DNA of 64,000 nucleotides from Desulfobotulus alkaliphilus (GTDB lineage: Bacteria; Desulfobacterota; Desulfobacteria; Desulfobacterales; ASO4-4). Numbering within the stretch: the stretch's first letter is position 1; each line of letters starts with the position of its first letter. The stretch covers positions 1-64,000 of the forward strand of contig NZ_VLLC01000003.1 of NCBI RefSeq assembly GCF_007830435.1, in the 5' to 3' direction. The notes under the pieces were generated by a model that was given only the letters and a program-made list of their open reading frames with translations, was not told the DNA's origin and made no database searches. Position numbers and translations under genes: made by a program. Below are positions 1 through 64,000 of this stretch, in pieces.

Positions 1-37
1 TTACCAACAGATAAATGTTCATAACCCTGTAGCTGTC
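1..37 (+). repeat. Direct repeat, copy 1 (end of an upstream YcaO-type gene)
   Basis: Bases 1-37 recur at 265-301 with one mismatch. In the downstream copy this sequence encodes the last residues (LTNR then TAA) of a YcaO-like fragment. Here it shows the same last codons and stop, at 3-14. The window therefore opens on the 3' end of what is probably the parent gene of the fragment at 33-278, and the two copies form a partial tandem duplication with a period of 264 bp. Confidence 0.75.
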
Positions 38-278
38 CTGTCTGGAAAGCCTGCCGGACTTTTCAACATCCAATCCGGCAAACGACCTGATCAGGGTGGA
101 AAACTGCCTGCTGGCCAATGGTTTTACACCGGTTCATGGGGAGCTGACCCGCAGGGATCTGCGTATTCCCGTGGTGAGAAGCCTTGTTCCGGGGCTGGAA
201 TTTCTAGGAGATTTCGACAGGTTTTCAACGGTAAACAGGCGCTTGTTTACCCGTTATCAAAAGCTTACCAACAGATAA
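33..278 (+). pseudogene. C-terminal fragment of a YcaO-domain protein (partial tandem duplicate)
   Basis: An open frame runs from just after a TAG at 30-32 to the TAA at 276-278. It encodes about 81 residues with no proper start; the first possible initiator is a GTG at 96 without a ribosome binding site. The stretch RIPVVRSLVPGLE matches the conserved C-terminal segment of YcaO-family proteins, where the PGLE-type motif lies near the end of the ATP-dependent cyclodehydratase or S12-methylthiotransferase accessory domain. Full YcaO proteins are about 400-600 residues, so this is only the tail. Its last codons and 3' flank repeat those at 1-37. I infer a non-functional remnant of an unequal duplication rather than a small gene. 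Confidence 0.65.
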
Positions 279-301
279 ATGTTCATAACCCTGTAGCCGT
301 C
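265..301 (+). repeat. Direct repeat, copy 2
   Basis: Same 37 bp as 1-37, differing at the 34th base (T to C). It covers the last codons and stop of the YcaO fragment and 19 bp beyond. It marks the right border of the 264-bp duplicated unit. Confidence 0.75.
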
Positions 302-462
302 CTTCAAAAACACTAAAGGCTTCTGACCGTCATCCTGATTCGGTAAAAGCAGGCCGAAGGAAAACTTATCCACATCTTTTCAACAATAAAAAAAAGAAAA
401 AAAATAAATTATTTTATCAAAACGGGTCAATTTTATTGACCAAAAGTGGGTCAAAATTTTGG

Positions 463-935
463 TCATTGACAGGCGGTATCGAGGAGTTTTCGACCGGCGG
501 AGGAGAGGATATTGTCTAACTCACGGACGAAATCGGCCATCCGCATTTCCCGTTCTTCGATGGCGCTCAGTTCTGCCAAGTCGAAGTAGGCGGATACGAG
601 GTTTTGAGTACGCGCAGTTCCTGTTCAGAAAGGTAGTTTTTGGCGATCATTGCTTCGGCCTGTGTGGGCTGCGTTCCTTTGAAGTTGGTCAAGTCGGCAA
701 AGACTTGGTAGAAAAATCGGAATTTCCGATTTTTCTCACGGCAACCTCTTCAACAAGTTCGTTTTCCTTGAAAATATATCAGGATATGTTCATTGATCGT
801 GGAACGGCTTTTTTTGAACAGCTCGGCAATCTGGTCGATGGTCAGCCAGACCGTTTCATCTTCAAGGCGGACGGAGATAGAACCATTACCGTCATCGCTT
901 TTATAAATATGGGCAAGGCACTGCCTGCAGACGAA
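463..935 (-). pseudogene. Broken RhuM-family (virulence RhuM/Fic-associated) protein gene
   Basis: Read on the minus strand, the N-terminal part (AHIYKSDDGNGSISVRLEDE then TVWLTIDQIAELFKKSRSTI) is the typical start of RhuM-family proteins, with its helix-turn-helix-like segment. The next block (TNFKGTQPTQAEAMIAKNYL) and the final block (AELSAIEEREMRMADFVREL) are the family's C-terminal part. The central region of well over 100 residues is missing. The remaining pieces lie in different frames: there is a stop after the N-terminal block and another shift near position 600. No start codon is left, because the frame runs directly out of the truncated WYL gene upstream. RhuM genes are common next to restriction and toxin genes. 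This copy is dead. Confidence 0.75.
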
Positions 936-1523
936 CTATGACAGAGGCATCACAACAATCCCCAGAGGATTGACATGCCCATAGTTCACTGCCCCATCCT
1001 CACCCCTGCGCTGATAGGTGGCAGAAAAACATTTTTCCTCCAGAAGACAAGCATAAACCGTATCCAGCACGTCAGAATCCAGAAGTGGAGGAAGAAGGGG
1101 CTGGGTTCGGCTCAGCATTTTTACCTTGTCGGGCCATTTTTTCAGGGGTTTGTGGACATCGGTATCCAGCGTTTTTCTGGCAACATCAAAATAGAGATTG
1201 AGATTTTTAAGTACCGCAACGGGCATGAGGGATGGAGGAAAGGTTTCTATCATTCTAAAGGAAAATGCAGATAAAGGGTCCATACCGGGCAGGGTTTCAA
1301 AGGGCGCATCTTTTTCCCACATCCAGCCACGGGGTTTCTCATCATCGTTACAGATGGGGAAAAAACCTGATAATATGTCCAGATCCCTTTGAACCGTTCT
1401 CAGGCTGACATCAAACTCCATATCAACAAGCTTTGAATGGATTTCTGAAGCACTTATTTTACGGGGAGAACGGGGAATCATCCTGATCATGCGAATATAG
1501 CGGACACTTGTATTGACATACAT
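936..1523 (-). pseudogene. Truncated WYL-domain (YafY-type) transcriptional regulator
   Basis: The start is the ATG at 1523, six bases after a GGAAGGA ribosome binding site; an ATG two codons upstream lies inside the spacer. Residues 1-75 form the N-terminal winged-helix domain of YafY/WYL regulators (KISASEIHSKLVDMEFDVSL, then RTVQRDLDIL). The following part runs into the WYL domain as far as GIVVMPLS and stops. Complete members have about 310-340 residues, while this has 195, so the ligand-binding half is gone. The reading frame past the TAG continues into the RhuM remnant, which suggests a junction formed by deletion or insertion. WYL regulators often control defence or DNA-damage genes. 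Confidence 0.7.
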
Positions 1524-1757
1524 GGGCATTCCTTCCCGAATAAAAAAACTACTCAAAACCAGTAATAATCTTCCTGCTCCGAAAGAGGGATATGATAAAC
1601 CGCTGTCCAGGGGGGCTGAATCCATAAAAAAGGCCTGCGGAGCACCAGCAGCTGGGAAAAGGCTAAAAAAACAAAAGTCAGCGGATGAAAGTCTGCCAGC
1701 TGACCTTATATTCCAGTGGCAAAAGAAGGGGGGGGTTGATATGCAAGCAGCCCGACT

Positions 1758-1770
1758 CCATATTATATGG
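1758..1770. promoter_or_regulatory. Candidate operator of the tacA-like gene
   Basis: CCATATTATATGG is an inverted repeat with 6-bp arms around a single central base, 43 bp upstream of the antitoxin start. TacA-type antitoxins are ribbon-helix-helix proteins that bind short AT-rich palindromes in their own promoter. The assignment as operator is inference. Confidence 0.35.
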
Positions 1771-1812
1771 TGTGACACTTTGGCACCTTTACACCTGGCA
1801 AGGAGAATAAAT

Positions 1813-2079
1813 ATGACAACATTACCACGTATAACCGCCAGAATAGATTCGGATACACGCAATTTATTGAGTACGGCGACTTCCTTGTCCGGTATGTCAA
1901 GTATAAACAGCTTTGTACTGAGTGCGGCGGTGGAAAAGGCAAAAAATATTTTAGAACAGGAACGTATTCTAAAGCTTAGTGAGCAGGATGCAAGTATGCT
2001 GCTAAAAGCCCTTGACAGGCCACCCATAGCTCATTCCAGACTCAAAGCGGCTGCTGAACGCTATGAAAGCAAGGCATGA
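1813..2079 (+). CDS. DUF1778 (TacA-type) antitoxin, without a toxin partner
   Basis: The gene encodes 88 residues, starting at the ATG eight bases after AGGAG. The N-terminal segment (TLPRITARIDSDTRNLLSTA) is a ribbon-helix-helix strand and first helix. The C-terminal half (LSEQDASMLLKALDRPP) is the conserved DUF1778 helix and linker that in TacA proteins covers the active site of a GNAT acetyltransferase toxin. In complete tacAT modules the toxin overlaps or follows within a few bases. Here the next 310 bp contain no acetyltransferase frame, so the antitoxin is an orphan. It lies divergently from the truncated WYL gene. An anti-addiction role or a relic of a lost module are both possible. 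Confidence 0.8.
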   Translation: MTTLPRITARIDSDTRNLLSTATSLSGMSSINSFVLSAAVEKAKNILEQERILKLSEQDASMLLKALDRPPIAHSRLKAAAERYESKA

Positions 2080-2389
2080 GGATGTAAGAATTTCTTTTAG
2101 TTAATCTAAAATGGTATCGCTCTGCAAAACTTCAAGGAACGAACAGCCAACGGGCAGGGACAGGCAAGAAGTAACAGGTACAGGGTGTTCATAAGTTTTG
2201 ATTTATCAACATCCTTTAAAACAGGCTTCCTTCACCATCACCTTGAGGCTGCTATACTAAAAAACCGTAATTTATTAAGACATCCCAGCAAAATAAGGCT
2301 ATATGTCGGATGCCTTTGTATTCGCAGCATGAGCACTCATGATTTTTACAGAAACAAAAAACACCATCAGAAAAGATTCAGGATTCCAT
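2080..2389. other. Intergenic region without recognised gene
   Basis: 310 bp between the orphan antitoxin and rhlE. No credible coding frame, RNA gene or acetyltransferase remnant was seen. It should hold the rhlE promoter, but no clear -35/-10 pair could be assigned by eye. Confidence 0.5.
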
Positions 2390-3715
2390 ATGTCATTTGA
2401 TCAACTTGGCCTTCGGGCTGAACTGCTGAAGGCCATTCAGGATAAGGGATATACAAGCCCCACACCCATTCAGACCCTGACCATCCCCATCATATTAGAG
2501 GGCAGAGATATCCTTGCCCGCGCCCAGACTGGTACGGGAAAGACCGATGCCTTTGCCCTTCCCATGACAGAAATTCTTTCCAGACAGAAAACAAAATCCC
2601 GCCACCCCAGAGCGCTGGTCCTCACCCCAACACGGGAGCTGGCCCTTCAGGTGGGAGAAAGCATTCAGGCCTTTGCCCGGCGGGTTTCCCTTCGGTGCAC
2701 CGTTGTTCACGGCGGCGTGGGAATTCACCCCCAGATCGATCGCCTGAAAAAAGGGATAGACATTCTTGTGGCCACCCCCGGACGTCTTCTGGATCTTTCT
2801 GGTCAGCGCCAGCTAAAACTGTCGGAAATTGAATTTCTGGTTTTTGACGAAGCGGACAGAATGCTGGATATGGGATTCAGCAAGGCCATCAATGAAATTC
2901 TCCAGCTTCTTCCCGCAGACCGCAGAACCATGCTCTTTTCTGCCACCTACAATAAAGAAATCCGGGACCTTGCGGCAAAAATGCTTCAAAATCCTGAATC
3001 CGTTGAGGTTACTCCCGATAAAACCGCTGCCGAATCCGTTGTTCAAAAGGTTCACCTTGTGGATAAAACCAATAAACGCAACCTGCTCAGCCACCTGATT
3101 CTCAAGGAAAACTGGACCCGCGTACTGGTTTTTTCCCGCACAAAACACGGAGCCAACAAGCTTACGGAAAAACTGGCTGCACAGGGAATCCGCAGTGCTG
3201 CCCTGCACGGCAATAAAAGCCAGTCCGTTCGCACAAGAACCCTTCAGGCCTTTAAAAATGATGAAATCCGTGTTCTGGTGGCAACGGATGTGGCGGCAAG
3301 GGGGCTGGACATCACCCATCTTCCCTATGTGGTCAACTATGACATGCCCGGAATTCCGGAAGATTACATCCACAGAATAGGCAGAACAGGCAGGGCAGGG
3401 ATCAGCGGTATTGCCATTTCCCTTGTCAGCGCAGAAGAAAAACAATCCCTGAAAGCCATTGAAAAGCTGCTGGGCCGAAAAATCCCCGTAAAAAGCGTGG
3501 AAGGATATACCATTGATTCGGATGTTCCGGATTTTGTGCTGTATCGTCCGGGGAATGCCCAAAGTGAAAAAAAGGTGGACAAAGAAATCAGGGAAATTGT
3601 GCTGCAGAGAAAGGCAAAAAAAGAAGGGGGGAAAAATAAGGTATCAAAACCCTTTAAAGGCAAACCCATAAGCCCCCCTGCCAGTTCACGGAACAGGGGG
3701 CGAAATAAAGTATAA
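2390..3715 (+). CDS. rhlE: DEAD-box ATP-dependent RNA helicase, RhlE type
   Basis: The protein has 441 residues. I start it at MSFDQLGL, after AGGA; an in-frame ATG 17 codons upstream lacks homology. All superfamily 2 helicase motifs are present in order: Q motif (SPTPIQTLTIP), Walker A ARAQTGTGKT, PTRELALQV, DEAD as VFDEADRMLDMGF, SAT as LFSATY, VATDVAARGLD and HRIGRTGRAG. The basic, low-complexity tail (from about residue 380, rich in Lys/Arg/Gly) is typical of RhlE. These enzymes remodel rRNA precursors and structured mRNA and often matter in the cold. The gene is monocistronic, with a terminator 38 bp after the stop. Confidence 0.93.
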   Translation: MSFDQLGLRAELLKAIQDKGYTSPTPIQTLTIPIILEGRDILARAQTGTGKTDAFALPMTEILSRQKTKSRHPRALVLTPTRELALQVGESIQAFARRVSLRCTVVHGGVGIHPQIDRLKKGIDILVATPGRLLDLSGQRQLKLSEIEFLVFDEADRMLDMGFSKAINEILQLLPADRRTMLFSATYNKEIRDLAAKMLQNPESVEVTPDKTAAESVVQKVHLVDKTNKRNLLSHLILKENWTRVLVFSRTKHGANKLTEKLAAQGIRSAALHGNKSQSVRTRTLQAFKNDEIRVLVATDVAARGLDITHLPYVVNYDMPGIPEDYIHRIGRTGRAGISGIAISLVSAEEKQSLKAIEKLLGRKIPVKSVEGYTIDSDVPDFVLYRPGNAQSEKKVDKEIREIVLQRKAKKEGGKNKVSKPFKGKPISPPASSRNRGRNKV

Positions 3716-3752
3716 ATTACAATCATTCATAATAGTTATTATAGTTCATCTA

Positions 3753-3797
3753 AAAACAGATGCAGACCCCATTTTTCAGGGAATGCGTCTGTTTTTT
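3753..3797 (+). terminator. Intrinsic terminator of rhlE
   Basis: AAAACAGATGCA (3753-3764) pairs with TGCGTCTGTTTT (3784-3795) with one G-U pair. The T run continues to 3797, exactly where the first interspersed element begins. Confidence 0.7.
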
Positions 3798-4208
3798 GTA
3801 ACTGTCCAGCACAGTTTATTCTGAAATTCCAATACTGCAATTGCAGCAGCTTCGTACTGTTGCAAGGCACCCTTGCTATTTGCAAGTGACATTGCAATCG
3901 TTTCGGATCAGAGATTCGTCCGGCACTCAAGCCATAAATCCAAAGCCAATAATTTAGAACAAGACAACTTTATTGAGCTTGAGTGCCGGAGTGCTAATAA
4001 GAAGCGGCAAACTGTCTGAGCCGCCACAAAGGCAGCGTGCCAAGGCCTGTTATGTTAATAAAAAAGTGCATCCTGCCTGTGGCGGGGAGGTTTTGCCGCT
4101 TCCGCACAGGGCAAGAAGCTCCCGAATAAGATTGCGTCACAGGCAAATAGTTTGGGTGCCTGTGCTTCTGTCTGGCAGCTATGGTACAAAATTATGCTAA
4201 ACAATTAC
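3798..4208 (+). mobile_element. IS66-type MITE, copy A (with internal hairpin insert)
   Basis: This 411-bp member begins GTAACTGTCCAGCACAGTTT and ends with the inverse, degraded to GCTAAACAATTAC. It is flanked by GTTTTTT on both sides (3791-3797 and 4209-4215). The two halves are imperfect inverse copies of each other, so the transcript would fold into one long hairpin. Its apical part is replaced by a 70-bp insert with its own inverted ends (3920-3989). It lies between the convergent genes rhlE and the TIM-barrel gene. Short frames inside are by-products of the palindrome. Confidence 0.8.
3920..3989. repeat. Nested hairpin insert with CCGGCACTCAAGC ends
   Basis: The arms CCGGCACTCAAGC (3920-3932) and GCTTGAGTGCCGG (3977-3989) are perfect inverse copies around a variable 44-bp loop. 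A similar insert sits at the equivalent place in copy E (37232-37297), and another is in the opposite arm of copy E (37026-37093). Confidence 0.75.
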
Positions 4209-4213
4209 GTTTT

Positions 4214-5029
4214 TTAAAAAAGCTCCCCAAGCTCCTGCACAAGCCATTCCATGGAAGGCAAAAGATTTTTCGGCTCATGGGGTTCAAGGGTAATAATGGG
4301 GAGTGATCTCCGGGCGTAGAGCATTTTTTTCAGGGGCGTATAATCAATGACCCCATGACCCGGCGGCAGATGGGAGTCTTCCTTTCCGTTATTGTCATGC
4401 AGATGGATTTCTCCGATAAAAGACCCCAGCACACCCAGCCAGTGGCTGAAGTCTCCGGAACCAAAGGCAGACTGATGGCCCGTATCCAGACAGACCCTCA
4501 CCTTTTCTGCCCGGAGATGCTCCAGAAGAAGCAGAAGTTCTTCCGGGTGTTCCTCGTAAACATTTTCCAGAAAAAGCTGACTGTTTCTTTTTAAAAGATC
4601 CCCTGCAACCCCCTTCCAGAAATCTGCGGACCGGGCATACCATTCATCCTTTATCCAGTCGTAACGGCGGCTTTCCCAGCCACCGTGACAGACAACGGAA
4701 ACGGGATTAAAAACAGGTACAAGCTCCAGAAACTGCTGTATCCTTTCCATGGAAACCCTGCGCACGGCGGCATCGGGAGATCCCGGTGAAAGGTCCATGA
4801 AGGGACCATGGAGGGTGATGCGCCGTCCCTTTTTCTGAAAGGCTCCGGCCACGGCCTTGAAATCCTCCCAGCCTGATGTATCCAGACTTAAGCCATCAAT
4901 GCCTATTTCCGGGTTCAGTCCCAGAGAAAGAAAGGCTTCCATATAAAGCTCCCGCATGCGGAAGGGAAGGTTTACCTGAATGTTTTCCCTTATCCTCTGC
5001 GGTATGGCCGCAATGTCCGACAAATTCAT
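4214..5029 (-). CDS. Xylose-isomerase-like TIM-barrel protein (sugar phosphate isomerase/epimerase or AP endonuclease 2 fold)
   Basis: The protein has 271 residues. Metal-binding and barrel motifs of the AP_endonuc_2 superfamily are visible: ITLHGPF near residue 92, VVCHGGWESRR near 136, LFLENVYEE near 174, VCLDTGHQSAF near 201, EIHLHDNNGKEDSHLPPGHG near 230 and ITLEPH near 254. The His, Glu and Asp residues at the strand ends are those that bind divalent metal in this family. Its substrate cannot be deduced. Endonuclease IV proper has a longer, differently spaced motif set, so an isomerase or hydrolase role is more likely. It is transcribed alone, flanked on both sides by copies of the interspersed element. 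Confidence 0.8.
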   Translation of the reverse strand: MNLSDIAAIPQRIRENIQVNLPFRMRELYMEAFLSLGLNPEIGIDGLSLDTSGWEDFKAVAGAFQKKGRRITLHGPFMDLSPGSPDAAVRRVSMERIQQFLELVPVFNPVSVVCHGGWESRRYDWIKDEWYARSADFWKGVAGDLLKRNSQLFLENVYEEHPEELLLLLEHLRAEKVRVCLDTGHQSAFGSGDFSHWLGVLGSFIGEIHLHDNNGKEDSHLPPGHGVIDYTPLKKMLYARRSLPIITLEPHEPKNLLPSMEWLVQELGELF

Positions 5030-5095
5030 CCTTTTTACCCCTGTATGCTTTAACCGTGATTGCTATTTTCTTTTAAAAAAATATTTTATTTCAAG

Positions 5096-5405
5096 GTAAT
5101 TATTCAGCAGCTTCGTACTGTTGCAAGGCTCCGTGGCTATTTGCAAGTGACATTGCAATCGTTTCGGATCAGAGTTTCGCAGGCCTGTGCGAAAGAAGCG
5201 GCAAACTGTCTGAGCCGCCACAAAGGCAGCGTACAAAGGTCTGCTTTGGTAATCAAAAAGCTTATCCTGCCTGTGGCGGGGAGTTTTTGCCGCTTCCGCA
5301 CAGGGCAAGAAGCTCCCGAATAAGATTGCGTCACGGGCAAATAGCCTGGGGCCTGTGCATCTGTCTTGCAGCTATGGTACCTGGAAAACAGTGCTGAACA
5401 GTTAC
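5096..5405 (+). mobile_element. IS66-type MITE, copy B (short form)
   Basis: This copy has 310 bp. Its left end reads GTAATTATTCAGCA and then jumps directly into GCTTCG, so about 37 bp between two CAGCA repeats are missing relative to the full-length copies. The right end is intact. The flanks ATTTCAAG and CTTTCATG agree at 6 of 8 positions, as expected for a decayed target duplication. It ends three bases before the stop codon of the band-7 gene. Confidence 0.85.
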
Positions 5406-5408
5406 CTT

Positions 5409-6395
5409 TCATGCGCCCTTAAACATATCCCTGATACCACCGATGGAACCTAAGAAGTTGGTGGCCTCATAGGGAAGGTAAACAATTTTGTTTTCCTTGC
5501 CATCCGCCATCACCTTGAGGGCTTCAATGTAACGCACGGCAATCAGGTAATTGGCCGGATCTCCGGGCCTGTCCTTAAAGGCTTCCACAAGCTTGAGGAT
5601 GGCCATGGCTTCGGCGGAAGCAATTTTATACCGGGCTTCGGCCTCCCCTTCCGCTTCGAGGATGGTTGCACGTTTTTCCCCTTCGGCACGGTTGATGGCA
5701 GCTTCCTTCTCCCCTTCCGCCTCAAGGATGGCCGCCCGCTTTCCCCCTCCCGCCTTGAGGATGGCCGCCCGCCGGTCCCTTTCCGCCCGCATCTGCTTTT
5801 CCATGGCCTCCTGCACTTCCGCAGGCGGTGTAATATCCTGAAGCTCCACCCGGGTTACCTTCACACCCCACTTGTCCGTGGCATCATCAAGGATGCTGCG
5901 GAGTTTGGTGTTGATGATTTCCCTTGAAGCCAGACATTCATCAAAATCCATCTCCCCCACCACATTTCTTAAGGTGGTCTGGGTCAGCTTTTCAATGGCC
6001 TGGGGGAGATTGGCCACTTCATACACGGCCCGGATGGAGTCTGTAACCTGAAAATACAAAAGGGCATCGATTTCCATGGTCACGTTATCTTTCGTGATCA
6101 CATTCTGACGGGGAAAATCATAGACCGTTTCCCGAAGATCAATGCGGTCCGTCAGTTTGGTCACCGTCAGCCGCTTTTCTCCCGATGCATCCTGGGTGAC
6201 ATAGCGCCAGTGAATCTGCCTTGGCTGATCCAGAAAGGGCCAGAGGATATTGATACCGCTGTCAAGGGCCCGGTGAAAACGCCCCAGCCTTTCCACAATC
6301 ATGGTTTCGGCCTGCTGGATGATTTTCAATCCCTTAATGGCAAAGACAATGACAAAAAAAGCCAGAAGCCCCATAATAATCAGCAGTGGTTCCAT
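5409..6395 (-). CDS. SPFH/band-7 (stomatin/paraslipin, QmcA-type) membrane protein
   Basis: The protein has 328 residues and starts after AAGGAG. One N-terminal transmembrane helix (about residues 4-22) is followed by the band-7 domain (GLKIIQQAETMIVERLGRFH, DPRQ-type strand WPFLDQPRQIHW, TVYDFPRQNVITKDNVTMEI, LTQTTLRNVVGEMDFDECLA). After that comes a coiled coil of Ala/Glu/Lys repeats (about 200-260) and a conserved C-terminal segment. Such proteins oligomerise into membrane microdomain scaffolds and associate with proteases. It overlaps the upstream nfeD gene by 16 bp, and the SPFH/NfeD pair is one of the best conserved bacterial operon pairs, which supports both assignments. Confidence 0.9.
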   Translation of the reverse strand: MEPLLIIMGLLAFFVIVFAIKGLKIIQQAETMIVERLGRFHRALDSGINILWPFLDQPRQIHWRYVTQDASGEKRLTVTKLTDRIDLRETVYDFPRQNVITKDNVTMEIDALLYFQVTDSIRAVYEVANLPQAIEKLTQTTLRNVVGEMDFDECLASREIINTKLRSILDDATDKWGVKVTRVELQDITPPAEVQEAMEKQMRAERDRRAAILKAGGGKRAAILEAEGEKEAAINRAEGEKRATILEAEGEAEARYKIASAEAMAILKLVEAFKDRPGDPANYLIAVRYIEALKVMADGKENKIVYLPYEATNFLGSIGGIRDMFKGA

Positions 6396-6862
6396 TTTTT
6401 TATCTCCTTATCCTGTTTATTGAAAGGACGTACCTGAAGGGTAACGCCACTTACGGACTCTATGCTTACCAGGTCTCCAACCTGAAAAAGCTGCCCCTCT
6501 CCTCCCCTGGCCCGCCATACTTCCCCGCCGATTTTCACCTTGCCATGACTTCCGGGGCCACCGAAGGCTTCCAGTACCTCGGCAGTCTGCCCCGTAAGGG
6601 CATGAATACCCGTTTGAATTTTTCCGGATTTCCCCGCAGAAAAACGTAAGAGCAGAGGGCGTACGGCAAAGCAGCAGAATAGGGATATGAGAGAAAAAAC
6701 AAACACCTGAAAAACAAAACCCGTTCCCAGAAGGGAAAAAAGGGCCGCGGCAAAGGCCCCCACCCCAAAACAGGCAAGAAAAAATACAGGTGTAAACATT
6801 TCACCTGCCACAAGGATAATACCCAGCACCACCCATAGATGCCACGGCTCAAACAATACCAT
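6380..6862 (-). CDS. NfeD-like membrane protein (short form)
   Basis: The protein has 160 residues. I use the ATG at 6862, preceded by GGAGG, rather than an upstream ATG with no site. Two or three hydrophobic helices (LWVVLGIILVAGEMF, FFLACFGVGAFAAALFSLL, VFQVFVFSLISLFCCFAV) are followed by a C-terminal OB-like domain (ALTGQTAEVLEAFGG, VKIGGEVWRA, GDLVSIESVSGVTLQVRPF) typical of short NfeD proteins, which lack the serine protease domain. It is translationally coupled to the band-7 gene downstream. The pair probably works at the cytoplasmic membrane. Confidence 0.87.
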   Translation of the reverse strand: MVLFEPWHLWVVLGIILVAGEMFTPVFFLACFGVGAFAAALFSLLGTGFVFQVFVFSLISLFCCFAVRPLLLRFSAGKSGKIQTGIHALTGQTAEVLEAFGGPGSHGKVKIGGEVWRARGGEGQLFQVGDLVSIESVSGVTLQVRPFNKQDKEIKKWNHC

Positions 6863-6952
6863 TTTCCCTCCTTGCCCTTTATCCATGATTGTCGTAACCA
6901 TGTATTCAGATATCTTTTAGATACCACGAAAACCACATACCGGAAAGCATCC

Positions 6953-7666
6953 ATGCATCCTGAAGCCAAGTTCCTTGAGTGGCCCCCCCTCATTAAAGGC
7001 ACACTGATCCGACGCTATAAACGCTTTCTTGCAGACATCCTTCTGGATACGGGGGAAACCATTACCGCCCACTGCGCCAACTCAGGAGCCATGACCCATT
7101 GCAGTGAAGCGGGACGGCCCGTGTGGGTGGCCCATGAACCCGGACCCAAAAGAAAGCTGTCATACACCTGGTATCTGATTCAGATGGAAGAAAGCCTTGT
7201 GGGCGTACACACCCAGATACCCAACAGGCTGGTCTCCCTTGCCATAAAAAAAGGAGACATCCCTGAGCTTGGCGGATATGAAAACATAACAAGGGAAGTC
7301 AAAGTAAAAAACTCCCGCATGGATATTCTTTTATCGGATTCCATAAAAAAAGACTGTTTTGTGGAAGTCAAAAACTGTACCCAGATTCTTAAAGGGCTTG
7401 CCGCCTTTCCCGATGCTGTAACCACAAGGGGTAAACGTCACATGGAGGAGCTTGCCATGCTGGCTGAAAATGGAAAAAGGGCCGTTGTTTTTTTTCTGGT
7501 TCAAAGGGAAGATGCAAAAGGGTTCACCCCAGCGGACACCATTGATCCCGCATACGCCAAAGCCCTGCGCCGGGCTTCTGACTGTGGCGTTGAAATCCTG
7601 TGTTATGATGTCCGCATGAATCTTGAGGGAATTCGTATACACGGCGCACTCCCGGTTTTTTTGTAA
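6953..7666 (+). CDS. sfsA: SfsA family protein (sugar fermentation stimulation protein homologue)
   Basis: The protein has 237 residues, starting at MHPEAKF after GGAAAG. Conserved SfsA stretches are seen throughout: LIKGTLIRRYKRFLADILLD (an OB-like N-terminal domain), CANSGAM, RKLSYTWYLI, GVHTQIPNRLV, the nuclease-like core RMDILLSD with CFVEVKNCTQ, and AFPDAVTTRGKRHMEELA. The Asp, Glu-x-Lys set resembles a PD-(D/E)XK fold. SfsA is a DNA-binding protein of uncertain cellular role. It is divergent from nfeD, with about 90 bp between the starts. Confidence 0.92.
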   Translation: MHPEAKFLEWPPLIKGTLIRRYKRFLADILLDTGETITAHCANSGAMTHCSEAGRPVWVAHEPGPKRKLSYTWYLIQMEESLVGVHTQIPNRLVSLAIKKGDIPELGGYENITREVKVKNSRMDILLSDSIKKDCFVEVKNCTQILKGLAAFPDAVTTRGKRHMEELAMLAENGKRAVVFFLVQREDAKGFTPADTIDPAYAKALRRASDCGVEILCYDVRMNLEGIRIHGALPVFL

Positions 7667-7742
7667 AAAAAGAGTACCCGCCGCCATTTTCCGGGCTTAT
7701 CTTGACAGAAAAGTCCGGAACAGATACTTAAGATAGTCAATG

Positions 7743-7767
7743 AATACGGCACAGGCCGTATTTTTTT
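7743..7767 (+). terminator. Intrinsic terminator between sfsA and tatA
   Basis: AATACGGC (7743-7750) pairs with GCCGTATT (7755-7762) around a 4-base loop, followed by Ts to 7767. It sits only about 6 bp before the ribosome binding site of tatA. A TTGACA at 7702 lies upstream of it, so attenuation of tatA is possible as well as simple termination of sfsA. Confidence 0.7.
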
Positions 7768-7785
7768 ATGAAAAAGGAGGATTCC

Positions 7786-8022
7786 ATGTTTGGTATGGGC
7801 ATGCCGGAGATTCTGATCATTCTGGCACTGGCACTGATTGTCATCGGACCTAAAAAACTGCCGGATCTTGCCCGTTCCCTGGGAAAGGCCTTTGGCGAAT
7901 TCAAAAGCGCATCCAAAGACTTTAAAGATGCCCTGAATGCGGAAACCCAGACAGGGGAAGAAAAAAAATCCCTGAAAGCACCGGACGAAAACAAGGAAAA
8001 AGACACCCGCCATGAAGGATGA
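7786..8022 (+). CDS. tatA: Twin-arginine translocase subunit TatA/TatB family
   Basis: The protein has 78 residues, with its start set by a strong AAGGAGG seven bases upstream. It has one N-terminal hydrophobic helix (about residues 5-20), the hinge IGPKKLPDLARSLGKAFGEF and an acidic, Lys/Glu-rich tail, the standard TatA/E layout. The FGPK-type motif is IGPKK here. It forms the protein-conducting part of the Tat pathway with TatC, whose gene overlaps its 3' end by 11 bp. In sulfate reducers Tat exports periplasmic hydrogenases and formate dehydrogenases. Confidence 0.93.
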   Translation: MFGMGMPEILIILALALIVIGPKKLPDLARSLGKAFGEFKSASKDFKDALNAETQTGEEKKSLKAPDENKEKDTRHEG

Positions 8023-8752
8023 GTCCCTCTCCCTTATGGATCACCTGACGGAATTGAGAAAGCGGCTGATCCGGTCGCTGATAGCCATCAGTATTGGCTT
8101 TCTGATATGCTACGGATTCAAGGAGCAGCTTTTTTTCATTCTTGTGGCCCCCCTGCAGGAAGCCATGGGAACAACGGGTTCCACCCTCATTTTTACAGGC
8201 CTTCCCGAAGCCTTTTTTACCTATCTTAAAGTTGCCCTTCTCGGTGGCCTTCTTCTTGCATCCCCTTATATTCTGACGGAATTCTGGCTTTTTGTTTCTC
8301 CGGGGCTGTATAAGAAAGAAAAAAAACTGCTGATTCCCATTATTTTTCTTTCGGTCTTCTTTTTTCTTGGGGGCGCTCTTTTTGGATATTTTATTGTTTT
8401 TCCATGGGGTTTTCGGTTTTTTCTTGGATTTGCAACGGAAAGTATCCATGCTCTGCCAGCCATGAAGGAATACCTCGCCTTTTCAAGCAAAATGCTTCTG
8501 GCCTTCGGGCTGGTATTTGAAATGCCCCTTGTACTGACGGCCATGGCCCGCATGGGGCTTGTAACGCCAGCATTTCTGGCAAAAAACCGGAAATACGCAC
8601 TTTTACTTTTTTTCGGACTGGCTGCCATCCTCACACCACCGGATGTGGTTACCCAGGTGATGATGGCCATTCCCCTTGTACTGCTCTATGAAATCAGCAT
8701 TATCGGTGCCCGTGTTTTTCAAAGAAAACCCATGGATCAGAAAGATCCATAA
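8012..8752 (+). CDS. tatC: Twin-arginine translocase subunit TatC
   Basis: The protein has 246 residues with six predicted membrane helices. The cytoplasmic N-terminus SLMDHLTELRKRLIRSLIAI carries the conserved HLxELRxR motif that binds the twin-arginine signal. A further conserved piece is PFGFRFFLGFA-like (FPWGFRFFLGFA). Later conserved pieces include LAFGLVFEMPLV and LTPPDVVTQVMMAIPLVLLYE. It is translationally coupled to tatA. Confidence 0.95.
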   Translation: MKDESLSLMDHLTELRKRLIRSLIAISIGFLICYGFKEQLFFILVAPLQEAMGTTGSTLIFTGLPEAFFTYLKVALLGGLLLASPYILTEFWLFVSPGLYKKEKKLLIPIIFLSVFFFLGGALFGYFIVFPWGFRFFLGFATESIHALPAMKEYLAFSSKMLLAFGLVFEMPLVLTAMARMGLVTPAFLAKNRKYALLLFFGLAAILTPPDVVTQVMMAIPLVLLYEISIIGARVFQRKPMDQKDP

Positions 8753-8832
8753 AAGATGCTGTTCATCATAAGGGTTTTTCGGCCCCCTCGCCGGAAGGCT
8801 CTCCTATCCCACCCCAAATGCAGGAGGTTTCC

Positions 8833-9273
8833 ATGAAACAGAAAAAAGGTTTTTTCCTGGCGCTGACAGGTGCTGCCCTACTTTTATGTGCTGCAGCCGT
8901 CGCACTGGCTGGTGCAATCAAAACAGAGGTCGATGATGTCATTCAAATGAAAACACCCATCTATGAAGAACACGAGCGCCCCCTTGTAACCTTTACCCAT
9001 AAGCTGCACTCAGAAGATTACGGCATTTCCTGCGGCACATGCCACCATGATGACAAGGGGCAACCCCTGGAACTGGTCATGGGTGATCCTGTACAGTCCT
9101 GCGCCGCATGCCACAGCATACCCGGTCAGAGACCAAGGGGAGACCAGACACCAAAGCTGGACTTCCATGCAGAGGCCATGCACGACAGCTGTCGAAGCTG
9201 CCATGCACAGTTCAACAGGGAAAAAGGGGAGCGCATTGCTCCCATCATGTGCAACCAGTGCCATACCAACTGA
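8833..9273 (+). CDS. Periplasmic tetraheme cytochrome, class III (c3/c7) type
   Basis: The protein has 146 residues, starting at MKQKKG after AGGAGG. A signal peptide (KKGFFLALTGAALLL, then AVALAGA) is followed by four CxxCH sites: CGTCHH, CAACHS, CRSCHA and CNQCHT. Additional His residues such as FTHKLHSED and LDFHAEAMHDS can serve as distal ligands, as in cytochrome c3 with bis-His hemes. It probably shuttles electrons in the periplasm between hydrogenases or formate dehydrogenases and membrane complexes. All four haem sites are CxxCH; none is the CxxxxCH form found in many c3 proteins. It stands alone between tatC and the dsr unit and is transcribed away from the promoter of the latter. 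Confidence 0.9.
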   Translation: MKQKKGFFLALTGAALLLCAAAVALAGAIKTEVDDVIQMKTPIYEEHERPLVTFTHKLHSEDYGISCGTCHHDDKGQPLELVMGDPVQSCAACHSIPGQRPRGDQTPKLDFHAEAMHDSCRSCHAQFNREKGERIAPIMCNQCHTN

Positions 9274-9372
9274 GAAAAGACGGATAAGCAGAATCAGCAG
9301 GATAAAACCAGAAAAACACGTACCTGAGGGGAAACGGGGAAAACGAGGGGATCAGGGCGTGTTATGCATCAG

Positions 9373-9408
9373 GGGGTGTCAGCACGGGAAGGTGCGGCAC
9401 CCCTTTTT
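9373..9408. terminator. Terminator between the cytochrome and cbiA genes
   Basis: GGGGTG (9373-9378) pairs with CACCCC (9398-9403), and an inner GCAC/GTGC extends the stem. Five Ts follow on the plus strand. It lies between convergent genes and may serve both. Confidence 0.65.
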
Positions 9409-9415
9409 ATTGATA

Positions 9416-10813
9416 TCACTTCCCGTATTCTTTAAACATGCGGGCCCTGTTCACCATGGCAGGGGCCCACTGGGGCGTTCCAAGGGCATGGATATGGGTA
9501 TAGGCGGCAAGGGTATTTTTAAAAATCAGACCATCCCTGCCCTTGGTAATCCCGGTTCCCCTTCCCATGGAAAATACCATGGGCACATCTTCCTGCAGGT
9601 ATTCCACTCTGGAATATCGGAATTCATGGCCAAGGATGGACAGTCCTTCGGGGAAAAAGGGATTTTTTTTCTCCACCGTCACCCGGACATAACCGTGTCC
9701 CTGGGGTTTATCACTGAAACCAAAACGGACAGGAAAAACACCGCACATGGGGTAAGATGTGCCATCCAGAATGAGGGCCTCTCCCAGATACATCAGTCCG
9801 CCGCATTCCGCATAGATGGGAAGCCCTGCATGGGCTGCTTCAAAAATGCTTTTCCTGAGACTGGCATTGGCGGTAAGGGACGTGGCATGGGTTTCGGGAA
9901 ATCCGCCGCCAATGTAAAGGGCGTCAATTTCCGGAAGCTCCTGATCTTCAAGGCTGTGGATGGGTATAAGCTCGGCCCCCTCGGCTTCAAGGGCTTCCAG
10001 ATTTTCAGGATAATAAAACTGAAAGGCCGCATCCTTTAAAAAACCTATTTTTACAGAACTTTCTTTTATGGATAAAGAATCCGAAATCAGCGGATCTTTT
10101 TTCTGATCGGCTTGGGGAGAAAGGGGCTGTGCAAGGCTGAAAACACGGTCCATATCCACATTTTCCCTGACAACAGCCGCAGATGTACGGATGGAGTGGG
10201 TAGCCCATCCATGTTCCTGGGTAGGAACAAGCCCCATATGGCGCTCCGGGAAATCCTGATCCCTGAGCTTGGGAATGGCCCCAAGAACAGGAACGCCCGT
10301 ATGGTGTTCAATGGCCTTTGTCAGAATCCCCGCATGACGGGTTCCTGCCACACGGTTCAGCACAACGCCACAGATCCGGACATCCGGATCAAAATGCAGG
10401 CAGCCAAGGACCAGCGCTGCCATGGTCCGGGTACTTTTGGTCACATCCAGACACAGGAGAACAGGGGCATCAATCAGTTTGGCAATGTCTGCGGTTGAGG
10501 TATTGCCCGCCAGATCAATGCCGTCATAAAGGCCCCGGTTTCCCTCTATGAGGGCAATATCCGATCCCTGACTGTGCCGGAAAAAAGAAGTGCGAACCAC
10601 ATGGGGTTCGCACAGATAGGTATCCAGATTATAGCAATGCCGGCCTGTGGCAAAGGCCAGCCAGCCGGCATCAATATAATCCGGACCTTTTTTAAAGGGA
10701 GCGACACCTATACCTGTCTGGGTCCAGGCCGCTGCAAGACCAATGGAAAGAATGGTTTTGCCTGACCCGCCCCGTAAGGCGGCAATGGCAATGCGGGGTA
10801 TATCATAACGCAT
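9416..10813 (-). CDS. cbiA: Cobyrinic acid a,c-diamide synthase family amidase (CbiA/DsrN type)
   Basis: The protein has 465 residues. The ATG at 10813 is chosen because RIAIAALRGGSGKTILSIGL (P-loop) begins right after it; an upstream ATG would overlap dsrD. The N-terminal ATP-binding domain (P-loop, KKGPDYIDAGW, NRGLYDG) is followed by a class I glutamine amidotransferase domain with the nucleophile in YAECGGLMYLG and the His in LGHEFRYS. CbiA amidates the a and c side chains of cobyrinate. In sulfate reducers a homologue next to dsrABD (DsrN) is thought to make the amidated siroheme of sulfite reductase, and the 31-bp gap to dsrD supports that role here. A cobalamin role cannot be excluded. 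Confidence 0.88.
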   Translation of the reverse strand: MRYDIPRIAIAALRGGSGKTILSIGLAAAWTQTGIGVAPFKKGPDYIDAGWLAFATGRHCYNLDTYLCEPHVVRTSFFRHSQGSDIALIEGNRGLYDGIDLAGNTSTADIAKLIDAPVLLCLDVTKSTRTMAALVLGCLHFDPDVRICGVVLNRVAGTRHAGILTKAIEHHTGVPVLGAIPKLRDQDFPERHMGLVPTQEHGWATHSIRTSAAVVRENVDMDRVFSLAQPLSPQADQKKDPLISDSLSIKESSVKIGFLKDAAFQFYYPENLEALEAEGAELIPIHSLEDQELPEIDALYIGGGFPETHATSLTANASLRKSIFEAAHAGLPIYAECGGLMYLGEALILDGTSYPMCGVFPVRFGFSDKPQGHGYVRVTVEKKNPFFPEGLSILGHEFRYSRVEYLQEDVPMVFSMGRGTGITKGRDGLIFKNTLAAYTHIHALGTPQWAPAMVNRARMFKEYGK

Positions 10814-10844
10814 GAAGCCGGTTGCTCCGTTCAAAAAGCTTTTT

Positions 10845-11087
10845 TTATTCGCCTTCAGCGCCAGCCTGCTTGCCTGCACCTTTAAGGCCGATCATGGTGG
10901 AAGAACCGGAAGACCAGTATTCCAGAATGCCTTCACCCACCAATTTATTGATGAAGTTTTTTACGGTTCTGGGACCTTCATCGGGGAAAATGGTATAAAA
11001 ATCTTTCAGGTAAAATTTTGATTTGGTTTTGGATTTCTTTTCGATGTAATCCAAAACCATTTCTTTTGCATTATCCGGAAGAGCCAT
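10845..11087 (-). CDS. dsrD: Dissimilatory sulfite reductase-associated protein DsrD
   Basis: The protein has 80 residues. GGAGG five bases before the ATG at 11087 decides the start. The winged-helix protein (KFYLKDFYTIFPDEGPRTVK, then NFINKLVGEGILEYWSSGS) has the usual DsrD length of about 78 residues. DsrD is found in sulfate and sulfite reducers with reductive DsrAB and has been reported to activate the enzyme. Its place directly behind dsrB, 75 bp away, is the canonical order, and its presence argues for a reductive rather than sulfur-oxidising Dsr pathway. Confidence 0.93.
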   Translation of the reverse strand: MALPDNAKEMVLDYIEKKSKTKSKFYLKDFYTIFPDEGPRTVKNFINKLVGEGILEYWSSGSSTMIGLKGAGKQAGAEGE

Positions 11088-11162
11088 GTACGCCTCCATA
11101 AGAAAAAAGTTTTGGCCGGCACCTGTCAGGGTACCGGCCTCATGAAGCAAAAGACTCAGTTC

Positions 11163-12311
11163 TTAAAACTTGAACTGGGTAGACTGCCGCCAGGTGTAGT
11201 ATGCATGATCGCGGAAATCATCGATCAGGTGGTGCGTAAATTCAAGTTCACACTTCTCGAAGAAACGCTCCCAGCCAATACGCTCGGCCCAGTCACCAAC
11301 ACGCTCGTATTTTCTGGCATCGCTGGCATAGGCTTCAACCATGCGACGGATGGTCTGGGTCATCGTGGGCCAGCGGGGCATTTCATTTTCAATGAAGGCC
11401 ACAACAACCTTGGAGAACTTGGGCGGGTTGATGCGGTTGGAAATCTTGCCACCCACCATGAGAACAATACCGTCACCTTCGGTGTCGGAAATGGGCAGTG
11501 AGGGGCACATGGTGTAGCAGTTACCACAGTACATGCAGCGCTCATTATTGATGGCAAGGCTGTTCACCTTGGTGCCATCGGGCAGCTCATGCTTGGCAGG
11601 CTTGATGGCCGCCGTGGGGCAGGAGGCAATGGCCAGAGGAATTTCACACTGCTTGTCCAGATACTCATGGTCAATCATCGGCGGCTTTCTGTGGTAGCCG
11701 AGGATGGCAATGTCAGAGCAGTGAACGGCACCGCACATGTTCAGACAGCAGGCCATGGCAATGCGCAGTTTGGCAGGAAGACGCATGTCCTGGAAATCCG
11801 TGAACATTTCGTCCATGGTGGCCTTCACGGTACCGGAACCATCCGTGGCAGGAGTGTGGCAGTGAATCCAGCCCTGGGTATGAACGATGTTGGAGATACC
11901 TGCGCCCGTACCACCAATGGGGAACTTGAAGGAACCACCTGCAAACTTGCGGTCTTTCAGGTCAGCCTTAAGGGCTTCAACCTTGTCCTTGGAGTCCACC
12001 ATAAATTCAATGTTGTTACGGGTGGTGAACCGCAGGTAACCGTCACAGTGCTTGTCTGCAATGTCGCAGATTTCACGGATGAGCGTACCGGACATCAGGC
12101 GGGCACCACCACAGCGGACGGTATATACCTCGTCTCCGCTTTCGGCAACATGGACCAGAACGCCGGGTTCAATGATTTCATGGTACAGCCACTTCCCCTT
12201 GTTGGCCTTGATGACCGGGGGATAGAATTCTTCAAAGTGACGAGGACCGATATCTGTAATCCGGTTTTCCATCGGAACAGCCGGATTGTAACCAGAGGAT
12301 ACAAAAGCCAT
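11163..12311 (-). CDS. dsrB: Dissimilatory sulfite reductase, beta subunit
   Basis: The protein has 382 residues, close to known DsrB. The sirohaem/4Fe-4S cysteines are seen in [13 protein letters not shown], with a further Cys in [12 protein letters not shown] ferredoxin-like insert has [15 protein letters not shown]. The sequence [20 protein letters not shown] is a DsrB hallmark. With DsrA it forms the cytoplasmic heterotetramer that reduces sulfite, passing the product to DsrC. The gene is 18 bp downstream of dsrA. The opposite strand carries a very long accidental frame over dsrB and dsrA. Confidence 0.97.
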
Positions 12312-12329
12312 GGATTATTCCTCCCCTTC

Positions 12330-13649
12330 TTAGCGCTTGTGATGTTTTCTGTATTCTTTGACGTCACGCTCCCAGCCACCGGGTACTTCATCTTCTTTCC
12401 AGAAGATGTAGGGGTTACAGCGGGGTTCACTGACGTGGCGTGCATCCGCTTTAATACCGGTAACTTCCAGCATTTTCTGGAAACCGGCACGGCGGATAAG
12501 CTCACCAAGACGCTCACGGTTCTTGCCTTCTTCCATCCACCAATCCCAGATAGATTCAATAACTTCCGTAACGGCAGCATAATCATCTTCGGGATTGACT
12601 TCCACAAAGGGAGCCAGAAGGGAGCCCATCTGCTGACCATCAAGGATAGGAGCCTTGGCACCGACCAGAATGGAAAGACCGGTATCCTGACCTACGCGAA
12701 GGGCGCGGGGCATGGCGTTGATGCAGTGCATGCAGCGGTTGCACTCTTTGTTATCGATTTTCAGCTCTTTGCCTTCCATCCACATACATTCGGTGGGGCA
12801 GAGATCAATCACTTCCTTCTGAATATCGAATGCACCCCAGTCACGGCCTTTGAAGGCACCACCGTTGGGAGCAATTTCACCACCGATATAGGCCTGAACA
12901 GCTTCCTGATCAATGCGGATATCGTCCTTCCAGGTTCCGATGAAGCTCATGTCGGAACGGGCAATGGAGGCAACGCAGCCATTGGGGCAACCGTCAAACT
13001 TGAACTTGAACTTGTAGGGGAAGGCGGGACGGTGCAGCTCGTCCTGATACAGATTGGTGAGGAAGTGACACAGGGCATTGGTGTCATAGCAGGAAAATTC
13101 ACAACGGGAAGAACCGATGCAGTCCGCAGGGGTTCTCAGGTTGGAGCCGGAGCCGCCAAGGTCTGTGTTCAGGTTGTGGGTCAGCTCATAGAAGATTTCT
13201 TCGAGCTGCTCGGTACGGGTACCAAGGAAAATGATGTCACCCGTGGAGCCGTGCATGTTGGTCATGCCGGAACCGCGCATCTGCCAGATGTCCATGAGCT
13301 GACGCAGGTAGTCTGCTTTGTAATACTTACCCGCAGGCTGTGCCACGCGGACGGTGTGGAAGTGGGCAACACCGGGGAACATTTCCGGCTGGTCGCAGTA
13401 ACGACCGATAACACCACCACCATAACCGAATACACCAACGATACCCCCATGTTTCCAGTGGGTACGGCCATGTACATAAGAAAGTTCCAGAACACCCATG
13501 AGGTCATCCACAACATCCACAGGAATCTGAAATTCAATGCCGGCCTCATTCTTGGCACGGACTTCAGCTTCAAGCTTCATGTCGGAGACGAAGCTCGGCC
13601 AGGGGCCAGACTCCAGCTGGTCCAGCAACGGAGTTTCGTGTTTTGCCAT
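12330..13649 (-). CDS. dsrA: Dissimilatory sulfite reductase, alpha subunit
   Basis: The protein has 439 residues, with GGAGG upstream of the start. Diagnostic DsrA motifs: HGRTHWKHGGIVGVFGYGGG, GSGMTNMHGSTGDIIFLGTR, RTPADCIGSSRCEFSCYDTN, FKFDGCPNGCVASIARSD and a ferredoxin domain NKECNRCMHCINAMPRAL. The Cys residues in the third and fourth motifs hold the 4Fe-4S cluster coupled to sirohaem. It is the first gene of the dsrA-dsrB-dsrD-cbiA unit and marks the organism as able to reduce sulfite as a terminal electron acceptor. Confidence 0.98.
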   Translation of the reverse strand: MAKHETPLLDQLESGPWPSFVSDMKLEAEVRAKNEAGIEFQIPVDVVDDLMGVLELSYVHGRTHWKHGGIVGVFGYGGGVIGRYCDQPEMFPGVAHFHTVRVAQPAGKYYKADYLRQLMDIWQMRGSGMTNMHGSTGDIIFLGTRTEQLEEIFYELTHNLNTDLGGSGSNLRTPADCIGSSRCEFSCYDTNALCHFLTNLYQDELHRPAFPYKFKFKFDGCPNGCVASIARSDMSFIGTWKDDIRIDQEAVQAYIGGEIAPNGGAFKGRDWGAFDIQKEVIDLCPTECMWMEGKELKIDNKECNRCMHCINAMPRALRVGQDTGLSILVGAKAPILDGQQMGSLLAPFVEVNPEDDYAAVTEVIESIWDWWMEEGKNRERLGELIRRAGFQKMLEVTGIKADARHVSEPRCNPYIFWKEDEVPGGWERDVKEYRKHHKR

Positions 13650-13782
13650 TACCTTACCTCCATGTGAAAGATTTACAATCCTGACGTTTCGTCAAGGGGA
13701 ACTCACCGTAAAACCAAAACATTCGCAATGCATTACTATCGCTTTCAAATAACCCTTTATTTCTCTCTATTCAAAGATGGAT

Positions 13783-13811
13783 CATATAGGATGTGAACGC
13801 TCCATTGTCAA
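13783..13811 (-). promoter_or_regulatory. Sigma70-type promoter of the dsr unit
   Basis: On the minus strand TTGACA (13811-13806) is followed after exactly 17 bases by TATATG (13788-13783). The start codon of dsrA lies about 133 bases further on, so the leader is about 125 nt. No riboswitch-like fold was recognised in it. Confidence 0.6.
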
Positions 13812-13935
13812 TAAAAAAGGGGTTTTTCTTAAAAACCAATAGCTCTTATTTATCAACATTTTTTATCAGAATACCCTATATTGCCCACAGTGCAAAAAAA
13901 AGCTCTCCATCTTGTATTTTATTACAAAAAAATAT

Positions 13936-15048
13936 TTACCTGTTTTTTTTGTCTTCACATATTGCCTCAAAAACACCGTCTGAATGCACCCTCAGATTTT
14001 TTTTAATCAGAACAATTTCCGGGGCCATGGGATTGTAGGCAGACAAAAGATCTCCATGGGCAGAAAAAAGGTGATCCCTGCCCATGGACCGGACAATCTC
14101 AGGAAGGGCCTCCCTGACCATTGCCATTTCTTTGCTGTCCGGATATTTTTCAGACAAGCCTTCAAAAAAACCGGCAATACATGGCGCAAGCACATAATCC
14201 GGAGCCCATACCAGCTCTCCCACACCATCTGAGCGATCCAGCCGCATCCGCAGCAGCATATTCCATAAAAAATGAAAAAGACCTTCCAGTTTATCCGAAA
14301 GATCCGCCTCTTCAGAATCCATGGAGATGAGGCTGGTGTACTGACGCACGGTGATCAGGCGGACATCCAGCCTGTCTGAATCCGGACATACAACAAAATC
14401 TCCGGCAGCATGGTGCCAGGGAAATATCTGGTCAAAGGTGTTAAAATCATAGGCCTGAGTGAGGATGGAAGCCGCCTGACGGAAAAGATCAGACACCTCT
14501 TTTTCCTGCAAGGCAGACCTGCTTCCATCATCCTGCCAGACCTGCATCTCCAGGGAACCGTTTTTCAGACCGGACCAGTGAAACTCACAAAAGCCTTCAA
14601 ACCAGGGGGCTGAAAAAAAAGAAGCTCTTTTTCCTCCTTCCAGTTCACCTTCACCGGAAAAATACACTTCAGGAATACCCCTTACAGCCTTATTCTTCAG
14701 TTTCCCAAGAGCCTTTATTTCCGTAGCCATGGTGCGGATACCTGCTTCACTGACAGCCCCGTTCACTACCAGAGGCTGACCGGCCCTTTCATTAATAAGT
14801 ACCCTGCACGGATGGTAAAAGGCACCATGCTTTTCAAGGACAATATGGATTTTCTCTATTTTTTCACCATAAATGCCTTCAATTGCACCAAGATGTTCAT
14901 TCAGAAAATGGGCCACCCCCTTAAGGAAAACCCCGCACTGAATATCCGTATCCAGATCTGTCCCTGCCGGCAGCAGATGGGAATACAGGGGGTCTGAAGG
15001 AAAGACACGATCCCCCATACCAGAAATACCATAAGAATAAAGGGTCAT
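13936..15048 (-). CDS. Protein of unknown function (370 residues)
   Basis: I do not recognise the family. The start is placed at MTLYSYG, after GGAAAAG; an ATG ten codons upstream has no ribosome site. The protein is soluble, with no signal peptide or membrane helix. Readable segments include GAIEGIYGEKIEKIHIVLEK, CRVLINERAGQPLVVNG and, near the end, GRDHLFSAHGDLLSAYNPMA. The last stretch (HGDLLSAYN) is superficially like the HGDLxxxN loop of aminoglycoside-phosphotransferase/choline-kinase folds, but no matching metal-binding loop was found downstream. It is followed on its upstream side by a TPR gene on the same strand, 61 bp away, and the two may be co-transcribed. Confidence 0.55.
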   Translation of the reverse strand: MTLYSYGISGMGDRVFPSDPLYSHLLPAGTDLDTDIQCGVFLKGVAHFLNEHLGAIEGIYGEKIEKIHIVLEKHGAFYHPCRVLINERAGQPLVVNGAVSEAGIRTMATEIKALGKLKNKAVRGIPEVYFSGEGELEGGKRASFFSAPWFEGFCEFHWSGLKNGSLEMQVWQDDGSRSALQEKEVSDLFRQAASILTQAYDFNTFDQIFPWHHAAGDFVVCPDSDRLDVRLITVRQYTSLISMDSEEADLSDKLEGLFHFLWNMLLRMRLDRSDGVGELVWAPDYVLAPCIAGFFEGLSEKYPDSKEMAMVREALPEIVRSMGRDHLFSAHGDLLSAYNPMAPEIVLIKKNLRVHSDGVFEAICEDKKNR

Positions 15049-15109
15049 GATCTTTTCCGTTCCCTTGCAGACAGCCATGGCCGTCCGGCTGCACTGCCGC
15101 TTGTCAGCG

Positions 15110-15751
15110 TCATACGTTTTTCCTGTGGGAGTCCAGCTCTTTTTTCAAGCCTTCTGCCAGTGGGTATCCAAGGGATTCTGCTTTGTCGGCATTTTCAATG
15201 GCCTGGTCATAGTCCCCTTTTTCAAGGTAAGCCACCGCCAGATTGTTATAGGATATGGGAAAATCCGGATTGATTTCTATGGCCTGCCTGCAGGCTTCAA
15301 TGGCTTCGTCCAGAAGCCCCTGCATCAGATAGGCGGTTGCCAGCGTTGTGAAAGCCTGAATGTTTTTTGAATTAAAAACAATACTCTTTCTGAGATGCTT
15401 AACGGCTTCATCTATATTTCCATTTTGCAGCTCAAGGTATCCTATGTTGGCATATCCCGGAGAAAAACCGGCCCTCGCCTTGATGGACCTTTTATTATAA
15501 TGCAGACAACCTTCCTCGTCTCCCCTCTGGAGGCAGATGGCACCCAGCTGCACAAAGGCTTCCGCGAGATTGGGGCTGCAGGAGATGGCCTCGTGCAGAT
15601 GGGATTCCGCTTCCTCATATTTTTTCTGACCCATGAGGGCCACGGCCAGATTGTAGTGCGTCGCACCACACTCGGAGTTGGATGCCAGTGCCATCCGCTG
15701 CTTTGCTATATATTCATCGGCGTTCTGTGCTTTATGCATATTTTTTTTCAT
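15110..15751 (-). CDS. Tetratricopeptide repeat protein
   Basis: The protein has 213 residues. Two starts compete, at 15751 (MKKNMHK, AAGGGG immediately before) and 15739 (MHKAQ, same site 12 bases away). At least five TPR units are visible, for example GATHYNLAVALMGQKKYEEA, LAEAFVQLGAICLQRGDEEG, SPGYANIGYLELQNGNIDEA, IQAFTTLATAYLMQGLLDEA and PISYNNLAVAYLEKGDYDQA. Such proteins are protein-protein adaptors and the partner is unknown. No signal peptide is seen. The region upstream holds an interspersed element whose end would form a false N-terminal extension. Confidence 0.8.
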   Translation of the reverse strand: MKKNMHKAQNADEYIAKQRMALASNSECGATHYNLAVALMGQKKYEEAESHLHEAISCSPNLAEAFVQLGAICLQRGDEEGCLHYNKRSIKARAGFSPGYANIGYLELQNGNIDEAVKHLRKSIVFNSKNIQAFTTLATAYLMQGLLDEAIEACRQAIEINPDFPISYNNLAVAYLEKGDYDQAIENADKAESLGYPLAEGLKKELDSHRKNV

Positions 15752-15871
15752 CCCCTTAAAGTGTAACTTTTCAAAAAAAATTCCATGGACATGTAATCCC
15801 TGCGTATCTCCCTGCCCAGCCTTGCAGATCATCCATAAGAACAATGGATGAAGGATAATAAAAAAAACCAT

Positions 15872-16181
15872 GTAATTGTTCAGCACAGTTTTCCAAGTAC
15901 CATAGCTGCAAGACAGATGCACAGGCCCCAGGCTATTTGCCCGTGACGCAATCTTATTCGGGAGCTTCTTGCCCTGTGCGGAAGCGCAAAAAACTCCCCG
16001 CCACAGGCAGGATAAGCTTTTTTATTACCATATCAGGCTTGAGCACGCTGCCTTTGTGGCAGCTCAGACAGTTTGCCGCTTCTTTCGCACAGGCCTGCAA
16101 AGCTCTGATCCGAAACGATTGCAATGTCACTTGCAAATAGCCACGGAGCCTTGCAACAGTACGAAGCTGCTGAATAATTAC
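15872..16181 (-). mobile_element. IS66-type MITE, copy C (short form, exact 8-bp duplication)
   Basis: This 310-bp copy is in the reverse orientation. It is flanked by an exact AAAACCAT on both sides (15864-15871 and 16182-16189). It has the same 37-bp subterminal deletion as copy B, so that short form must have moved after the deletion occurred. It lies between the divergent TPR and dapA-like genes. Confidence 0.9.
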
Positions 16182-16487
16182 AAAACCATGAACCTTTATC
16201 ATAAAACAACAAAAATTACTTAAGGTGTTCCGTTAGTATGGGCCGTCCCTTTCTGTCAAGGATATTTGTCTTTCCTGTATTCCCAAAGGGTTAAATATTG
16301 TCAAATCATAAAATATATGGTAGCCGACAGTCTGTAATTAAAAAAAATACCCATGGTGCCCTACAGAATTTTTTCACAATAAACCATAAAAATATTTATA
16401 TTTTATTAAAAATGAATCCGGTTTGTCCGGACAAAATATCTGATTTTTTCTGGCTGTTTATTTTTAACCATATGAAGGGAGTTTTAT

Positions 16488-17540
16488 ATGCGCACAGGCT
16501 GCTATACTGCGCTGGTCACCCCCATGACCAACAACACCGTTGATTACAAGGGCCTTGAAGCACTGGTGGACTTCCAGCTTCAATCCGGAGTTACGGGCAT
16601 TCTTGCCGTGGGAACAACGGGAGAAAGCCCCACCCTTAACTGGGAAGAACATAATACGGTCATTAAAACCGTTGCCTCAAAATGTAAGGATAAGGCCCTG
16701 TGTATTGCCGGTGCCGGCAGCAACAATACCGCAGAATCCATGAATGCGGCCATCCATGCCGCAGATTGCGGAGTGGATGCCATTTTACTGGTAGATCCTT
16801 ATTATAACGGTCCAAGCTCCCTTGAAATAAGAAGAGAGTACATTGCACCCGTAGCAAAAGCCGTTCCTGATATAGATATTATTCCCTATATCATCCCCGG
16901 CCGTACCGGTGCCCAGATGTTTCCCGAAGACCTCGCTGTTTTGCATCAGCAGTATAAAAACATCCGCTGTGTGAAGGAGGCTACGGGCGATCTCGACAAT
17001 ATGCGCCGCACACGGGAATGCTGTGGCAAGGATTTTCTTATCTTCTCAGGAGATGATGCCCTCACCTTTCCCATGATGACAGATCCTTACATTGCTGCTT
17101 CCGGCATTATATCCGTGGCTTCCAATATCGTTCCGGCACTGATCACAGAAATGACCTATTGCCTTGGAAGGGGAGAAACCCAGAGGGCACAGCAGATTCT
17201 TTCGGATATAGAGCCCCTTTTCCGGCTGGTCACCGTCACCACCCAGGAAGAAACCCCCTATGGCCCGGTTGCCTGCCGTGCCAGAAACCCTCTCGCCCTG
17301 AAAACACTGATGCAGCTTATCGGTATGCCTTCAGGCCCCTGCAGAAAACCCTTAGGAAAAATGACACAAAAAGGTTTTGAATTTGTTCTGGCCACAGCAA
17401 GGGAAGTTCATCAGAAAAATCCCGATGTACTGGGTTTTGCAGCAACATTCTTTGATGTGGATATAGAAGAGAGACTGAACAATCCTGAATACTGGAAACA
17501 TCTTTACTATACGGAAGAATACACAGAAACGCCCGCATAA
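16488..17540 (+). CDS. dapA: Dihydrodipicolinate synthase family protein
   Basis: The protein has 350 residues, about 50 more than standard DapA. The (beta/alpha)8 aldolase has GTTGESPTL near residue 43, the Tyr-containing IIPYIIPGRTG near 130, and the Schiff-base Lys in CVKEATGD near 164. The motif GDDALTF matches the family. This fits condensation of pyruvate with aspartate semialdehyde in lysine and cell-wall synthesis. The C-terminal extension (from about residue 300, FAATFFDVDIEERLNNPEYW) is unusual. Related lyases (N-acetylneuraminate, KDG aldolase) are alternatives, but the motif set favours DapA. It is monocistronic, ending in a strong terminator. Confidence 0.82.
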   Translation: MRTGCYTALVTPMTNNTVDYKGLEALVDFQLQSGVTGILAVGTTGESPTLNWEEHNTVIKTVASKCKDKALCIAGAGSNNTAESMNAAIHAADCGVDAILLVDPYYNGPSSLEIRREYIAPVAKAVPDIDIIPYIIPGRTGAQMFPEDLAVLHQQYKNIRCVKEATGDLDNMRRTRECCGKDFLIFSGDDALTFPMMTDPYIAASGIISVASNIVPALITEMTYCLGRGETQRAQQILSDIEPLFRLVTVTTQEETPYGPVACRARNPLALKTLMQLIGMPSGPCRKPLGKMTQKGFEFVLATAREVHQKNPDVLGFAATFFDVDIEERLNNPEYWKHLYYTEEYTETPA

Positions 17541-17557
17541 GAGGCCGTACAAAAAAC

Positions 17558-17593
17558 TGTGTCAGGATTCCCTTCATGGTGAATCCTGACACA
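17558..17593. terminator. Bidirectional terminator hairpin
   Basis: TGTGTCAGGATTC (17558-17570) and GAATCCTGACACA (17581-17593) are perfect 13-bp arms around a 10-base loop, between the convergent dapA-like and YkgJ genes. The T run is weak on both sides. Confidence 0.65.
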
Positions 17594-17622
17594 GAGATAC
17601 CCGGACATAAGGCATTAAAAAT

Positions 17623-18438
17623 TTATTTTTTTCTTGCTCCGGCAAACTCTTCTTTCACCAAAAAACGTCCTTCCGGATCCCGCTTGAAAAGAATGGCCTG
17701 AAGCCAGTCAAAACCAAACTGCAGCAATGTAACTTCATCTTCACTTATTTTTTGAATAATTTCATCGGAAATATTGTGCATCTTTAAAAAATCCGACTCA
17801 AATACAAATCTTTTGAAACCGTCAATATTATAACAGACCATGAAAAAGAGTTTTCTGCTCTTTTCTGTCATATCCATGGTAAAACCAAAACTTTTTTTCC
17901 TTACAATCAGATCCGTCCATCCCTCATTGATCCTGTCCTGAAGATCAACGCCCTGATCCATGCGCCATTCTGCTATGGACCATTCTTTCGTTTCCTGATG
18001 CCCCTTACAGCGTTCTTCATTGATCATAAAGAAAAAATCATCCTGTGTACCCTCAACCACGTCTTCCATGTGGCTTCTTGTGGCCATGCCTATGGGATAA
18101 TAACGACAGGCACTTGGACGATCGGCATAAATGATGCAACCCTCCCCGTCCCGGACAAAGGGACAGGACTGTTTTTCATCATCCAGAAGGCGCATTACCG
18201 GTACGGGCAGGCCTGTTTTTTCAAGAATCTGAGGTTCCGTATATACGGCAAGAAATTCATCGGAAGGAATTCCCATACGGTTTTTAATGCGGATAATATC
18301 ATAGGGAGTCAGCATGATATTAATTTTCCGGCAGCAATCCGTAAAACAGGGAACCCCCGGATGGCAGTCGAAGCAGAAACGGCTTTCTCTGGTTAACTGG
18401 ACGGGAACTGCCTCGTTCACATATTCCTGATCACTCAT
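17623..18438 (-). CDS. YkgJ-family cysteine cluster protein
   Basis: The protein has 271 residues; the start at MSDQEYV is preferred because GGAAGGA lies nine bases before it. The N-terminal region has the CxxC-type cluster characteristic of YkgJ proteins: CFDCHPGVPCFTDCCRKINI near residue 25, followed by PYDIIRIKNRMGIPSDEFL, then CPFV, GCIIY and RPSACRYYPIG. These cysteines probably bind zinc or an iron-sulfur cluster. The family's function is unknown. The C-terminal 130 residues carry no recognisable domain. It is convergent with dapA and divergent from ilvE. Confidence 0.82.
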   Translation of the reverse strand: MSDQEYVNEAVPVQLTRESRFCFDCHPGVPCFTDCCRKINIMLTPYDIIRIKNRMGIPSDEFLAVYTEPQILEKTGLPVPVMRLLDDEKQSCPFVRDGEGCIIYADRPSACRYYPIGMATRSHMEDVVEGTQDDFFFMINEERCKGHQETKEWSIAEWRMDQGVDLQDRINEGWTDLIVRKKSFGFTMDMTEKSRKLFFMVCYNIDGFKRFVFESDFLKMHNISDEIIQKISEDEVTLLQFGFDWLQAILFKRDPEGRFLVKEEFAGARKK

Positions 18439-18611
18439 AAATTTTTTTCCTTCCATACCATTGAATTTTTTTTCAAATTTTATCCGGTATTAATAAAAAA
18501 AGCAGAACTTTCCTTATCCCATCAGTAAAAACACCTGTATAAAAACGAAAACAAGGTATAAAATACCCCCCGACATCTTTTAAAGTTCCTCAAAATCCGG
18601 AGAAAAACCCC

Positions 18612-19673
18612 ATGAATATTTCTTTTACAGCCAGCAGGCACCCCAAAAAAAAACCCGAAGACCATGAACTCAGTTTTGGTACCCGGTTTACAGACCACAT
18701 GCTTCTCATGGATTACAGCCTTGAAAAGGGCTGGCATGATCTGCGCATTGTTCCCTATGATAATTTTTCACTTCCTCCGTCCACAACGGTTTTCCATTAC
18801 GGTCAGGCCATTTTTGAAGGTCTCAAAGCCTACAGGCGTAAAGACAATCAAATTCAGCTCTTCCGGGCAAAGGACAACTTTGACCGCTTCAACCGTTCCG
18901 CCAGACGCATGTGCATCCCCGAAATAGAAAGGGATTCTGTCCTTGACGCCCTGAAGGAACTGATCCGTATAGAAGAAGACTGGGTTCCTTCCAGCCATGG
19001 TACCTCTCTTTACATCCGCCCCACCATTATTGCAACCGACCCCTTCCTTGGAATACGGGCTTCCCATACCTATCTTTTTTTTACCATCCTGTCTCCTGTG
19101 GGAGCCTATTACCCCGAAGGTTTTAATCCTGTAAAAATATGGGTAACCAGCGAGTATGTCCGTGCCGTACCCGGTGGCGTGGGGGAGGCAAAAACCGCAG
19201 GGAATTACGCAGCCAGCCTTTATGCCTCAGAAAAAGCCCAGAAGGAAGGATACACGCAGGTTTTATGGCTGGATGGCAAAGAGCACCGCTACATAGAAGA
19301 GGTGGGCTCCATGAATATCTTCTTTGTAATCAACAATACCATTGTCACCCCTGAACTCAATGGCAGTATTCTTTCCGGTGTTACCCGCAATACGGTGATA
19401 CAGGTAGCCAGAAAAAATGGCCTGTCTGTTTCTGAAAAAAGGATTTCCATTGATGAAATCTGTGAGGCCCATGAAAAAGGCGAGTTAAGTGAAGCCTTTG
19501 GCTCAGGAACCGCCGCTGTTATTTCTCCTGTGGGCACCATCCGCTACAAGGATCATATTCTCACCATAAAAAATGGCGTTGCCGGTCCCATATCCACCAT
19601 GCTTTTTGATGAAATTACAGGCATTCAGTATGGTGAAAAGGAAGATTCTTTCCAATGGACTGAAATTATATAG
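18612..19673 (+). CDS. ilvE: Branched-chain amino acid aminotransferase (class IV PLP enzyme)
   Basis: The protein has 353 residues, the length of the group II (eukaryote-like) BCATs. Visible motifs: LPPSTTVFHYGQAIFEGLKA, RFNRSARRMCIP, SLYIRPTII, the PLP lysine in VGEAKTAGNYAASL, QVLWLDGKEHRYIEEVGSMN, NGSILSGVTRNTVI and EAFGSGTAAVISPVG. It catalyses the last step of Val, Leu and Ile synthesis using glutamate. It forms its own transcription unit with a hairpin behind it. Confidence 0.95.
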   Translation: MNISFTASRHPKKKPEDHELSFGTRFTDHMLLMDYSLEKGWHDLRIVPYDNFSLPPSTTVFHYGQAIFEGLKAYRRKDNQIQLFRAKDNFDRFNRSARRMCIPEIERDSVLDALKELIRIEEDWVPSSHGTSLYIRPTIIATDPFLGIRASHTYLFFTILSPVGAYYPEGFNPVKIWVTSEYVRAVPGGVGEAKTAGNYAASLYASEKAQKEGYTQVLWLDGKEHRYIEEVGSMNIFFVINNTIVTPELNGSILSGVTRNTVIQVARKNGLSVSEKRISIDEICEAHEKGELSEAFGSGTAAVISPVGTIRYKDHILTIKNGVAGPISTMLFDEITGIQYGEKEDSFQWTEII

Positions 19674-19677
19674 TTTT

Positions 19678-19758
19678 TTAAAGCAAAGGAGCCAGGATCT
19701 GCAAAAGCACCGGATTCATCAGGGTATGCAGACAGATGCTGTCTCCTTTGTTCTTTAA
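19678..19758. terminator. Candidate bidirectional terminator
   Basis: TTAAAGCAAAGGAG (19678-19691) pairs with CTCCTTTGTTCTTTAA (19743-19758) with small internal mismatches around a 51-base loop, between the convergent ilvE and transglycosylase genes. The long loop makes this moderate evidence. Confidence 0.4.
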
Positions 19759-19767
19759 AAAAAGGTC

Positions 19768-20355
19768 TCATTTTCTGTATTCTTCACGGAATTCTAAAAC
19801 CCTTTTGATATAATTAAGGGTTTCAGAAAAAGGCGGCACACCACCGTATCTTTTAACCGTGGAAGGACCCGCATTGTAAGCGGCAAGGGCCAGTTCCACA
19901 TCTTCTTCAAACATATCCAGCATCATGCGCAGATACCTTGTTCCTGCCATAATGTTTTCCCTTGGATTAAAGGGATCCCTCACTCCAAGTTCCCTGCTGG
20001 TCGATGGCATCAGTTGCATGAGTCCCTGGGCACCCTTAGGTGAAACGGCTTTCGGGTTAAAGGAGGATTCCGCCCGGACCACAGCCTTCACCAGAAATGG
20101 GTCCACCCCGTGATAATTTGCCGCCACCCGGATATTTTCATCATAAAAAGTCAGTTTTCCAGTGTCACTCCCCTTTTTATCCCCTCTCTCACTCATAAAA
20201 AACTTGTAGTTGGAGGATGTGGGTGTATTGGTAAAACGGACAATCCCTTTTTCATCCACATACATATAAATATCTGCAGCCGCCTCTCCATAAAAAAAAA
20301 GGAGTGCGTGGATAAAAAAAACAAAAAAATTGACAAGTGATATATGACGTATCAT
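19768..20355 (-). CDS. Lytic transglycosylase (SLT/GEWL domain) with DUF4124
   Basis: The protein has 195 residues. A signal peptide (VNFFVFFIHALLFFYGEAAA) is followed by a short DUF4124-like strand pair (ADIYMYVDEKGIVRFTNTPT) and the goose-type lysozyme domain. The catalytic Glu is in VKAVVRAESSFNPKAVSPKG, followed by AQGLMQLMPST, NPRENIMAGTRYL, ALAAYNAGPSTV and FSETLNYIKRVL. It cleaves peptidoglycan to 1,6-anhydro products in the periplasm. The layout matches small Slt-type proteins common in this phylum. Confidence 0.92.
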   Translation of the reverse strand: MIRHISLVNFFVFFIHALLFFYGEAAADIYMYVDEKGIVRFTNTPTSSNYKFFMSERGDKKGSDTGKLTFYDENIRVAANYHGVDPFLVKAVVRAESSFNPKAVSPKGAQGLMQLMPSTSRELGVRDPFNPRENIMAGTRYLRMMLDMFEEDVELALAAYNAGPSTVKRYGGVPPFSETLNYIKRVLEFREEYRK

Positions 20356-20482
20356 TTTTTATATCCGCTTTTTTATAACGATAGCCCCACATCCCCACCC
20401 GATCAGCCCATATCAAGCCTCACAGGATTTGATAAACACTTGCGCAGGCATACAGGAAGTATATTGCTTCTTTTTAAAAAAG

Positions 20483-20828
20483 GTAACTGTTCAGCACAGT
20501 TTTCCAAGTACCATACCTGCAAGACAGATGCACAGGCCCCAGGCTATTTGCCCGTGACGCAATCTTATTCGGGAGCTTCTTGCCCTGTGCGGAAGCGGCA
20601 AAAACTCCCCGCCACAGGCAGGATAAGCTTTTTGATTACCATGGCAGGCTTAAGCACGCTGCCTTGTGGCGGCTCAGACAGTTTGCCGCTTCTTTCGCAC
20701 AGGCCTGCAAAGCTCTGATCCGAAACGATTGCAATGTCACCTGCAAATAGCCACGGAGCCTTGCAACAGTACGAAGCTGCTGCAATTACAGCATTGGCAG
20801 TTCGAAATAAACTGTTCTGAATAATTAC
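20483..20828 (-). mobile_element. IS66-type MITE, copy D (exact 8-bp duplication, touches a stop codon)
   Basis: This 346-bp full-length copy is in the reverse orientation. It is flanked by exact TAAAAAAG duplications (20475-20482 and 20829-20836). Its terminal base pair at 20828 is the third base of the TAG that ends the EndoQ-UvrD gene. Removing the element and one duplication would leave TAA at the same place, so the protein was not changed. Confidence 0.92.
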
Positions 20829-23800
20829 TAAAAAAGATTCATCTGCCCGTCTTTTCTGACCTTTTTTACCTTTTGCTTTTTTTCTTCTTCCTTTTCCAGC
20901 AGGGTCTCAAGTTCCAGAACAAAGGGGGATACCTCTCTTTTCCGGGAAATGCCAAAAATGTTTCTTTTCCCGGCCCAGCTCATCCACAGAGAGGAGCCTG
21001 CCCTTGTGATGGCCACATAAAAAAGCCGTCTTTCCTCTTCGTCTGATACATGAAAGGATTCGCCACCGGAGTAGGGCAGCCATCCTGCTTCACAGCCCGG
21101 CATAAAAACAACAGGAAACTCAAGTCCCTTGGAAGCATGCATGGTCAGAATCCTTACTTTTTCAGCCTTAAAATCCAGACCGTCCAGCTCCCTGTTCAGA
21201 CTTACGCTTTTCAAAAAATCTTCCGGAGACCGGTTTTCTGCAAGAGAGAGAAGACCTTCTTTAAAAGGCCCCCCTGTGAATGAGGGACTCTTTTCCAAAA
21301 AAGAAAAAATGGATGCCACCACCTCCCTGCTGTCTGAAAGGGAGGGACAGCTTTTTTGGATCTCCATAACAACATCCCTCAGGGGTCTCAATTCCTCATG
21401 TTTTTCAAAAAGAGCAGAAATTCTAAGATTTTCATCCATACATTCCAGAAGAAAAGAGTCTTTTATTTTCATATCCAATGGCAGCTTAAAAAGATTCCAT
21501 ACGCCGGCCATGCCCGTTACCACACGAAAGAGGGATATGATTTTCTGAATTTCTTCATTTTCAAGGAACCGTTTTTCCGATGCGGATGCAAAGGGAATGC
21601 CTCTTTTTAAAAATACCTTTTCTATGACCTCAGCCTGTTTCCGCGTTCTTATGAGAACGGCCATATCAGAAAAACCCCAGCGCTCACCATCATGGTCGTC
21701 CTTTCCCGCATAAATGGCCTGATGCCCTGTTCCTCCGATCCCCTTCTGAATACGATCGGCAAGCCACTCCGCTTCTTCATATTCATCCCTGCAAGATCGA
21801 AGAACAACAGATCTTCCTGATATATCGGAAAACACCCTGAGGGATGCATCCATTTTTTCCTTTTTAGACAAAAGCTCCCAGGCTGTTTCAAGAATCCTGT
21901 CCGTGGACCGGTAGTTACGGACAAGGTGGAAGACTCTGGTTTCAGGCCAGTCTTTCATAAAAGAATCAAAATACCCGGGATCTCCCCCCCTGAATCCATA
22001 AATGGACTGATTCGGATCTCCTATGGCGGTAATCCTGTTCATATCCTTTGTCAAAAGTCTGACAAAAGCATATTGAACCGAATCAATATCCTGATATTCA
22101 TCAATAAAAAGAGCTTTGACTTTTCCACATATACGATCATATAGATCCTTGTCTTCCGAAAGAACATGAAACGCCCGGATGACAAGATCATCAAAATCAA
22201 AAAAGCCCAAACGGCTCAGTTCCTTTTCATAGATATCAATAAGATATCCGTCTTCTTTTTCCGGCATTCCGCCGGAAGCCATCAGGCGTCTGCCTTGGGA
22301 AATACGCTCCGCCGCCCTTTTTATCCGCAGATTCAGACCGCTTTTTTCCACACTTTTTTTAACAATCATCCGATGCAGATAATCATCCGGAATGCGGGGC
22401 TCCATTCCTGCTTCCTGCAGAATGAAATATCCAAGTCCATGAAAGGTATAAATCATCACCGATGAGAGATCAGAAACAAGCTGCTGCAGTCTTTCCTTCA
22501 TTTCTTCAGCGGCTTTATTGGTAAAGGTTATGGCCAGAAAAAGAGCATCTTCATCTGCTTTTTCCCTTATCATATGGGCTATTTTACAGGTCAGTGTATG
22601 GGTTTTTCCCGTACCTGGCCCTGCGATAATCAAGGAGGGTCCACGGCTACAGGCTACGGCTTCGGCCTGCTCGTTGTTCAGCCCCGATGTTGCCATATGC
22701 TTCTTATTTACCTGGGGCACATTTCTTTTTTGAAGGGAAGAAGACAGCGAATGAACCTTTACTGAGGGCTTTTTTTCTGTTTTTTTTATATCTGCCGATG
22801 GAAAAAGGCTTTTTTGGGGAGACAGTTCTTTTTTTTCCGCCTTTGAAAATATTTCAACCCTTCCATAGTCTCCGTCAAATCCTCCCTGAATATGGATACG
22901 GTTTTCCCTGACCCGCAGGATGGCCTCGCCCAAAAGGGGAATCCCCAGAGCATTCACCTCATTGATGTCCATTTCAAAAAGAACGGAAAACTCCGGACCC
23001 AGACCGTTGATAATCTGTTCATAACTTTTACCCACTTTTTTGGTATTGGGTCCAACACCCTGTATCTCCGAGAGAATATTTTTTAAAGGCACAAGGCTGA
23101 GAAAGGGAATATGTCCGTTTTCTTCCGGCTCACTGCGGTCTGAGAGTTCACAAACCCTGTATAACACCCCAAGGGTCAGTGCTTTTCCACATACAGGACA
23201 AAGTCCCCCCAGTTTCATGGATTCTTCCGGTGTCAGACGTACACCGCATTTTCTATGACCATCCAGATGATACTTCCCCTCTTCGGGATAAAATTCATAG
23301 GTTCCGAGAAAACGTTCAGGATTCTGATCTTTCAGGGCATGGTACAAGCCCATATAATCAAATTCCGTATCCAGAATATTGGCTTCCCTGCCAAGGTTTC
23401 CGGGAGAATGGGCATCTGAATTGGAAACAAGGGTCAGATGATCCAGAAAGGAAACCCGCCTGTTCATGGGAGGATCCGAAGATAAGCCCGTTTCCACAGC
23501 AAAAATATGGGGCGTAAGATCATCAAAACAGGCCTCCACGCTGTCAAAACCTGATTTTGACCCCAGAAGTGAAAACCATGGCGTCCAGATATGGGCAGGG
23601 ATCAGAAAAGCATGTTCATGGGTTTCCAGAACCATCTCAAGGAGATTCCGGCTGTCCAGACCTAAGATGGGTCTTCCGTCGGAAACAATATTTCCTATGC
23701 GGCCCAGACGCAGATTGAATTTTTTTACACTTTCAAGATCCGGAAAATAGACAAGATTATGGTTTTTACGGACTTTGCCGTCTTTTTTATAAATACAGCT

Positions 23801-24079
23801 GATTTCAGAAGAAAGAATAAAGCGGACCTCACGTCTGCAGGCAGAAGGAACCAGAGCATCCAGTTTTCCAGATATTTCCGGATGAAGCTTATAAAACCCC
23901 GCTTCTGCGGGTACAAGCTTACTTTCAAGCTCTCCATACCAGCCGGGATGGGTACAGTCACCCGTTGCCACAAGGGAAATCCCCTTATACTGGGCTGAAA
24001 GATACAGATGCTCCAGATCCAGGGAAGAAGCCGTTGCCATGGAAAATTTTGAATGGATGTGCAGGTCCGCTATATATCT
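20828..24079 (-). CDS. EndoQ-like PHP endonuclease fused to a UvrD/Rep-type helicase
   Basis: The protein has 1083 residues, starting at MRYIADLHIHSKFS. Residues 1-400 are a PHP-type metallo-domain of the endonuclease Q family: DLHIHSKFS, ATGDCTHPGW, SSEISCIY, PAHIWTPWFS, SNSDAHSPGNLGRE, a four-Cys zinc site ending in LCPVCGKALTLGVLYRVCEL, and helix-hairpin-helix-like segments. After a Lys/Ser-rich linker, residues from about 480 are a full SF1A helicase: Walker A IIAGPGTGKTHTLT, AITFTNKAAEEM, FIDEYQDIDSVQ, GDPNQSIYGFRGG, VRNYRST, TMHASKGLEFPVVF and RRLFYVAITRA. EndoQ cuts 5' of deaminated bases and a fused helicase could unwind the nick. It lies 7 bp behind a small gene of unknown function. 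Confidence 0.88.
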   Translation of the reverse strand, partial: RYIADLHIHSKFSMATASSLDLEHLYLSAQYKGISLVATGDCTHPGWYGELESKLVPAEAGFYKLHPEISGKLDALVPSACRREVRFILSSEISCIYKKDGKVRKNHNLVYFPDLESVKKFNLRLGRIGNIVSDGRPILGLDSRNLLEMVLETHEHAFLIPAHIWTPWFSLLGSKSGFDSVEACFDDLTPHIFAVETGLSSDPPMNRRVSFLDHLTLVSNSDAHSPGNLGREANILDTEFDYMGLYHALKDQNPERFLGTYEFYPEEGKYHLDGHRKCGVRLTPEESMKLGGLCPVCGKALTLGVLYRVCELSDRSEPEENGHIPFLSLVPLKNILSEIQGVGPNTKKVGKSYEQIINGLGPEFSVLFEMDINEVNALGIPLLGEAILRVRENRIHIQGGFDGDYGRVEIFSKAEKKELSPQKSLFPSADIKKTEKKPSVKVHSLSSSLQKRNVPQVNKKHMATSGLNNEQAEAVACSRGPSLIIAGPGTGKTHTLTCKIAHMIREKADEDALFLAITFTNKAAEEMKERLQQLVSDLSSVMIYTFHGLGYFILQEAGMEPRIPDDYLHRMIVKKSVEKSGLNLRIKRAAERISQGRRLMASGGMPEKEDGYLIDIYEKELSRLGFFDFDDLVIRAFHVLSEDKDLYDRICGKVKALFIDEYQDIDSVQYAFVRLLTKDMNRITAIGDPNQSIYGFRGGDPGYFDSFMKDWPETRVFHLVRNYRSTDRILETAWELLSKKEKMDASLRVFSDISGRSVVLRSCRDEYEEAEWLADRIQKGIGGTGHQAIYAGKDDHDGERWGFSDMAVLIRTRKQAEVIEKVFLKRGIPFASASEKRFLENEEIQKIISLFRVVTGMAGVWNLFKLPLDMKIKDSFLLECMDENLRISALFEKHEELRPLRDVVMEIQKSCPSLSDSREVVASIFSFLEKSPSFTGGPFKEGLLSLAENRSPEDFLKSVSLNRELDGLDFKAEKVRILTMHASKGLEFPVVFMPGCEAGWLPYSGGESFHVSDEEERRLFYVAITRAGSSLWMSWAGKRNIFGISRKREVSPFVLELETLLEKEEEKKQKVKKVRKDGQMNLF

Positions 24080-24086
24080 CATTTGT

Positions 24087-24551
24087 TCAGGATTCCTCTG
24101 CAGGCCAGATGGGCTGATCCTTCTCATCCGTAAAAAAACCCATCTGGACAGAAATCAGCGTATCAAACTCAAAATAAAAGGTGGCAGATAAAGCATCGAT
24201 ATCAAAAAAGTCCTGTTCCTCATCCTTTTCTTCAAAAATTTCATGTATGTTGTTTTTCTGAAGAAAATTTTTCAGCTTTTTTTTGGGTAAACGGGCAATA
24301 TTCTCACCAAAAAGATCAAATGCCATGGATTCCACCTCAAAGCATCCAAAACGAAAAGCATCTTCCTCATCAAAATAAAGGGTCAGGCCCTGATCAAAAT
24401 AATAAAGAACCCTTGTCTTTCCTGAGTCTCCATCATCAATAATATCCTTAAAATCCGCCTCACCCAGCAAGGCTTCCACCTGATCTTCCAGCATACCGAA
24501 AACAAGCCCGCCGACACCCTTACCCGGAATAAGACAATGCTTTATATTCAT
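24087..24551 (-). CDS. Small protein of unknown function upstream of the EndoQ-UvrD gene
   Basis: The protein has 154 residues; the start at MNIKHCLIPG follows AGGA by six bases, and an ATG seven codons earlier has no site. No family is recognised with confidence. The opening GKGVGGLVFGMLEDQVEALL resembles the G-x-xFGMt-x-x-eV-x-x-LLG motif seen in several small uncharacterised or immunity-like proteins. The rest is acidic, with a beta-rich C-terminal half (ATFYFEFDTLISVQMGFF). Only 7 bp separate it from the helicase fusion, so they form an operon. Confidence 0.6.
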   Translation of the reverse strand: MNIKHCLIPGKGVGGLVFGMLEDQVEALLGEADFKDIIDDGDSGKTRVLYYFDQGLTLYFDEEDAFRFGCFEVESMAFDLFGENIARLPKKKLKNFLQKNNIHEIFEEKDEEQDFFDIDALSATFYFEFDTLISVQMGFFTDEKDQPIWPAEES

Positions 24552-24700
24552 TATTTTTCCTGTTTTTTTCACAGATGCTTTTTTATCGAATCCGTGCTAA
24601 TGGTATATGGTTATTTTCTGCTGTATATTTCATCCTCAGCCGAAAACAAGGTCCTAATAAAACATCTACAATAACCCTATGATTTTACAAATGGAGTCCC

Positions 24701-25315
24701 ATGGCCCTGCTTTCCGCATCCACTGCCCTTACAAGATACCGTGTTGAGGGCAATAAAGAAACCTTATCCCTTGAGACCATAAGAGAAAAAATTAACAATA
24801 ACCGATTCCCGGAAACAGAAGATCCCGCATCCTTTTTTACCAGCGGATGGACACCTTTCGAATCCCATTATTTATCTGATTTTTCAGAAAAAACAATAAT
24901 TTTTGGAACCCACCTCCTTTTCTGCCTGCGCATTGACAAAAAATCGGTACCCTCCAGGATACTGAAAAAAATGGTTACCATAGAAACACAGAAGCGTCTT
25001 CAGGAATCCGGAAAGGAATTTCTGTCAAAAAATGAAAAAAAAGCACTAAAGGAAGATATTGAAGCCTCCCTTCTGCTCAGGATTCCTGCAACACCCAATA
25101 TTTATGATATTCTGTGGGATATGGAAGCCGAAGAAGTCTACTTTTTTTCCAGCCAGAAAGCCGCCAATGAAGAAGTGGAAACGCTTTTTTTAAAAACCTT
25201 CGGTCTCCATCTTGTCCGGATCTTTCCCTATACGGCAGCCATGTTCAGCAATGAACTCAGTGACATTGAAAAAGATCGTTTTTCAACCTTAAGCCCTGTT
25301 CGTTTTTCGGAGTAA
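24701..25315 (+). CDS. rdgC: RdgC-like recombination-associated protein, N-terminal half
   Basis: The protein has 204 residues, about two thirds of the length of E. coli RdgC (about 300). The regions WTPFESHYLSDFSEKTIIFG, RIDKKSVPSRILKKMV, FLSKNEKKALKEDIEASLLL and IYDILWDMEAEEVYFFS correspond to the N-terminal and central RdgC blocks that form part of the DNA-encircling ring. It stops at SPVRFSE, and the next gene, five bases downstream, carries the C-terminal RdgC motif. This is either a stable two-gene form of RdgC or a split gene. It is divergent from the EndoQ-UvrD operon. Confidence 0.8.
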   Translation: MALLSASTALTRYRVEGNKETLSLETIREKINNNRFPETEDPASFFTSGWTPFESHYLSDFSEKTIIFGTHLLFCLRIDKKSVPSRILKKMVTIETQKRLQESGKEFLSKNEKKALKEDIEASLLLRIPATPNIYDILWDMEAEEVYFFSSQKAANEEVETLFLKTFGLHLVRIFPYTAAMFSNELSDIEKDRFSTLSPVRFSE

Positions 25316-25319
25316 AAGA

Positions 25320-25868
25320 ATGCTTGATATTGCCGTTGCATATAATCGTTTCAGTTTTGTTGGTCAGGAATTTTTAACCTGGCTCTGGTTTATATCTGAA
25401 ACCCAGGATGATATTTTCCAGAAAGTTCATGAAGAAATAACGGATCTGCGCCTTGGAAATCGCATGGTTCTACAAAACCGCTACGGAGATGACCGCATTG
25501 AAACCCTCACCATAAAGGGAGATACCGCAGGACTGGAAGAAGCCATGGTAGCCCTGCAGAAGGGGGCTGTTGTCACTGAAATGCAGATCATTTTCACATC
25601 AGGAGAGCATGAGTGGAGCCTCACACTGAAGGGGGAACATTTAGGGTTATCCGGATTAAAAACTCCGGAAACAGCATCCATAAAAGAAATTGAAGAGACA
25701 GAAGGTGCTGTTATTGAAAAATTCTTTTTAATACATAAGGCCTATGAAATTACAGATAAGCTTTTCATTCATTTTATAAAAATAAGGACAGGAGAAATAT
25801 GGAACAATACCCTTCTGCTTATGAGGGAGTGGGTAAAAAAATCCAATGAAGGTAAAATTCATACCTGA
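25320..25868 (+). CDS. RdgC-like protein, C-terminal half
   Basis: The protein has 182 residues. The opening FSFVGQEFLTWLWFISE matches the G-x-EFLTWLWF motif in the C-terminal third of RdgC proteins. The remainder (RMVLQNRYGDDRIETLTIKG, EWSLTLKGEHLGLSGLKTPE) fits the following beta-rich segment. The gene starts 4 bp after the stop of the N-terminal half in a different frame, with only a poor ribosome site, so it is probably translated by coupling. Both halves keep intact open frames without internal stops, which favours function over decay. Confidence 0.7.
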   Translation: MLDIAVAYNRFSFVGQEFLTWLWFISETQDDIFQKVHEEITDLRLGNRMVLQNRYGDDRIETLTIKGDTAGLEEAMVALQKGAVVTEMQIIFTSGEHEWSLTLKGEHLGLSGLKTPETASIKEIEETEGAVIEKFFLIHKAYEITDKLFIHFIKIRTGEIWNNTLLLMREWVKKSNEGKIHT

Positions 25869-26221
25869 AAAAGTTATAGACAGGCCATGAACAAACCCTG
25901 AAAAAACGCTTAAAATAAAAATTTCATAAATTGTCAGGTTTTAAACAAAGAAAAACAAGTAAACATAAAAGCCTTTTTTTAAACATTTACCCAAAAAAGA
26001 AAAAACAGAAAAAAAAGAAAATATTATCAAAAAAAACAAAAAGATAATTCATTTATAAACAAAAAATCGTTCTGCTTATTATTGGTTTTTTATATTTAAA
26101 AAAGAATAAAAAACAAAAAATTGTAAAAAGCAAAAAAGGCTGGTAAAAAGAAAAGGTTTTTTTGCAGGGCTTAAAATAATTTTCCATTTGATAAAAAAGC
26201 ATCAAAAAAACGGAGAAAAAA
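25869..26221. other. Very AT-rich intergenic region upstream of dnaN
   Basis: 353 bp rich in A tracts, without coding frame. Two near-matches to the DnaA box TTATNCACA are present, TTATAGACA (25874-25882) and TTATAAACA (26053-26061), each one base off. It lies in front of dnaN-gyrB, a gene pair often next to the replication origin. It should also contain the dnaN promoter. Confidence 0.4.
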
Positions 26222-29780
<3,559 letters not shown>

Positions 29781-29787
29781 AAATATA

Positions 29788-29828
29788 AAAATCCCTGTAC
29801 CATGATGCAAAATGTACAGGGATTTTTG
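29788..29828. terminator. Bidirectional intrinsic terminator between gyrB and lon
   Basis: AAAATCCCTGTAC (29788-29800) and GTACAGGGATTTT (29814-29826) form a perfect 13-bp stem with a 13-base loop. The A/T ends provide U tracts in both directions. Confidence 0.8.
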
Positions 29829-29842
29829 TATGCTAATTAAAA

Positions 29843-32272
29843 TCAGTTTTCAGCAGGTTTTGATTTTGTAATCCTCCTTGTTCCTGCTTTTTTTTCTTTT
29901 ACCTTGTTTTTTTTCTCCGTTGCTTCCTGCTCCAGGGCGATATTCAGTACATCCACCATTTTATCCACGAAGTGAAACTGTATTTCTTTTTTTATTTTTT
30001 TGGGTATTTCCTCCGTATCCTTTTCATTCCACTTTGGAAGAATCAGGGTCTTCATTCCTGCCCTGTGGGCTGCAAGTACCTTTTCCTTGATCCCCCCCAC
30101 GGGAAGCACTTCACCCCTCAAGGTAATTTCACCGGTCATGGCCAGATTCGGGATGATTTTTCTCTGTGTTGCAAGGGATGTAATGGCTGTCAGCATGGTC
30201 ACACCGGCTGAAGGCCCATCCTTTGGAATGGCTCCTGCGGGAACATGGATGTGAAGGTCATTTTTTTCAAAAAAATCTTCCGGAATATGAAGTTGCACAG
30301 CATCAGACTTTATGAAACTCATGGCAGCAGACACAGACTCCTTCATGACGTCACCAAGCTGCCCTGTAAGTGTCAGCCTGCCCTTACCCTTCATGGCCTT
30401 TGTCTCCACCACAAGAACGTCTCCGCCTGCGGGTGTCCATGCAAGACCAACGGCAACTCCCGGAACCTTGATATTGGTATTGACCTCCGAATGAATTTTT
30501 TTAGGCCCCAGATAGCGGGGAATATTCATAACATTAATGGCAACGGTTTCAGCCTCTCCTTCGGCGATCCGGCTGGCCACCCCCCTGCACAGGGATGCAA
30601 TTTCCCTTTCCAGATTTCTTAAACCCGCTTCCCTTGTATAATCTTCAATGATATGGCGCACGGCACCGGTGGTGAAGGTAATCTGGCTGGATGTAATGCC
30701 GTGGGCCTTTCTCTGTCTGGGGATGAGATACTTATTGGATATTTTAATTTTTTCATCAAGGGTATAGCCTGAAAGATCAATAACTTCCATGCGATCCCTC
30801 AATGCCGGTGGAATGGTATGGATCACATTGGCCGTTGTGATGAACATCACCTTGGAAAGATCAAAGGGTACATCCAGATAATGGTCCACAAAGGAATGAT
30901 TCTGCTCAGGATCAAGAACCTCAAGGAGGGCTGAAGATGGATCTCCCCTGAAATCATTTCCCAGCTTGTCTATTTCATCGAGGATAAAAACCGGATTATC
31001 CGTTCCTGCCCTCCTGAGAGCCTGAACAATCCTTCCCGGAAGTGCGCCCACATAGGTTCTGCGGTGTCCCCTTATTTCCGCTTCATCCCTGACACCACCA
31101 AGGGCCATGCGAACAAATTCACGTCCAAGGGCCTTGGCTATGGACCGGCCAAGGGATGTTTTGCCTGTTCCCGGAGGGCCGGCAAAGCAGATGATGGGCC
31201 CCTTTGAATCCGGTTTCAGTTTACGGACTGCAAGGTATTCAAGGATACGTTTTTTAGCTTTTTCAAGGCCATAATGGTCATCATCCAGAATTTTTCTGGC
31301 TTTTTTTATATCAATGACATCCTCAGTGGAATGATTCCATGGAAGGGATATCATCCAGTCCAGATAGGTTGTGACAACATTGTATTCCGCAGAAGAAGGA
31401 TGCATTCTGGCCAGTCTTTTCAACTCCCGTTCCGCTTCTTTTCTCGCCTCATCTGGAAGATCCTTTTCAGCAATTTTTGCACGGTAATCATCAACTTCCA
31501 CACTGCTTTCATCGCTTTCACCCAGTTCGTCACGGATGGCCTTCAACTGCTGCCTGAGATAAAATTCCTTTTGCTTCTGACCCATATCCTCTTTGACCTG
31601 GGTCTGAATTTTTGAGCCGATTTTCAATATTTCAAGCTGATAATTGACAATTTTTGTAACTTCCCGAAGCCTTTTTTTAAGATCTGTTATTTCAAGAATC
31701 TTCTGTTTTTCTTCATGGGTGGTGTTGATGGTGGAAGTAACCATATCCGCAAGAATACCCGGCTCATCAATGGTTTTTGCCATCTGGAGCATTTCCTGGG
31801 GGAGGCCCGGGGATAATTCAACGATCTGTATGTAAAGGTCCATGAGATTGGACATCAGAGCATCAATTTCCTTGCTCTTTGTCTCAGGCTCTTCAATCTG
31901 TTTGATACCTGCAATGAGATAAGGGTTTTCAGACTGGTATTTATTAATGGTAAAACGGCTGATGCCCTGTACCAGCAACTGGGTTTTATTGTCTTCACCT
32001 TTGGCCATTTTAAGAATAATGGCACCGCAACCGGTTTCATACAGTTCTTCTGGGGTTGTAAAGGTATTGCCCTTGTTCTTTTTTACGGCAACAAAACCAA
32101 CCATACGGTCTTTTCCCATCACTTCATCAATAAGGCGGATGGACTGCTCCTGACGGACAATGAGGGGTAAAACCATTTTGGGAAAAAGAACGACATCATG
32201 AAGGGGCAGTATGGGTAATACTTCGGGTAATTTTTCCTGGCTTAACTCCAGTGACGGCTGCTGCTCCTGCAT
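29843..32272 (-). CDS. lon: ATP-dependent protease Lon
   Basis: The protein has 809 residues. An N-terminal substrate-binding domain (PILPLHDVVLFPKMVLPLIV) is followed by an AAA+ module with Walker A CFAGPPGTGKTSLGRSIA, the FVRMALGGVRDEAEIRGHRR block and Walker B VFILDEIDKLG. The C-terminal protease domain has the catalytic Ser in PKDGPSAGVTM and Lys in GGIKEKVLAAHRAG. The last 25 residues are Lys-rich. Lon degrades misfolded and regulatory proteins. It is downstream of hsp20 on the same strand, 34 bp apart, a stress-response pairing. Confidence 0.98.
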   Translation of the reverse strand: MQEQQPSLELSQEKLPEVLPILPLHDVVLFPKMVLPLIVRQEQSIRLIDEVMGKDRMVGFVAVKKNKGNTFTTPEELYETGCGAIILKMAKGEDNKTQLLVQGISRFTINKYQSENPYLIAGIKQIEEPETKSKEIDALMSNLMDLYIQIVELSPGLPQEMLQMAKTIDEPGILADMVTSTINTTHEEKQKILEITDLKKRLREVTKIVNYQLEILKIGSKIQTQVKEDMGQKQKEFYLRQQLKAIRDELGESDESSVEVDDYRAKIAEKDLPDEARKEAERELKRLARMHPSSAEYNVVTTYLDWMISLPWNHSTEDVIDIKKARKILDDDHYGLEKAKKRILEYLAVRKLKPDSKGPIICFAGPPGTGKTSLGRSIAKALGREFVRMALGGVRDEAEIRGHRRTYVGALPGRIVQALRRAGTDNPVFILDEIDKLGNDFRGDPSSALLEVLDPEQNHSFVDHYLDVPFDLSKVMFITTANVIHTIPPALRDRMEVIDLSGYTLDEKIKISNKYLIPRQRKAHGITSSQITFTTGAVRHIIEDYTREAGLRNLEREIASLCRGVASRIAEGEAETVAINVMNIPRYLGPKKIHSEVNTNIKVPGVAVGLAWTPAGGDVLVVETKAMKGKGRLTLTGQLGDVMKESVSAAMSFIKSDAVQLHIPEDFFEKNDLHIHVPAGAIPKDGPSAGVTMLTAITSLATQRKIIPNLAMTGEITLRGEVLPVGGIKEKVLAAHRAGMKTLILPKWNEKDTEEIPKKIKKEIQFHFVDKMVDVLNIALEQEATEKKNKVKEKKAGTRRITKSKPAEN

Positions 32273-32306
32273 CGCTCACCTCCGGATATCTTGAAAGTAT
32301 TTTAGA

Positions 32307-32750
32307 TTAGTCGGACTGGATTTCCACTTTATGGATACCTGTATGATTCTGTTTGCTTAAGTGTATCTCAAGAAATCCGTTACTGTATGAAGCATTGACT
32401 TTTTCCGTATCAATGGTTGTCGGCAAAAAAAGAACACGCTCAAAGCAGCCGTAAAAAATTTCTGCCAGTCTGTAGGTGGTATTTTCCATGGCGATATTGC
32501 AGTTACGGGTTCCATGGATACGGATGGCTTTATGACTGATTTCTATTTCAAGGTTTTCTTTTTCAACTCCGGCTATTTCCGCAAGAATAATGATTTCATC
32601 CTCCGTTTCATAAATATCCATGGGAGGATTCCATCTGCGCTGACCAAGGGAAAACATGGGATTTACAGAACCAAACATGTCAGAAACGGATCTTCCGCAG
32701 GAACGGGAATGGTCAAATCCCGAACCAAAACGAATTTTAATGTAATTCAT
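32307..32750 (-). CDS. Small heat-shock protein (Hsp20/alpha-crystallin)
   Basis: The protein has 147 residues; AAGGAG six bases before the ATG at 32750 fixes the start. The alpha-crystallin domain runs from PPMDIYETEDEIIILAEIAG through GVEKENLEIEISHKAIRIHG to FYGCFERVLFLPTTIDTEKV and ASYSNGFLEIHLSK, with the A-x-x-x-n-G-x-L motif in the last. The terminal I-x-I/V tail is HKVEIQSD. It holds unfolding proteins in a refoldable state. It is the first gene of a unit with lon, so both are probably induced together. Confidence 0.93.
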   Translation of the reverse strand: MNYIKIRFGSGFDHSRSCGRSVSDMFGSVNPMFSLGQRRWNPPMDIYETEDEIIILAEIAGVEKENLEIEISHKAIRIHGTRNCNIAMENTTYRLAEIFYGCFERVLFLPTTIDTEKVNASYSNGFLEIHLSKQNHTGIHKVEIQSD

Positions 32751-32851
32751 GGAGATCTCCTTCATCAATTGGTACGCATGAATATATAAAAAGCAGTCGG
32801 TGCTAAAAAAAGTATGGTCAGGATTGAAAAATACCCATCAACTTTTAAAAA

Positions 32852-32879
32852 AATATAGTTAGCCTTGTTTGTTTTGCAA
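32852..32879 (-). promoter_or_regulatory. Candidate promoter of hsp20-lon
   Basis: On the minus strand TTGCAA (32879-32874), 16 bases, then TATATT (32857-32852), about 100 bases before the hsp20 start. It looks like a vegetative promoter. No convincing sigma32 or CIRCE element was seen. Confidence 0.35.
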
Positions 32880-32906
32880 GTTTTTTTAAAAAAAATGGTT
32901 TGAAAA

Positions 32907-33620
32907 TTAAAAAGGAAGAAATCTGGATACTAAAACGGATAGAGCTGTTTCAACTTTTAAAATGCGGGGCCCCATGGAAAACGAATACATCCCTGCTTTT
33001 TCAAGAAGGCTTATTTCAAAGGGAATAAAACCACCCTCGGGGCCAATGGCAAGCACGGAGGCCTTGTTGTGGCATATGGTCAGGGATGAATCCGTATAGG
33101 GATGGGCAATGTAACCTCTTTTATTCTGCAATATAAGAGGAAGACGGTCTTCCACAAAGGGTCTGAATCTTTTTTCTATCTGTATTTCAGGTAAAACCGT
33201 ATCCTTTGCCTGTTGCAGTCCTGAAACAAGCTGTTCGCGAAGGGCTGTTGCAGACAAAAAAGGAGTCTGCCAGTAACTTTTTTCCACCCTGAAGGTATGG
33301 ACAAGGATAATATGTTTGATTCCTAAAGATGCGATGGCCTGAAGAATACGTCTGAGTACCTTGGGTCTGGGAAGTGCCAGAACAAGTGTTACCGGAACCG
33401 GTGGAGGCGGAGGAACAGAGCAGTTAACGGAAAAGAAATCTGCATTCTCATCCCTTCCTGTTAGGATCGCCTCACCCATGGATCCATTGGTTATTCCAAC
33501 ATGGATACTGTCGCCCTTCTGTATTTTCAACACACTCCTTATGTGAACAAGTCTTGAATCAGAAATGCATACCGTATTTTTAGATAAAAAATCTTCTTTG
33601 TTTATAAGAATAATATTCAA
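32907..33620 (-). CDS. rsmE: 16S rRNA m3U1498 methyltransferase RsmE
   Basis: The protein has 237 residues. A PUA-like N-terminus (SRLVHIRSVLKIQKGDSIHV) is followed by a SPOUT knot: LALPRPKVLRRILQAIASLG, HIILVHTFRVEKSYWQTPFL, the SAM-loop LAIGPEGGFIPFEISLLEKA and MGPRILKVETALSVLVSRF. These are the characteristic RsmE motifs (GPEGG and LGxRILRxETA). It methylates N3 of U1498 of 16S rRNA. It lies upstream of hsp20 on the same strand, with a 156-bp gap carrying a possible promoter. Confidence 0.95.
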   Translation of the reverse strand: MNIILINKEDFLSKNTVCISDSRLVHIRSVLKIQKGDSIHVGITNGSMGEAILTGRDENADFFSVNCSVPPPPPVPVTLVLALPRPKVLRRILQAIASLGIKHIILVHTFRVEKSYWQTPFLSATALREQLVSGLQQAKDTVLPEIQIEKRFRPFVEDRLPLILQNKRGYIAHPYTDSSLTICHNKASVLAIGPEGGFIPFEISLLEKAGMYSFSMGPRILKVETALSVLVSRFLPF

Positions 33621-33656
33621 ATAAAACCTTTTTTGGTGTTTATATATGTTTTTGTC

Positions 33657-33684
33657 TTGACATAAAGAAGGACTGTTTTAAATT
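33657..33684 (+). promoter_or_regulatory. Promoter of the 22-codon gene
   Basis: TTGACA (33657-33662), 16 bases, TAAATT (33679-33684). It lies 73 bp upstream of the small open frame and points toward it. Confidence 0.5.
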
Positions 33685-33757
33685 GTGTTCAGGCTGGTTT
33701 TGGTGCATTGCAAAAAAAGAAAGATTTACATTTCTTGTTCAATATAAGGAGGATAAA

Positions 33758-33826
33758 ATGATTATTAATTTTTTAAAAGGGATTATTACCCGAAATGAAT
33801 TTATAGAAGAGCATTTTAATTTCTGA
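33758..33826 (+). CDS. Small protein of 22 residues, undescribed
   Basis: The ATG at 33758 follows a near-perfect AAGGAGG by five bases, one of the best ribosome sites in the window. The product is MIINFLKGIITRNEFIEEHF followed by NF, a hydrophobic front and an acidic-aromatic tail. A -35/-10 pair lies upstream and an intrinsic terminator 60 bp downstream, giving a stand-alone transcript of about 220 nt. I recognise no family. It could be a small membrane-associated peptide, a type I toxin-like peptide or the coding part of a dual-function RNA. It is convergent with the membrane-anchored gene at 33923-34651. Confidence 0.55.
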   Translation: MIINFLKGIITRNEFIEEHFNF

Positions 33827-33885
33827 TTATTTTAAAGCCCCTGCGCAACAGCAGGAATGAAGAATGATTCTTTTATCCATAAATA

Positions 33886-33924
33886 AAGGGGTGTCCTTTC
33901 CAGGGATACCCCTTCTTTTGTTTT
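33886..33924 (+). terminator. Intrinsic terminator after the 22-codon gene
   Basis: AAGGGGTGTCC (33886-33896) pairs with GGATACCCCTT (33904-33914), with one G-U pair, around a short loop. It is followed by the T-rich CTTTTGTTTT. It may also work for the convergent gene. Confidence 0.7.
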
Positions 33925-34651
33925 AAAAACCTGTTTTGATATCAGGTTCCGGATATTTTTCCATGATTGTTTGTTTGAAGATTTCTGCATTTTTGCCATA
34001 AAAAATGAATATGTGGGTTTCCGGTTTCCCATAACGATCAGATAAAACAGATGTAACCAGAAGATCCTCGCCCCTTTCCCAGAAATAAACAGGACCCGGA
34101 CCTGGTATTTTTACGTTTTCAATGGTTTGTGGCATTCCATGGGTATTTTTAAGGTTGTTGATAACAATATTTCCGTCTCCGGGAAGCCTTAAAAACAATA
34201 AAAGGGGCTTGTTGGTATATCTTGAAAAAACAAAACGAATATCACGGAAAGGAATATTTTTCTGATGGGCATAACGGTAATGCAGTTTAATGGTATTGCT
34301 TGCTATGGGATCCCGGAGTCTGGGTTTTTCAAAAACAATATCAAAGGCTTCCAAGTCTGGAAAATATTTTGCAAGCCAGCCTCTGTGAACAAAATCCAGA
34401 TAGACAGGCGTCAGGTTTTCCAGCCTGTGCTGACCAAGAATTCTTCTTAAATCCTTTAACTTTGCCTTTGTAAGGACCGTGTTTTCTCCAACATCAAAAA
34501 AAGTAAAACTTTCTGAACTTTTTTGCTCCGCATTTCTTGGTAGTTTTACACTTTTTTGATTTAAAAAAAACATAAGAAAAAAAATACATATAATAACCAG
34601 AACGATGAAAAAAAATAAGACTCGATATTTTTCAGATATCAGGTTTTTCAT
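33923..34651 (-). CDS. Membrane-anchored protein of unknown function
   Basis: The protein has 242 residues; AAGGA seven bases before the ATG at 34651 decides the start. One N-terminal transmembrane helix (about residues 11-31, VLFFFIVLVIICIFFLMFFL) is followed by a soluble, probably periplasmic region. Readable stretches: LTKAKLKDLRRILGQHRLEN, RGWLAKYFPDLEAFD, IKLHYRYAHQKNIPFRDIRF and VYFWERGEDLLVTSVLSDRY. No known domain is recognised. It is downstream of the yqeY gene on the same strand, 48 bp away. Confidence 0.6.
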   Translation of the reverse strand: MKNLISEKYRVLFFFIVLVIICIFFLMFFLNQKSVKLPRNAEQKSSESFTFFDVGENTVLTKAKLKDLRRILGQHRLENLTPVYLDFVHRGWLAKYFPDLEAFDIVFEKPRLRDPIASNTIKLHYRYAHQKNIPFRDIRFVFSRYTNKPLLLFLRLPGDGNIVINNLKNTHGMPQTIENVKIPGPGPVYFWERGEDLLVTSVLSDRYGKPETHIFIFYGKNAEIFKQTIMEKYPEPDIKTGF

Positions 34652-34699
34652 TGATCTATCCTTACTCAAGAGTAGTATTTTTACCTTTTAAGGCCTTGT

Positions 34700-35188
34700 T
34701 TATGAAGAAACCATGTCCGCCAAAATCTTTTTTACCAGTAAACCATCCGCACGTACACCAAAATGCTTCATGACAAGGCCTATACCAGCCGATGGGTGTT
34801 GTAAGGAGGTGAAATCCAAATTTTCTTCAATCCATTTTTTTATTTCATATTCATCTGCAGGTTTTGGAATATATTCTTGTAAAATCTCAATAAAATCAGA
34901 AGTCGTTTCTTTTTTTGCATCCAGCAGTATTTTTTCTGACTTTATAAGACCCCGTATCAGACCTGTAACATCTTCATTTGTTATTTCCTCATTTTTTTTG
35001 CATCTAAAACTTTTTTTTCCGGATTCAAGGATTATAGGAACTGTTAGTTTGGGAAACTCACTGATAATCATGCGAAGTGCATCACGAATATGATCCTCTT
35101 TCTGTTTCATGGCCACTTTGATGTCTTCTCTGATTTTTTCTGAAAGATTTACAGGACATTCGGGGGTCCATCCGTATTTTTTTTCCAT
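34700..35188 (-). CDS. yqeY: GatB/YqeY domain protein
   Basis: The protein has 162 residues, the usual YqeY size. Family features: an N-terminal helix SEKIREDIKVAMKQKEDHIR, then RDALRMIISEF, and the tail domain ITNEDVTGLIRGLIKSEKIL followed by EILQEYIPKPADEYEIKKWI and PSAGIGLVMKHFGVRADGLL. The domain is related to the tRNA-binding tail of the GatB amidotransferase subunit. A role in tRNA-dependent amidation is assumed for the family but not proven. The residues before MKQKED are slightly longer than usual. Confidence 0.88.
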   Translation of the reverse strand: MEKKYGWTPECPVNLSEKIREDIKVAMKQKEDHIRDALRMIISEFPKLTVPIILESGKKSFRCKKNEEITNEDVTGLIRGLIKSEKILLDAKKETTSDFIEILQEYIPKPADEYEIKKWIEENLDFTSLQHPSAGIGLVMKHFGVRADGLLVKKILADMVSS

Positions 35189-35622
35189 TTATGTTTTTCC
35201 TTAATTATTTTTTTATTCTGATAAAAGAATATTTGTATATATTAATAAAATTTATTTTTCGCTCGATGTAGCTAAAAATGCCTGATTCTTGTAATTATGT
35301 TTGAAAAAAGTTGAAATTTTGCCGGGTGCATTTCGATTCTATTCGTATGTGTTAACCTGGCCAAATCATCAGGTATGGTGATTATAATAACATTTTTCAG
35401 ATATTATTTACCTGTTAAGGGTAGTTTTATCCTCTTTTGGTGTGTTTTCAACGGAACTTATATTCTGGCAGTGCATCTGTTTTCTTGAATAACAGCGAAA
35501 GCGGGATGCGCAAAGACCTTAATAAATCCTGATCTTATTTGAAATAAAAATATGAAAAATATGCATAAAAATCTTCTTTTTGTGAAGAAAATTTTTGTGA
35601 TAATTTTTTCATCTTCATATAA
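35189..35622. other. AT-rich intergenic region, nothing recognised
   Basis: About 430 bp between yqeY and the terminator of the next gene. No open frame with a ribosome site, no tRNA and no repeat of the interspersed family was found. It must include the yqeY promoter region. Confidence 0.5.
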
Positions 35623-35657
35623 AAAACGGCTTTATCCGAAAGGGAGTTAGCCGTTTT
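35623..35657 (-). terminator. Intrinsic terminator of the 35690-36079 gene
   Basis: On the minus strand AAAACGGCT and AGCCGTTTT form a perfect 9-bp stem (35657-35649 with 35631-35623), followed by further Ts. Confidence 0.8.
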
Positions 35658-35689
35658 CGATTCTTTATTTAAAAATAAGGAGTAAAAAA

Positions 35690-36079
35690 TCAGGGTTGCA
35701 GAGCACGCTCTGCATCTTCGTTACTGCTGTAAAAGTTGGGTTTCACCTGTTGCTGCTGCAAGCTTTTTCCCAGTTCCTCTCTTAGGGAAGCACTGGTGGT
35801 ATAACGGGTTACGCCCGCATAAAAGTGTTCCATCAGGCGATTGACCATATTTGTATAATTTTGCATAAGGTCTTGTTTTATATTAAAATTTTCATAATTT
35901 ACAATGGCATCTACACGTTTGTCAAGGTGGGAAAGCTGCTCTGCAACAAGAAACTCAATGCGGTGGATGTCCCTTTCACTGTCAATACTGTAGTTTTCAA
36001 AATTTACATAAAAACGATTTTTTTCAGGATCATAGCTAAAACGTTTTTCCAGTTTTTTTTCTTCGGCAGGATTTGTCAT
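35690..36079 (-). CDS. Stand-alone domain resembling the C-terminal tail of acetyl-CoA hydrolase/CoA-transferase-type proteins
   Basis: The protein has 129 residues, with the start at MTNPAEEKK (AGAGAGG six bases upstream). The pattern FYVNFENYSIDSERDIHRIE, followed by HLDKRVDAIVNYENFNIKQD and HFYAGVTRYTTSASLREELG, resembles the C-terminal segment of acyl-CoA:acetate CoA-transferase-like proteins. That segment carries a VNYDNF-type strand and a VTRYTTSAFLR motif. Here it is an independent gene with its own terminator. The catalytic Glu domain of such enzymes is absent, so it is likely a regulatory or partner protein. Family assignment rests on remembered motif similarity. Confidence 0.6.
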   Translation of the reverse strand: MTNPAEEKKLEKRFSYDPEKNRFYVNFENYSIDSERDIHRIEFLVAEQLSHLDKRVDAIVNYENFNIKQDLMQNYTNMVNRLMEHFYAGVTRYTTSASLREELGKSLQQQQVKPNFYSSNEDAERALQP

Positions 36080-36250
36080 TTGGACCTCTCTCTTATGAAG
36101 GGTATTTTTGACGGGTACCGGAAACGGCACCGGGCGGGAAAAGGATTTATTCCATATTAAACATAAGGCAGCTTATGGAGCAAGTATTTTTGAATATTTT
36201 TTTTAATATGGAAGTGAATATACATGGAAAAATAATAACATCATATTTTT

Positions 36251-36598
36251 TTATTTTATAAATAGAAAACGTTCATACATTTCTTTATGAAAGCCAACGA
36301 TAAGCGTATGATTAAAAGAAAGGGCTGGAGCCCTCAGATTACCTCCCGGACCTTTAATTTTGTCTGTAAAAAGTTTTTTTTCTGAAATTGTATTATTGAA
36401 TATGTAAAATTTTTTTCCTGAAGAAACGGCAATGGTTTCTATTGTTTCGAGAATTTTTTCTAACTGATCGTCTCCTATTTTATTTTTTCTGGCGTCCTCA
36501 ATTTCCATAAAAGTCATATTGTTTTCCCCGATCACGTCGAGGGCTTTCTGACAGGTTTTTCAGCCTTTACGGATGTAGGCCCATGGAATGGTATTCAT
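36251..36598 (-). CDS. ArsC-like (thioredoxin-fold) selenoprotein, UGA-encoded Sec at codon 13
   Basis: The true gene is 115 codons, starting at the ATG at 36598 (AGGAG eight bases before). It contains an in-frame TGA at 36562-36560, which ordinary gene calling takes as a stop, leaving a truncated product from an internal GTG or ATG. Read as selenocysteine it gives WAYIRKG-U-KTC-QKALDVI, a U-x-x-C redox motif where ArsC/Spx-family proteins have CxxC or CxxS. The rest fits the family, including NLRAPALSFNHTLIVGF near the end. A SECIS-like hairpin follows the UGA. It is 11 bp downstream of the DUF6489-like gene and probably co-transcribed. The likely role is thiol-disulfide or peroxide chemistry, not necessarily arsenate reduction. 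Confidence 0.82.
36526..36543 (-). promoter_or_regulatory. Bacterial SECIS-like hairpin
   Basis: Starting 16 bases after the UGA, the RNA CCCUCGACGUGAUCGGGG folds as CCC/GGG, one bulged U, CGA/UCG, and a five-base loop CGUGA. A bulged U in the stem and a GU in the apical loop are the two features needed for SelB binding in the E. coli fdhF element. The spacing from UGA to loop (about 23 bases) is inside the known range. Confidence 0.75.
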
Positions 36599-36609
36599 CA
36601 AAATAACTC

Positions 36610-36888
36610 CTATGCTTTATTTTTCTGTTTATCCGGGTCTGTTTTTTCCTGTCTGATGGAAAATTCCGGCTTGAGAAGACTCATATTTTTCATGGTCTGT
36701 TCCCAGAGGGTTTTTCCAACATCACCACCAGGAAAAACGATTTTCATAAGTTCTTTCGGATCCTGAGCGGCTTTGACTCTTGCCTGAAGATCCTTCATAA
36801 CTTCTTCATGAAAATTTCTCACATCCGGAAGCCCCATGGCTTCACGGATTTCTTCGGGCGTTGCTTCAATGGTGATATTTATTTTCAT
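36610..36888 (-). CDS. Small conserved protein, DUF6489-like
   Basis: The protein has 92 residues. The N-terminus MKINITIEATPEEIREAMGL followed by PDV resembles short proteins that begin with a beta strand and a TPEE-x-R-x-x-x-GLPD motif. The middle (FHEEVMKDLQARVKAAQDPK) is helical, and the tail is Lys/Gln-rich and probably disordered. Function unknown. It is the first gene of a two-gene unit with the ArsC-like selenoprotein, and the upstream promoter region ends at interspersed element E. Confidence 0.65.
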   Translation of the reverse strand: MKINITIEATPEEIREAMGLPDVRNFHEEVMKDLQARVKAAQDPKELMKIVFPGGDVGKTLWEQTMKNMSLLKPEFSIRQEKTDPDKQKNKA

Positions 36889-37025
36889 CGTTACTCCTGC
36901 ATAATGACGGACCCGATATGAAAGATCCGTTTTTTTAAAGTCATTTGTAACTGTTCAGCACAGTTTTTCATATCATACCTGCAAGACAGATGCACAGGCT
37001 CCAGGCTATTTGCCCGTGTCGCAAT

Positions 37026-37093
37026 CCGGCACTCAAGCTGAAAAACTCAAGCCCTTTACGGGAGCAGAAATGCCTATGGATCTTGAGTGCCGG
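37026..37093. repeat. Nested hairpin insert in the outer arm of copy E
   Basis: CCGGCACTCAAG (37026-37037) and CTTGAGTGCCGG (37082-37093) are perfect inverse arms. Compared with the other copies, only about three bases (CTT of GCAATCTTATTCG) were lost at the insertion point. Confidence 0.75.
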
Positions 37094-37231
37094 ATTCGGG
37101 AGCTTCTTGCCCTGTGCGGAAGCGGCAAAAACTCTCCGCCACAGGCAGGATAAGCTTTTTGATTACCATGGCAGGCTTAAGTACGCTGCCTTTGTGGCGG
37201 CTCAGACAGTTTGCCGCTTTTATAGCACTCA

Positions 37232-37297
37232 GGCACTCAAGCCTGAAAAAACTTATTATTTTTATAGCAGGCTTTAGGTTGCTGGCTTGAGTGCCGG
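37232..37297. repeat. Nested hairpin insert at the apex of copy E
   Basis: GGCACTCAAGCC (37232-37243) and GGCTTGAGTGCCGG (37284-37297) enclose an AT-rich loop. It occupies the same place as the insert in copy A, but with a different loop sequence. Confidence 0.7.
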
Positions 37298-37578
37298 AAT
37301 CCGAAACGATTGCAATGTCACTTTCAAATAGCCTCGGAGCCTTGCAACAGTACGAAGCTGCTGCAATGACAGCATTGGCAGTTCGAAATAAATTGTGCTG
37401 AATAATTACAGTCATTTTAGATAAAAAGGGATAAGAAAAATTAACAAAATATTGCAATATACCAGATGTATGTACAATATAAACAGATTTTTAATGTATT
37501 GGTTTCAATATATGGTGTTGTCTGCGTTTTTCAGAGTCCATTGGCTCTTTAAAAAATCATAACATGGGATAGTCCTGT

Positions 37579-38748
37579 ATGCAGCTTTATTTTTTTAAAA
37601 ATAATTTTTTTTTGTTTTCCGGTAATTATTTTTTTTATTTTCTGGTTCTTGGTGTTTATTTCCCATATTTTCCCCTCTATTGCCATTATGCTGGTTTTTC
37701 AGAAAATCAGATAGGCATAATAACCGCCTTAAAAACATTTTCTGCTATTTTTTTTCCGCTGATATGGGCATGGATTGCCGATCGTTTTCATATGCACCGG
37801 AGTGTTTTTTTATTGTGTCATTTCAGTTCTTTTATTTTATGGGGTTTCTTTTTTTTAACAGAATCTTTTTTGATGATGCTGCTGATTATGCTTGTATATG
37901 GTCTTTTTCACTCACCTCTTATTGGTTTTACGGAAGCCTTTACCGTTGGTTTTCTGGGAGGAAAAAAATCTGGATACGGGAATATCCGTTTATGGGGCTC
38001 CGTGGGCTTTATTATTGCCGTATGGGGCTGTGGTATTGCGCTGGATTTTCTGTCCCCCTCAATTGTGCTCTGGCTTGTTTTTTCAGGAAGTCTTGCGGGT
38101 GCATGGCTTGCCGTTTATACGCCTGTAAAAAAGAACAGTAATGTCCGGATTTATAAAAAAGATATCATCCGTCTTTTTTCCGGAAACAGTATGGTATTTT
38201 TACTGGTCACCTTTATTATGCTCATGAGTCATGGTGTTTATTACGGATTCTTTTCCATTCATCTTTCAAAAGCAGGGTTTTCAGGTAATTTCATCGGCTT
38301 TGTGTGGGCCATGGCCTCCATTGCAGAAATTTTTGTAATGCTTGGATCCAGATACCTGTTTTATTATTTTTCTTTAAAAAGCCTCATCCTTTTTTCTTTT
38401 GCGGCAGCTGTTCTTCGATGGTGTCTGCTTGCTTTTTCCATTGATCCCATGGTTATTGTTTTAAGCCAGCTTTTACATGCAATTACCTATGGCGTTTTTC
38501 ATATGACCACGATTCTTTATATGGATATTCTTGTGGATGCTGGTGCTAAAACCATAGGGCAGACCGTTCTGAATGCCAGCTCCTATGGCCTTGGACTGAT
38601 GGTTGGATACCTGGTTGGAGGTATGGGGTTTGCCGCTTTAGGTTCTGATATGTTTCTGGTCAGTGCCATAATGGCTTTTTCGGGAGGGGTACTGGCCATG
38701 GGCTTGCATTCTCTGAAAATTCATTCCAGTCAAGGCGGTACCCGGTAA
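37579..38748 (+). CDS. MFS transporter of the HcaT/MFS_1-like group
   Basis: The protein has 389 residues and about 12 hydrophobic helices. The motif GYGNIRLWGSVGFIIAVWGC in the middle of the first half is the YGxxRLWGSxGF signature of the phenylpropionate-permease-like MFS group. The opening LVLGVYFPYFPLYCHYAGFS and IGIITALKTFSAIFFPLIWA, then ADRF, also fit. The second half contains FGLGLMVGYLVGG-like helices. The substrate is unknown; members include HcaT and nucleoside/H+ symporter relatives. The stop codon lies inside the stem of the terminator. Confidence 0.85.
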   Translation: MQLYFFKNNFFLFSGNYFFYFLVLGVYFPYFPLYCHYAGFSENQIGIITALKTFSAIFFPLIWAWIADRFHMHRSVFLLCHFSSFILWGFFFLTESFLMMLLIMLVYGLFHSPLIGFTEAFTVGFLGGKKSGYGNIRLWGSVGFIIAVWGCGIALDFLSPSIVLWLVFSGSLAGAWLAVYTPVKKNSNVRIYKKDIIRLFSGNSMVFLLVTFIMLMSHGVYYGFFSIHLSKAGFSGNFIGFVWAMASIAEIFVMLGSRYLFYYFSLKSLILFSFAAAVLRWCLLAFSIDPMVIVLSQLLHAITYGVFHMTTILYMDILVDAGAKTIGQTVLNASSYGLGLMVGYLVGGMGFAALGSDMFLVSAIMAFSGGVLAMGLHSLKIHSSQGGTR

Positions 38749-38788
38749 AAATTTGTTAAATTATTAGAACTTTACCGGGTACTTTTTT
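38738..38788. terminator. Bidirectional terminator between the MFS gene and pyrE
   Basis: GTACCCGGTAAA (38738-38749) and TTTACCGGGTAC (38771-38782) form a perfect 12-bp stem followed by Ts. The TAA stop of the transporter gene is part of the left arm. Confidence 0.8.
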
Positions 38789-39377
38789 ATTTTAAAAAAT
38801 GTTCCATCAGTTCAGATCGTGTCAGTATGGCGGAAGCATCGGAGATATGCTGACGTATATTATCCATACCCCCCTCTTCCCTGTCCACCAATACAATAAC
38901 CTTGCAGACATCAAGGCCTGTTTCCATGGCTCTGTTGATGGCTTTGATGGTAGAGCCACCGGTTGTTGCAACATCATCTATGATTACCACCCTGTCACCG
39001 GGATTTACATCCCCTTCAACCCAGCGGATAAGACCATGATCTTTCTGCTCTTTGCGTATGGAAAAAGCCTGCAGTGGTTTACCCTTCAGGCCCGAGGCAA
39101 AGGCTGTGGCCATGGCTACGGGATCTGCGCCAAAGGTGAGTCCGCCTATGGCATGAACAGAACTGTTCTCCAGTTCTTCCATGATGAGATGGCCAATGAA
39201 AAACATTCCTTGGGGATCAAGGGCCGTTGGTTTGCAATTGATGTAAAAATTGCTTTTTTTTCCTGAAGCAAGGGTAAAACTGTCCGTTTCTGATACCTTA
39301 ACGGATTTTTTACATAAAAGATCGATCAGTGCTTTTTTCATGTCAGAAGGACTTTTGGGCAACTCTGTTGGATTCAT
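38787..39377 (-). CDS. pyrE: Orotate phosphoribosyltransferase
   Basis: The protein has 196 residues; I start at MNPTELPK, because upstream in-frame sequence reads as non-homologous leader. Motifs: [59 protein letters not shown] and the PRPP loop [19 protein letters not shown]. It makes OMP from orotate and PRPP in pyrimidine synthesis. The ribosome site is weak, so the exact start is uncertain. It is convergent with the MFS gene and is preceded upstream by element F. Confidence 0.93.
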
Positions 39378-39646
39378 GGGACGTCTTTTTCCGTGTGTTT
39401 TGATTTTATTATTGGAATTCAGTTTGTTATGACTGAAAACATGAAAAAGCAGGGGGAATGTCAGCAAACAATAAAGGTTAAGCAGCGTAACGCCAAACCT
39501 CTGCCGGATTGAAAGAAGTCTTGGGGTTTGGGGATCCGGCAGTGGTTTGCGGCAGAAAAAACTGTTGGTCAGCACTTTCCGCAGATTTTTTTATACCACG
39601 AAGGTCTGAGAAGGGTCAATAAAGGGACTTTTTGTTTTGTTTTTAT

Positions 39647-39993
39647 GTAATTATTCAGCACAGTTTATTCTGAACTGCCAAAGCTGTAGTTGCAGCAACT
39701 TCGTACTATTGCAAGGCTCCGTGGCTATTTGCAAGTGACATTGCAATCGTTTCGGATCAGAGCTTTGCTGGCCTGTGCGAAAGAAGCGGCAAACTGTCTG
39801 ACCCGCCACAAAGGCAGCGTACCAAGGCCTGCTATGGTAATCAAAAAGCTTATCCTGCCTGTGGCGGGGAGGTTTTGCCGCCTCCGCACAGGGCAAGAAG
39901 CTCCCGAATAAGATTGCGTCACGGGCAAATAGCCTGGGGCCTGTACATCTGTCTTGCAGGTATGGTACTTGGAAAACTGTGCTGAACAGTTAC
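39647..39993 (+). mobile_element. IS66-type MITE, copy F (full length, exact 8-bp duplication)
   Basis: At 347 bp this is a good reference for the intact form. It reads GTAATTATTCAGCACAGTTT at the left and AAACTGTGCTGAACAGTTAC at the right, flanked by GTTTTTAT (39639-39646 and 39994-40001). It is located between the divergent pyrE and ftsE genes. Confidence 0.93.
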
Positions 39994-40291
39994 GTTTTTA
40001 TTGAGGATATTTTAAAATTGAAATGGAAAGAAAATTTTTTTATAAAAAGATAAGAAACGGAAGTAGTTGAAAAATTTTTGATTTGTGTTGGCTTCAGGTA
40101 TAAAAAGGGCTTGTGGTATTGAAAATAAAAATATGATAATAAAAAAATAAACTGAATTATTTCGTCCGTTGGTGCATCTGGAATCTTTTATGGACAGATC
40201 AGAATATATAATCCAAAATGATTCCCAATTCTTTTCCTTGTTATTTTAATAATGATCTGCTCTCTTTTTTATCCAACCCTGTGAAAAAGGG
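39994..40291. other. AT-rich intergenic region in front of ftsE
   Basis: About 300 bp with no coding frame. It should hold the promoter of the ftsE-ftsX-envC-like operon; no single convincing -35/-10 pair stands out. Confidence 0.4.
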
Positions 40292-41017
40292 ATGTTTCCC
40301 TCCATGACAGACCCTTCTAAAAATATGATTGTCCGGATGTTTGATGTTTATAAGGCCTACGGAAAAACTTCTGCCATTAAAGGTGTTTCCCTTGAGGTGG
40401 CTTCCGGCGACATTGTTTTTATTACTGGCCCCAGCGGTGCCGGAAAATCAACCCTTTTAAAACTGATATACAAGGCGGAAGTGGCCACTCAGGGTCAGAT
40501 TATTGTGGATGGTATGAATCTTTCACGTATCGGATCCCGTCAGCTTCCTGAGCTGAGAAGGCGCCTCGGGGTTATTTTTCAGGATTTTAAACTCATTGCC
40601 GGACGCAGTGTTTTTGATAATGTTGCCCTGGTTCTGGAAGCCGCCGGTGAAAAACCTAAAATAATAGAAAAAAAAGTAATGAGCGTTTTAAGAACCGCAG
40701 GTATTGAAGAAAAGGCCCGGGTTTTTCCCCCTTCCCTTTCCGGCGGTGAACAGCAGCGTGTGGCGGTATCCAGAGCCGTTGTTGGCTCTCCAAGGCTGAT
40801 TCTGGCGGATGAACCCACAGCCAGTCTGGACCCGGATTCTGCGGAACAGATCATGCAGCTTCTTGAAACCTTCCATGCACGGGGAGCTACCCTTGTCATT
40901 GCAACCCATAACCGGCGTATTATTTCCCGGCTGAAAGGCAGAGAAATCCGCCTTGAAAGGGGTTGTGTAAAAACACAGGAAATTTCCTCTGATCATGAAG
41001 TGGAGGAAAACCAATGA
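40292..41017 (+). CDS. ftsE: Cell division ABC transporter ATPase FtsE
   Basis: The protein has 241 residues from this ATG. By homology (MIxLxxVxKxYG) translation could begin at 40304 or 40325, and the ribosome site (AAAAAGGG) does not settle it. Walker A ITGPSGAGKSTLLKLIY, Q-loop VIFQDFKLI, signature SLSGGEQQRVAVSRAVV, Walker B LILADEPTASLD and switch His VIATHN are all present, with the FtsE-specific DxKLI-type Q-loop. With FtsX it transmits ATP-driven changes to periplasmic hydrolase activators at the septum. It overlaps ftsX by 4 bp. Confidence 0.94.
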   Translation: MFPSMTDPSKNMIVRMFDVYKAYGKTSAIKGVSLEVASGDIVFITGPSGAGKSTLLKLIYKAEVATQGQIIVDGMNLSRIGSRQLPELRRRLGVIFQDFKLIAGRSVFDNVALVLEAAGEKPKIIEKKVMSVLRTAGIEEKARVFPPSLSGGEQQRVAVSRAVVGSPRLILADEPTASLDPDSAEQIMQLLETFHARGATLVIATHNRRIISRLKGREIRLERGCVKTQEISSDHEVEENQ

Positions 41018-41904
41018 AGGATCTGTGGATACGGCATTTCCGTCATGCCCTGAAGGATATGAGAAGCCACCGTTTTTTACATGGAATAACATGGATAACC
41101 ATTGTTTTATCCATTATCCTTTCCGGTACATTTACGCTTTTTGCTTCCAATGCCGCTGATGTTATTTCCTCATGGAGAGCCGGTGTCCGTATTTTGGCCT
41201 ATCTGGAAGAAGGTCATACGGAGCAGGACCGTCTGCGTATTCATAATATCCTGAAAGAAAACAATCTGATTTCTGATGTCCGTTTCATATCGAAAACTGA
41301 AGCCCTTGAATCCTTACGAAGCCGTATGCAGAGACATTCCGCCGTATTTCAGAACCTGCCCGAAAATCCCCTCCCCGATGCCTTTGAGCTGAGGGTACGG
41401 GTGGAAGGCAACAGCTGGGACACAGTGGAAGAGGTGGCCCTGTATGTTGAAAAAATAAAAAACATTGAGGATGTGGAATATGGTGGTCAGTGGGTAGGAC
41501 GTTTTCTTAAGGTGATTGCCATGCTGCGTCTCGCTGCTCTGGGAATGGGAAGCCTTTTTTTTCTTATTTCGGTTTTTATTGTGGCCAATACCATCCGCCT
41601 TGCATTCTATTCCCGCAAGGAAGAGGTTGAAATCATGCGTCTTGTGGGAGCGGAAGAGGGATTCATCAAGGCACCCTTTTATATTCAGGGCCTGATTCTG
41701 GGGTTTTCCGGAGGCCTTGGGGGCATGCTGATTCTTTTTCTGACCTATATAACCCTTACCTTCAGGATGGATGCAACCTTTACCGCCCTGGCCTTTGATT
41801 TTTCTTTTTTACCACTGCACACCGTTGCGGTTATGGTTGGTGTTTCCACCCTTATCGGATGGATGGGGGCCTATCTTTCCTTTCGGCAGGAAGTGGTTGA
41901 ATGA
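41014..41904 (+). CDS. ftsX: Cell division membrane protein FtsX
   Basis: The protein has 296 residues. The cytoplasmic N-tail and first membrane helix (LHGITWITIVLSIILSGTFT) are followed by a periplasmic loop with the FtsX_ECD pattern (GVRILAYLEEGHTEQDRLRI, SDVRFISKTEALESLRSRMQ, ENPLPDAFELRVRVEG). Three further helices follow, including SLFFLISVFIVANTIRLAFY and RKEEVEIMRLVGAEEGFIKA. It pairs with FtsE, and the extracellular loop recruits the EnvC-like product of the next gene, which overlaps by 4 bp. Confidence 0.95.
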   Translation: MKDLWIRHFRHALKDMRSHRFLHGITWITIVLSIILSGTFTLFASNAADVISSWRAGVRILAYLEEGHTEQDRLRIHNILKENNLISDVRFISKTEALESLRSRMQRHSAVFQNLPENPLPDAFELRVRVEGNSWDTVEEVALYVEKIKNIEDVEYGGQWVGRFLKVIAMLRLAALGMGSLFFLISVFIVANTIRLAFYSRKEEVEIMRLVGAEEGFIKAPFYIQGLILGFSGGLGGMLILFLTYITLTFRMDATFTALAFDFSFLPLHTVAVMVGVSTLIGWMGAYLSFRQEVVE

Positions 41905-43253
41905 TGGTCCGGCTCTGTTTTTTTATTTTTTTGGTATATTTGATCAGCCTGTCTTCTGCCCTTGCCCATGACATGGTTCGTGTGGAAGTGGACCGTCTGA
42001 ATATGCGCAGTGGGCCAGACAGAAATACTCCCGTAGTCATGGTTCTGTCCAGGGGCGACAGGGTTCGTATTCTTGGTGAAAGGGATGGGTGGGTACGGGT
42101 TATTTCCGGAAATAATGAAGGGTATCTGAGGGACAGGCCTGTTTATATAAAAAGAATATCATCCGCTAATCAGGAAATGGACAGCGTAAAAAAGGAAAGG
42201 GAAGAGGTTCTTTCAAGGATACAGGAACAGCAGAGTCTGCTGAGCCGTTACAGACAAAGGGAAACCAATGTTATTGCAGGTCTGAATGCCATTGATAAAA
42301 CCCTCAATGAGGTGGGTGCAAGACTTGCCTCCATTCGCAGGGAGCAGGATAAACTCCTTGAGCAGCGCAGGCAGACCAGGGAGATGATTGCTGAACTGAA
42401 AAAAGAAAATACGGAAAAAAAAGAGGTGGTGGCAAAGCGGCTGACAGCCCTTTACAAGCTGGAAGGAACGGGCCGCATGGCTTTGCTCACCTCAACGGAT
42501 AGCATCTATGAATTTTCTGTCCATAAAAAAGCCCTGGAAAAAGTTCTGCAGATGGATGATCGTATTCTTATGGAGCAGGTTCAGCGCATTCAGGAATTCA
42601 ATCTTTTATCCGAACGCCTGAATAAGGAAGAAGAACGTATTGCCGATGCCGCACAGAGGGCTGCGGATCAGCAGCGCATTCAGAGGGCGGAAAAGGAAAA
42701 AAGGAAGAATCTTTTAAATGATATCCGTACAAAACAGCAGCATGGCCTTGCTGCCGTTGCGGCACTGGAAGAGGTTAAAGGAAAGCTGGATCAGACCATT
42801 GAAAGGCTTTCCCGAAGAAAAGCAACACCTTCCCAGCCATCCGGGCCCTTTGAAAAATTCAAGGGCTTGCTTGATATGCCCGTGAACGGTACAATCATTT
42901 CCCGTTTTGGGTACAGAAGAAATCCGGAACTCAATGTACAGACATTCCAGAGCGGTATTGGCATAAGGGCAGATCGCGGAGAACCTGTCCGGGCATTTTT
43001 TTCAGGTACCGTTATTTTTGCGGACTGGTTCACAGGGTACGGAAATATGATGATTCTGGATCATGGGGATCATTACTATTCGGTCTATGCCCATGCCGAA
43101 GAGCTTTTTAAAAAAACAGGGGACAGTGTGAACCGCAATGAAGTCATTGCCACTGTAGGGGATGCGGGCTCCCTTTCCGGATCCATGCTGCATTTTGAAA
43201 TACGCAGGCAAGGAAAACCCATAGACCCTATGCTGTGGGTCAAAAGCGGCTAA
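41901..43253 (+). CDS. EnvC-like murein hydrolase activator: SH3 + coiled coil + degenerate M23 domain
   Basis: The protein has 450 residues. A signal peptide (CFFIFLVYLISLSSALAH) is followed by a bacterial SH3 domain (VDRLNMRSGPDRNTPVVMVL, about 25-85), a long coiled coil (about 90-300) and a C-terminal LytM/M23 fold (about 320-445). In active M23 enzymes the first zinc ligands sit in HxGxD; here the place reads QSGIGIRADRGEPV, so both are missing. The HxH site is reduced to LHFEIRRQGKPIDP, as in E. coli EnvC. It should therefore activate an amidase rather than cut peptidoglycan. The SH3 domain is an addition to the E. coli layout. It is co-transcribed with ftsEX. Confidence 0.88.
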   Translation: MMVRLCFFIFLVYLISLSSALAHDMVRVEVDRLNMRSGPDRNTPVVMVLSRGDRVRILGERDGWVRVISGNNEGYLRDRPVYIKRISSANQEMDSVKKEREEVLSRIQEQQSLLSRYRQRETNVIAGLNAIDKTLNEVGARLASIRREQDKLLEQRRQTREMIAELKKENTEKKEVVAKRLTALYKLEGTGRMALLTSTDSIYEFSVHKKALEKVLQMDDRILMEQVQRIQEFNLLSERLNKEEERIADAAQRAADQQRIQRAEKEKRKNLLNDIRTKQQHGLAAVAALEEVKGKLDQTIERLSRRKATPSQPSGPFEKFKGLLDMPVNGTIISRFGYRRNPELNVQTFQSGIGIRADRGEPVRAFFSGTVIFADWFTGYGNMMILDHGDHYYSVYAHAEELFKKTGDSVNRNEVIATVGDAGSLSGSMLHFEIRRQGKPIDPMLWVKSG

Positions 43254-43316
43254 ACCATAATAAACAGGATAAAAAACTGGTTTTTTTAAAGTCAGGTATC
43301 CTCCCAAGGAGTTCTC

Positions 43317-44639
43317 ATGCCTTTTAAAATGTCAAGAGCACGTTATATTCTGGCGGCAACAGGTATTGCCGTTCTCATGATTCTGGGTTCCGCCGGTTTT
43401 CACAAAACGGTTTTTGCAAGGGGAAGTGCAGAGACTTATAAGGGACTTAAGGTTTTCAGTGATGTTATAGAAGAAATCGAAGCCAATTATGTGGATGAGG
43501 TAAAGACCGAAGACCTCATTAAAAAAGCCATTCAGGGCATGGTTGGCAGCCTTGATCCCCATTCGGCATTTCTTCCGCCCGAAGCCTTTGAGGATCTTCA
43601 GACCGATACCAAAGGCGAATTTGGCGGTATCGGTATTGTCATTACCACCAAGGACGGACTTCTCACGGTTGTTTCGCCCATCGAGGGAACACCGGCCTTT
43701 AAGGCTGGAATAGAAGCGGAAGATGTGATTGTGGAAGTGGATGGTGAATCCACCAAAGACATGATGCTCTGGGAAGCTGTAAAAAGGATGCGTGGCCCCA
43801 AGGGAGAAGCCGTAGAAATAAAGATTTTCCGTAAAGGCCTTTCCGATCCCCTCGAATTTACGCTGATACGGGACATGATTCCCATAGAAAGTGTGCGCTA
43901 TGCGGTTCTTCGGCCCGGATACGGTTATGTCTGGGTAACCAATTTCCGTGAAAATACAACGGATGATCTGAAAAAAGCTCTTCAGATCATCAAACAGGAA
44001 AACAGCCTGAAAGGTCTGGTGCTGGATCTCAGGGCCAACCCCGGTGGTCTTCTGGATCAGTCTGTTTCAGTCGCGGATCTCTTCCTTGACGGAGGAGATA
44101 TTGTTTCCATACAGGGAAGAAAAAGGGCGAATCCTCAGGTATTTCGGGCGAAAAGAAGGGGTACGGAACCCGCTTATCCCATGGTTGTTCTGATTAATTC
44201 GGGCAGTGCCAGTGCCTCAGAAATTGTGGCAGGAGCCCTTCAGGATCATAAAAGGGCAGTTATTCTGGGCACAACTTCCTTTGGTAAAGGCTCCGTTCAG
44301 ACAGTGCGGCCTTTAAAAGACGGATATGCCCTGAAATATACCATTGCCCGTTATTATACCCCCCTTGGCAGATCCATTCAGGCAGAAGGTATTGTGCCGG
44401 ATATCCGGGTTCCCCATCTGATCCTTGAAGAAGATAAAAAAGAAGAAGACCGTTTTTTCCATGAGCGGGATCTGAAAAACCATATTGACGGAAAGGGTCT
44501 TTCAGACTCTGAAGGCGTTTCAGAAGAAAAAAAGGAAATAGTTTCTTCGGGCCTGGATTTAAAAAAGCTCATGAGAGATCAGCAGGTACAGAGGGCGCTG
44601 GATATTCTGATTGGTTATAGTATTTTTGATAAAAAATAA
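43317..44639 (+). CDS. ctpA: C-terminal processing peptidase, S41 family
   Basis: The protein has 440 residues. An N-terminal membrane anchor/signal helix (residues 8-25) is followed by the region GLKVFSDVIEEIEANYVDEV, a PDZ domain (GEFGGIGIVITTKDGLLTVV, then SPIEGTPAFKAGIEAEDVIV) and the protease core. The catalytic Ser is in NSGSASASEIVAGALQDH and the Lys in TSFGKGSVQTVRPL, with DLRANPGGLLDQSV. CtpA-type enzymes trim periplasmic proteins, including peptidoglycan hydrolases. It is 63 bp behind the EnvC-like gene and ended by a strong terminator. Confidence 0.95.
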   Translation: MPFKMSRARYILAATGIAVLMILGSAGFHKTVFARGSAETYKGLKVFSDVIEEIEANYVDEVKTEDLIKKAIQGMVGSLDPHSAFLPPEAFEDLQTDTKGEFGGIGIVITTKDGLLTVVSPIEGTPAFKAGIEAEDVIVEVDGESTKDMMLWEAVKRMRGPKGEAVEIKIFRKGLSDPLEFTLIRDMIPIESVRYAVLRPGYGYVWVTNFRENTTDDLKKALQIIKQENSLKGLVLDLRANPGGLLDQSVSVADLFLDGGDIVSIQGRKRANPQVFRAKRRGTEPAYPMVVLINSGSASASEIVAGALQDHKRAVILGTTSFGKGSVQTVRPLKDGYALKYTIARYYTPLGRSIQAEGIVPDIRVPHLILEEDKKEEDRFFHERDLKNHIDGKGLSDSEGVSEEKKEIVSSGLDLKKLMRDQQVQRALDILIGYSIFDKK

Positions 44640-44714
44640 GATGATTTAAAAGGTATCCATATTTTTTTCATTTAATAAAAACATTGGTTCTTCCGAATCA
44701 GGATGAGATGAATA

Positions 44715-44745
44715 AAAACCGCCGCATGATCTGCGGCGGTTTTTT
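44715..44745 (+). terminator. Strong intrinsic terminator after ctpA
   Basis: AAAACCGCCGCA (44715-44726) and TGCGGCGGTTTT (44732-44743), a perfect 12-bp stem with a 5-base loop and a T run to 44745. It separates ctpA from the YibQ-like gene. Confidence 0.9.
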
Positions 44746-44785
44746 CTGTATCCTTGAAGGGCCAAATATATAAAGCGATTTTTGT

Positions 44786-45898
44786 ATGACCAAAAAAAAA
44801 ATAACAAAAACCGGTGAAAAAAAGAAAGCAGCAGGAAAAACCGGAGCCAGAAAATCCCCTGCAAAGAAGGCTTCCGCTTCCAAAGGTAAAAAGAGTTCTC
44901 CTCCTTCTGAAACCAATCAGGGCCCCATGGCACTTTTACTTCTCCTGATTCTTGTGGTGGGAACAGGGTTGGCAGCCCACCTTTTTTTTAAGCCGTCCCA
45001 GAGGGATGTCTCCCTTAAAGGGGATAAAGATATTTCCTCTCCCCTCTCCCGTATTCATAAAGAACCAAGGGTTATCAAGCCGGAAAAACCAGTCTTAACC
45101 ATTGAAAAAACATTAAAAAAACCGGAAATAATCCGTCAGGAGGAAAAAAGCATTCCCACCTACGAGGTGTTTCCCAAAAAGGAAGTGGAAAGGGAGAGGG
45201 TCCAGCCTGTAAAGGAAAAAAGGCCTGACCAACCGGTGGTTGCCATTATTATCGACGATATGGGCTATGATCCTGCCATTGCCGAAGCCTTTATGGCTCT
45301 GGACATTCCCCTGACTTTTTCCGTCCTTCCCCACAGTCCCCATGGTGTGAGAATAGCAAACAGGGCCCATGAAAGGGGGTATGAAGTGATGCTGCACCTT
45401 CCCATGCAGCCCGTGGAATATCCCCGTATCCATCCGGGACCGGGTGCTTTGTTCCTTTCAATGGAGCCTGACGAACTGATAGAGACTTTAAGGCATAATC
45501 TCTCGGCCATTCCCCATATCCGGGGTGTAAACAACCACATGGGCTCCGCCCTTACGGCATCGGAATCCCATATCAATCAGATTTTTACGGTGTTAAAAAA
45601 AGAAAATCTGTTTTTTATTGACAGCAGAACAGCCGCAGACAGCCGGTGCCGCCCCTCTGCCAGAATGTTTCAGCTTCCCTTTGCCGAAAGGGATGTTTTT
45701 TTAGATCATATCCAGCATAAAGATGCCATAAAAAGGGAGCTGGACCGGCTTTTTCGCATCGCAGACAAGCATGGCAATGCTCTGGGTATCGGTCATCCCC
45801 ACAGGGTTACCCTGGAAGAACTTCAGCGGGTACTTCCCGGGGTGAAGGACAGATACCGCTTTGTTTATGCCTCTGAATTTGTGGCCTTTGTGGAGTAA
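44786..45898 (+). CDS. Divergent polysaccharide deacetylase family protein (YibQ-like)
   Basis: The protein has 370 residues. A Lys/Ala-rich cytoplasmic start of about 45 residues is followed by a membrane helix (MALLLLLILVVGTGLAAHLF), a charged linker and the NodB-like domain. The latter has VVAIIIDDMGYDPAIAEAFM, DIPLTFSVLPHSPHGVRIAN, GYEVMLHLPMQPVEYPRIHP, IRGVNNHMGSALTASESHIN and LGIGHPHRVTLEELQRVLP. The DDxG, H-x-PM and NHMGS motifs are those of the DUF610/YibQ group found next to envC and ctpA. It is probably an envelope-located deacetylase of unknown substrate. It has its own short upstream region after a terminator. Confidence 0.88.
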   Translation: MTKKKITKTGEKKKAAGKTGARKSPAKKASASKGKKSSPPSETNQGPMALLLLLILVVGTGLAAHLFFKPSQRDVSLKGDKDISSPLSRIHKEPRVIKPEKPVLTIEKTLKKPEIIRQEEKSIPTYEVFPKKEVERERVQPVKEKRPDQPVVAIIIDDMGYDPAIAEAFMALDIPLTFSVLPHSPHGVRIANRAHERGYEVMLHLPMQPVEYPRIHPGPGALFLSMEPDELIETLRHNLSAIPHIRGVNNHMGSALTASESHINQIFTVLKKENLFFIDSRTAADSRCRPSARMFQLPFAERDVFLDHIQHKDAIKRELDRLFRIADKHGNALGIGHPHRVTLEELQRVLPGVKDRYRFVYASEFVAFVE

Positions 45899-45908
45899 AG
45901 GAAAAAAA

Positions 45909-47255
45909 ATGAAACGCATGACGGTTCAGGAAATGCTGTCTTTCAAGGAAGAACGGATGGAAATCCGTATCATGGGATGGGTTCGGACCCGGAGAACGGG
46001 CCGGGAACTTACTTTTATTGAAGTCAATGATGGCTCCTGTCTTGCCAGCCTTCAGGTTGTGGTGGAGGCTTCCCTTCCCTTTTATGAAGAAATGAGCCGT
46101 ATCACAACGGGCAGTTCTGTCTGTGTTACCGGAGATCTGGTATCGTCGCCCGCAGAGGGTCAGGCCTTTGAACTGAAAGCCAGAGACGTGCAGGTTTATC
46201 AGAGGGCTCCGGAGTCCTACCCTTTACAGAAAAAAAGACACAGCGATGAATTTCTGCGCAGCATTGCCCATCTGCGTCCCAGAACCAACAAATACGGAGC
46301 CATGTTCCGCATCCGATCGGAGATGGCCTTTGCCGTTCATCATTATTACAGAAAAAAGGGGTTTTCCCTTCTCCATACCCCCATTCTTACGGGTTCGGAC
46401 TGCGAGGGTGCAGGAGAACTTTTTTCCGTTACTGCCGGTGAAAAAGGTGAGGCTTTTTTCGGAAAACCTGCCCACCTCACCGTATCCGGGCAACTATCCG
46501 CAGAGATGTTTGCCCTGGCTCTGGGCAGGGTATATACCTTTGGCCCCACTTTCCGGGCGGAAAACTCCAATACATCCCGCCATGCTGCGGAATTCTGGAT
46601 GGTGGAGCCTGAAATGGCCTTTGCGGATCTTGATGATGCCATGGATCTTGCGGAGGATTCCCTGAAATTTCTCGTATCCTGGGTGATGGAGCATTGCAGG
46701 GAAGATCTCTCCCTCTTTACCCGCTTTGTGGATAAAGACCTTGCAGGGGTTCTGGAACGCATCATCAGCGAAGACTTTGCCCGCATCACCTATACGGAAG
46801 CTGTGGATCTGCTCCTGAAAAAGGGATCGGGTTTTGAGTTTCCCGTGGTATGGGGGGAGGATCTGAAATCGGAGCATGAACGGTTTCTTGCGGAAAATAT
46901 TTTTTCAAAGCCCGTTATTCTTTATAATTATCCCAAAAATATCAAGCCCTTTTATATGCGCCTCAATGATGATGAAAAAACGGTGGCAGCCATGGATCTT
47001 CTGGTTCCCCGCATCGGAGAGCTGATGGGCGGAAGCCAGAGGGAAGAAAGGGAGGATATTCTGGCCATGAGGATGGATGCCCAGAATCTTTCACGGGAAA
47101 GTTATCACTGGTATCTGGAGTCAAGACGCTGGGGTTCGGTGCCCCATGCGGGATTCGGTATGGGATTTGAACGCCTTCTTATGCTGGTAACGGGTGTGTC
47201 CAATATCCGGGATGTTATTCCTTTTCCAAGAACACCCGGAAATATTGAATTTTAA
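45909..47255 (+). CDS. asnS: Asparaginyl-tRNA synthetase
   Basis: The protein has 448 residues, with the start at MKRMTVQEM after AAAGGA. The N-terminal OB-fold anticodon domain (IRIMGWVRTRRTGRELTFIE) is followed by the class II core. Motif 1 region is HLRPRTNKYGAMFRIRSEMA. Motif 2 is TFGPTFRAENSNTSRHAAEFWMVEPE in two blocks. Motif 3 is GFGMGFERLLMLVTGVSNIR, then DVIPFPRTPGN. The HLRPRTN and SRHAAEF details separate AsnRS from AspRS. It charges tRNA-Asn in the cytoplasm. Element G begins 7 bp after the stop. Confidence 0.96.
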   Translation: MKRMTVQEMLSFKEERMEIRIMGWVRTRRTGRELTFIEVNDGSCLASLQVVVEASLPFYEEMSRITTGSSVCVTGDLVSSPAEGQAFELKARDVQVYQRAPESYPLQKKRHSDEFLRSIAHLRPRTNKYGAMFRIRSEMAFAVHHYYRKKGFSLLHTPILTGSDCEGAGELFSVTAGEKGEAFFGKPAHLTVSGQLSAEMFALALGRVYTFGPTFRAENSNTSRHAAEFWMVEPEMAFADLDDAMDLAEDSLKFLVSWVMEHCREDLSLFTRFVDKDLAGVLERIISEDFARITYTEAVDLLLKKGSGFEFPVVWGEDLKSEHERFLAENIFSKPVILYNYPKNIKPFYMRLNDDEKTVAAMDLLVPRIGELMGGSQREEREDILAMRMDAQNLSRESYHWYLESRRWGSVPHAGFGMGFERLLMLVTGVSNIRDVIPFPRTPGNIEF

Positions 47256-47262
47256 ATTGAAA

Positions 47263-47609
47263 GTAACTGTTCAGCACAGTTTTCCAAGTACCATAGCTGC
47301 AATACAGACGCACAGGCCCCAGGCTATTTGCCCGTGACGCAATCTTATTCGGGAGCTTTTTGCCCTGTGCGGAAGCGGAAAAAACCCCCCGCCACAGGCA
47401 GGATAAGCTTTTTGATTACCATAGCAGACCTCAGCACGCTGCCTTTGTGGCGGCCCAGACAGTTTGCCGCTTCTTTCGCACAGGCCTGCAAAGCTCTGAT
47501 CCGAAACGATTGCAATGTCACTTGCAAATAGCCACGGAGCCTTGCAACAGTACAAAGCTGCTGCAACTACAGTATTGGCAGTGCGGAATAAACTGTGCTG
47601 AATAATTAC
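47263..47609 (-). mobile_element. IS66-type MITE, copy G (duplication split by a second element)
   Basis: This 347-bp copy is full length and in the reverse orientation. The left flank AATTGAAA (47255-47262) has its exact partner at 47843-47850, not next to the element. The 223-bp element at 47614-47836, with its own target duplication, was inserted into the junction afterwards. Confidence 0.9.
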
Positions 47610-47613
47610 AATT

Positions 47614-47836
47614 CTGATTACTACCCTGACTCAGCCACAGTTTGCTGGTCAGGTTGTTGTCAGGCCTATGGTGCGGGCTTTAACACGGGCAGGCGCAAGG
47701 CCTGCCCCTACGAATGGTTTTTAAAACCCTGTTTTGTGTAGGGGCACCCTTTACGGGTGCCCGCTAACATGCGTAAAATCTGGTCATATAATTTCCATGG
47801 TGAAGGTTAATATGGCTGAAAGACAGTGGTAATCAG
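47614..47836. mobile_element. Second, unrelated small palindromic element with 10-bp duplication
   Basis: The 223-bp element has ends CTGATTACTAC and GTGGTAATCAG that are inverse copies; the similarity extends inward for about 27 bp to a shared CAGCCA. It is flanked by AATTACAATT on both sides (47604-47613 and 47837-47846). Inside are two hairpins, GGGCAGGC/GCCTGCCC and GGGCACCC/GGGTGCCC, joined by GTAGGGGC-type sequence. No coding frame. This is the only copy in the window. Confidence 0.8.
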
Positions 47837-47896
47837 AATTACAATTGAAAAAAATAAGGCAGCTTATCCGTATCTGAAGGAGAAGCTGCCGGTTTT

Positions 47897-48277
47897 TTAA
47901 AGGCTGTGGTTTTCCGGCAGAATTTCTGTCCAGTACCCATCCGGATCCGCAATAAAGTAAATGCCCATTTCCGTGTTTTCAAAGACCACACATCCCATTT
48001 CCCTGTGTTTTGCAAGGGCGGCTTCGTAATCTTTTACGGAAAAGGCCAGATGAATCTCATTGTCTCCCAGATTATAGGGTTTTTCCCTGTCCCTTAACCA
48101 GGTGAGTTCCAGTTGAAAGGGTGTGGTTTTATCCCCGAGATAAACCAGTTTGAAACTCCCGTCTTCCGGCGCATACTCTCTGACAATTTCAAGATCCAGC
48201 GCTTTTTTGTAAAAATCCAGACTTTTTTCAAGGTCAAATACGGTGAGGTTGGCGTGAAGCCAGGTAAAGGCACCCAT
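47897..48277 (-). CDS. Glyoxalase I/VOC-family protein (lactoylglutathione lyase type)
   Basis: The protein has 126 residues with two beta-alpha-beta-beta-beta units. Metal ligands fit those of glyoxalase I: His in WLHANLTVFDLEKSLDFYKK, Glu in FQLELTWLRD, His in NEIHLAFSVKDYEAALAKH and Glu in DPDGYWTEILPENHSL. The GYWTEIL ending is typical of GloA. It would convert the methylglyoxal hemithioacetal to S-lactoylthiol. Other VOC enzymes share the fold. The gene is isolated, enclosed by elements G and H in opposite orientations. Confidence 0.85.
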   Translation of the reverse strand: MGAFTWLHANLTVFDLEKSLDFYKKALDLEIVREYAPEDGSFKLVYLGDKTTPFQLELTWLRDREKPYNLGDNEIHLAFSVKDYEAALAKHREMGCVVFENTEMGIYFIADPDGYWTEILPENHSL

Positions 48278-48371
48278 GGATAACTCCTTTTTTTATACTG
48301 TTAAAGGGCATAATCTGAACCGGTTTCTATGTATTCTTAAAGGAAAAATAAGTCAAAGATCTTGTTTTTTT

Positions 48372-48716
48372 GTAATTATTCAGCACAATTTATTTTGAAC
48401 TGCCAATGCTGTAGTTGCAACAGCTTCGTACTGTTGCAAGGCTCCGTGGCTATTTGCAAGTGACATTGCAATCGTTTCGGATCAGAGCTTTGAAGCCCTG
48501 TGCGAAAGAAGCGGCAAACTGTCTGAGCCGCCACAAAGGCAGCGTGCTCAAGTCTGATATGGTAATAAAAAATCTTATCCTGCCTGTGGCGGGGAGGTTT
48601 TGCCGCTTCCGCACAGGGCAAGAAGCTCCCGAATAAGATTGCGTCACGGGCAAATAGCCTGGAGCCTGTGCATCTGTCTTGCAGGTATGATATGAAAAAG
48701 TGTGCTGAACAGTTAC
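48372..48716 (+). mobile_element. IS66-type MITE, copy H
   Basis: This 345-bp copy is full length. The flanks GTTTTTTT (48364-48371) and GTTTTATT (48717-48724) agree at 7 of 8 positions. With copy G it forms an inverted pair around the glyoxalase gene. Confidence 0.88.
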
Positions 48717-48854
48717 GTTTTATTTATCATATCTGCTCTCTTGTGATAAAATCAGTGGTTTATCCGGATATGGACGTAAGTGCCTCCGGATGAATACCAT
48801 GGCATTATGGCATAAAGCATTCACCTTTGATAAGAAATCCGTTCGGGGTAAAAA

Positions 48855-49565
48855 ATGATATCATTAAGAACATATGGCCTGATGGCCCTTGTTGTGCTTT
48901 TTCTGCTGGCTTCCTGTGCAACAAAGGCACCGGAACCTTCTTCAAAGCCTGCCGGGCAGCGGCCTTATAAGGTTTTTGGAAAATGGTATTATCCCATTCC
49001 CGATGCTTCCGGTTATCGTGAAAGGGGTATTGCTTCCTGGTATGGTTCGAAATTCCATGGAAAAACCACGGCCAACGGGGAAAAATACAATATGCATGCC
49101 ATGACGGCGGCCCATAAAACCCTGCCCTTTGGTACCCTTGTTGAGGTGAGATGTATAGAAACGGGGAAAAAAGTACAGGTTCGCATCAATGATCGCGGGC
49201 CCTTTGTCCGGGGAAGAATCATTGACCTTTCCTATGCTTCAGCCAGAGCCATCGGTCTGGACAAAAAGGGGGTGGGGCCCGTGGAGGTCAGGGCACTGGC
49301 TTCGGAAAGCCGAAGGCCAATAGATTTGAAAAAGGGTGTTTTTGCCGTTCAGCTGGGTGCCTTTACTGAAAAAAATAATGCAGATCGTCTTGCGGCAAAT
49401 TTGAAAAAAGAAGGACACCGTACCCGTATCCTTAGCCACAGACAGGACGGTACTGTTTTTTACCGTGTCCGTGTAACAGGATATACGGATCTTTCTGAGG
49501 CAAAAAAAGCGGAGAATCACTTCCGCAACAAAGGGTATGAAGGTGCCATGACGGTTGCTGAATGA
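48855..49565 (+). CDS. rlpA: Septal ring lytic transglycosylase RlpA (lipoprotein)
   Basis: The protein has 236 residues. The signal peptide ends in a lipobox LLASC, with the lipid-bearing Cys at residue 21. The double-psi beta-barrel is IASWYGSKFHGKTTANGEKY, then MHAMTAAHKTLPFGTLVEVR and VRINDRGPFVRGRIIDLSYA; the WYG, H and NDRGP residues are conserved in RlpA. A SPOR domain (FAVQLGAFTEKNNADRLAAN) at the C-terminus targets denuded glycan at the division septum. It fits the other division genes nearby. The next gene overlaps or abuts its stop. Confidence 0.95.
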   Translation: MISLRTYGLMALVVLFLLASCATKAPEPSSKPAGQRPYKVFGKWYYPIPDASGYRERGIASWYGSKFHGKTTANGEKYNMHAMTAAHKTLPFGTLVEVRCIETGKKVQVRINDRGPFVRGRIIDLSYASARAIGLDKKGVGPVEVRALASESRRPIDLKKGVFAVQLGAFTEKNNADRLAANLKKEGHRTRILSHRQDGTVFYRVRVTGYTDLSEAKKAENHFRNKGYEGAMTVAE

Positions 49566-49573
49566 AGGAAAAA

Positions 49574-50164
49574 ATGGTGAAAAAAGATTGTGGAAAAGGG
49601 GTTGTTTTTCTGGACAGGGATGGTGTTATCAACCGGGATTCTCCGGATTATATCCGCTCTGTATCTGATTTTCATTTTATCCCCGGCAGTGCCGAAGCCA
49701 TAGGAAAACTTTTTGCAGCCGGTCTGGATGTGATTCTGATCACCAACCAGTCTGTCATTAACCGGGGATGGGTGACGGAAGAAAAATTATCAGATATTTT
49801 TCAGCATCTTTGTCAGGGTGTGGCGCTTTTTGGTGGAAAAATAAAAGATATCTTTTATTGTCCCCACAGACCCGATGAGGGATGTTCATGCAGAAAACCC
49901 GGCCCCGGTCTTTTTTTTCAGGCGGAAAAAAAGCATGGTATGGATCTTTCCGAAAGTATCATGGTAGGAGACAGTGCCAAGGACATGCAGGCGGCAGAAG
50001 CCGCAGGTGTGGGAAGAAAAATTCTTGTAAAAACAGGAAACGGCCAGAAGGATATGGCCTTTTTAAAAAAAAACGGACCCCTGCCCGATTATCTGGCAGA
50101 AGATCTGGCAGATGCCGTTGACCGGATTCTTTCCGGATCTGTTTTTTCCTGTAAAAAATACTGA
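49574..50164 (+). CDS. gmhB: D-glycero-beta-D-manno-heptose-1,7-bisphosphate 7-phosphatase
   Basis: The protein has 196 residues; AAGGA five bases before the ATG at 49574 is preferred to an ATG overlapping the rlpA stop. HAD motifs: FLDRDGVINRD, LITNQSVINRG, a zinc loop YCPHRPDEGCSCRKPGPGLF and MVGDSAKDMQAAEAAG. The zinc loop and KPGPG mark the GmhB branch of HAD phosphatases. It acts in the synthesis of ADP-heptose for lipopolysaccharide core. It is probably co-transcribed with rlpA and recD2. Confidence 0.93.
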   Translation: MVKKDCGKGVVFLDRDGVINRDSPDYIRSVSDFHFIPGSAEAIGKLFAAGLDVILITNQSVINRGWVTEEKLSDIFQHLCQGVALFGGKIKDIFYCPHRPDEGCSCRKPGPGLFFQAEKKHGMDLSESIMVGDSAKDMQAAEAAGVGRKILVKTGNGQKDMAFLKKNGPLPDYLAEDLADAVDRILSGSVFSCKKY

Positions 50165-50179
50165 AACGGTTGGATTTCA

Positions 50180-52351
50180 ATGATTGTTCTTCAGGGAAGA
50201 CTGGACAGTATCCGATTCTCAAATCCTGAAAACGGATACACTGTGGCCCGCTATACACCGGATGGTTATCAGACGGAAATAACCATCGTGGGAGTTCTTT
50301 CGGGCGTGCGTGCCGGTGAAACCCTGCGCATTGAAGGTGAATGGGAAAAGCATGTAAAATTTGGGGAACAGTTCCGCATTCTTCAGTTTGAAGTGATTCT
50401 TCCGGATACGGCCCGGGGAATCCGCCGCTATCTGGCATCCGGGGTTGTTCCCGGCGTGGGAGCAGGGATGGCGGAAAAACTGGTGGCCTATTTCGGTACC
50501 CATACCCTTGAAATACTGGACAGCAGCCCTGAGCGTCTTGAGGAGGTGCCGGGCATAGGAAAATCCAAAGCCAGCGTCATTGCCAAAGCCTGGAAGTCCT
50601 ACCATGCCATACGAACCCTCATGGCCCTTATGGCCAGAATCGGTGCCTCCCCTTCTTCGGGGGCTAAAATTCTGCATACCTATGGAAGCGAAGCCCTGCA
50701 GCTGGTGCAGGAAGATCCCTACCGCATCTGCCGGGAAATACCGGAGGTTCCCTTTGAGGTGGCGGACCGTCTGGGTCTGGCTGCGGGAATGGAAAAGGAT
50801 GCCAGTTCCAGAATCAGTGCCGGTCTTTTACATGTTCTGGAAAGGGCCGGATACTCAGGCCATGTTTTTTTGCCGGAAAGGGAGCTTTTAAACAAAGCTT
50901 TGCGTCTTCTGGGAGGAAACCGGGAAAAGCTGGCAGAGGCCCTTTCCTCTATGGAAAAGGAAAGGGTGATTGTGGCCGAAGAGGGAAAAGAGCAGCGCCA
51001 CATTTATCTCTCAGATATGCATGGTGCTGAAGCGGGAATCGGTTTGCGGCTTTCAGCCATGCTCAGCATTCCTTCTCCTGATAATATGAGGCCGGATCTG
51101 TCTTCCCTTGAGCTCTCGGTACTGAAGGGGCTGGCCATCCGCCTTTCCGAAGAACAGCTCAATACCCTTTCCCGTCTTCTGGAGCATCGGGTGGCCATCC
51201 TCACGGGGGGGCCGGGTACGGGAAAAACCACCCTGATACGGAGTATCTGTGCCGTTATGGGGGAAAGGGGAGCAAGAATTCTTCTGGCCGCACCCACGGG
51301 AAGGGCTGCCCGAAGACTTGCCGAAGTTACCGGCCGCAAGGCCCTGACCCTGCACCGTCTGCTGAAATACAATCAGATGGAAAGCCGGTTTGAAATGAAC
51401 AGGGATCATCCCCTGGATCTGGACATGCTCATTGTGGATGAAGCTTCCATGGTGGATATTCTTCTCATGTTTCACCTGCTTTCTGCCGTACCCGTCAATG
51501 CAAGGATACTCTTTGTCGGGGATGTTTCCCAGCTGCCTTCCGTTGGCCCCGGCAATGTGCTGGCGGATCTGATCAGCTCCGGAAGAATCCCCTCTTTTAC
51601 CCTGACAAGTATTTTCCGTCAGGCTGCTGAAAGTCCCATCGTCCTGAATGCCCACCTTGTGAATCAGGGCAGGATGCCGGATTTTACTCCTGTGGAAGAA
51701 GGCCGTCTGTCGGAGTTTTATTTTATCCGTCAGGGAAGCCCGGAAAAGGTGGTGGAAACCATCGTTGCCCTCTGTTCCCAAAGGATTCCCGAGCGTTTTG
51801 GTTTTGATCCATTAAAGGAGGTGCAGGTACTGACCCCCATGCACAAGGGCGAGGTGGGTACCCTCTTTCTCAATCAGGTGCTGCAGAATGCCCTGAACCC
51901 CCTGAAACCGGGGAAAAAAAAGCATATGGGATCTTTCCGCCTTGGGGACAAGGTGATTCATTTAAAAAATAATTATAAAAAAGAAGTGTTTAACGGTGAT
52001 ATCGGTCAGATCTGTGAGATAGAGGAAGGAGAAGGCCTTCTGCTGGTGGATTACAGCGAAGGCGAGGGCGAAAGACAGGTAAGTTATACCCTTGAGGAGC
52101 TGGATGAGCTGGCTCTGGCCTATGCCATCAGTGTGCATAAATCCCAGGGGTCGGAATATCCCGCAGTCATTATTCCCCTGATGCCGGAGCATGCGCCCCT
52201 TCTCCAGCGGAACCTTGTCTATACGGCCATGACCCGGGGAAAAAGACTGGTTATTTTTGTGGGCATGTCCCAGGCTCTGGACATGGCCATCCGTAACGAC
52301 AGGCCCACCCGCAGGTATTCAGATCTTTCCCGTCGTCTGGATTCCCTCTGA
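50180..52351 (+). CDS. recD2: ATP-dependent RecD2-type DNA helicase
   Basis: The protein has 723 residues. The N-terminal part typical of RecD2 contains an OB-like domain and helix-hairpin-helix motifs (LEEVPGIGKSKASVIAKAW). The SF1B helicase core follows: Walker A AILTGGPGTGKTTLIRSI, AAPTGRAARRLAEVTG, Walker B LIVDEASMVDILLMFHLLSA, FVGDVSQLPSVGPGNVLADL, LTSIFRQAAESPI, AYAISVHKSQGSEYPAVIIP and YTAMTRGKRLVIFVG. It moves 5' to 3' on single-stranded DNA and acts in repair without RecBC. Its 3' end overlaps the convergent Nudix gene by 33 bp. Confidence 0.95.
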   Translation: MIVLQGRLDSIRFSNPENGYTVARYTPDGYQTEITIVGVLSGVRAGETLRIEGEWEKHVKFGEQFRILQFEVILPDTARGIRRYLASGVVPGVGAGMAEKLVAYFGTHTLEILDSSPERLEEVPGIGKSKASVIAKAWKSYHAIRTLMALMARIGASPSSGAKILHTYGSEALQLVQEDPYRICREIPEVPFEVADRLGLAAGMEKDASSRISAGLLHVLERAGYSGHVFLPERELLNKALRLLGGNREKLAEALSSMEKERVIVAEEGKEQRHIYLSDMHGAEAGIGLRLSAMLSIPSPDNMRPDLSSLELSVLKGLAIRLSEEQLNTLSRLLEHRVAILTGGPGTGKTTLIRSICAVMGERGARILLAAPTGRAARRLAEVTGRKALTLHRLLKYNQMESRFEMNRDHPLDLDMLIVDEASMVDILLMFHLLSAVPVNARILFVGDVSQLPSVGPGNVLADLISSGRIPSFTLTSIFRQAAESPIVLNAHLVNQGRMPDFTPVEEGRLSEFYFIRQGSPEKVVETIVALCSQRIPERFGFDPLKEVQVLTPMHKGEVGTLFLNQVLQNALNPLKPGKKKHMGSFRLGDKVIHLKNNYKKEVFNGDIGQICEIEEGEGLLLVDYSEGEGERQVSYTLEELDELALAYAISVHKSQGSEYPAVIIPLMPEHAPLLQRNLVYTAMTRGKRLVIFVGMSQALDMAIRNDRPTRRYSDLSRRLDSL

Positions 52352-53014
52352 TACGGGGTGCAGTGTTTCTGTGATTTCCAGAAGACTTTTAATGATCTCT
52401 GCGGTGATCCCCCATATGAGGCCTTTGGGTGTAAACCAGAAAAGAACGGGATGACGCACACCACCCCAGGGACGGGCATAGCGTTCCGGGAGTCCCAGTT
52501 TTTCCACGGGCAGAAGAATTTCCTTTTCCCCGTTTTTTTTTGTCACCACAGGGTGGGCCATGATCTGTATGGTGTGTATTTCCGGAGGATGTGTTCTAAA
52601 CCAGTCCAGGGGCAGGGTGAAAATACGGGAGACTTCATCGGGGTTGGGTGTCATCCCATCAAGGTTTTTCACTTGCACACGGGCCACAACAGGCGCTACG
52701 GTAAGACCCATGACGGTCATGAGGATGTCCATTCTTCCAAGAACTTCTATGTTTTCAGAAGACAGTCCAAGCTCTTCCCTGCTTTCCCTTATGGCCGTTT
52801 CACAGGGATTGGCATCTTCGGGATCCATCATGCCACCGGGAAAGCAGATTTCTCCGGCCTGACGGATACCATCGGCCCGTTCTTCAAAGAGCAGGTGTAC
52901 GCCGTCTTCCATCTGGATAAGGGGTAGAAGAACGGCCGTATTTCTGTAACGCCGTCCATAATGAAAGCCCGGCCTGAGGGGCAGTCTGGCTGCAAGCTGT
53001 TCAAAGGGAAACAT
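52319..53014 (-). CDS. Nudix hydrolase, CoA pyrophosphatase type
   Basis: The protein has 231 residues. The Nudix box is GGMMDPEDANPCETAIRESR followed by EELGL, which meets GX5EX7REUXEEXGU. Before it, LLFEERADGIRQAGEICFPG matches the UPF0035/CoA-diphosphatase signature (LxxxTxxxxR-hxGeixFPGG). It should hydrolyse CoA or related dinucleotides in the cytoplasm. It is convergent with recD2, and the last 33 bp of the two genes overlap tail to tail. Confidence 0.9.
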   Translation of the reverse strand: MFPFEQLAARLPLRPGFHYGRRYRNTAVLLPLIQMEDGVHLLFEERADGIRQAGEICFPGGMMDPEDANPCETAIRESREELGLSSENIEVLGRMDILMTVMGLTVAPVVARVQVKNLDGMTPNPDEVSRIFTLPLDWFRTHPPEIHTIQIMAHPVVTKKNGEKEILLPVEKLGLPERYARPWGGVRHPVLFWFTPKGLIWGITAEIIKSLLEITETLHPVSEGIQTTGKI

Positions 53015-53173
53015 AGATTATCCTTAATTTTCATAATAATGGTGGTAAGGCAGCATGGTCAGCATAGTGATATGAAAACTTTTTTCAAGGGGATTATGAT
53101 TCATTAAAAAAATCTGCTGTCGGATTGGGGGCGTTTTTTTTGAATAATGGCTTCTGTAACTTGAGGATGATAC

Positions 53174-53818
53174 ATGAAATCTTATTTAAAATTTTTAATC
53201 ATGATGTCTTTTTTATGGCTGAGTGCAGGCAGTGTTCTGGCGGAAATGGCCTACGTAACCGATGAACTTCAGTTTATGGTACGCACGGGTAAAAGTACGA
53301 GTAATAAAATTGTGGCCATTGCCCGCTCCGGAGACAGGGTGCAGAAGATGGAAACCGATGGAGACTGGACCTATGTGAAACTGGCCGATGGGAAAGAAGG
53401 CTGGATGCTGGGGCGTTTTCTGGTTCCCGATCCTCCGGGTAAGGTGCGCATGATTACCTTTGAGCGGGAGCATGAAAGGCTGAAACAGCGCTTCAGCAGT
53501 CTGGAAAAGGAAGCAGCGGAACTCCGTGAAGAGAATAAAAATTTCAAAAAGACCCTGACGGAAAAGAAGACAAATCTTGAAATAACGGAATCCGCCCATA
53601 GGCAGCTCAAGGAAGATGCAGCGGAGTTTCTGGCTTTAAAGGAAGAAGCGGCAAAAATGCGCAAAGAGCTGGAAGCACAGGATCTTCTTGTAAAAGATAT
53701 GGATGCCAGACTGCTGGAACGTAACATCAAGATGTTTGCCTTGGGTGCAGGGGTGCTTCTGGTGGGTATGCTGCTGGGCGGCTCCATGCGGAAAAAAAAG
53801 AAAAGCTCATTTTATTGA
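53174..53818 (+). CDS. SH3-domain protein with coiled coil and C-terminal anchor (TIGR04211-type)
   Basis: The protein has 214 residues. A signal peptide (LIMMSFLWLSAGSVLA) precedes a bacterial SH3 domain (YVTDELQFMVRTGKSTSNKI, AIARSGDRVQKMETDGDWTY), a coiled coil (about 95-185) and a C-terminal membrane helix (FALGAGVLLVGMLLGGSM) before a Lys-rich end. This layout is that of the TIGR04211/YgiM-type envelope proteins of unknown function. A role in cell-wall attachment is likely. It is followed by a weak terminator and nadB. Confidence 0.85.
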   Translation: MKSYLKFLIMMSFLWLSAGSVLAEMAYVTDELQFMVRTGKSTSNKIVAIARSGDRVQKMETDGDWTYVKLADGKEGWMLGRFLVPDPPGKVRMITFEREHERLKQRFSSLEKEAAELREENKNFKKTLTEKKTNLEITESAHRQLKEDAAEFLALKEEAAKMRKELEAQDLLVKDMDARLLERNIKMFALGAGVLLVGMLLGGSMRKKKKSSFY

Positions 53819-53860
53819 TGTGAGGCCCGATGGCGCAGCGCAAAGCGTCCCCGCCGTCAA

Positions 53861-53884
53861 GGCCTTGGGCAGAAGGCTTTTTTT
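53861..53884 (+). terminator. Weak intrinsic terminator before nadB
   Basis: GGCCTT (53861-53866) pairs with AAGGCT (53873-53878) with a G-U closing pair, followed by seven Ts counted from 53878. It would separate the SH3 gene from nadB. Confidence 0.45.
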
Positions 53885-53957
53885 GCCCATGGTATGCCGT
53901 TATCAGTGTTACGAACCCGTTTTGATGAAAAAAGCCCCTTTAAAAAGGATTTTTAAG

Positions 53958-55571
53958 ATGCGTATCCACAGCGATTTTCTGGTTTTAGGCTCAGGCGTTG
54001 CCGGTCTGATGTTTGCTCTGAAGGTGGCGGATCATGGCAGCGTGGCTGTGGTAACCAAGGCGGAGATTTCGGAAAGCAATACGGTAAGGGCGCAGGGGGG
54101 GGTCGCTTCGGTATTTTCCGATACGGATTCCTTTGAACTGCACGTAAAGGACACCCTGGCTTCCGGTGCAGGTCTCTGTGATCCCGAGGTAACGGATATG
54201 GTGGTCAGAAATGGCCCGGAACGTATCCGGGAACTGATGGACATGGGGGTGAAGTTCAGCCATGCCGATGAGGAGCATCTGGATCTGGGCAGGGAGGGCG
54301 GACATTCGGAAAAACGTATTGTCCATGCCCTGGATATGACGGGCTGGGAAATTGAATCTGTTCTGGTGTCAAAGGTCAGATCCCATCCCAATATCAGCGT
54401 GTACGAACACCACATTGCCATTGACCTGCTGACCCACGCCGCCCGCATCCGGCGGGGTCTCATAGTAACCAGCCATGAAGAACGCTGCTGCGGGGCCTAT
54501 GTGCTGGATATTGCATCGGACCGGGTGTGTACCTTTACGGCACCGGTCACGGTGATGGCCACCGGCGGCGCAGGCAAGGTCTATCCCTACACCAGCAACC
54601 CGGATGTGGCCACGGGGGATGGCATTGCCATGGCCCACAGGGCAGGGGCTTCGGTGGCCAATCTTGAGTTTGTTCAGTTTCACCCCACCTGCCTTTACCA
54701 TCCGGAGGCCAAGAATTTTCTGATTTCAGAAGCTGTCCGTGGAGAAGGCGGCATTCTTCGCAATGCCATGGGTGAGGCCTTTATGGAGCGCTATTCTCCC
54801 CTGAAGGATCTGGCCTGCAGGGATGTGGTTGCCCGGGCCATAGATACGGAACTCAAACGAACGGGAGATGATTCCGCTTTTCTGGATATTTCCCATAAAT
54901 CTTCTGATTTTATAAAAAAACGCTTCCCTAATCTTTATGCCAGATGCATGAAATTCGGGATAGACATGACCTCTGATCCCATCCCCGTGGTACCTGCCGC
55001 CCATTATATGTGCGGTGGCATTGCAACGGATCTTTCGGGCAGAACGGATATTTCCAGTCTTTATGCCATCGGAGAAACGGCCTGTACGGGTCTGCACGGT
55101 GCCAACCGGCTGGCAAGCAATTCCCTTCTTGAGGCGCTGGTTTACGCCCACAGGGCAGCTGAGGATGCCCTTGAGCGTTTTAAAAGTACCCAGCTTCCTT
55201 CAAATCTTCCCGAATGGGATGAAATGGGCACCACAGACAGTGATGAGGCCGTCATGGTGGCCCATAACTGGGATGAAATCCGCATGTTCATGTGGAACTA
55301 TGTGGGCATTGTGCGTTCGGATAAACGTCTGGCCCGGGCAAGGCGGAGAATAGACAACATACAGATGGAAATTCAGGAATACTACTGGAATTTCCGGGTG
55401 ACATCGGATCTGATCGAGCTGCGCAACATTGCCCTGGTGGCGGAACTCATCATCCGCAGTGCCCAGCGCCGCAAGGAAAGCCGGGGACTCCATTACTCCA
55501 TTGATTACCCTGAGCGTGATGATGTGAACTGGCTCATGGATACGGTGCTGAAGCGCAGCAGCAGGGCATAG
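53958..55571 (+). CDS. nadB: L-aspartate oxidase
   Basis: The protein has 537 residues; AAGGA eight bases before the ATG at 53958 fixes the start. The FAD-binding GxGxxG is FLVLGSGVAGLMFALKVAD. Further motifs: TVRAQGGVASVF, LGREGGHSEKRIVHALDMTG, VEFVQFHPTCLYHPEAKNFL-like (LEFVQFHPTCLYHPEAKNFL), ISEAVRGEGGILRNAMGEAF, VPAAHYMCGGIATDLSGRTD and ANRLASNSLLEALVYAHRAA. It oxidises aspartate to iminoaspartate, the first step of NAD synthesis, where fumarate can replace oxygen in anaerobes. Confidence 0.95.
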   Translation: MRIHSDFLVLGSGVAGLMFALKVADHGSVAVVTKAEISESNTVRAQGGVASVFSDTDSFELHVKDTLASGAGLCDPEVTDMVVRNGPERIRELMDMGVKFSHADEEHLDLGREGGHSEKRIVHALDMTGWEIESVLVSKVRSHPNISVYEHHIAIDLLTHAARIRRGLIVTSHEERCCGAYVLDIASDRVCTFTAPVTVMATGGAGKVYPYTSNPDVATGDGIAMAHRAGASVANLEFVQFHPTCLYHPEAKNFLISEAVRGEGGILRNAMGEAFMERYSPLKDLACRDVVARAIDTELKRTGDDSAFLDISHKSSDFIKKRFPNLYARCMKFGIDMTSDPIPVVPAAHYMCGGIATDLSGRTDISSLYAIGETACTGLHGANRLASNSLLEALVYAHRAAEDALERFKSTQLPSNLPEWDEMGTTDSDEAVMVAHNWDEIRMFMWNYVGIVRSDKRLARARRRIDNIQMEIQEYYWNFRVTSDLIELRNIALVAELIIRSAQRRKESRGLHYSIDYPERDDVNWLMDTVLKRSSRA

Positions 55572-55574
55572 GGG

Positions 55575-56285
55575 TTATGCTGCGGGCGGTTTCTGCCCTG
55601 TATACAGGGTGGCAACGCTAAAGGTCAGGGGGGTGAAGGCAACCCCATGAAATCCCTGCTCTTCAATAATTTCAGAAAATTCTGAAGGCTGCGGAAAGGC
55701 CATGACAGAGTCTGGAAGATAGGTATAGGCAAAGTTGCTGGAGAAAAGTCCGCCGATAAAGGGAAGAATACTCTGAAAATAAAGAAGATAAAGTTTTCTG
55801 AGGAGTCCTTCCGGAGGTGTGGCCAGTTCCAGCACGGCAAGTCTTCCACCGGGTTTCAGGCAACGGTAAAATTCACCAAGGGCCTTTTTTCTGTCCTGAA
55901 TATTGCGGATGCCAAAGGCAATGGTGATGGCATCAAAGCTGTTATCCCCAAAGGGCAGGTGCAGGGCATTGGCTGGCTTCAGTTCAATGGAATCTTCCAT
56001 TCCGCAGGATCTGATTTTTTCCCTTCCGATTTCAAGCATTTTTTCGGAAAAATCCACGCCAAGGACAAAGGCCTCCGGATGCTGGCGGATGACTTCCATT
56101 GCCACATCCGCAGTACCGCAGGCCACATCCAGCACCTTCGCCTTTTTGGGCAGTTTGAGGGAGCGGACGGCCCTGCGCCGCCAGAGGGTATCCTGACGCA
56201 GGCTTAAGAGGCGGTTAAGAAAATCATATTTCGGTGCAATGGCATCGAACATGCTCTGGACAAAGGGAATTTCTTTATTTTTCAT
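55575..56285 (-). CDS. ubiE: Demethylmenaquinone/ubiquinone C-methyltransferase
   Basis: The protein has 236 residues from the ATG at 56285; a GTG five codons upstream is an alternative. Family signatures: FVQSMFDAIAPKYDFLNRLL, LDVACGTADVAMEV (SAM loop), NALHLPFGDNSFDAITIAFG, IRNIQDRKKALGEFYRCLKP and GGRLAVLELATP. The C-terminal SNFAYTYLPDSVMAFPQPSE also matches. A strict anaerobe of this kind uses menaquinone, so MenG is the likely activity. It is convergent with nadB, four bases between stops. Confidence 0.94.
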   Translation of the reverse strand: MKNKEIPFVQSMFDAIAPKYDFLNRLLSLRQDTLWRRRAVRSLKLPKKAKVLDVACGTADVAMEVIRQHPEAFVLGVDFSEKMLEIGREKIRSCGMEDSIELKPANALHLPFGDNSFDAITIAFGIRNIQDRKKALGEFYRCLKPGGRLAVLELATPPEGLLRKLYLLYFQSILPFIGGLFSSNFAYTYLPDSVMAFPQPSEFSEIIEEQGFHGVAFTPLTFSVATLYTGQKPPAA

Positions 56286-56427
56286 TGACAAGGCCGTCAC
56301 AGGTATTAGTTTTGCGTCGTTGTTTAAGTAAACTCAAAATCCGTAAAAGCTTCGACTATCACATTCTTTATGGATATGCAAAATAAACGGAGCCGGGATG
56401 CGTTTCCGGTGCAAAAACGGGTAGGTT

Positions 56428-57525
56428 ATGGCAGAAAAACGGGATTATTATGAGGTTCTCGGTGTCAGCCGGGATGCGGATGCGGACAGTATAAAAAAGA
56501 GTTACCGCAAGCTGGCCATGAAATATCATCCGGATAAAAATCCGGGGGATCAAAAGGCGGAAGACCGCTTCAAGGAAGCCTCGGAAGCCTATGCCGTGCT
56601 TTCCGATGCGGAAAAACGGCGTATCTATGATCAGTTTGGCCACAGAGGCCTTGAAAATTCAGGGTTTTCCGGAGCCGGTGGCTTTGATGATATTTTTTCC
56701 AGTTTCGGGGATATTTTTGAGGATTTTTTTGGTTTTGGCGGACGCAGGGGCGGTGGTCAGCGCAGCCGCAGGGGGTCGGATCTCCGCTATGATCTGGAGA
56801 TAGAGTTCAGCGAGGCGGCCTTCGGCTCCGAAAGGGAGCTTGAGTTTGAAAAACTGGAAAACTGCGGCCACTGCGGCGGAGACGGCTGTGAGCCGGGTTC
56901 AGGCCCTGAGGTCTGCCCCCATTGCCGGGGAACGGGTCAGTATGCCCAGACTCAGGGCTTTTTTACCGTGCGCAGTACCTGTCCCTATTGTAAGGGTGCC
57001 GGAAAAATCATCCGCAATCCCTGTTCCAAATGCCATGGCCGGGGTCGGATGCCAGCAAAGAAAAAGGTTTCCGTGCGTATCCCCGCAGGGGTGGATAACG
57101 GTTCCCGTCTCAGGCTGACGGGGGAAGGGGAACCCGGTCCCAATGGCGGCCCCCAGGGGGATCTTTATGTTTTCATCCATGTGAAGCCCCACAAGCTTTT
57201 CCAGAGGGAAGGCAGTGATATTCTCTGTTTTGTGGATATTTCCATGGTGCAGGCAGCACTGGGAGACACCATCCGTGTGGAAACCCTTGAAGGGGAAAAG
57301 GATCTGAATATTCCCAAGGGAACCCAGTACGGAGATACCTTCCGGCTCAAGGGAGAAGGGATTCCTTCGCTCCGTACCGGACAAAGGGGAGACCAGATCA
57401 TTCAGGTGCATGTGAAAACCCCCACCCATGTGAATAAAAAACAGGAAAAGCTCCTTCGGGAATTTGCCAAGCTGGATGAGGAAAAATTTACCAATAAGCT
57501 GAAAAACCTTTTCAAGGGCCTTTGA
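56428..57525 (+). CDS. dnaJ: Chaperone protein DnaJ (Hsp40)
   Basis: The protein has 365 residues. J domain ([20 protein letters not shown]) with the HPD motif in [12 protein letters not shown], then a Gly/Phe-rich linker ([20 protein letters not shown]). Four zinc-binding repeats follow, [24 protein letters not shown] and CSKCHGRG, and then the substrate-binding C-terminal domains. It stimulates DnaK ATPase and delivers unfolded clients. dnaK and grpE are not in the window. queD follows with one base between the stop and start codons. Confidence 0.96.
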
Positions 57526-57526
57526 T

Positions 57527-57901
57527 ATGTATGAACTGCGGGTAAGGGGAGATTTTGCTGCGGCGCATCAGCTCCACAATGTGACGGAAAAATGTGAAAA
57601 TCTCCATGGTCATAATTTTGATGTGGAAGCCGCCGTGGAAGGAAAAGAGCTGAACGAGGCCCATGTTCTCATGGATTTTGGTCTGCTTAAAAAACACTTA
57701 AGGGAAATCCTTGCATCCCTTGACCACTGCTTTTTAAATGAACATCCTGCCTTTGCCGGAAAAAATGCTTCTTCCGAAAATATCGCCCGTTTTATTGCAG
57801 AAAATCTCAGTGAACGCCTTCTGCCCCTTGGCGGAGGCGTCCGGGTCCGGAGGGTCAGGGTCTGGGAATCCGCCAGAGCCAGTGCGGCCTATTATCCATA
57901 A
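57527..57901 (+). CDS. queD: 6-carboxy-5,6,7,8-tetrahydropterin synthase (QueD/PTPS family)
   Basis: The protein has 124 residues. The zinc-binding His residues are in DFAAAHQLHN and LHGHNFDVEA. The catalytic Cys sits in VTEKCENLHGHNF, as in QueD; DFGLLKKHLREILASLDHCF and ENIARFIAENL follow, and the ending RVRRVRVWESARASAAYYP carries the conserved Glu. It converts dihydroneopterin triphosphate to carboxy-tetrahydropterin for queuosine. Short 6-pyruvoyl-tetrahydropterin synthases share the motifs. It is tightly coupled to dnaJ. Confidence 0.9.
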   Translation: MYELRVRGDFAAAHQLHNVTEKCENLHGHNFDVEAAVEGKELNEAHVLMDFGLLKKHLREILASLDHCFLNEHPAFAGKNASSENIARFIAENLSERLLPLGGGVRVRRVRVWESARASAAYYP

Positions 57902-57946
57902 GGCCATATGAAAACTTCAGGAGGCATGGCTTCCTTAAGGATATAC

Positions 57947-57987
57947 AAAGGTGCAGAATCATCGGCAGATGGTTTTTGCACCTTTTT
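57947..57987 (+). terminator. Intrinsic terminator of dnaJ-queD
   Basis: AAAGGTGCAGAA (57947-57958) pairs with TTTTGCACCTTT (57974-57985), with one G-U pair, followed by more Ts. It marks the border between core genome and the accessory island. Confidence 0.75.
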
Positions 57988-58029
57988 TTGTCCTTCATTT
58001 TGGGTATTCCTGCTTGAAAAGTTTTTCTA

Positions 58030-58196
58030 CAGGGGTATGCTGAAAAACTGGTAGCAGAATACGGGCAAGGCTATGATCGGTCAGGCCTCCTTCGGATGAT
58101 AAAATTCTACCAGCAGTTTCCACGTATTTAGATTGTGACGACAGTGTCGGCACAATTGGGCTGGTTACATTCTAAATTATCTGATCGCTGGTTTGT
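58030..58196 (+). pseudogene. Remnant of a DUF1016 (YhcG-type) nuclease gene
   Basis: Read in frame from 58030, the sequence gives GYAEKLVAEYGQGYDRSGLL, then RMIKFYQQFPRI, an internal TAG, and IVTTVSAQLGWLHSKLSDRW. This matches the N-terminal domain of DUF1016/YhcG PD-(D/E)XK proteins (EYGxGFsxxNLxRMxxF, IVxTLSxQLxWSH). Nothing precedes or follows it that would make a full gene of about 350 residues. A second scrap of the same family lies at 62392-62460. Confidence 0.7.
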
Positions 58197-58356
58197 GCGT
58201 ACTGTGAGAGCGTATGGAAGGAATGCTGTTTGAACGCACGGCCATCCCCCATGGGATTTTTTGAAATCCCACAGTGAAAGATCAAAGGCCTGCCGGTTTT
58301 GCTGTTGATCTGCTGCCCCGCAGGGCGAAAAAATCAGAATGTAAGGAATACATAGA

Positions 58357-59541
58357 ATGAAAATCAAACAATTGAAGATAGAAGGTTTCCGTTCCCTTCG
58401 TAGTGTCAGCTGGTTGCCAGGAGATCTCAATGTCATTATCGGCCCTAATGGTACAGGCAAATCTAATCTGCTGCGATTTATAGAACTGATTTCCATGTCA
58501 GCACAAGGCAGACTTGGCAAATACATTCAATCTTTAGGTGGAATGGATCCCATCGTTTGGGATGGCATTGCTGCTTCCATAAAGTTTGAGTTGGAAACAG
58601 CACCGGAAGGGGGAGAGTTCGGCCCTGAAACTTACAATCTTGACTTAGCAAGGCTGGGAGCAGGAAGTTCATACAGGGTGGAGAAAGAGCTGCTGATCAA
58701 CTCGCATAAATCAAGGAAAGGTGTTGAAGGGAAGCCTTTTACATTTTTGGAGAGAACTGGAAAAAGAGCAGTAATTTTTGATGAAAAAGAACAGGCCTTT
58801 AATATGTCTGAAGATTTTGTGTCAGATGAAGAAAGTCTCCTTTCCATAGCATCTGGGCCTTTTATGAATAACCACTTCATTCCCCATTTCCAGAAAAGTC
58901 TGGCATCCATAGCCGTTTATCATGATTTGCACACCAGTAAAGATGCACCAATCCGACAGCCTGCCATTGCCCGCATGGAAAAACGGGTTGATCCTGATGG
59001 GCAAAACCTTATTTCTGTTTTGCATACCCTTTACACAGGTGATCGCGATTTTAAAAACGACATTAATTCTGCCATGCGGGCGGCATTTGGTGATGATTTT
59101 GAAGAATTGGTCTTCCCTCCTGCTTCTGATCAGAGAATACAATTAAGAATCCGATGGAAATCACTTAAGCGGGAACAATCGGCAGCTGAACTTTCTGATG
59201 GAACCCTTCGTTTTCTGTTTCTGTTAACTATTCTTGCAAGCCCCTCCCCTGCTCCCATTATAGCCATCGATGAACCGGAGACGGGACTGCATCCCTCCAT
59301 GCTTCCACTCGTTGCTGAATATGCCGTTGATGCATCCATGAGATCACAGGTTATCCTGACAACCCATTCCCCTCAATTTCTCGATGCCTTCGCAGGAACC
59401 AGACCAACCACAACCGTTGCCAAATGGCAGGATGGTGAAACGACCTTGAAAACATTGCGGGGAGAAGAGCTTGATTACTGGCTTAAGGAATACTCGCTGG
59501 GAGCTCTTTTTAGATCGGGAGAATTGGAGCAGATAGGATGA
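58357..59541 (+). CDS. AAA/ABC-type ATPase of the RecF/OLD-like (AAA_21) group
   Basis: The protein has 394 residues. KIKQLKIEGFRSLRSVSW and Walker A IIGPNGTGKSNLLRFIEL open the head domain. A long insert of about 230 residues follows, then the ABC signature-like ELSDGTLRFLFLLTIL, Walker B APIIAIDEPETGLHPSMLPL and the switch ILTTHSPQFLDAF. This is the architecture of OLD-like ATPases without the C-terminal TOPRIM nuclease. The missing effector is likely the next gene, which overlaps by 4 bp (ATGA). The pair resembles two-gene antiphage modules in which an ATPase controls a TOPRIM-like protein. Confidence 0.85.
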   Translation: MKIKQLKIEGFRSLRSVSWLPGDLNVIIGPNGTGKSNLLRFIELISMSAQGRLGKYIQSLGGMDPIVWDGIAASIKFELETAPEGGEFGPETYNLDLARLGAGSSYRVEKELLINSHKSRKGVEGKPFTFLERTGKRAVIFDEKEQAFNMSEDFVSDEESLLSIASGPFMNNHFIPHFQKSLASIAVYHDLHTSKDAPIRQPAIARMEKRVDPDGQNLISVLHTLYTGDRDFKNDINSAMRAAFGDDFEELVFPPASDQRIQLRIRWKSLKREQSAAELSDGTLRFLFLLTILASPSPAPIIAIDEPETGLHPSMLPLVAEYAVDASMRSQVILTTHSPQFLDAFAGTRPTTTVAKWQDGETTLKTLRGEELDYWLKEYSLGALFRSGELEQIG

Positions 59542-60164
59542 AATTTATTGTTTTTGTTGAGGGCCATACTGAAAACAAGGCATTGTCTCAATTTCTGAAA
59601 AAATGGCTTGACCCTAAGTTGCCAAAGCCTGTGGGTATTAAAACTGTCCGGTTTGAGGGGTGGCCAGAACTCATCAAAGATGCTCCTTTAAAAGCGAAGA
59701 TGCATTTGGAGGGGCCAGAAAAAAATGATGTTATTGCCGTCATTTCTTTGCTGGATCTTTATGGTCCTTCTTTTTATCCCACCCATTTACAAGAAAGCAA
59801 AGAACGTTACCAGTGGGCAAAAAATGAGATAGAGGGCAAAGTCAACGAAGCCAGATTTTTTCAGTTTTTTGCTGTTCACGAAGTTGAGGCATGGCTTCTT
59901 AGCGACCCCAACATCTTTCCTGCCAATGTAAAAAAGGCCTTCCCAAAAAAAATCAGCCATCCGGAAGCGGTGAATTTTAATGAGCCACCAGGGAAACTAT
60001 TAGAGCGATTGTACCCTCTACATGTTGGGCGATCATACAAAAAAGTGGTGAATGGACAAGATCTTTTTGGCAGGCTTGATCCAGAAATTGCTTACAATAA
60101 ATGCCCCAGCCTTAAAATGCTCTTGGACAAAATGCTTGATCTGGCACAAAATTTTAATCATTGA
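59538..60164 (+). CDS. DUF4276 family protein, effector partner of the ATPase
   Basis: The protein has 208 residues. It opens MKFIVFVEGHTENKALSQFL, with a Glu at the end of the first strand as in TOPRIM-like folds. It continues with VIAVISLLDLYGPSFYPTHL (an acidic Asp after the second strand) and the conserved FFAVHEVEAWLLSDPNIFPA and EPPGKLLERLYP of DUF4276. The family is found beside OLD-like ATPases in defence islands. A nuclease role is inferred from the E...D pattern, not shown. Its stop is followed by about 160 bp holding the promoter of the next toxin-antitoxin pair. Confidence 0.78.
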   Translation: MKFIVFVEGHTENKALSQFLKKWLDPKLPKPVGIKTVRFEGWPELIKDAPLKAKMHLEGPEKNDVIAVISLLDLYGPSFYPTHLQESKERYQWAKNEIEGKVNEARFFQFFAVHEVEAWLLSDPNIFPANVKKAFPKKISHPEAVNFNEPPGKLLERLYPLHVGRSYKKVVNGQDLFGRLDPEIAYNKCPSLKMLLDKMLDLAQNFNH

Positions 60165-60269
60165 CTATCTCGATGGAACTCCTTGTCGGGTGAGGGTTTT
60201 TAAAAAAGGTGGGGGTTGTACGGATGAGGGCAAAAAATTGTTGCCTGGCAATAAGCAAAACTCTGCGCA

Positions 60270-60298
60270 TTGACACCGGTTATACCATTGGTTATACT
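60270..60298 (+). promoter_or_regulatory. Promoter and direct-repeat operator of the mazEF-like pair
   Basis: TTGACA (60270-60275), exactly 17 bases, TATACT (60293-60298): a near-consensus vegetative promoter. Two GGTTATAC repeats (60278-60285 and 60290-60297), 12 bp apart, overlap the spacer and -10. They are natural sites for the ribbon-helix-helix antitoxin. Confidence 0.7.
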
Positions 60299-60323
60299 TT
60301 TCATTATCGATGGAGGTGACAAA

Positions 60324-60572
60324 ATGCCAAATATTAAAACAGCGATATCAATAGAAAAACCAATTTTTGAAAAAATGGATATCCTTGCAAAAGATTTAAA
60401 AATTTCAAGGAGCCAATTGTTTTCTATGGCCGCTAAAGAGTTTATAGAAAGGCATAAAAATTTAGAGCTTCTTAAGTCAATTAATCAGGCATATGAAGAC
60501 ACAATAGAACCCGACCCCACAGTGACAAAAATGGCTTCCCGCCATTATAATTTGGTTAAAGATCAATGGTAA
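60324..60572 (+). CDS. Ribbon-helix-helix antitoxin (MazE-like partner)
   Basis: The protein has 82 residues; GGAGG nine bases before the ATG at 60324 fixes the start. The N-terminal strand and helices (IKTAISIEKPIFEKMDILAK, then LKISRSQLFSMAAKEFIERH) form a ribbon-helix-helix DNA-binding domain. The acidic tail (AYEDTIEPDPTV) would cover the toxin. It overlaps the toxin gene by 7 bp and is expected to repress its own promoter through the GGTTATAC repeats. Confidence 0.88.
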   Translation: MPNIKTAISIEKPIFEKMDILAKDLKISRSQLFSMAAKEFIERHKNLELLKSINQAYEDTIEPDPTVTKMASRHYNLVKDQW

Positions 60573-60922
60573 TCAATCAAGGGGATATTTTCTGGATAGA
60601 TTTCGATTCCCCAGGCGGATCAGAACCGGGGTATCGTCATCCCCATGTCGTCATTCAAAACAACCTTTTTAACCGCAGCAGGATTCATACGGTTGTTGTT
60701 TGCGCTCTCACATCGAATGTTAATAGAGCCGATGCACCCGGCAACGTATTATTAAAAAAAGGAGAGGCAAATCTGCCTAAAAAAAGTGTAGTCAATATCT
60801 CACAGATTTTTACCGTAAATAAAAGTGACTTGTCTGAAAAAATTGGAACCTTATCAAAAAACCGTATTCTTCAGATTTTGCAAGGTATCAATCTTCTTAC
60901 AGAAATCAGAGAGATTGATTAA
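60566..60922 (+). CDS. MazF/PemK-type endoribonuclease toxin
   Basis: The protein has 118 residues. INQGDIFWIDFDSPGGSEPG followed by YRHPHVVIQNNLFNRS carries the conserved GDIxWxDF and RPxVVIQND-type motifs. TVVVCALTSN holds the Thr-Ser pair of the active site, and GEANLPKKSVVNISQIFTVN fits the middle strand block. It is an mRNA interferase that inhibits translation when free. It is translated from the same transcript as its antitoxin. Confidence 0.92.
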   Translation: MVINQGDIFWIDFDSPGGSEPGYRHPHVVIQNNLFNRSRIHTVVVCALTSNVNRADAPGNVLLKKGEANLPKKSVVNISQIFTVNKSDLSEKIGTLSKNRILQILQGINLLTEIREID

Positions 60923-60933
60923 AAATTACTGTT

Positions 60934-60994
60934 CCTTAACAAGGCTTTTGCAACGGAGCACAAAAAGCTGTGCCGCTGAATTGCTACGTTATAC
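60934..60994 (+). other. Possible integron-type attC site
   Basis: The 61-bp stretch begins CCTTAACAAGGC and ends CTACGTTATAC. In between, GCAACGGAGCACA and TGTGCCGCTGAATTGC form a folded stem with mismatched bases around AAAAGC. The TAAC...GTTA ends, the paired arms with extrahelical bases and the length near 60 bp match known attC sites, and the site lies directly behind a toxin-antitoxin cassette-like unit. No integrase or second attC is in view, so this is tentative. Confidence 0.45.
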
Positions 60995-61082
60995 GGGCAT
61001 TGGATTCAGCGACTCCAGCCGGTCCCGGACGGCAAAAGTCTTTTCCGCTTCTGAGTAACTTCAAAAGTTACCTTATGACAAA

Positions 61083-61099
61083 ACGCCGTAAAACGGCGT
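61083..61099. terminator. Short hairpin between mazF and the PIN gene
   Basis: ACGCCGT (61083-61089) and ACGGCGT (61093-61099) with a 3-base loop, followed at a short distance by GCTTTTT. Weak terminator or operator of the PIN gene, which starts 24 bp further on. Confidence 0.45.
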
Positions 61100-61122
61100 G
61101 GGTTGCTTTTTAGGATATAATA

Positions 61123-61566
61123 ATGAAGATATATTTTGATGTCTGCTGCCTCAACCGTCCGTATGATAATCAAACTCAGGATAGAATCCGTTTGGAATCT
61201 GAGGCTGTTATAGCGATACTGAGGCATGTGGAATCAGGGGAATGGTCTCTTGTTTCCAGCGGAGTTGTCAATTATGAAATAAGCCGGACATTTGATAATG
61301 AGAGAAAAAGCCGTCTGTTCTTACTTGTTCAGGGGGCATCCGTGTTCATACCTGTCGTACAGGAAACATATATTCGGGCAGGAGAATTACAACATGAACT
61401 CGGAATCAAAGCATATGATGCGCTTCATATTGCCTGTGCGGAACAGGGAGGGGTGGATGTCTTTCTGTCAACAGATGACAGGCTTGTAAGAGCTGTAAAA
61501 AGAAAAAGTGGGCTGACAAATACCAGAGTTGAAAATCCTCTGACCTGGTTACAGGAGGTTATATAA
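61123..61566 (+). CDS. PIN-domain ribonuclease toxin
   Basis: The protein has 147 residues. The metal-binding acids of the PIN fold are placed as usual: Asp in IYFDVCCLNRPYDNQTQDRI, Glu in GVVNYEISRTFDN, Asp in GIKAYDALHIACAEQGGVDV and Asp in FLSTDDRLVRAVKR. It resembles VapC-like proteins but has the CCLNRPxD N-terminal motif of a distinct subgroup. The downstream small gene, overlapping by one base, should be its antitoxin, giving a toxin-first order. Confidence 0.85.
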   Translation: MKIYFDVCCLNRPYDNQTQDRIRLESEAVIAILRHVESGEWSLVSSGVVNYEISRTFDNERKSRLFLLVQGASVFIPVVQETYIRAGELQHELGIKAYDALHIACAEQGGVDVFLSTDDRLVRAVKRKSGLTNTRVENPLTWLQEVI

Positions 61567-61799
61567 TGAATGTACAAACTATGACGCAACAGGAAATAAG
61601 ACAGACAGGAATAGAAATATTAAGCAGACATATGGGACTTACAGGAATGATACGATTTCTCCAACAGACAGAAACCGGGTACGGTGATTATACAAAAGAA
61701 AGAGACAAGCTGCTCGGAACCCCTTCATTGGAAGAGCTGGTTTCCGATATTCAGTCAAGCAGATTCAATAAAAAAGATTGTTTTTTTGATAAAAAATGA
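61566..61799 (+). CDS. Putative antitoxin partner of the PIN protein
   Basis: The protein has 77 residues. Its ATG uses the last A of the PIN stop (TAATG), and GGAGG sits 12 bases before it. The segment MTQQEIRQTGIEILSRHMGL, then TGMIRFLQQTETGYGDYTKE resembles the small helical proteins coded beside PIN genes of the CCLNRPxD subgroup. The C-terminal tail is basic. No DNA-binding fold is obvious. Antitoxin function is inferred from position and size only. Confidence 0.6.
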   Translation: MNVQTMTQQEIRQTGIEILSRHMGLTGMIRFLQQTETGYGDYTKERDKLLGTPSLEELVSDIQSSRFNKKDCFFDKK

Positions 61800-61981
61800 C
61801 TGAAACACTGAACCCTCCCATGGCTAAGGCCAGGAGCTTTACGGCGACATTCGGTAACAATGTCAAACTATTTCTGATTTGGTGCAGTTCAAGAAAATCT
61901 GATGGAATCCGGGCTTATCAGGTGAAACAGGTGCTTTTGGCAATAGAAAAAATGGGTGTCAGTCATGGCACAAAAAAATGA
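61796..61981 (+). CDS. Hypothetical 61-residue protein, possible degraded toxin
   Basis: It overlaps the preceding gene by 4 bp (ATGA) and ends just inside the following HicB gene. The product (MAKARSFTATFGNNVKLFLI, then YQVKQVLLAIEKMGVSHGTK) has no clear family. The last part is loosely like the first helix of HicA (xxxLLKxLExxGf), so it may be a remnant of a HicA-type toxin for the HicB below. Frame quality is average and it could be non-coding. Confidence 0.3.
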   Translation: MTETLNPPMAKARSFTATFGNNVKLFLIWCSSRKSDGIRAYQVKQVLLAIEKMGVSHGTKK

Positions 61982-62294
61982 TAAATATACATACCGTGTT
62001 ACATGGTCCGAAGATGATAATGAATATGTCGGCTTGTGTGCAGAATTCCCAGGTTTAAGCTGGCTGGCGGATAGTCCGGAAAAGACACTAAAAGGCATTC
62101 GCAAGCTTGTAGCTGATGTCTTATTAGACATGGTCAATAATTCGGAGTCTATACCGGAGCCAATAGCAACCAAAAATTTTAGTGGTAAGTTTATGGTCCG
62201 CATCCCCCCTGATATTCATAGAAAACTTGCCATACAAGCTGCTGAGTCAGGTGTAAGCCTTAATCGCATTGCAAGCTCAAAGCTGAGTCAATAA
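61965..62294 (+). CDS. HicB-family antitoxin
   Basis: The protein has 109 residues; the ATG at 61965 is preferred over a GTG three codons upstream. The HicB fold is KYTYRVTWSEDDNEYVGLCA followed by EFPGLSWLADSPEKTLKGIR. The C-terminal ribbon-helix-helix is GKFMVRIPPDIHRKLAIQAA, then ESGVSLNRIASSKLS. HicB normally neutralises HicA, an RNA-binding toxin. No complete hicA is next to it, only the doubtful 61-residue frame upstream. Confidence 0.85.
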   Translation: MAQKNDKYTYRVTWSEDDNEYVGLCAEFPGLSWLADSPEKTLKGIRKLVADVLLDMVNNSESIPEPIATKNFSGKFMVRIPPDIHRKLAIQAAESGVSLNRIASSKLSQ

Positions 62295-62315
62295 CTACAG
62301 ATAAGCCTCAACCCC

Positions 62316-62394
62316 ACCCGGTTCTACGCATAATAAGGAAGACCATGGCAAGAAAAGCAGCCCCCAAACAGGAAGAACCCATAGAAAAACAGAT
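62316..62394 (+). repeat. Direct repeat, copy 1: detached 5' end of hsdM
   Basis: 79 bp identical, except for one base, to 63410-63488. It contains the ribosome site, the ATG at 62345 and the first 16 codons (MARKAAPKQEEPIEKQ) of hsdM, then breaks off into a DUF1016 scrap. It is a dead copy of the gene start, 1094 bp upstream of the real one. Confidence 0.9.
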
Positions 62395-62460
62395 CCGGAA
62401 CAGCAAACAGTTGCGACACTGTCGCAACAATTGAGCTGGCCTCAAAAGTCTGAAAAATAG
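62392..62460 (+). pseudogene. Second DUF1016 (YhcG-type) scrap
   Basis: In frame from 62392 the sequence reads DPEQQTVATLSQQLSWPQKS and EK before a TAG at 62458. The block TVATLSQQLSW is the central motif of the DUF1016 N-terminal domain. It directly abuts the end of the hsdM 5' repeat. The underlying DNA contains the inverted repeat GTTGCGACA/TGTCGCAAC (62410-62428), which is simply the codons of this motif. Confidence 0.65.
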
Positions 62461-62614
62461 ACAGACTGGACAGGAAAAGTGGTAGTACAAAAAAACTTGC
62501 CATGAAAGGCGGGGCATCTGGCTGGAAAAGCTGTTTTTGGGTGCTTCTGTATTCTCGGATTTTAAAAATGTGGTGCTTGTATGGATCAGGGAAATAACTT
62601 GGGAAATTGAAAAA

Positions 62615-63319
62615 ATGACAATAGATATCGATGTTAATTTTGATTTTAGATATGATACACCGATAAACAAAGATATTGATGCCTACAGTAAAACCCTAAA
62701 AAAATATCACAGGAAACTTTGGTCTAAGTCTTTGCCAGATGGCTCAGAATTTATTCTCGAAGAAAAAGGTTATCTTTACCATAGATCACAACTGGGTGAA
62801 TTTTATCTTGGAAGTGATGCGATAACACATTCATATAAGAACACTAAAAGACTTTCAAAGATTGCAGCTAAAGTCCCTGATGTTGCTGAAAATATTTTTA
62901 ATCAAGGTTGCAAAATTGCGGCATACACACTTTTTCCATCGAAACAGGTCAATGGTAAAATGACTATAAATCAGGCAAGGGGTGTCAATGCAAAGATTAA
63001 AGATCGATTTGATCTCACCTTGGAGTGCATCCGTCTTTTCTATGAAGGGGAAGCCACTCCTTTAACAGATACTTTTAACAGGTACGAAAATTTTTTCACA
63101 CTTTTTAATGATTTTAAGGGTTACATCAATTTCTTTCTCTTTCAAGACTTGGTAAATGAAGATATTTCATCGGTAAAATTTCATCTTCCATTTGATGGTT
63201 TTTCTGGTTCACCGCTGCCCCAAAGTGTTGATGAGTATCTTGAATATGCAAAGAACACAGAAATATTTCTAAGGGCAAGAAGTAAAAGAATATTCAACAG
63301 TCTTGTGAATTCTGATTAA
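62615..63319 (+). CDS. DUF6994-family protein
   Basis: The protein has 234 residues, started at MTIDIDVNFDFRYDTPINKD; an upstream in-frame ATG at 62537 lacks homology. The opening DIDAYSKTLKKYHRKLWSKS, then LPDGSEFILEE, YLYHRSQLGEFYLGSDAITH and SYKNTKR is the pattern of DUF6994 proteins (D-D-Y-S-x-TL-x-x-YH-x-x-LWSKxLPnG). Function unknown; no catalytic motif can be named. It is enclosed by the two direct repeats of the hsdM 5' end, as if it had been inserted there. Confidence 0.72.
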   Translation: MTIDIDVNFDFRYDTPINKDIDAYSKTLKKYHRKLWSKSLPDGSEFILEEKGYLYHRSQLGEFYLGSDAITHSYKNTKRLSKIAAKVPDVAENIFNQGCKIAAYTLFPSKQVNGKMTINQARGVNAKIKDRFDLTLECIRLFYEGEATPLTDTFNRYENFFTLFNDFKGYINFFLFQDLVNEDISSVKFHLPFDGFSGSPLPQSVDEYLEYAKNTEIFLRARSKRIFNSLVNSD

Positions 63320-63409
63320 ATTTTCCCAACACTTTGGTTGCAAATGATATGTTCCGCTGTGCTCAGGGTGCCCCGTAACCATGTGTTAACCAGACACCCC
63401 CCCACCCCT

Positions 63410-63488
63410 ACCCGGTTCTACGCATAATAAGGAAGACCATGGCAAGAAAAGCAGCACCCAAACAGGAAGAACCCATAGAAAAACAGAT
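63410..63488 (+). repeat. Direct repeat, copy 2: the true 5' end of hsdM
   Basis: Second copy of the 79-bp repeat of 62316-62394. Here the reading frame continues without interruption into the hsdM gene. Confidence 0.9.
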
Positions 63489-64000
63489 GTGGAAGGCGGC
63501 GGACAAGCTGCGAAAAAATATTGATGCGGCAGAATACAAGCACATCGTGCTGGGGCTGATCTTCCTCAAATACATTTCCGATGCCTTTGATGCCCTGTAC
63601 GAAAAGCTCCAGAGCGGTGAAGGCGATTATGCCGGGGCCGACCCGGAAGACAAGGACGAGTACAAGGCGGAGAACGTCTTCTTTGTTCCGGAGACGGCCC
63701 GATGGTCCTACCTGCTCACTCAGGCAAAGCAGCCGGACATCGGCAGAACCGTGGATGCCGCCATGGATGCCATAGAAAAGGAAAACCCCTCGCTTCGGGA
63801 CGTGCTGCCCAAGGTGTTCGCACGGGGCAATCTCGACCCCACCAGTCTGGGCGGACTCATTGATCTCATCGGCAACATTGCCCTTGCCAGTGCCAAGGCC
63901 CGCAGTGCGGATCTCCTCGGCCATGTGTTTGAATATTTCCTCGGAGAATTTGCCCTTGCCGAAGGCAAAAAGGGCGGCCAGTTCTACACCCCCCGCAGCG
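63439..64000 (+). CDS. hsdM: Type I restriction-modification DNA methyltransferase subunit HsdM (partial, runs off the window)
   Basis: The first 187 codons are visible. The N-terminal HsdM domain is clear: KQMWKAADKLRKNIDAAEYK followed by HIVLGLIFLKYISDAFDALY, then LDPTSLGGLIDLIGNIALAS and DLLGHVFEYFLGEFALAEGK. The sequence ends at GGQFYTPRS, the entry to the SAM-binding methyltransferase core. AAGGAAG seven bases upstream supports the start. With HsdS and HsdR it would form a type I system that methylates adenine; those genes should lie beyond the right edge. Confidence 0.95.
   Translation, partial: MARKAAPKQEEPIEKQMWKAADKLRKNIDAAEYKHIVLGLIFLKYISDAFDALYEKLQSGEGDYAGADPEDKDEYKAENVFFVPETARWSYLLTQAKQPDIGRTVDAAMDAIEKENPSLRDVLPKVFARGNLDPTSLGGLIDLIGNIALASAKARSADLLGHVFEYFLGEFALAEGKKGGQFYTPRS

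Follow-up and report, generated by a model that had tools for sequence, protein, structure and literature searches.

A gene of the catalogued family NF041106 in Desulfobotulus alkaliphilus very probably reads an internal UGA as selenocysteine

Does an in-frame UGA end a short reading frame in Desulfobotulus alkaliphilus, or does it encode the selenocysteine (Sec) of a thioredoxin-fold redox protein? The question arises in a window of 64,000 nucleotides (contig NZ_VLLC01000003.1, positions 1 to 64,000), which is the whole stretch of DNA that was analysed. A sequence-only reading had placed a hidden, ArsC-like selenoprotein at 36251-36598. The interval is right, and the strand, which had been left unstated, is the minus strand; several stops interrupt the plus strand across 36251-36598. 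The minus-strand frame 36598-36254 comprises 115 codons with a single in-frame UGA, starting from the ATG at 36598 and followed by TAA at 36253-36251. The UGA is codon 13 (36562-36560, minus strand), as had been proposed, and the claim that the frame stays open for 102 further codons is borne out by translation. With UGA translated as U, the product reads MNTIPWAYIRKGUKTCQKALDVIG...FLFIK and contains the anticipated U-x-x-C motif. The ribosome site that was said to lie upstream of the UGA was also found, as a Shine-Dalgarno-like AGGAG (36607-36611, minus strand) located 5' of the ATG, where it overlaps the TAG of the preceding gene on the same strand.

One possible answer is a true stop at the UGA, with a working protein that starts downstream and is no selenoprotein. 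A plain ORF call at the locus agrees with this answer, as it yields a frame of 94 residues with a GTG start past the UGA (36535-36251). This 94-residue frame encodes neither the nucleophile nor the initial strand of the fold predicted for the product, which argues against its being the working protein. The matter was pursued by comparison with homologues from whole genomes and from contigs.

A protein search of 96 genomes, that of D. alkaliphilus included, gave a match in 11. Ten of these 11 matches covered the start region and had exactly one UGA. The eleventh (L028, G015:C45) is a C-terminal fragment without start region or UGA, which is a decayed copy or results from a frameshift. The NCBIfam model NF041106 was searched against 395 genomes of the phylum, again including that of D. 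alkaliphilus, and matched in 36, of which 28 were over the cut-off. All 28 genomes displayed one internal stop each, always UGA. Of the eight matches below the cut-off, the two that were read, L057 and L058, are members of another family, and the six weaker ones were left out of the codon reading. Altogether, whole genomes contributed 37 full-length sequences of the family, the window included, and all 37 have UGA at the codon aligned with codon 13. These are 36 aligned rows and L048; the rows left out are L056, another copy of the window gene, the C-terminal fragment L028, and L057 and L058 of the other family.

When named genome contigs were scanned with the single protein, no relative was found. 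An alignment of 31 family members, restricted to the part after the UGA, favours neither Sec nor Cys at that codon and was also used as the query; at least 578 relatives were confirmed and the best 80 were kept. The scan pattern ended in LRAP, so that any relative without LRAP, Cys forms included, would escape it. Among the best 80 of the at least 578 relatives, UGA was found in 78 (73 by script and five read separately) and TGT in two, both by script. Homologues with Cys at the UGA position, for which the sequence-only reading had proposed a search, therefore exist. The count of 78 includes L094, where an extra in-frame TAG, due to a broken gene or an assembly error, is present in addition to the UGA at the codon. 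The whole-genome and contig sets have five identical proteins in common. No match to the window protein was found in phage records.

The peptide preceding the UGA and its ATG are conserved in the 36 aligned homologues, with the consensus MxIDWAYxRKG, in which W6, Y8 and R10 are invariant. The opposite pattern considered in the sequence-only reading, homologues starting only after the TGA, is not that of these 36 rows. For the region past the UGA, dN and dS were 0.108 and 0.481 relative to the congener G002, and 0.399 and 1.656 relative to the congener G001 (NG86). Judged from these substitution rates, the frame past the UGA is under purifying selection and is evolving as a protein.

A SECIS-like hairpin had been announced 16 bases past the TGA. 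There is indeed a hairpin (36526-36542, minus strand), the 5' arm of which begins 17 bases after the UGA. It consists of a 6-bp stem and a 5-nt loop with G in second position (CCUCGA-CGUGA-UCGGGG), positions 36542-36537 being paired with 36531-36526. Compared with dinucleotide shuffles, the window hairpin taken alone was not unusual (z of -0.31 over 43 nt and -0.56 over 71 nt), a result that is in keeping with a true stop; the hairpin of a congener was unusual (z of -2.50). Synonymous-codon shuffles were applied to the 36 homologues over a stretch of 36 bases, beginning four codons after the UGA codon. In this test, the window hairpin had a z of -2.64 (p 0.02). Over the 36 homologues, the mean z just past the UGA was -1.30, with p ≤ 0.1 in 42% of them, and the means at 17 other gene positions ranged from -0.52 to +0.37; a clear signal was found only just after the UGA among the 18 positions tested. 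The signal is uneven, since five of the 36 homologues (L027, L039, L044, L047 and L054) gave z values from -0.12 to +0.59. The register of the stem differs between clades, and column-wise covariation was left uncounted because of these shifts. No SECIS family was matched in an Rfam search of 35500-37500. The best Rfam match, an Enterococcus sRNA model, was set aside as a chance match of AT-rich sequence, with 26.5 bits versus a gathering score of 100. The comparison between homologues supports the hairpin as the putative SECIS of a bacterial selenoprotein gene.

With the UGA or, in two contig loci, a Cys codon at the same place in every full-length family sequence and best contig relative that was read, and with a conserved peptide ahead of it, a true stop is hardly credible. 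The gene very probably reads its one internal UGA as selenocysteine.

The genome of D. alkaliphilus, which is 98% complete, was inspected for selA, selB, selC (tRNA-Sec) and selD, as had been suggested, and all four are present. The matches to selA (626.5 bits), selB (372.2 bits) and selD (383.1 bits) are over their cut-offs, and the tRNA-Sec scored 75.4 bits versus a gathering score of 47. A selA match was found in 359 of the 395 genomes of the phylum and is so widespread that selA alone is not very informative. Twenty-six of the 28 genomes in which NF041106 scores over its cut-off also have a selA match. The other two, G386 and G459, are listed as 90% and 78% complete, and a missing contig may explain the absence of selA. 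The selD frame of D. alkaliphilus (L139, G000:C17:66531-67451) itself has one in-frame UGA, in the context AAGUAAKL. This selD is likely to be a selenoprotein as well, and a second gene of the genome thus seems to need Sec.

The description of the selenoprotein as hidden does not stand, as NCBIfam has a dedicated model. The window protein matches NF041106 (ArsC_rel_Se_1, 'ArsC family (seleno)protein') with 99.8 bits for a cut-off of 85, over positions 1-107 of the 107 of the profile, and the model recognises each of the 36 aligned members with E ≤ 0.001. A member of the family is expected to have Sec or Cys as the leading residue of U-x-x-C, which is where the UGA is found at codon 13. A table in a 2026 review lists NF041106 as an 'Arsenate reductase-like protein' and UxxC selenoprotein (PMC13188914), and an entry in a 2022 review has the same protein name, with COG1393 and UxxC (PMC9312934). 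A 2006 survey credits Desulfotalea psychrophila with an ArsC-like selenoprotein, and Desulfuromonas acetoxidans with a distant homologue of ArsC (PMC1794560). Truncation by standard annotation, which had been predicted, does occur with a plain ORF call, but annotation using NF041106 need not truncate the gene because of the dedicated model. The gene is a correct selenoprotein gene in an already catalogued family, not a new family. The find is sound but ordinary, since the family is already in a public database and a review. What is gained is a correct gene model where a plain ORF caller yields 94 residues, together with a candidate for biochemistry.

The Cys forms were placed in a tree of 110 rows and 112 columns, in which 25 of the 102 inner branches are open. 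The two TGT rows (L119 and L134) form one clade (support 100/99), which adjoins the UGA row L052 (support 100/94), and selA is present in the genomes of both. These relationships fit a single replacement of Sec by Cys with the Sec machinery retained, the direction of change being assumed. In L119 and L134 the sequence at the SECIS position can still form a hairpin, with -8.9 and -11.2 kcal/mol, respectively, considering folding energy alone. The genus of the window is a long branch of the NF041106 family, with 1.62 changes per column, and because of this long branch the function of the lineage may have shifted. In the sequences read for the family, Sec predominates almost completely at this residue, and Cys is rare. 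Given this near constancy, identification of the substrate would reveal a reaction that strongly prefers Sec. A tentative extension, to which we give somewhat less than even credence, is that NF041106 is an almost wholly Sec-dependent ArsC-fold family with a dedicated substrate, of which the genus of the window has a fast-diverged version, possibly with a changed partner.

Partners were sought in the gene neighbourhood. The upstream gene (36610-36888, minus strand, 92 residues) has a DUF6489-like N-terminal part (PF20099, 25.1 bits for a cut-off of 23.6, the match covering positions 1-38 of the 80 of the profile), and is probably in the same operon as the selenoprotein gene. The small downstream gene (35690-36130, minus strand) is an ORF with homologous ORFs in L019 and L020; it had no Pfam match over the cut-off and no NCBIfam match. 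The order of the DUF6489-like gene, the selenoprotein gene and the small downstream gene is kept in both congeners. No family-wide partner was seen among the 12 largest clusters of neighbours of the 80 contig loci (the best 80 of at least 578) and the window. Adjoining neighbour clusters are limited to one clade each (argC, bioF and comM-like, by eye), and the largest cluster (23 loci, sensor kinase-like by eye) lies at scattered distances. Within the window, 16 read-through frames were listed, the selenoprotein gene included; in the printed stretch of the other 15, inspected by eye, neither U-x-x-C nor C-x-x-U occurs at the UGA. Farther upstream, inverted repeats at 36971-37410 and 39646-39967 flank the genes at 37579-39575. 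The repeats, of 135, 112 and 56 nt, are 91-93% complementary and may represent a small mobile or repeat element in two copies.

The structure of the product was predicted with a mean pLDDT of 95.2 and a pTM of 0.88. The model has a predicted thioredoxin fold of the ArsC/YffB/Spx type. Foldseek ranks Spx chains at the top (6gho, E 1.8e-04), and Spx is also the best match of the sequence profile in the PDB (1z3e, E 6.6e-06). With VIA-align, the model superimposes onto a Bacteroides ArsC-family protein (3gkx) with a Z of 9.3 and an rmsd of 2.6 over 90 residues, onto YffB (1rw1) with a Z of 8.3 and an rmsd of 2.9 over 86 residues, and onto E. coli ArsC (1i9d) with a Z of 6.6 and an rmsd of 2.9 over 90 residues. 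Sec13 directly precedes the helix 14-25 in the predicted model, which is the place of the nucleophile in this fold. The residues W6, Y8, R10, Sec13, A36, G83, G86, L88, R89, P91, G102 and Y108 are invariant in the 36 rows. Cys16 is present in 33 of the 36 rows, and is replaced by Ser in L025 and L051 and by Thr in L026.

That the product is a true ArsC-type arsenate reductase with Sec in place of Cys is suggested by the superposition onto E. coli ArsC and by the name 'arsenate reductase-like' of the 2026 review (PMC13188914). Against this, the protein scored 13.2 bits with PF03960, for a cut-off of 24, and TIGR00014 is not one of the 11 NCBIfam models matched at E ≤ 1. In E. coli ArsC, an Arg next to the conserved Pro helps bind arsenate; we take this residue to be Arg94. 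The profile alignment shows LRAP here versus LRRP in Spx and IKRP in YffB, and the residue before the conserved Pro is Ala in 35 of 36 members and Val in one, its register being taken from the alignment to Spx and YffB and not to ArsC itself. As Ala or Val replaces the Arg found at this position in Spx and YffB, arsenate reduction is unlikely. The term ArsC-like is thus apt for the fold but not for an arsenate reductase function, which we consider very improbable. The other family of the phylum encountered above (L057, 1468-1809, and L058, 1486-1830) is a second ArsC-type family with UGA at the catalytic codon. It has the motif W-x-(K/R)-U-T-T-C and RRP before Pro, and may have retained the Arg missing from the NF041106 family.

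The protein could instead be a Spx-like redox regulator, in which the U-x-x-C pair would sense oxidants and which would putatively bind RNA polymerase. Spx heads both the profile and the Foldseek matches, and in both proteins the two redox residues, with two others between them, lie close to where helix 1 begins. The score with TIGR01617 is however 29.5 bits, for a cut-off of 75.05, and the second Arg of the LRRP motif of Spx is missing. A regulator of this kind is improbable, if slightly less so than an arsenate reductase.

The favoured reading, held with high confidence, is that of an NF041106 selenoprotein, with UGA13 read as Sec by way of the hairpin and a thioredoxin-fold redox product for which we infer Sec13/Cys16 chemistry. 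The product is most likely a selenol-based thiol-disulfide reductase. The hairpin, which starts 17 nt downstream, would direct SelB with Sec-tRNA to decode UGA13 as selenocysteine. Sec13, at the start of helix 1, would attack an oxidised substrate, whether a disulfide or not, and the resulting intermediate would be resolved by Cys16 as a selenenylsulfide. A cellular thiol or the thioredoxin system would then reduce the selenenylsulfide. The three members without Cys16 (L025, L051 and L026, of 36) would need an outside thiol.

Compared with known systems, the window protein is closest to the other members of NF041106, with which it shares a score over the cut-off and Sec at the same place in U-x-x-C. 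It differs from them in the divergence of its genus, with 27-43% identity to members outside the genus. The ArsC-like selenoproteins of the Deltaproteobacteria Desulfotalea psychrophila and Desulfuromonas acetoxidans are likened to the window gene by their description only (PMC1794560). YffB and ArsC (PF03960, TIGR00014) have the same predicted fold, whereas the window protein is below the PF03960 cut-off and has Ala, or in one member Val, for the Arg before Pro. Spx/MgsR (TIGR01617) likewise has the same fold and the redox residue at the same place, but the window protein is far below the cut-off of TIGR01617, with LRAP instead of LRRP and Sec instead of Cys.
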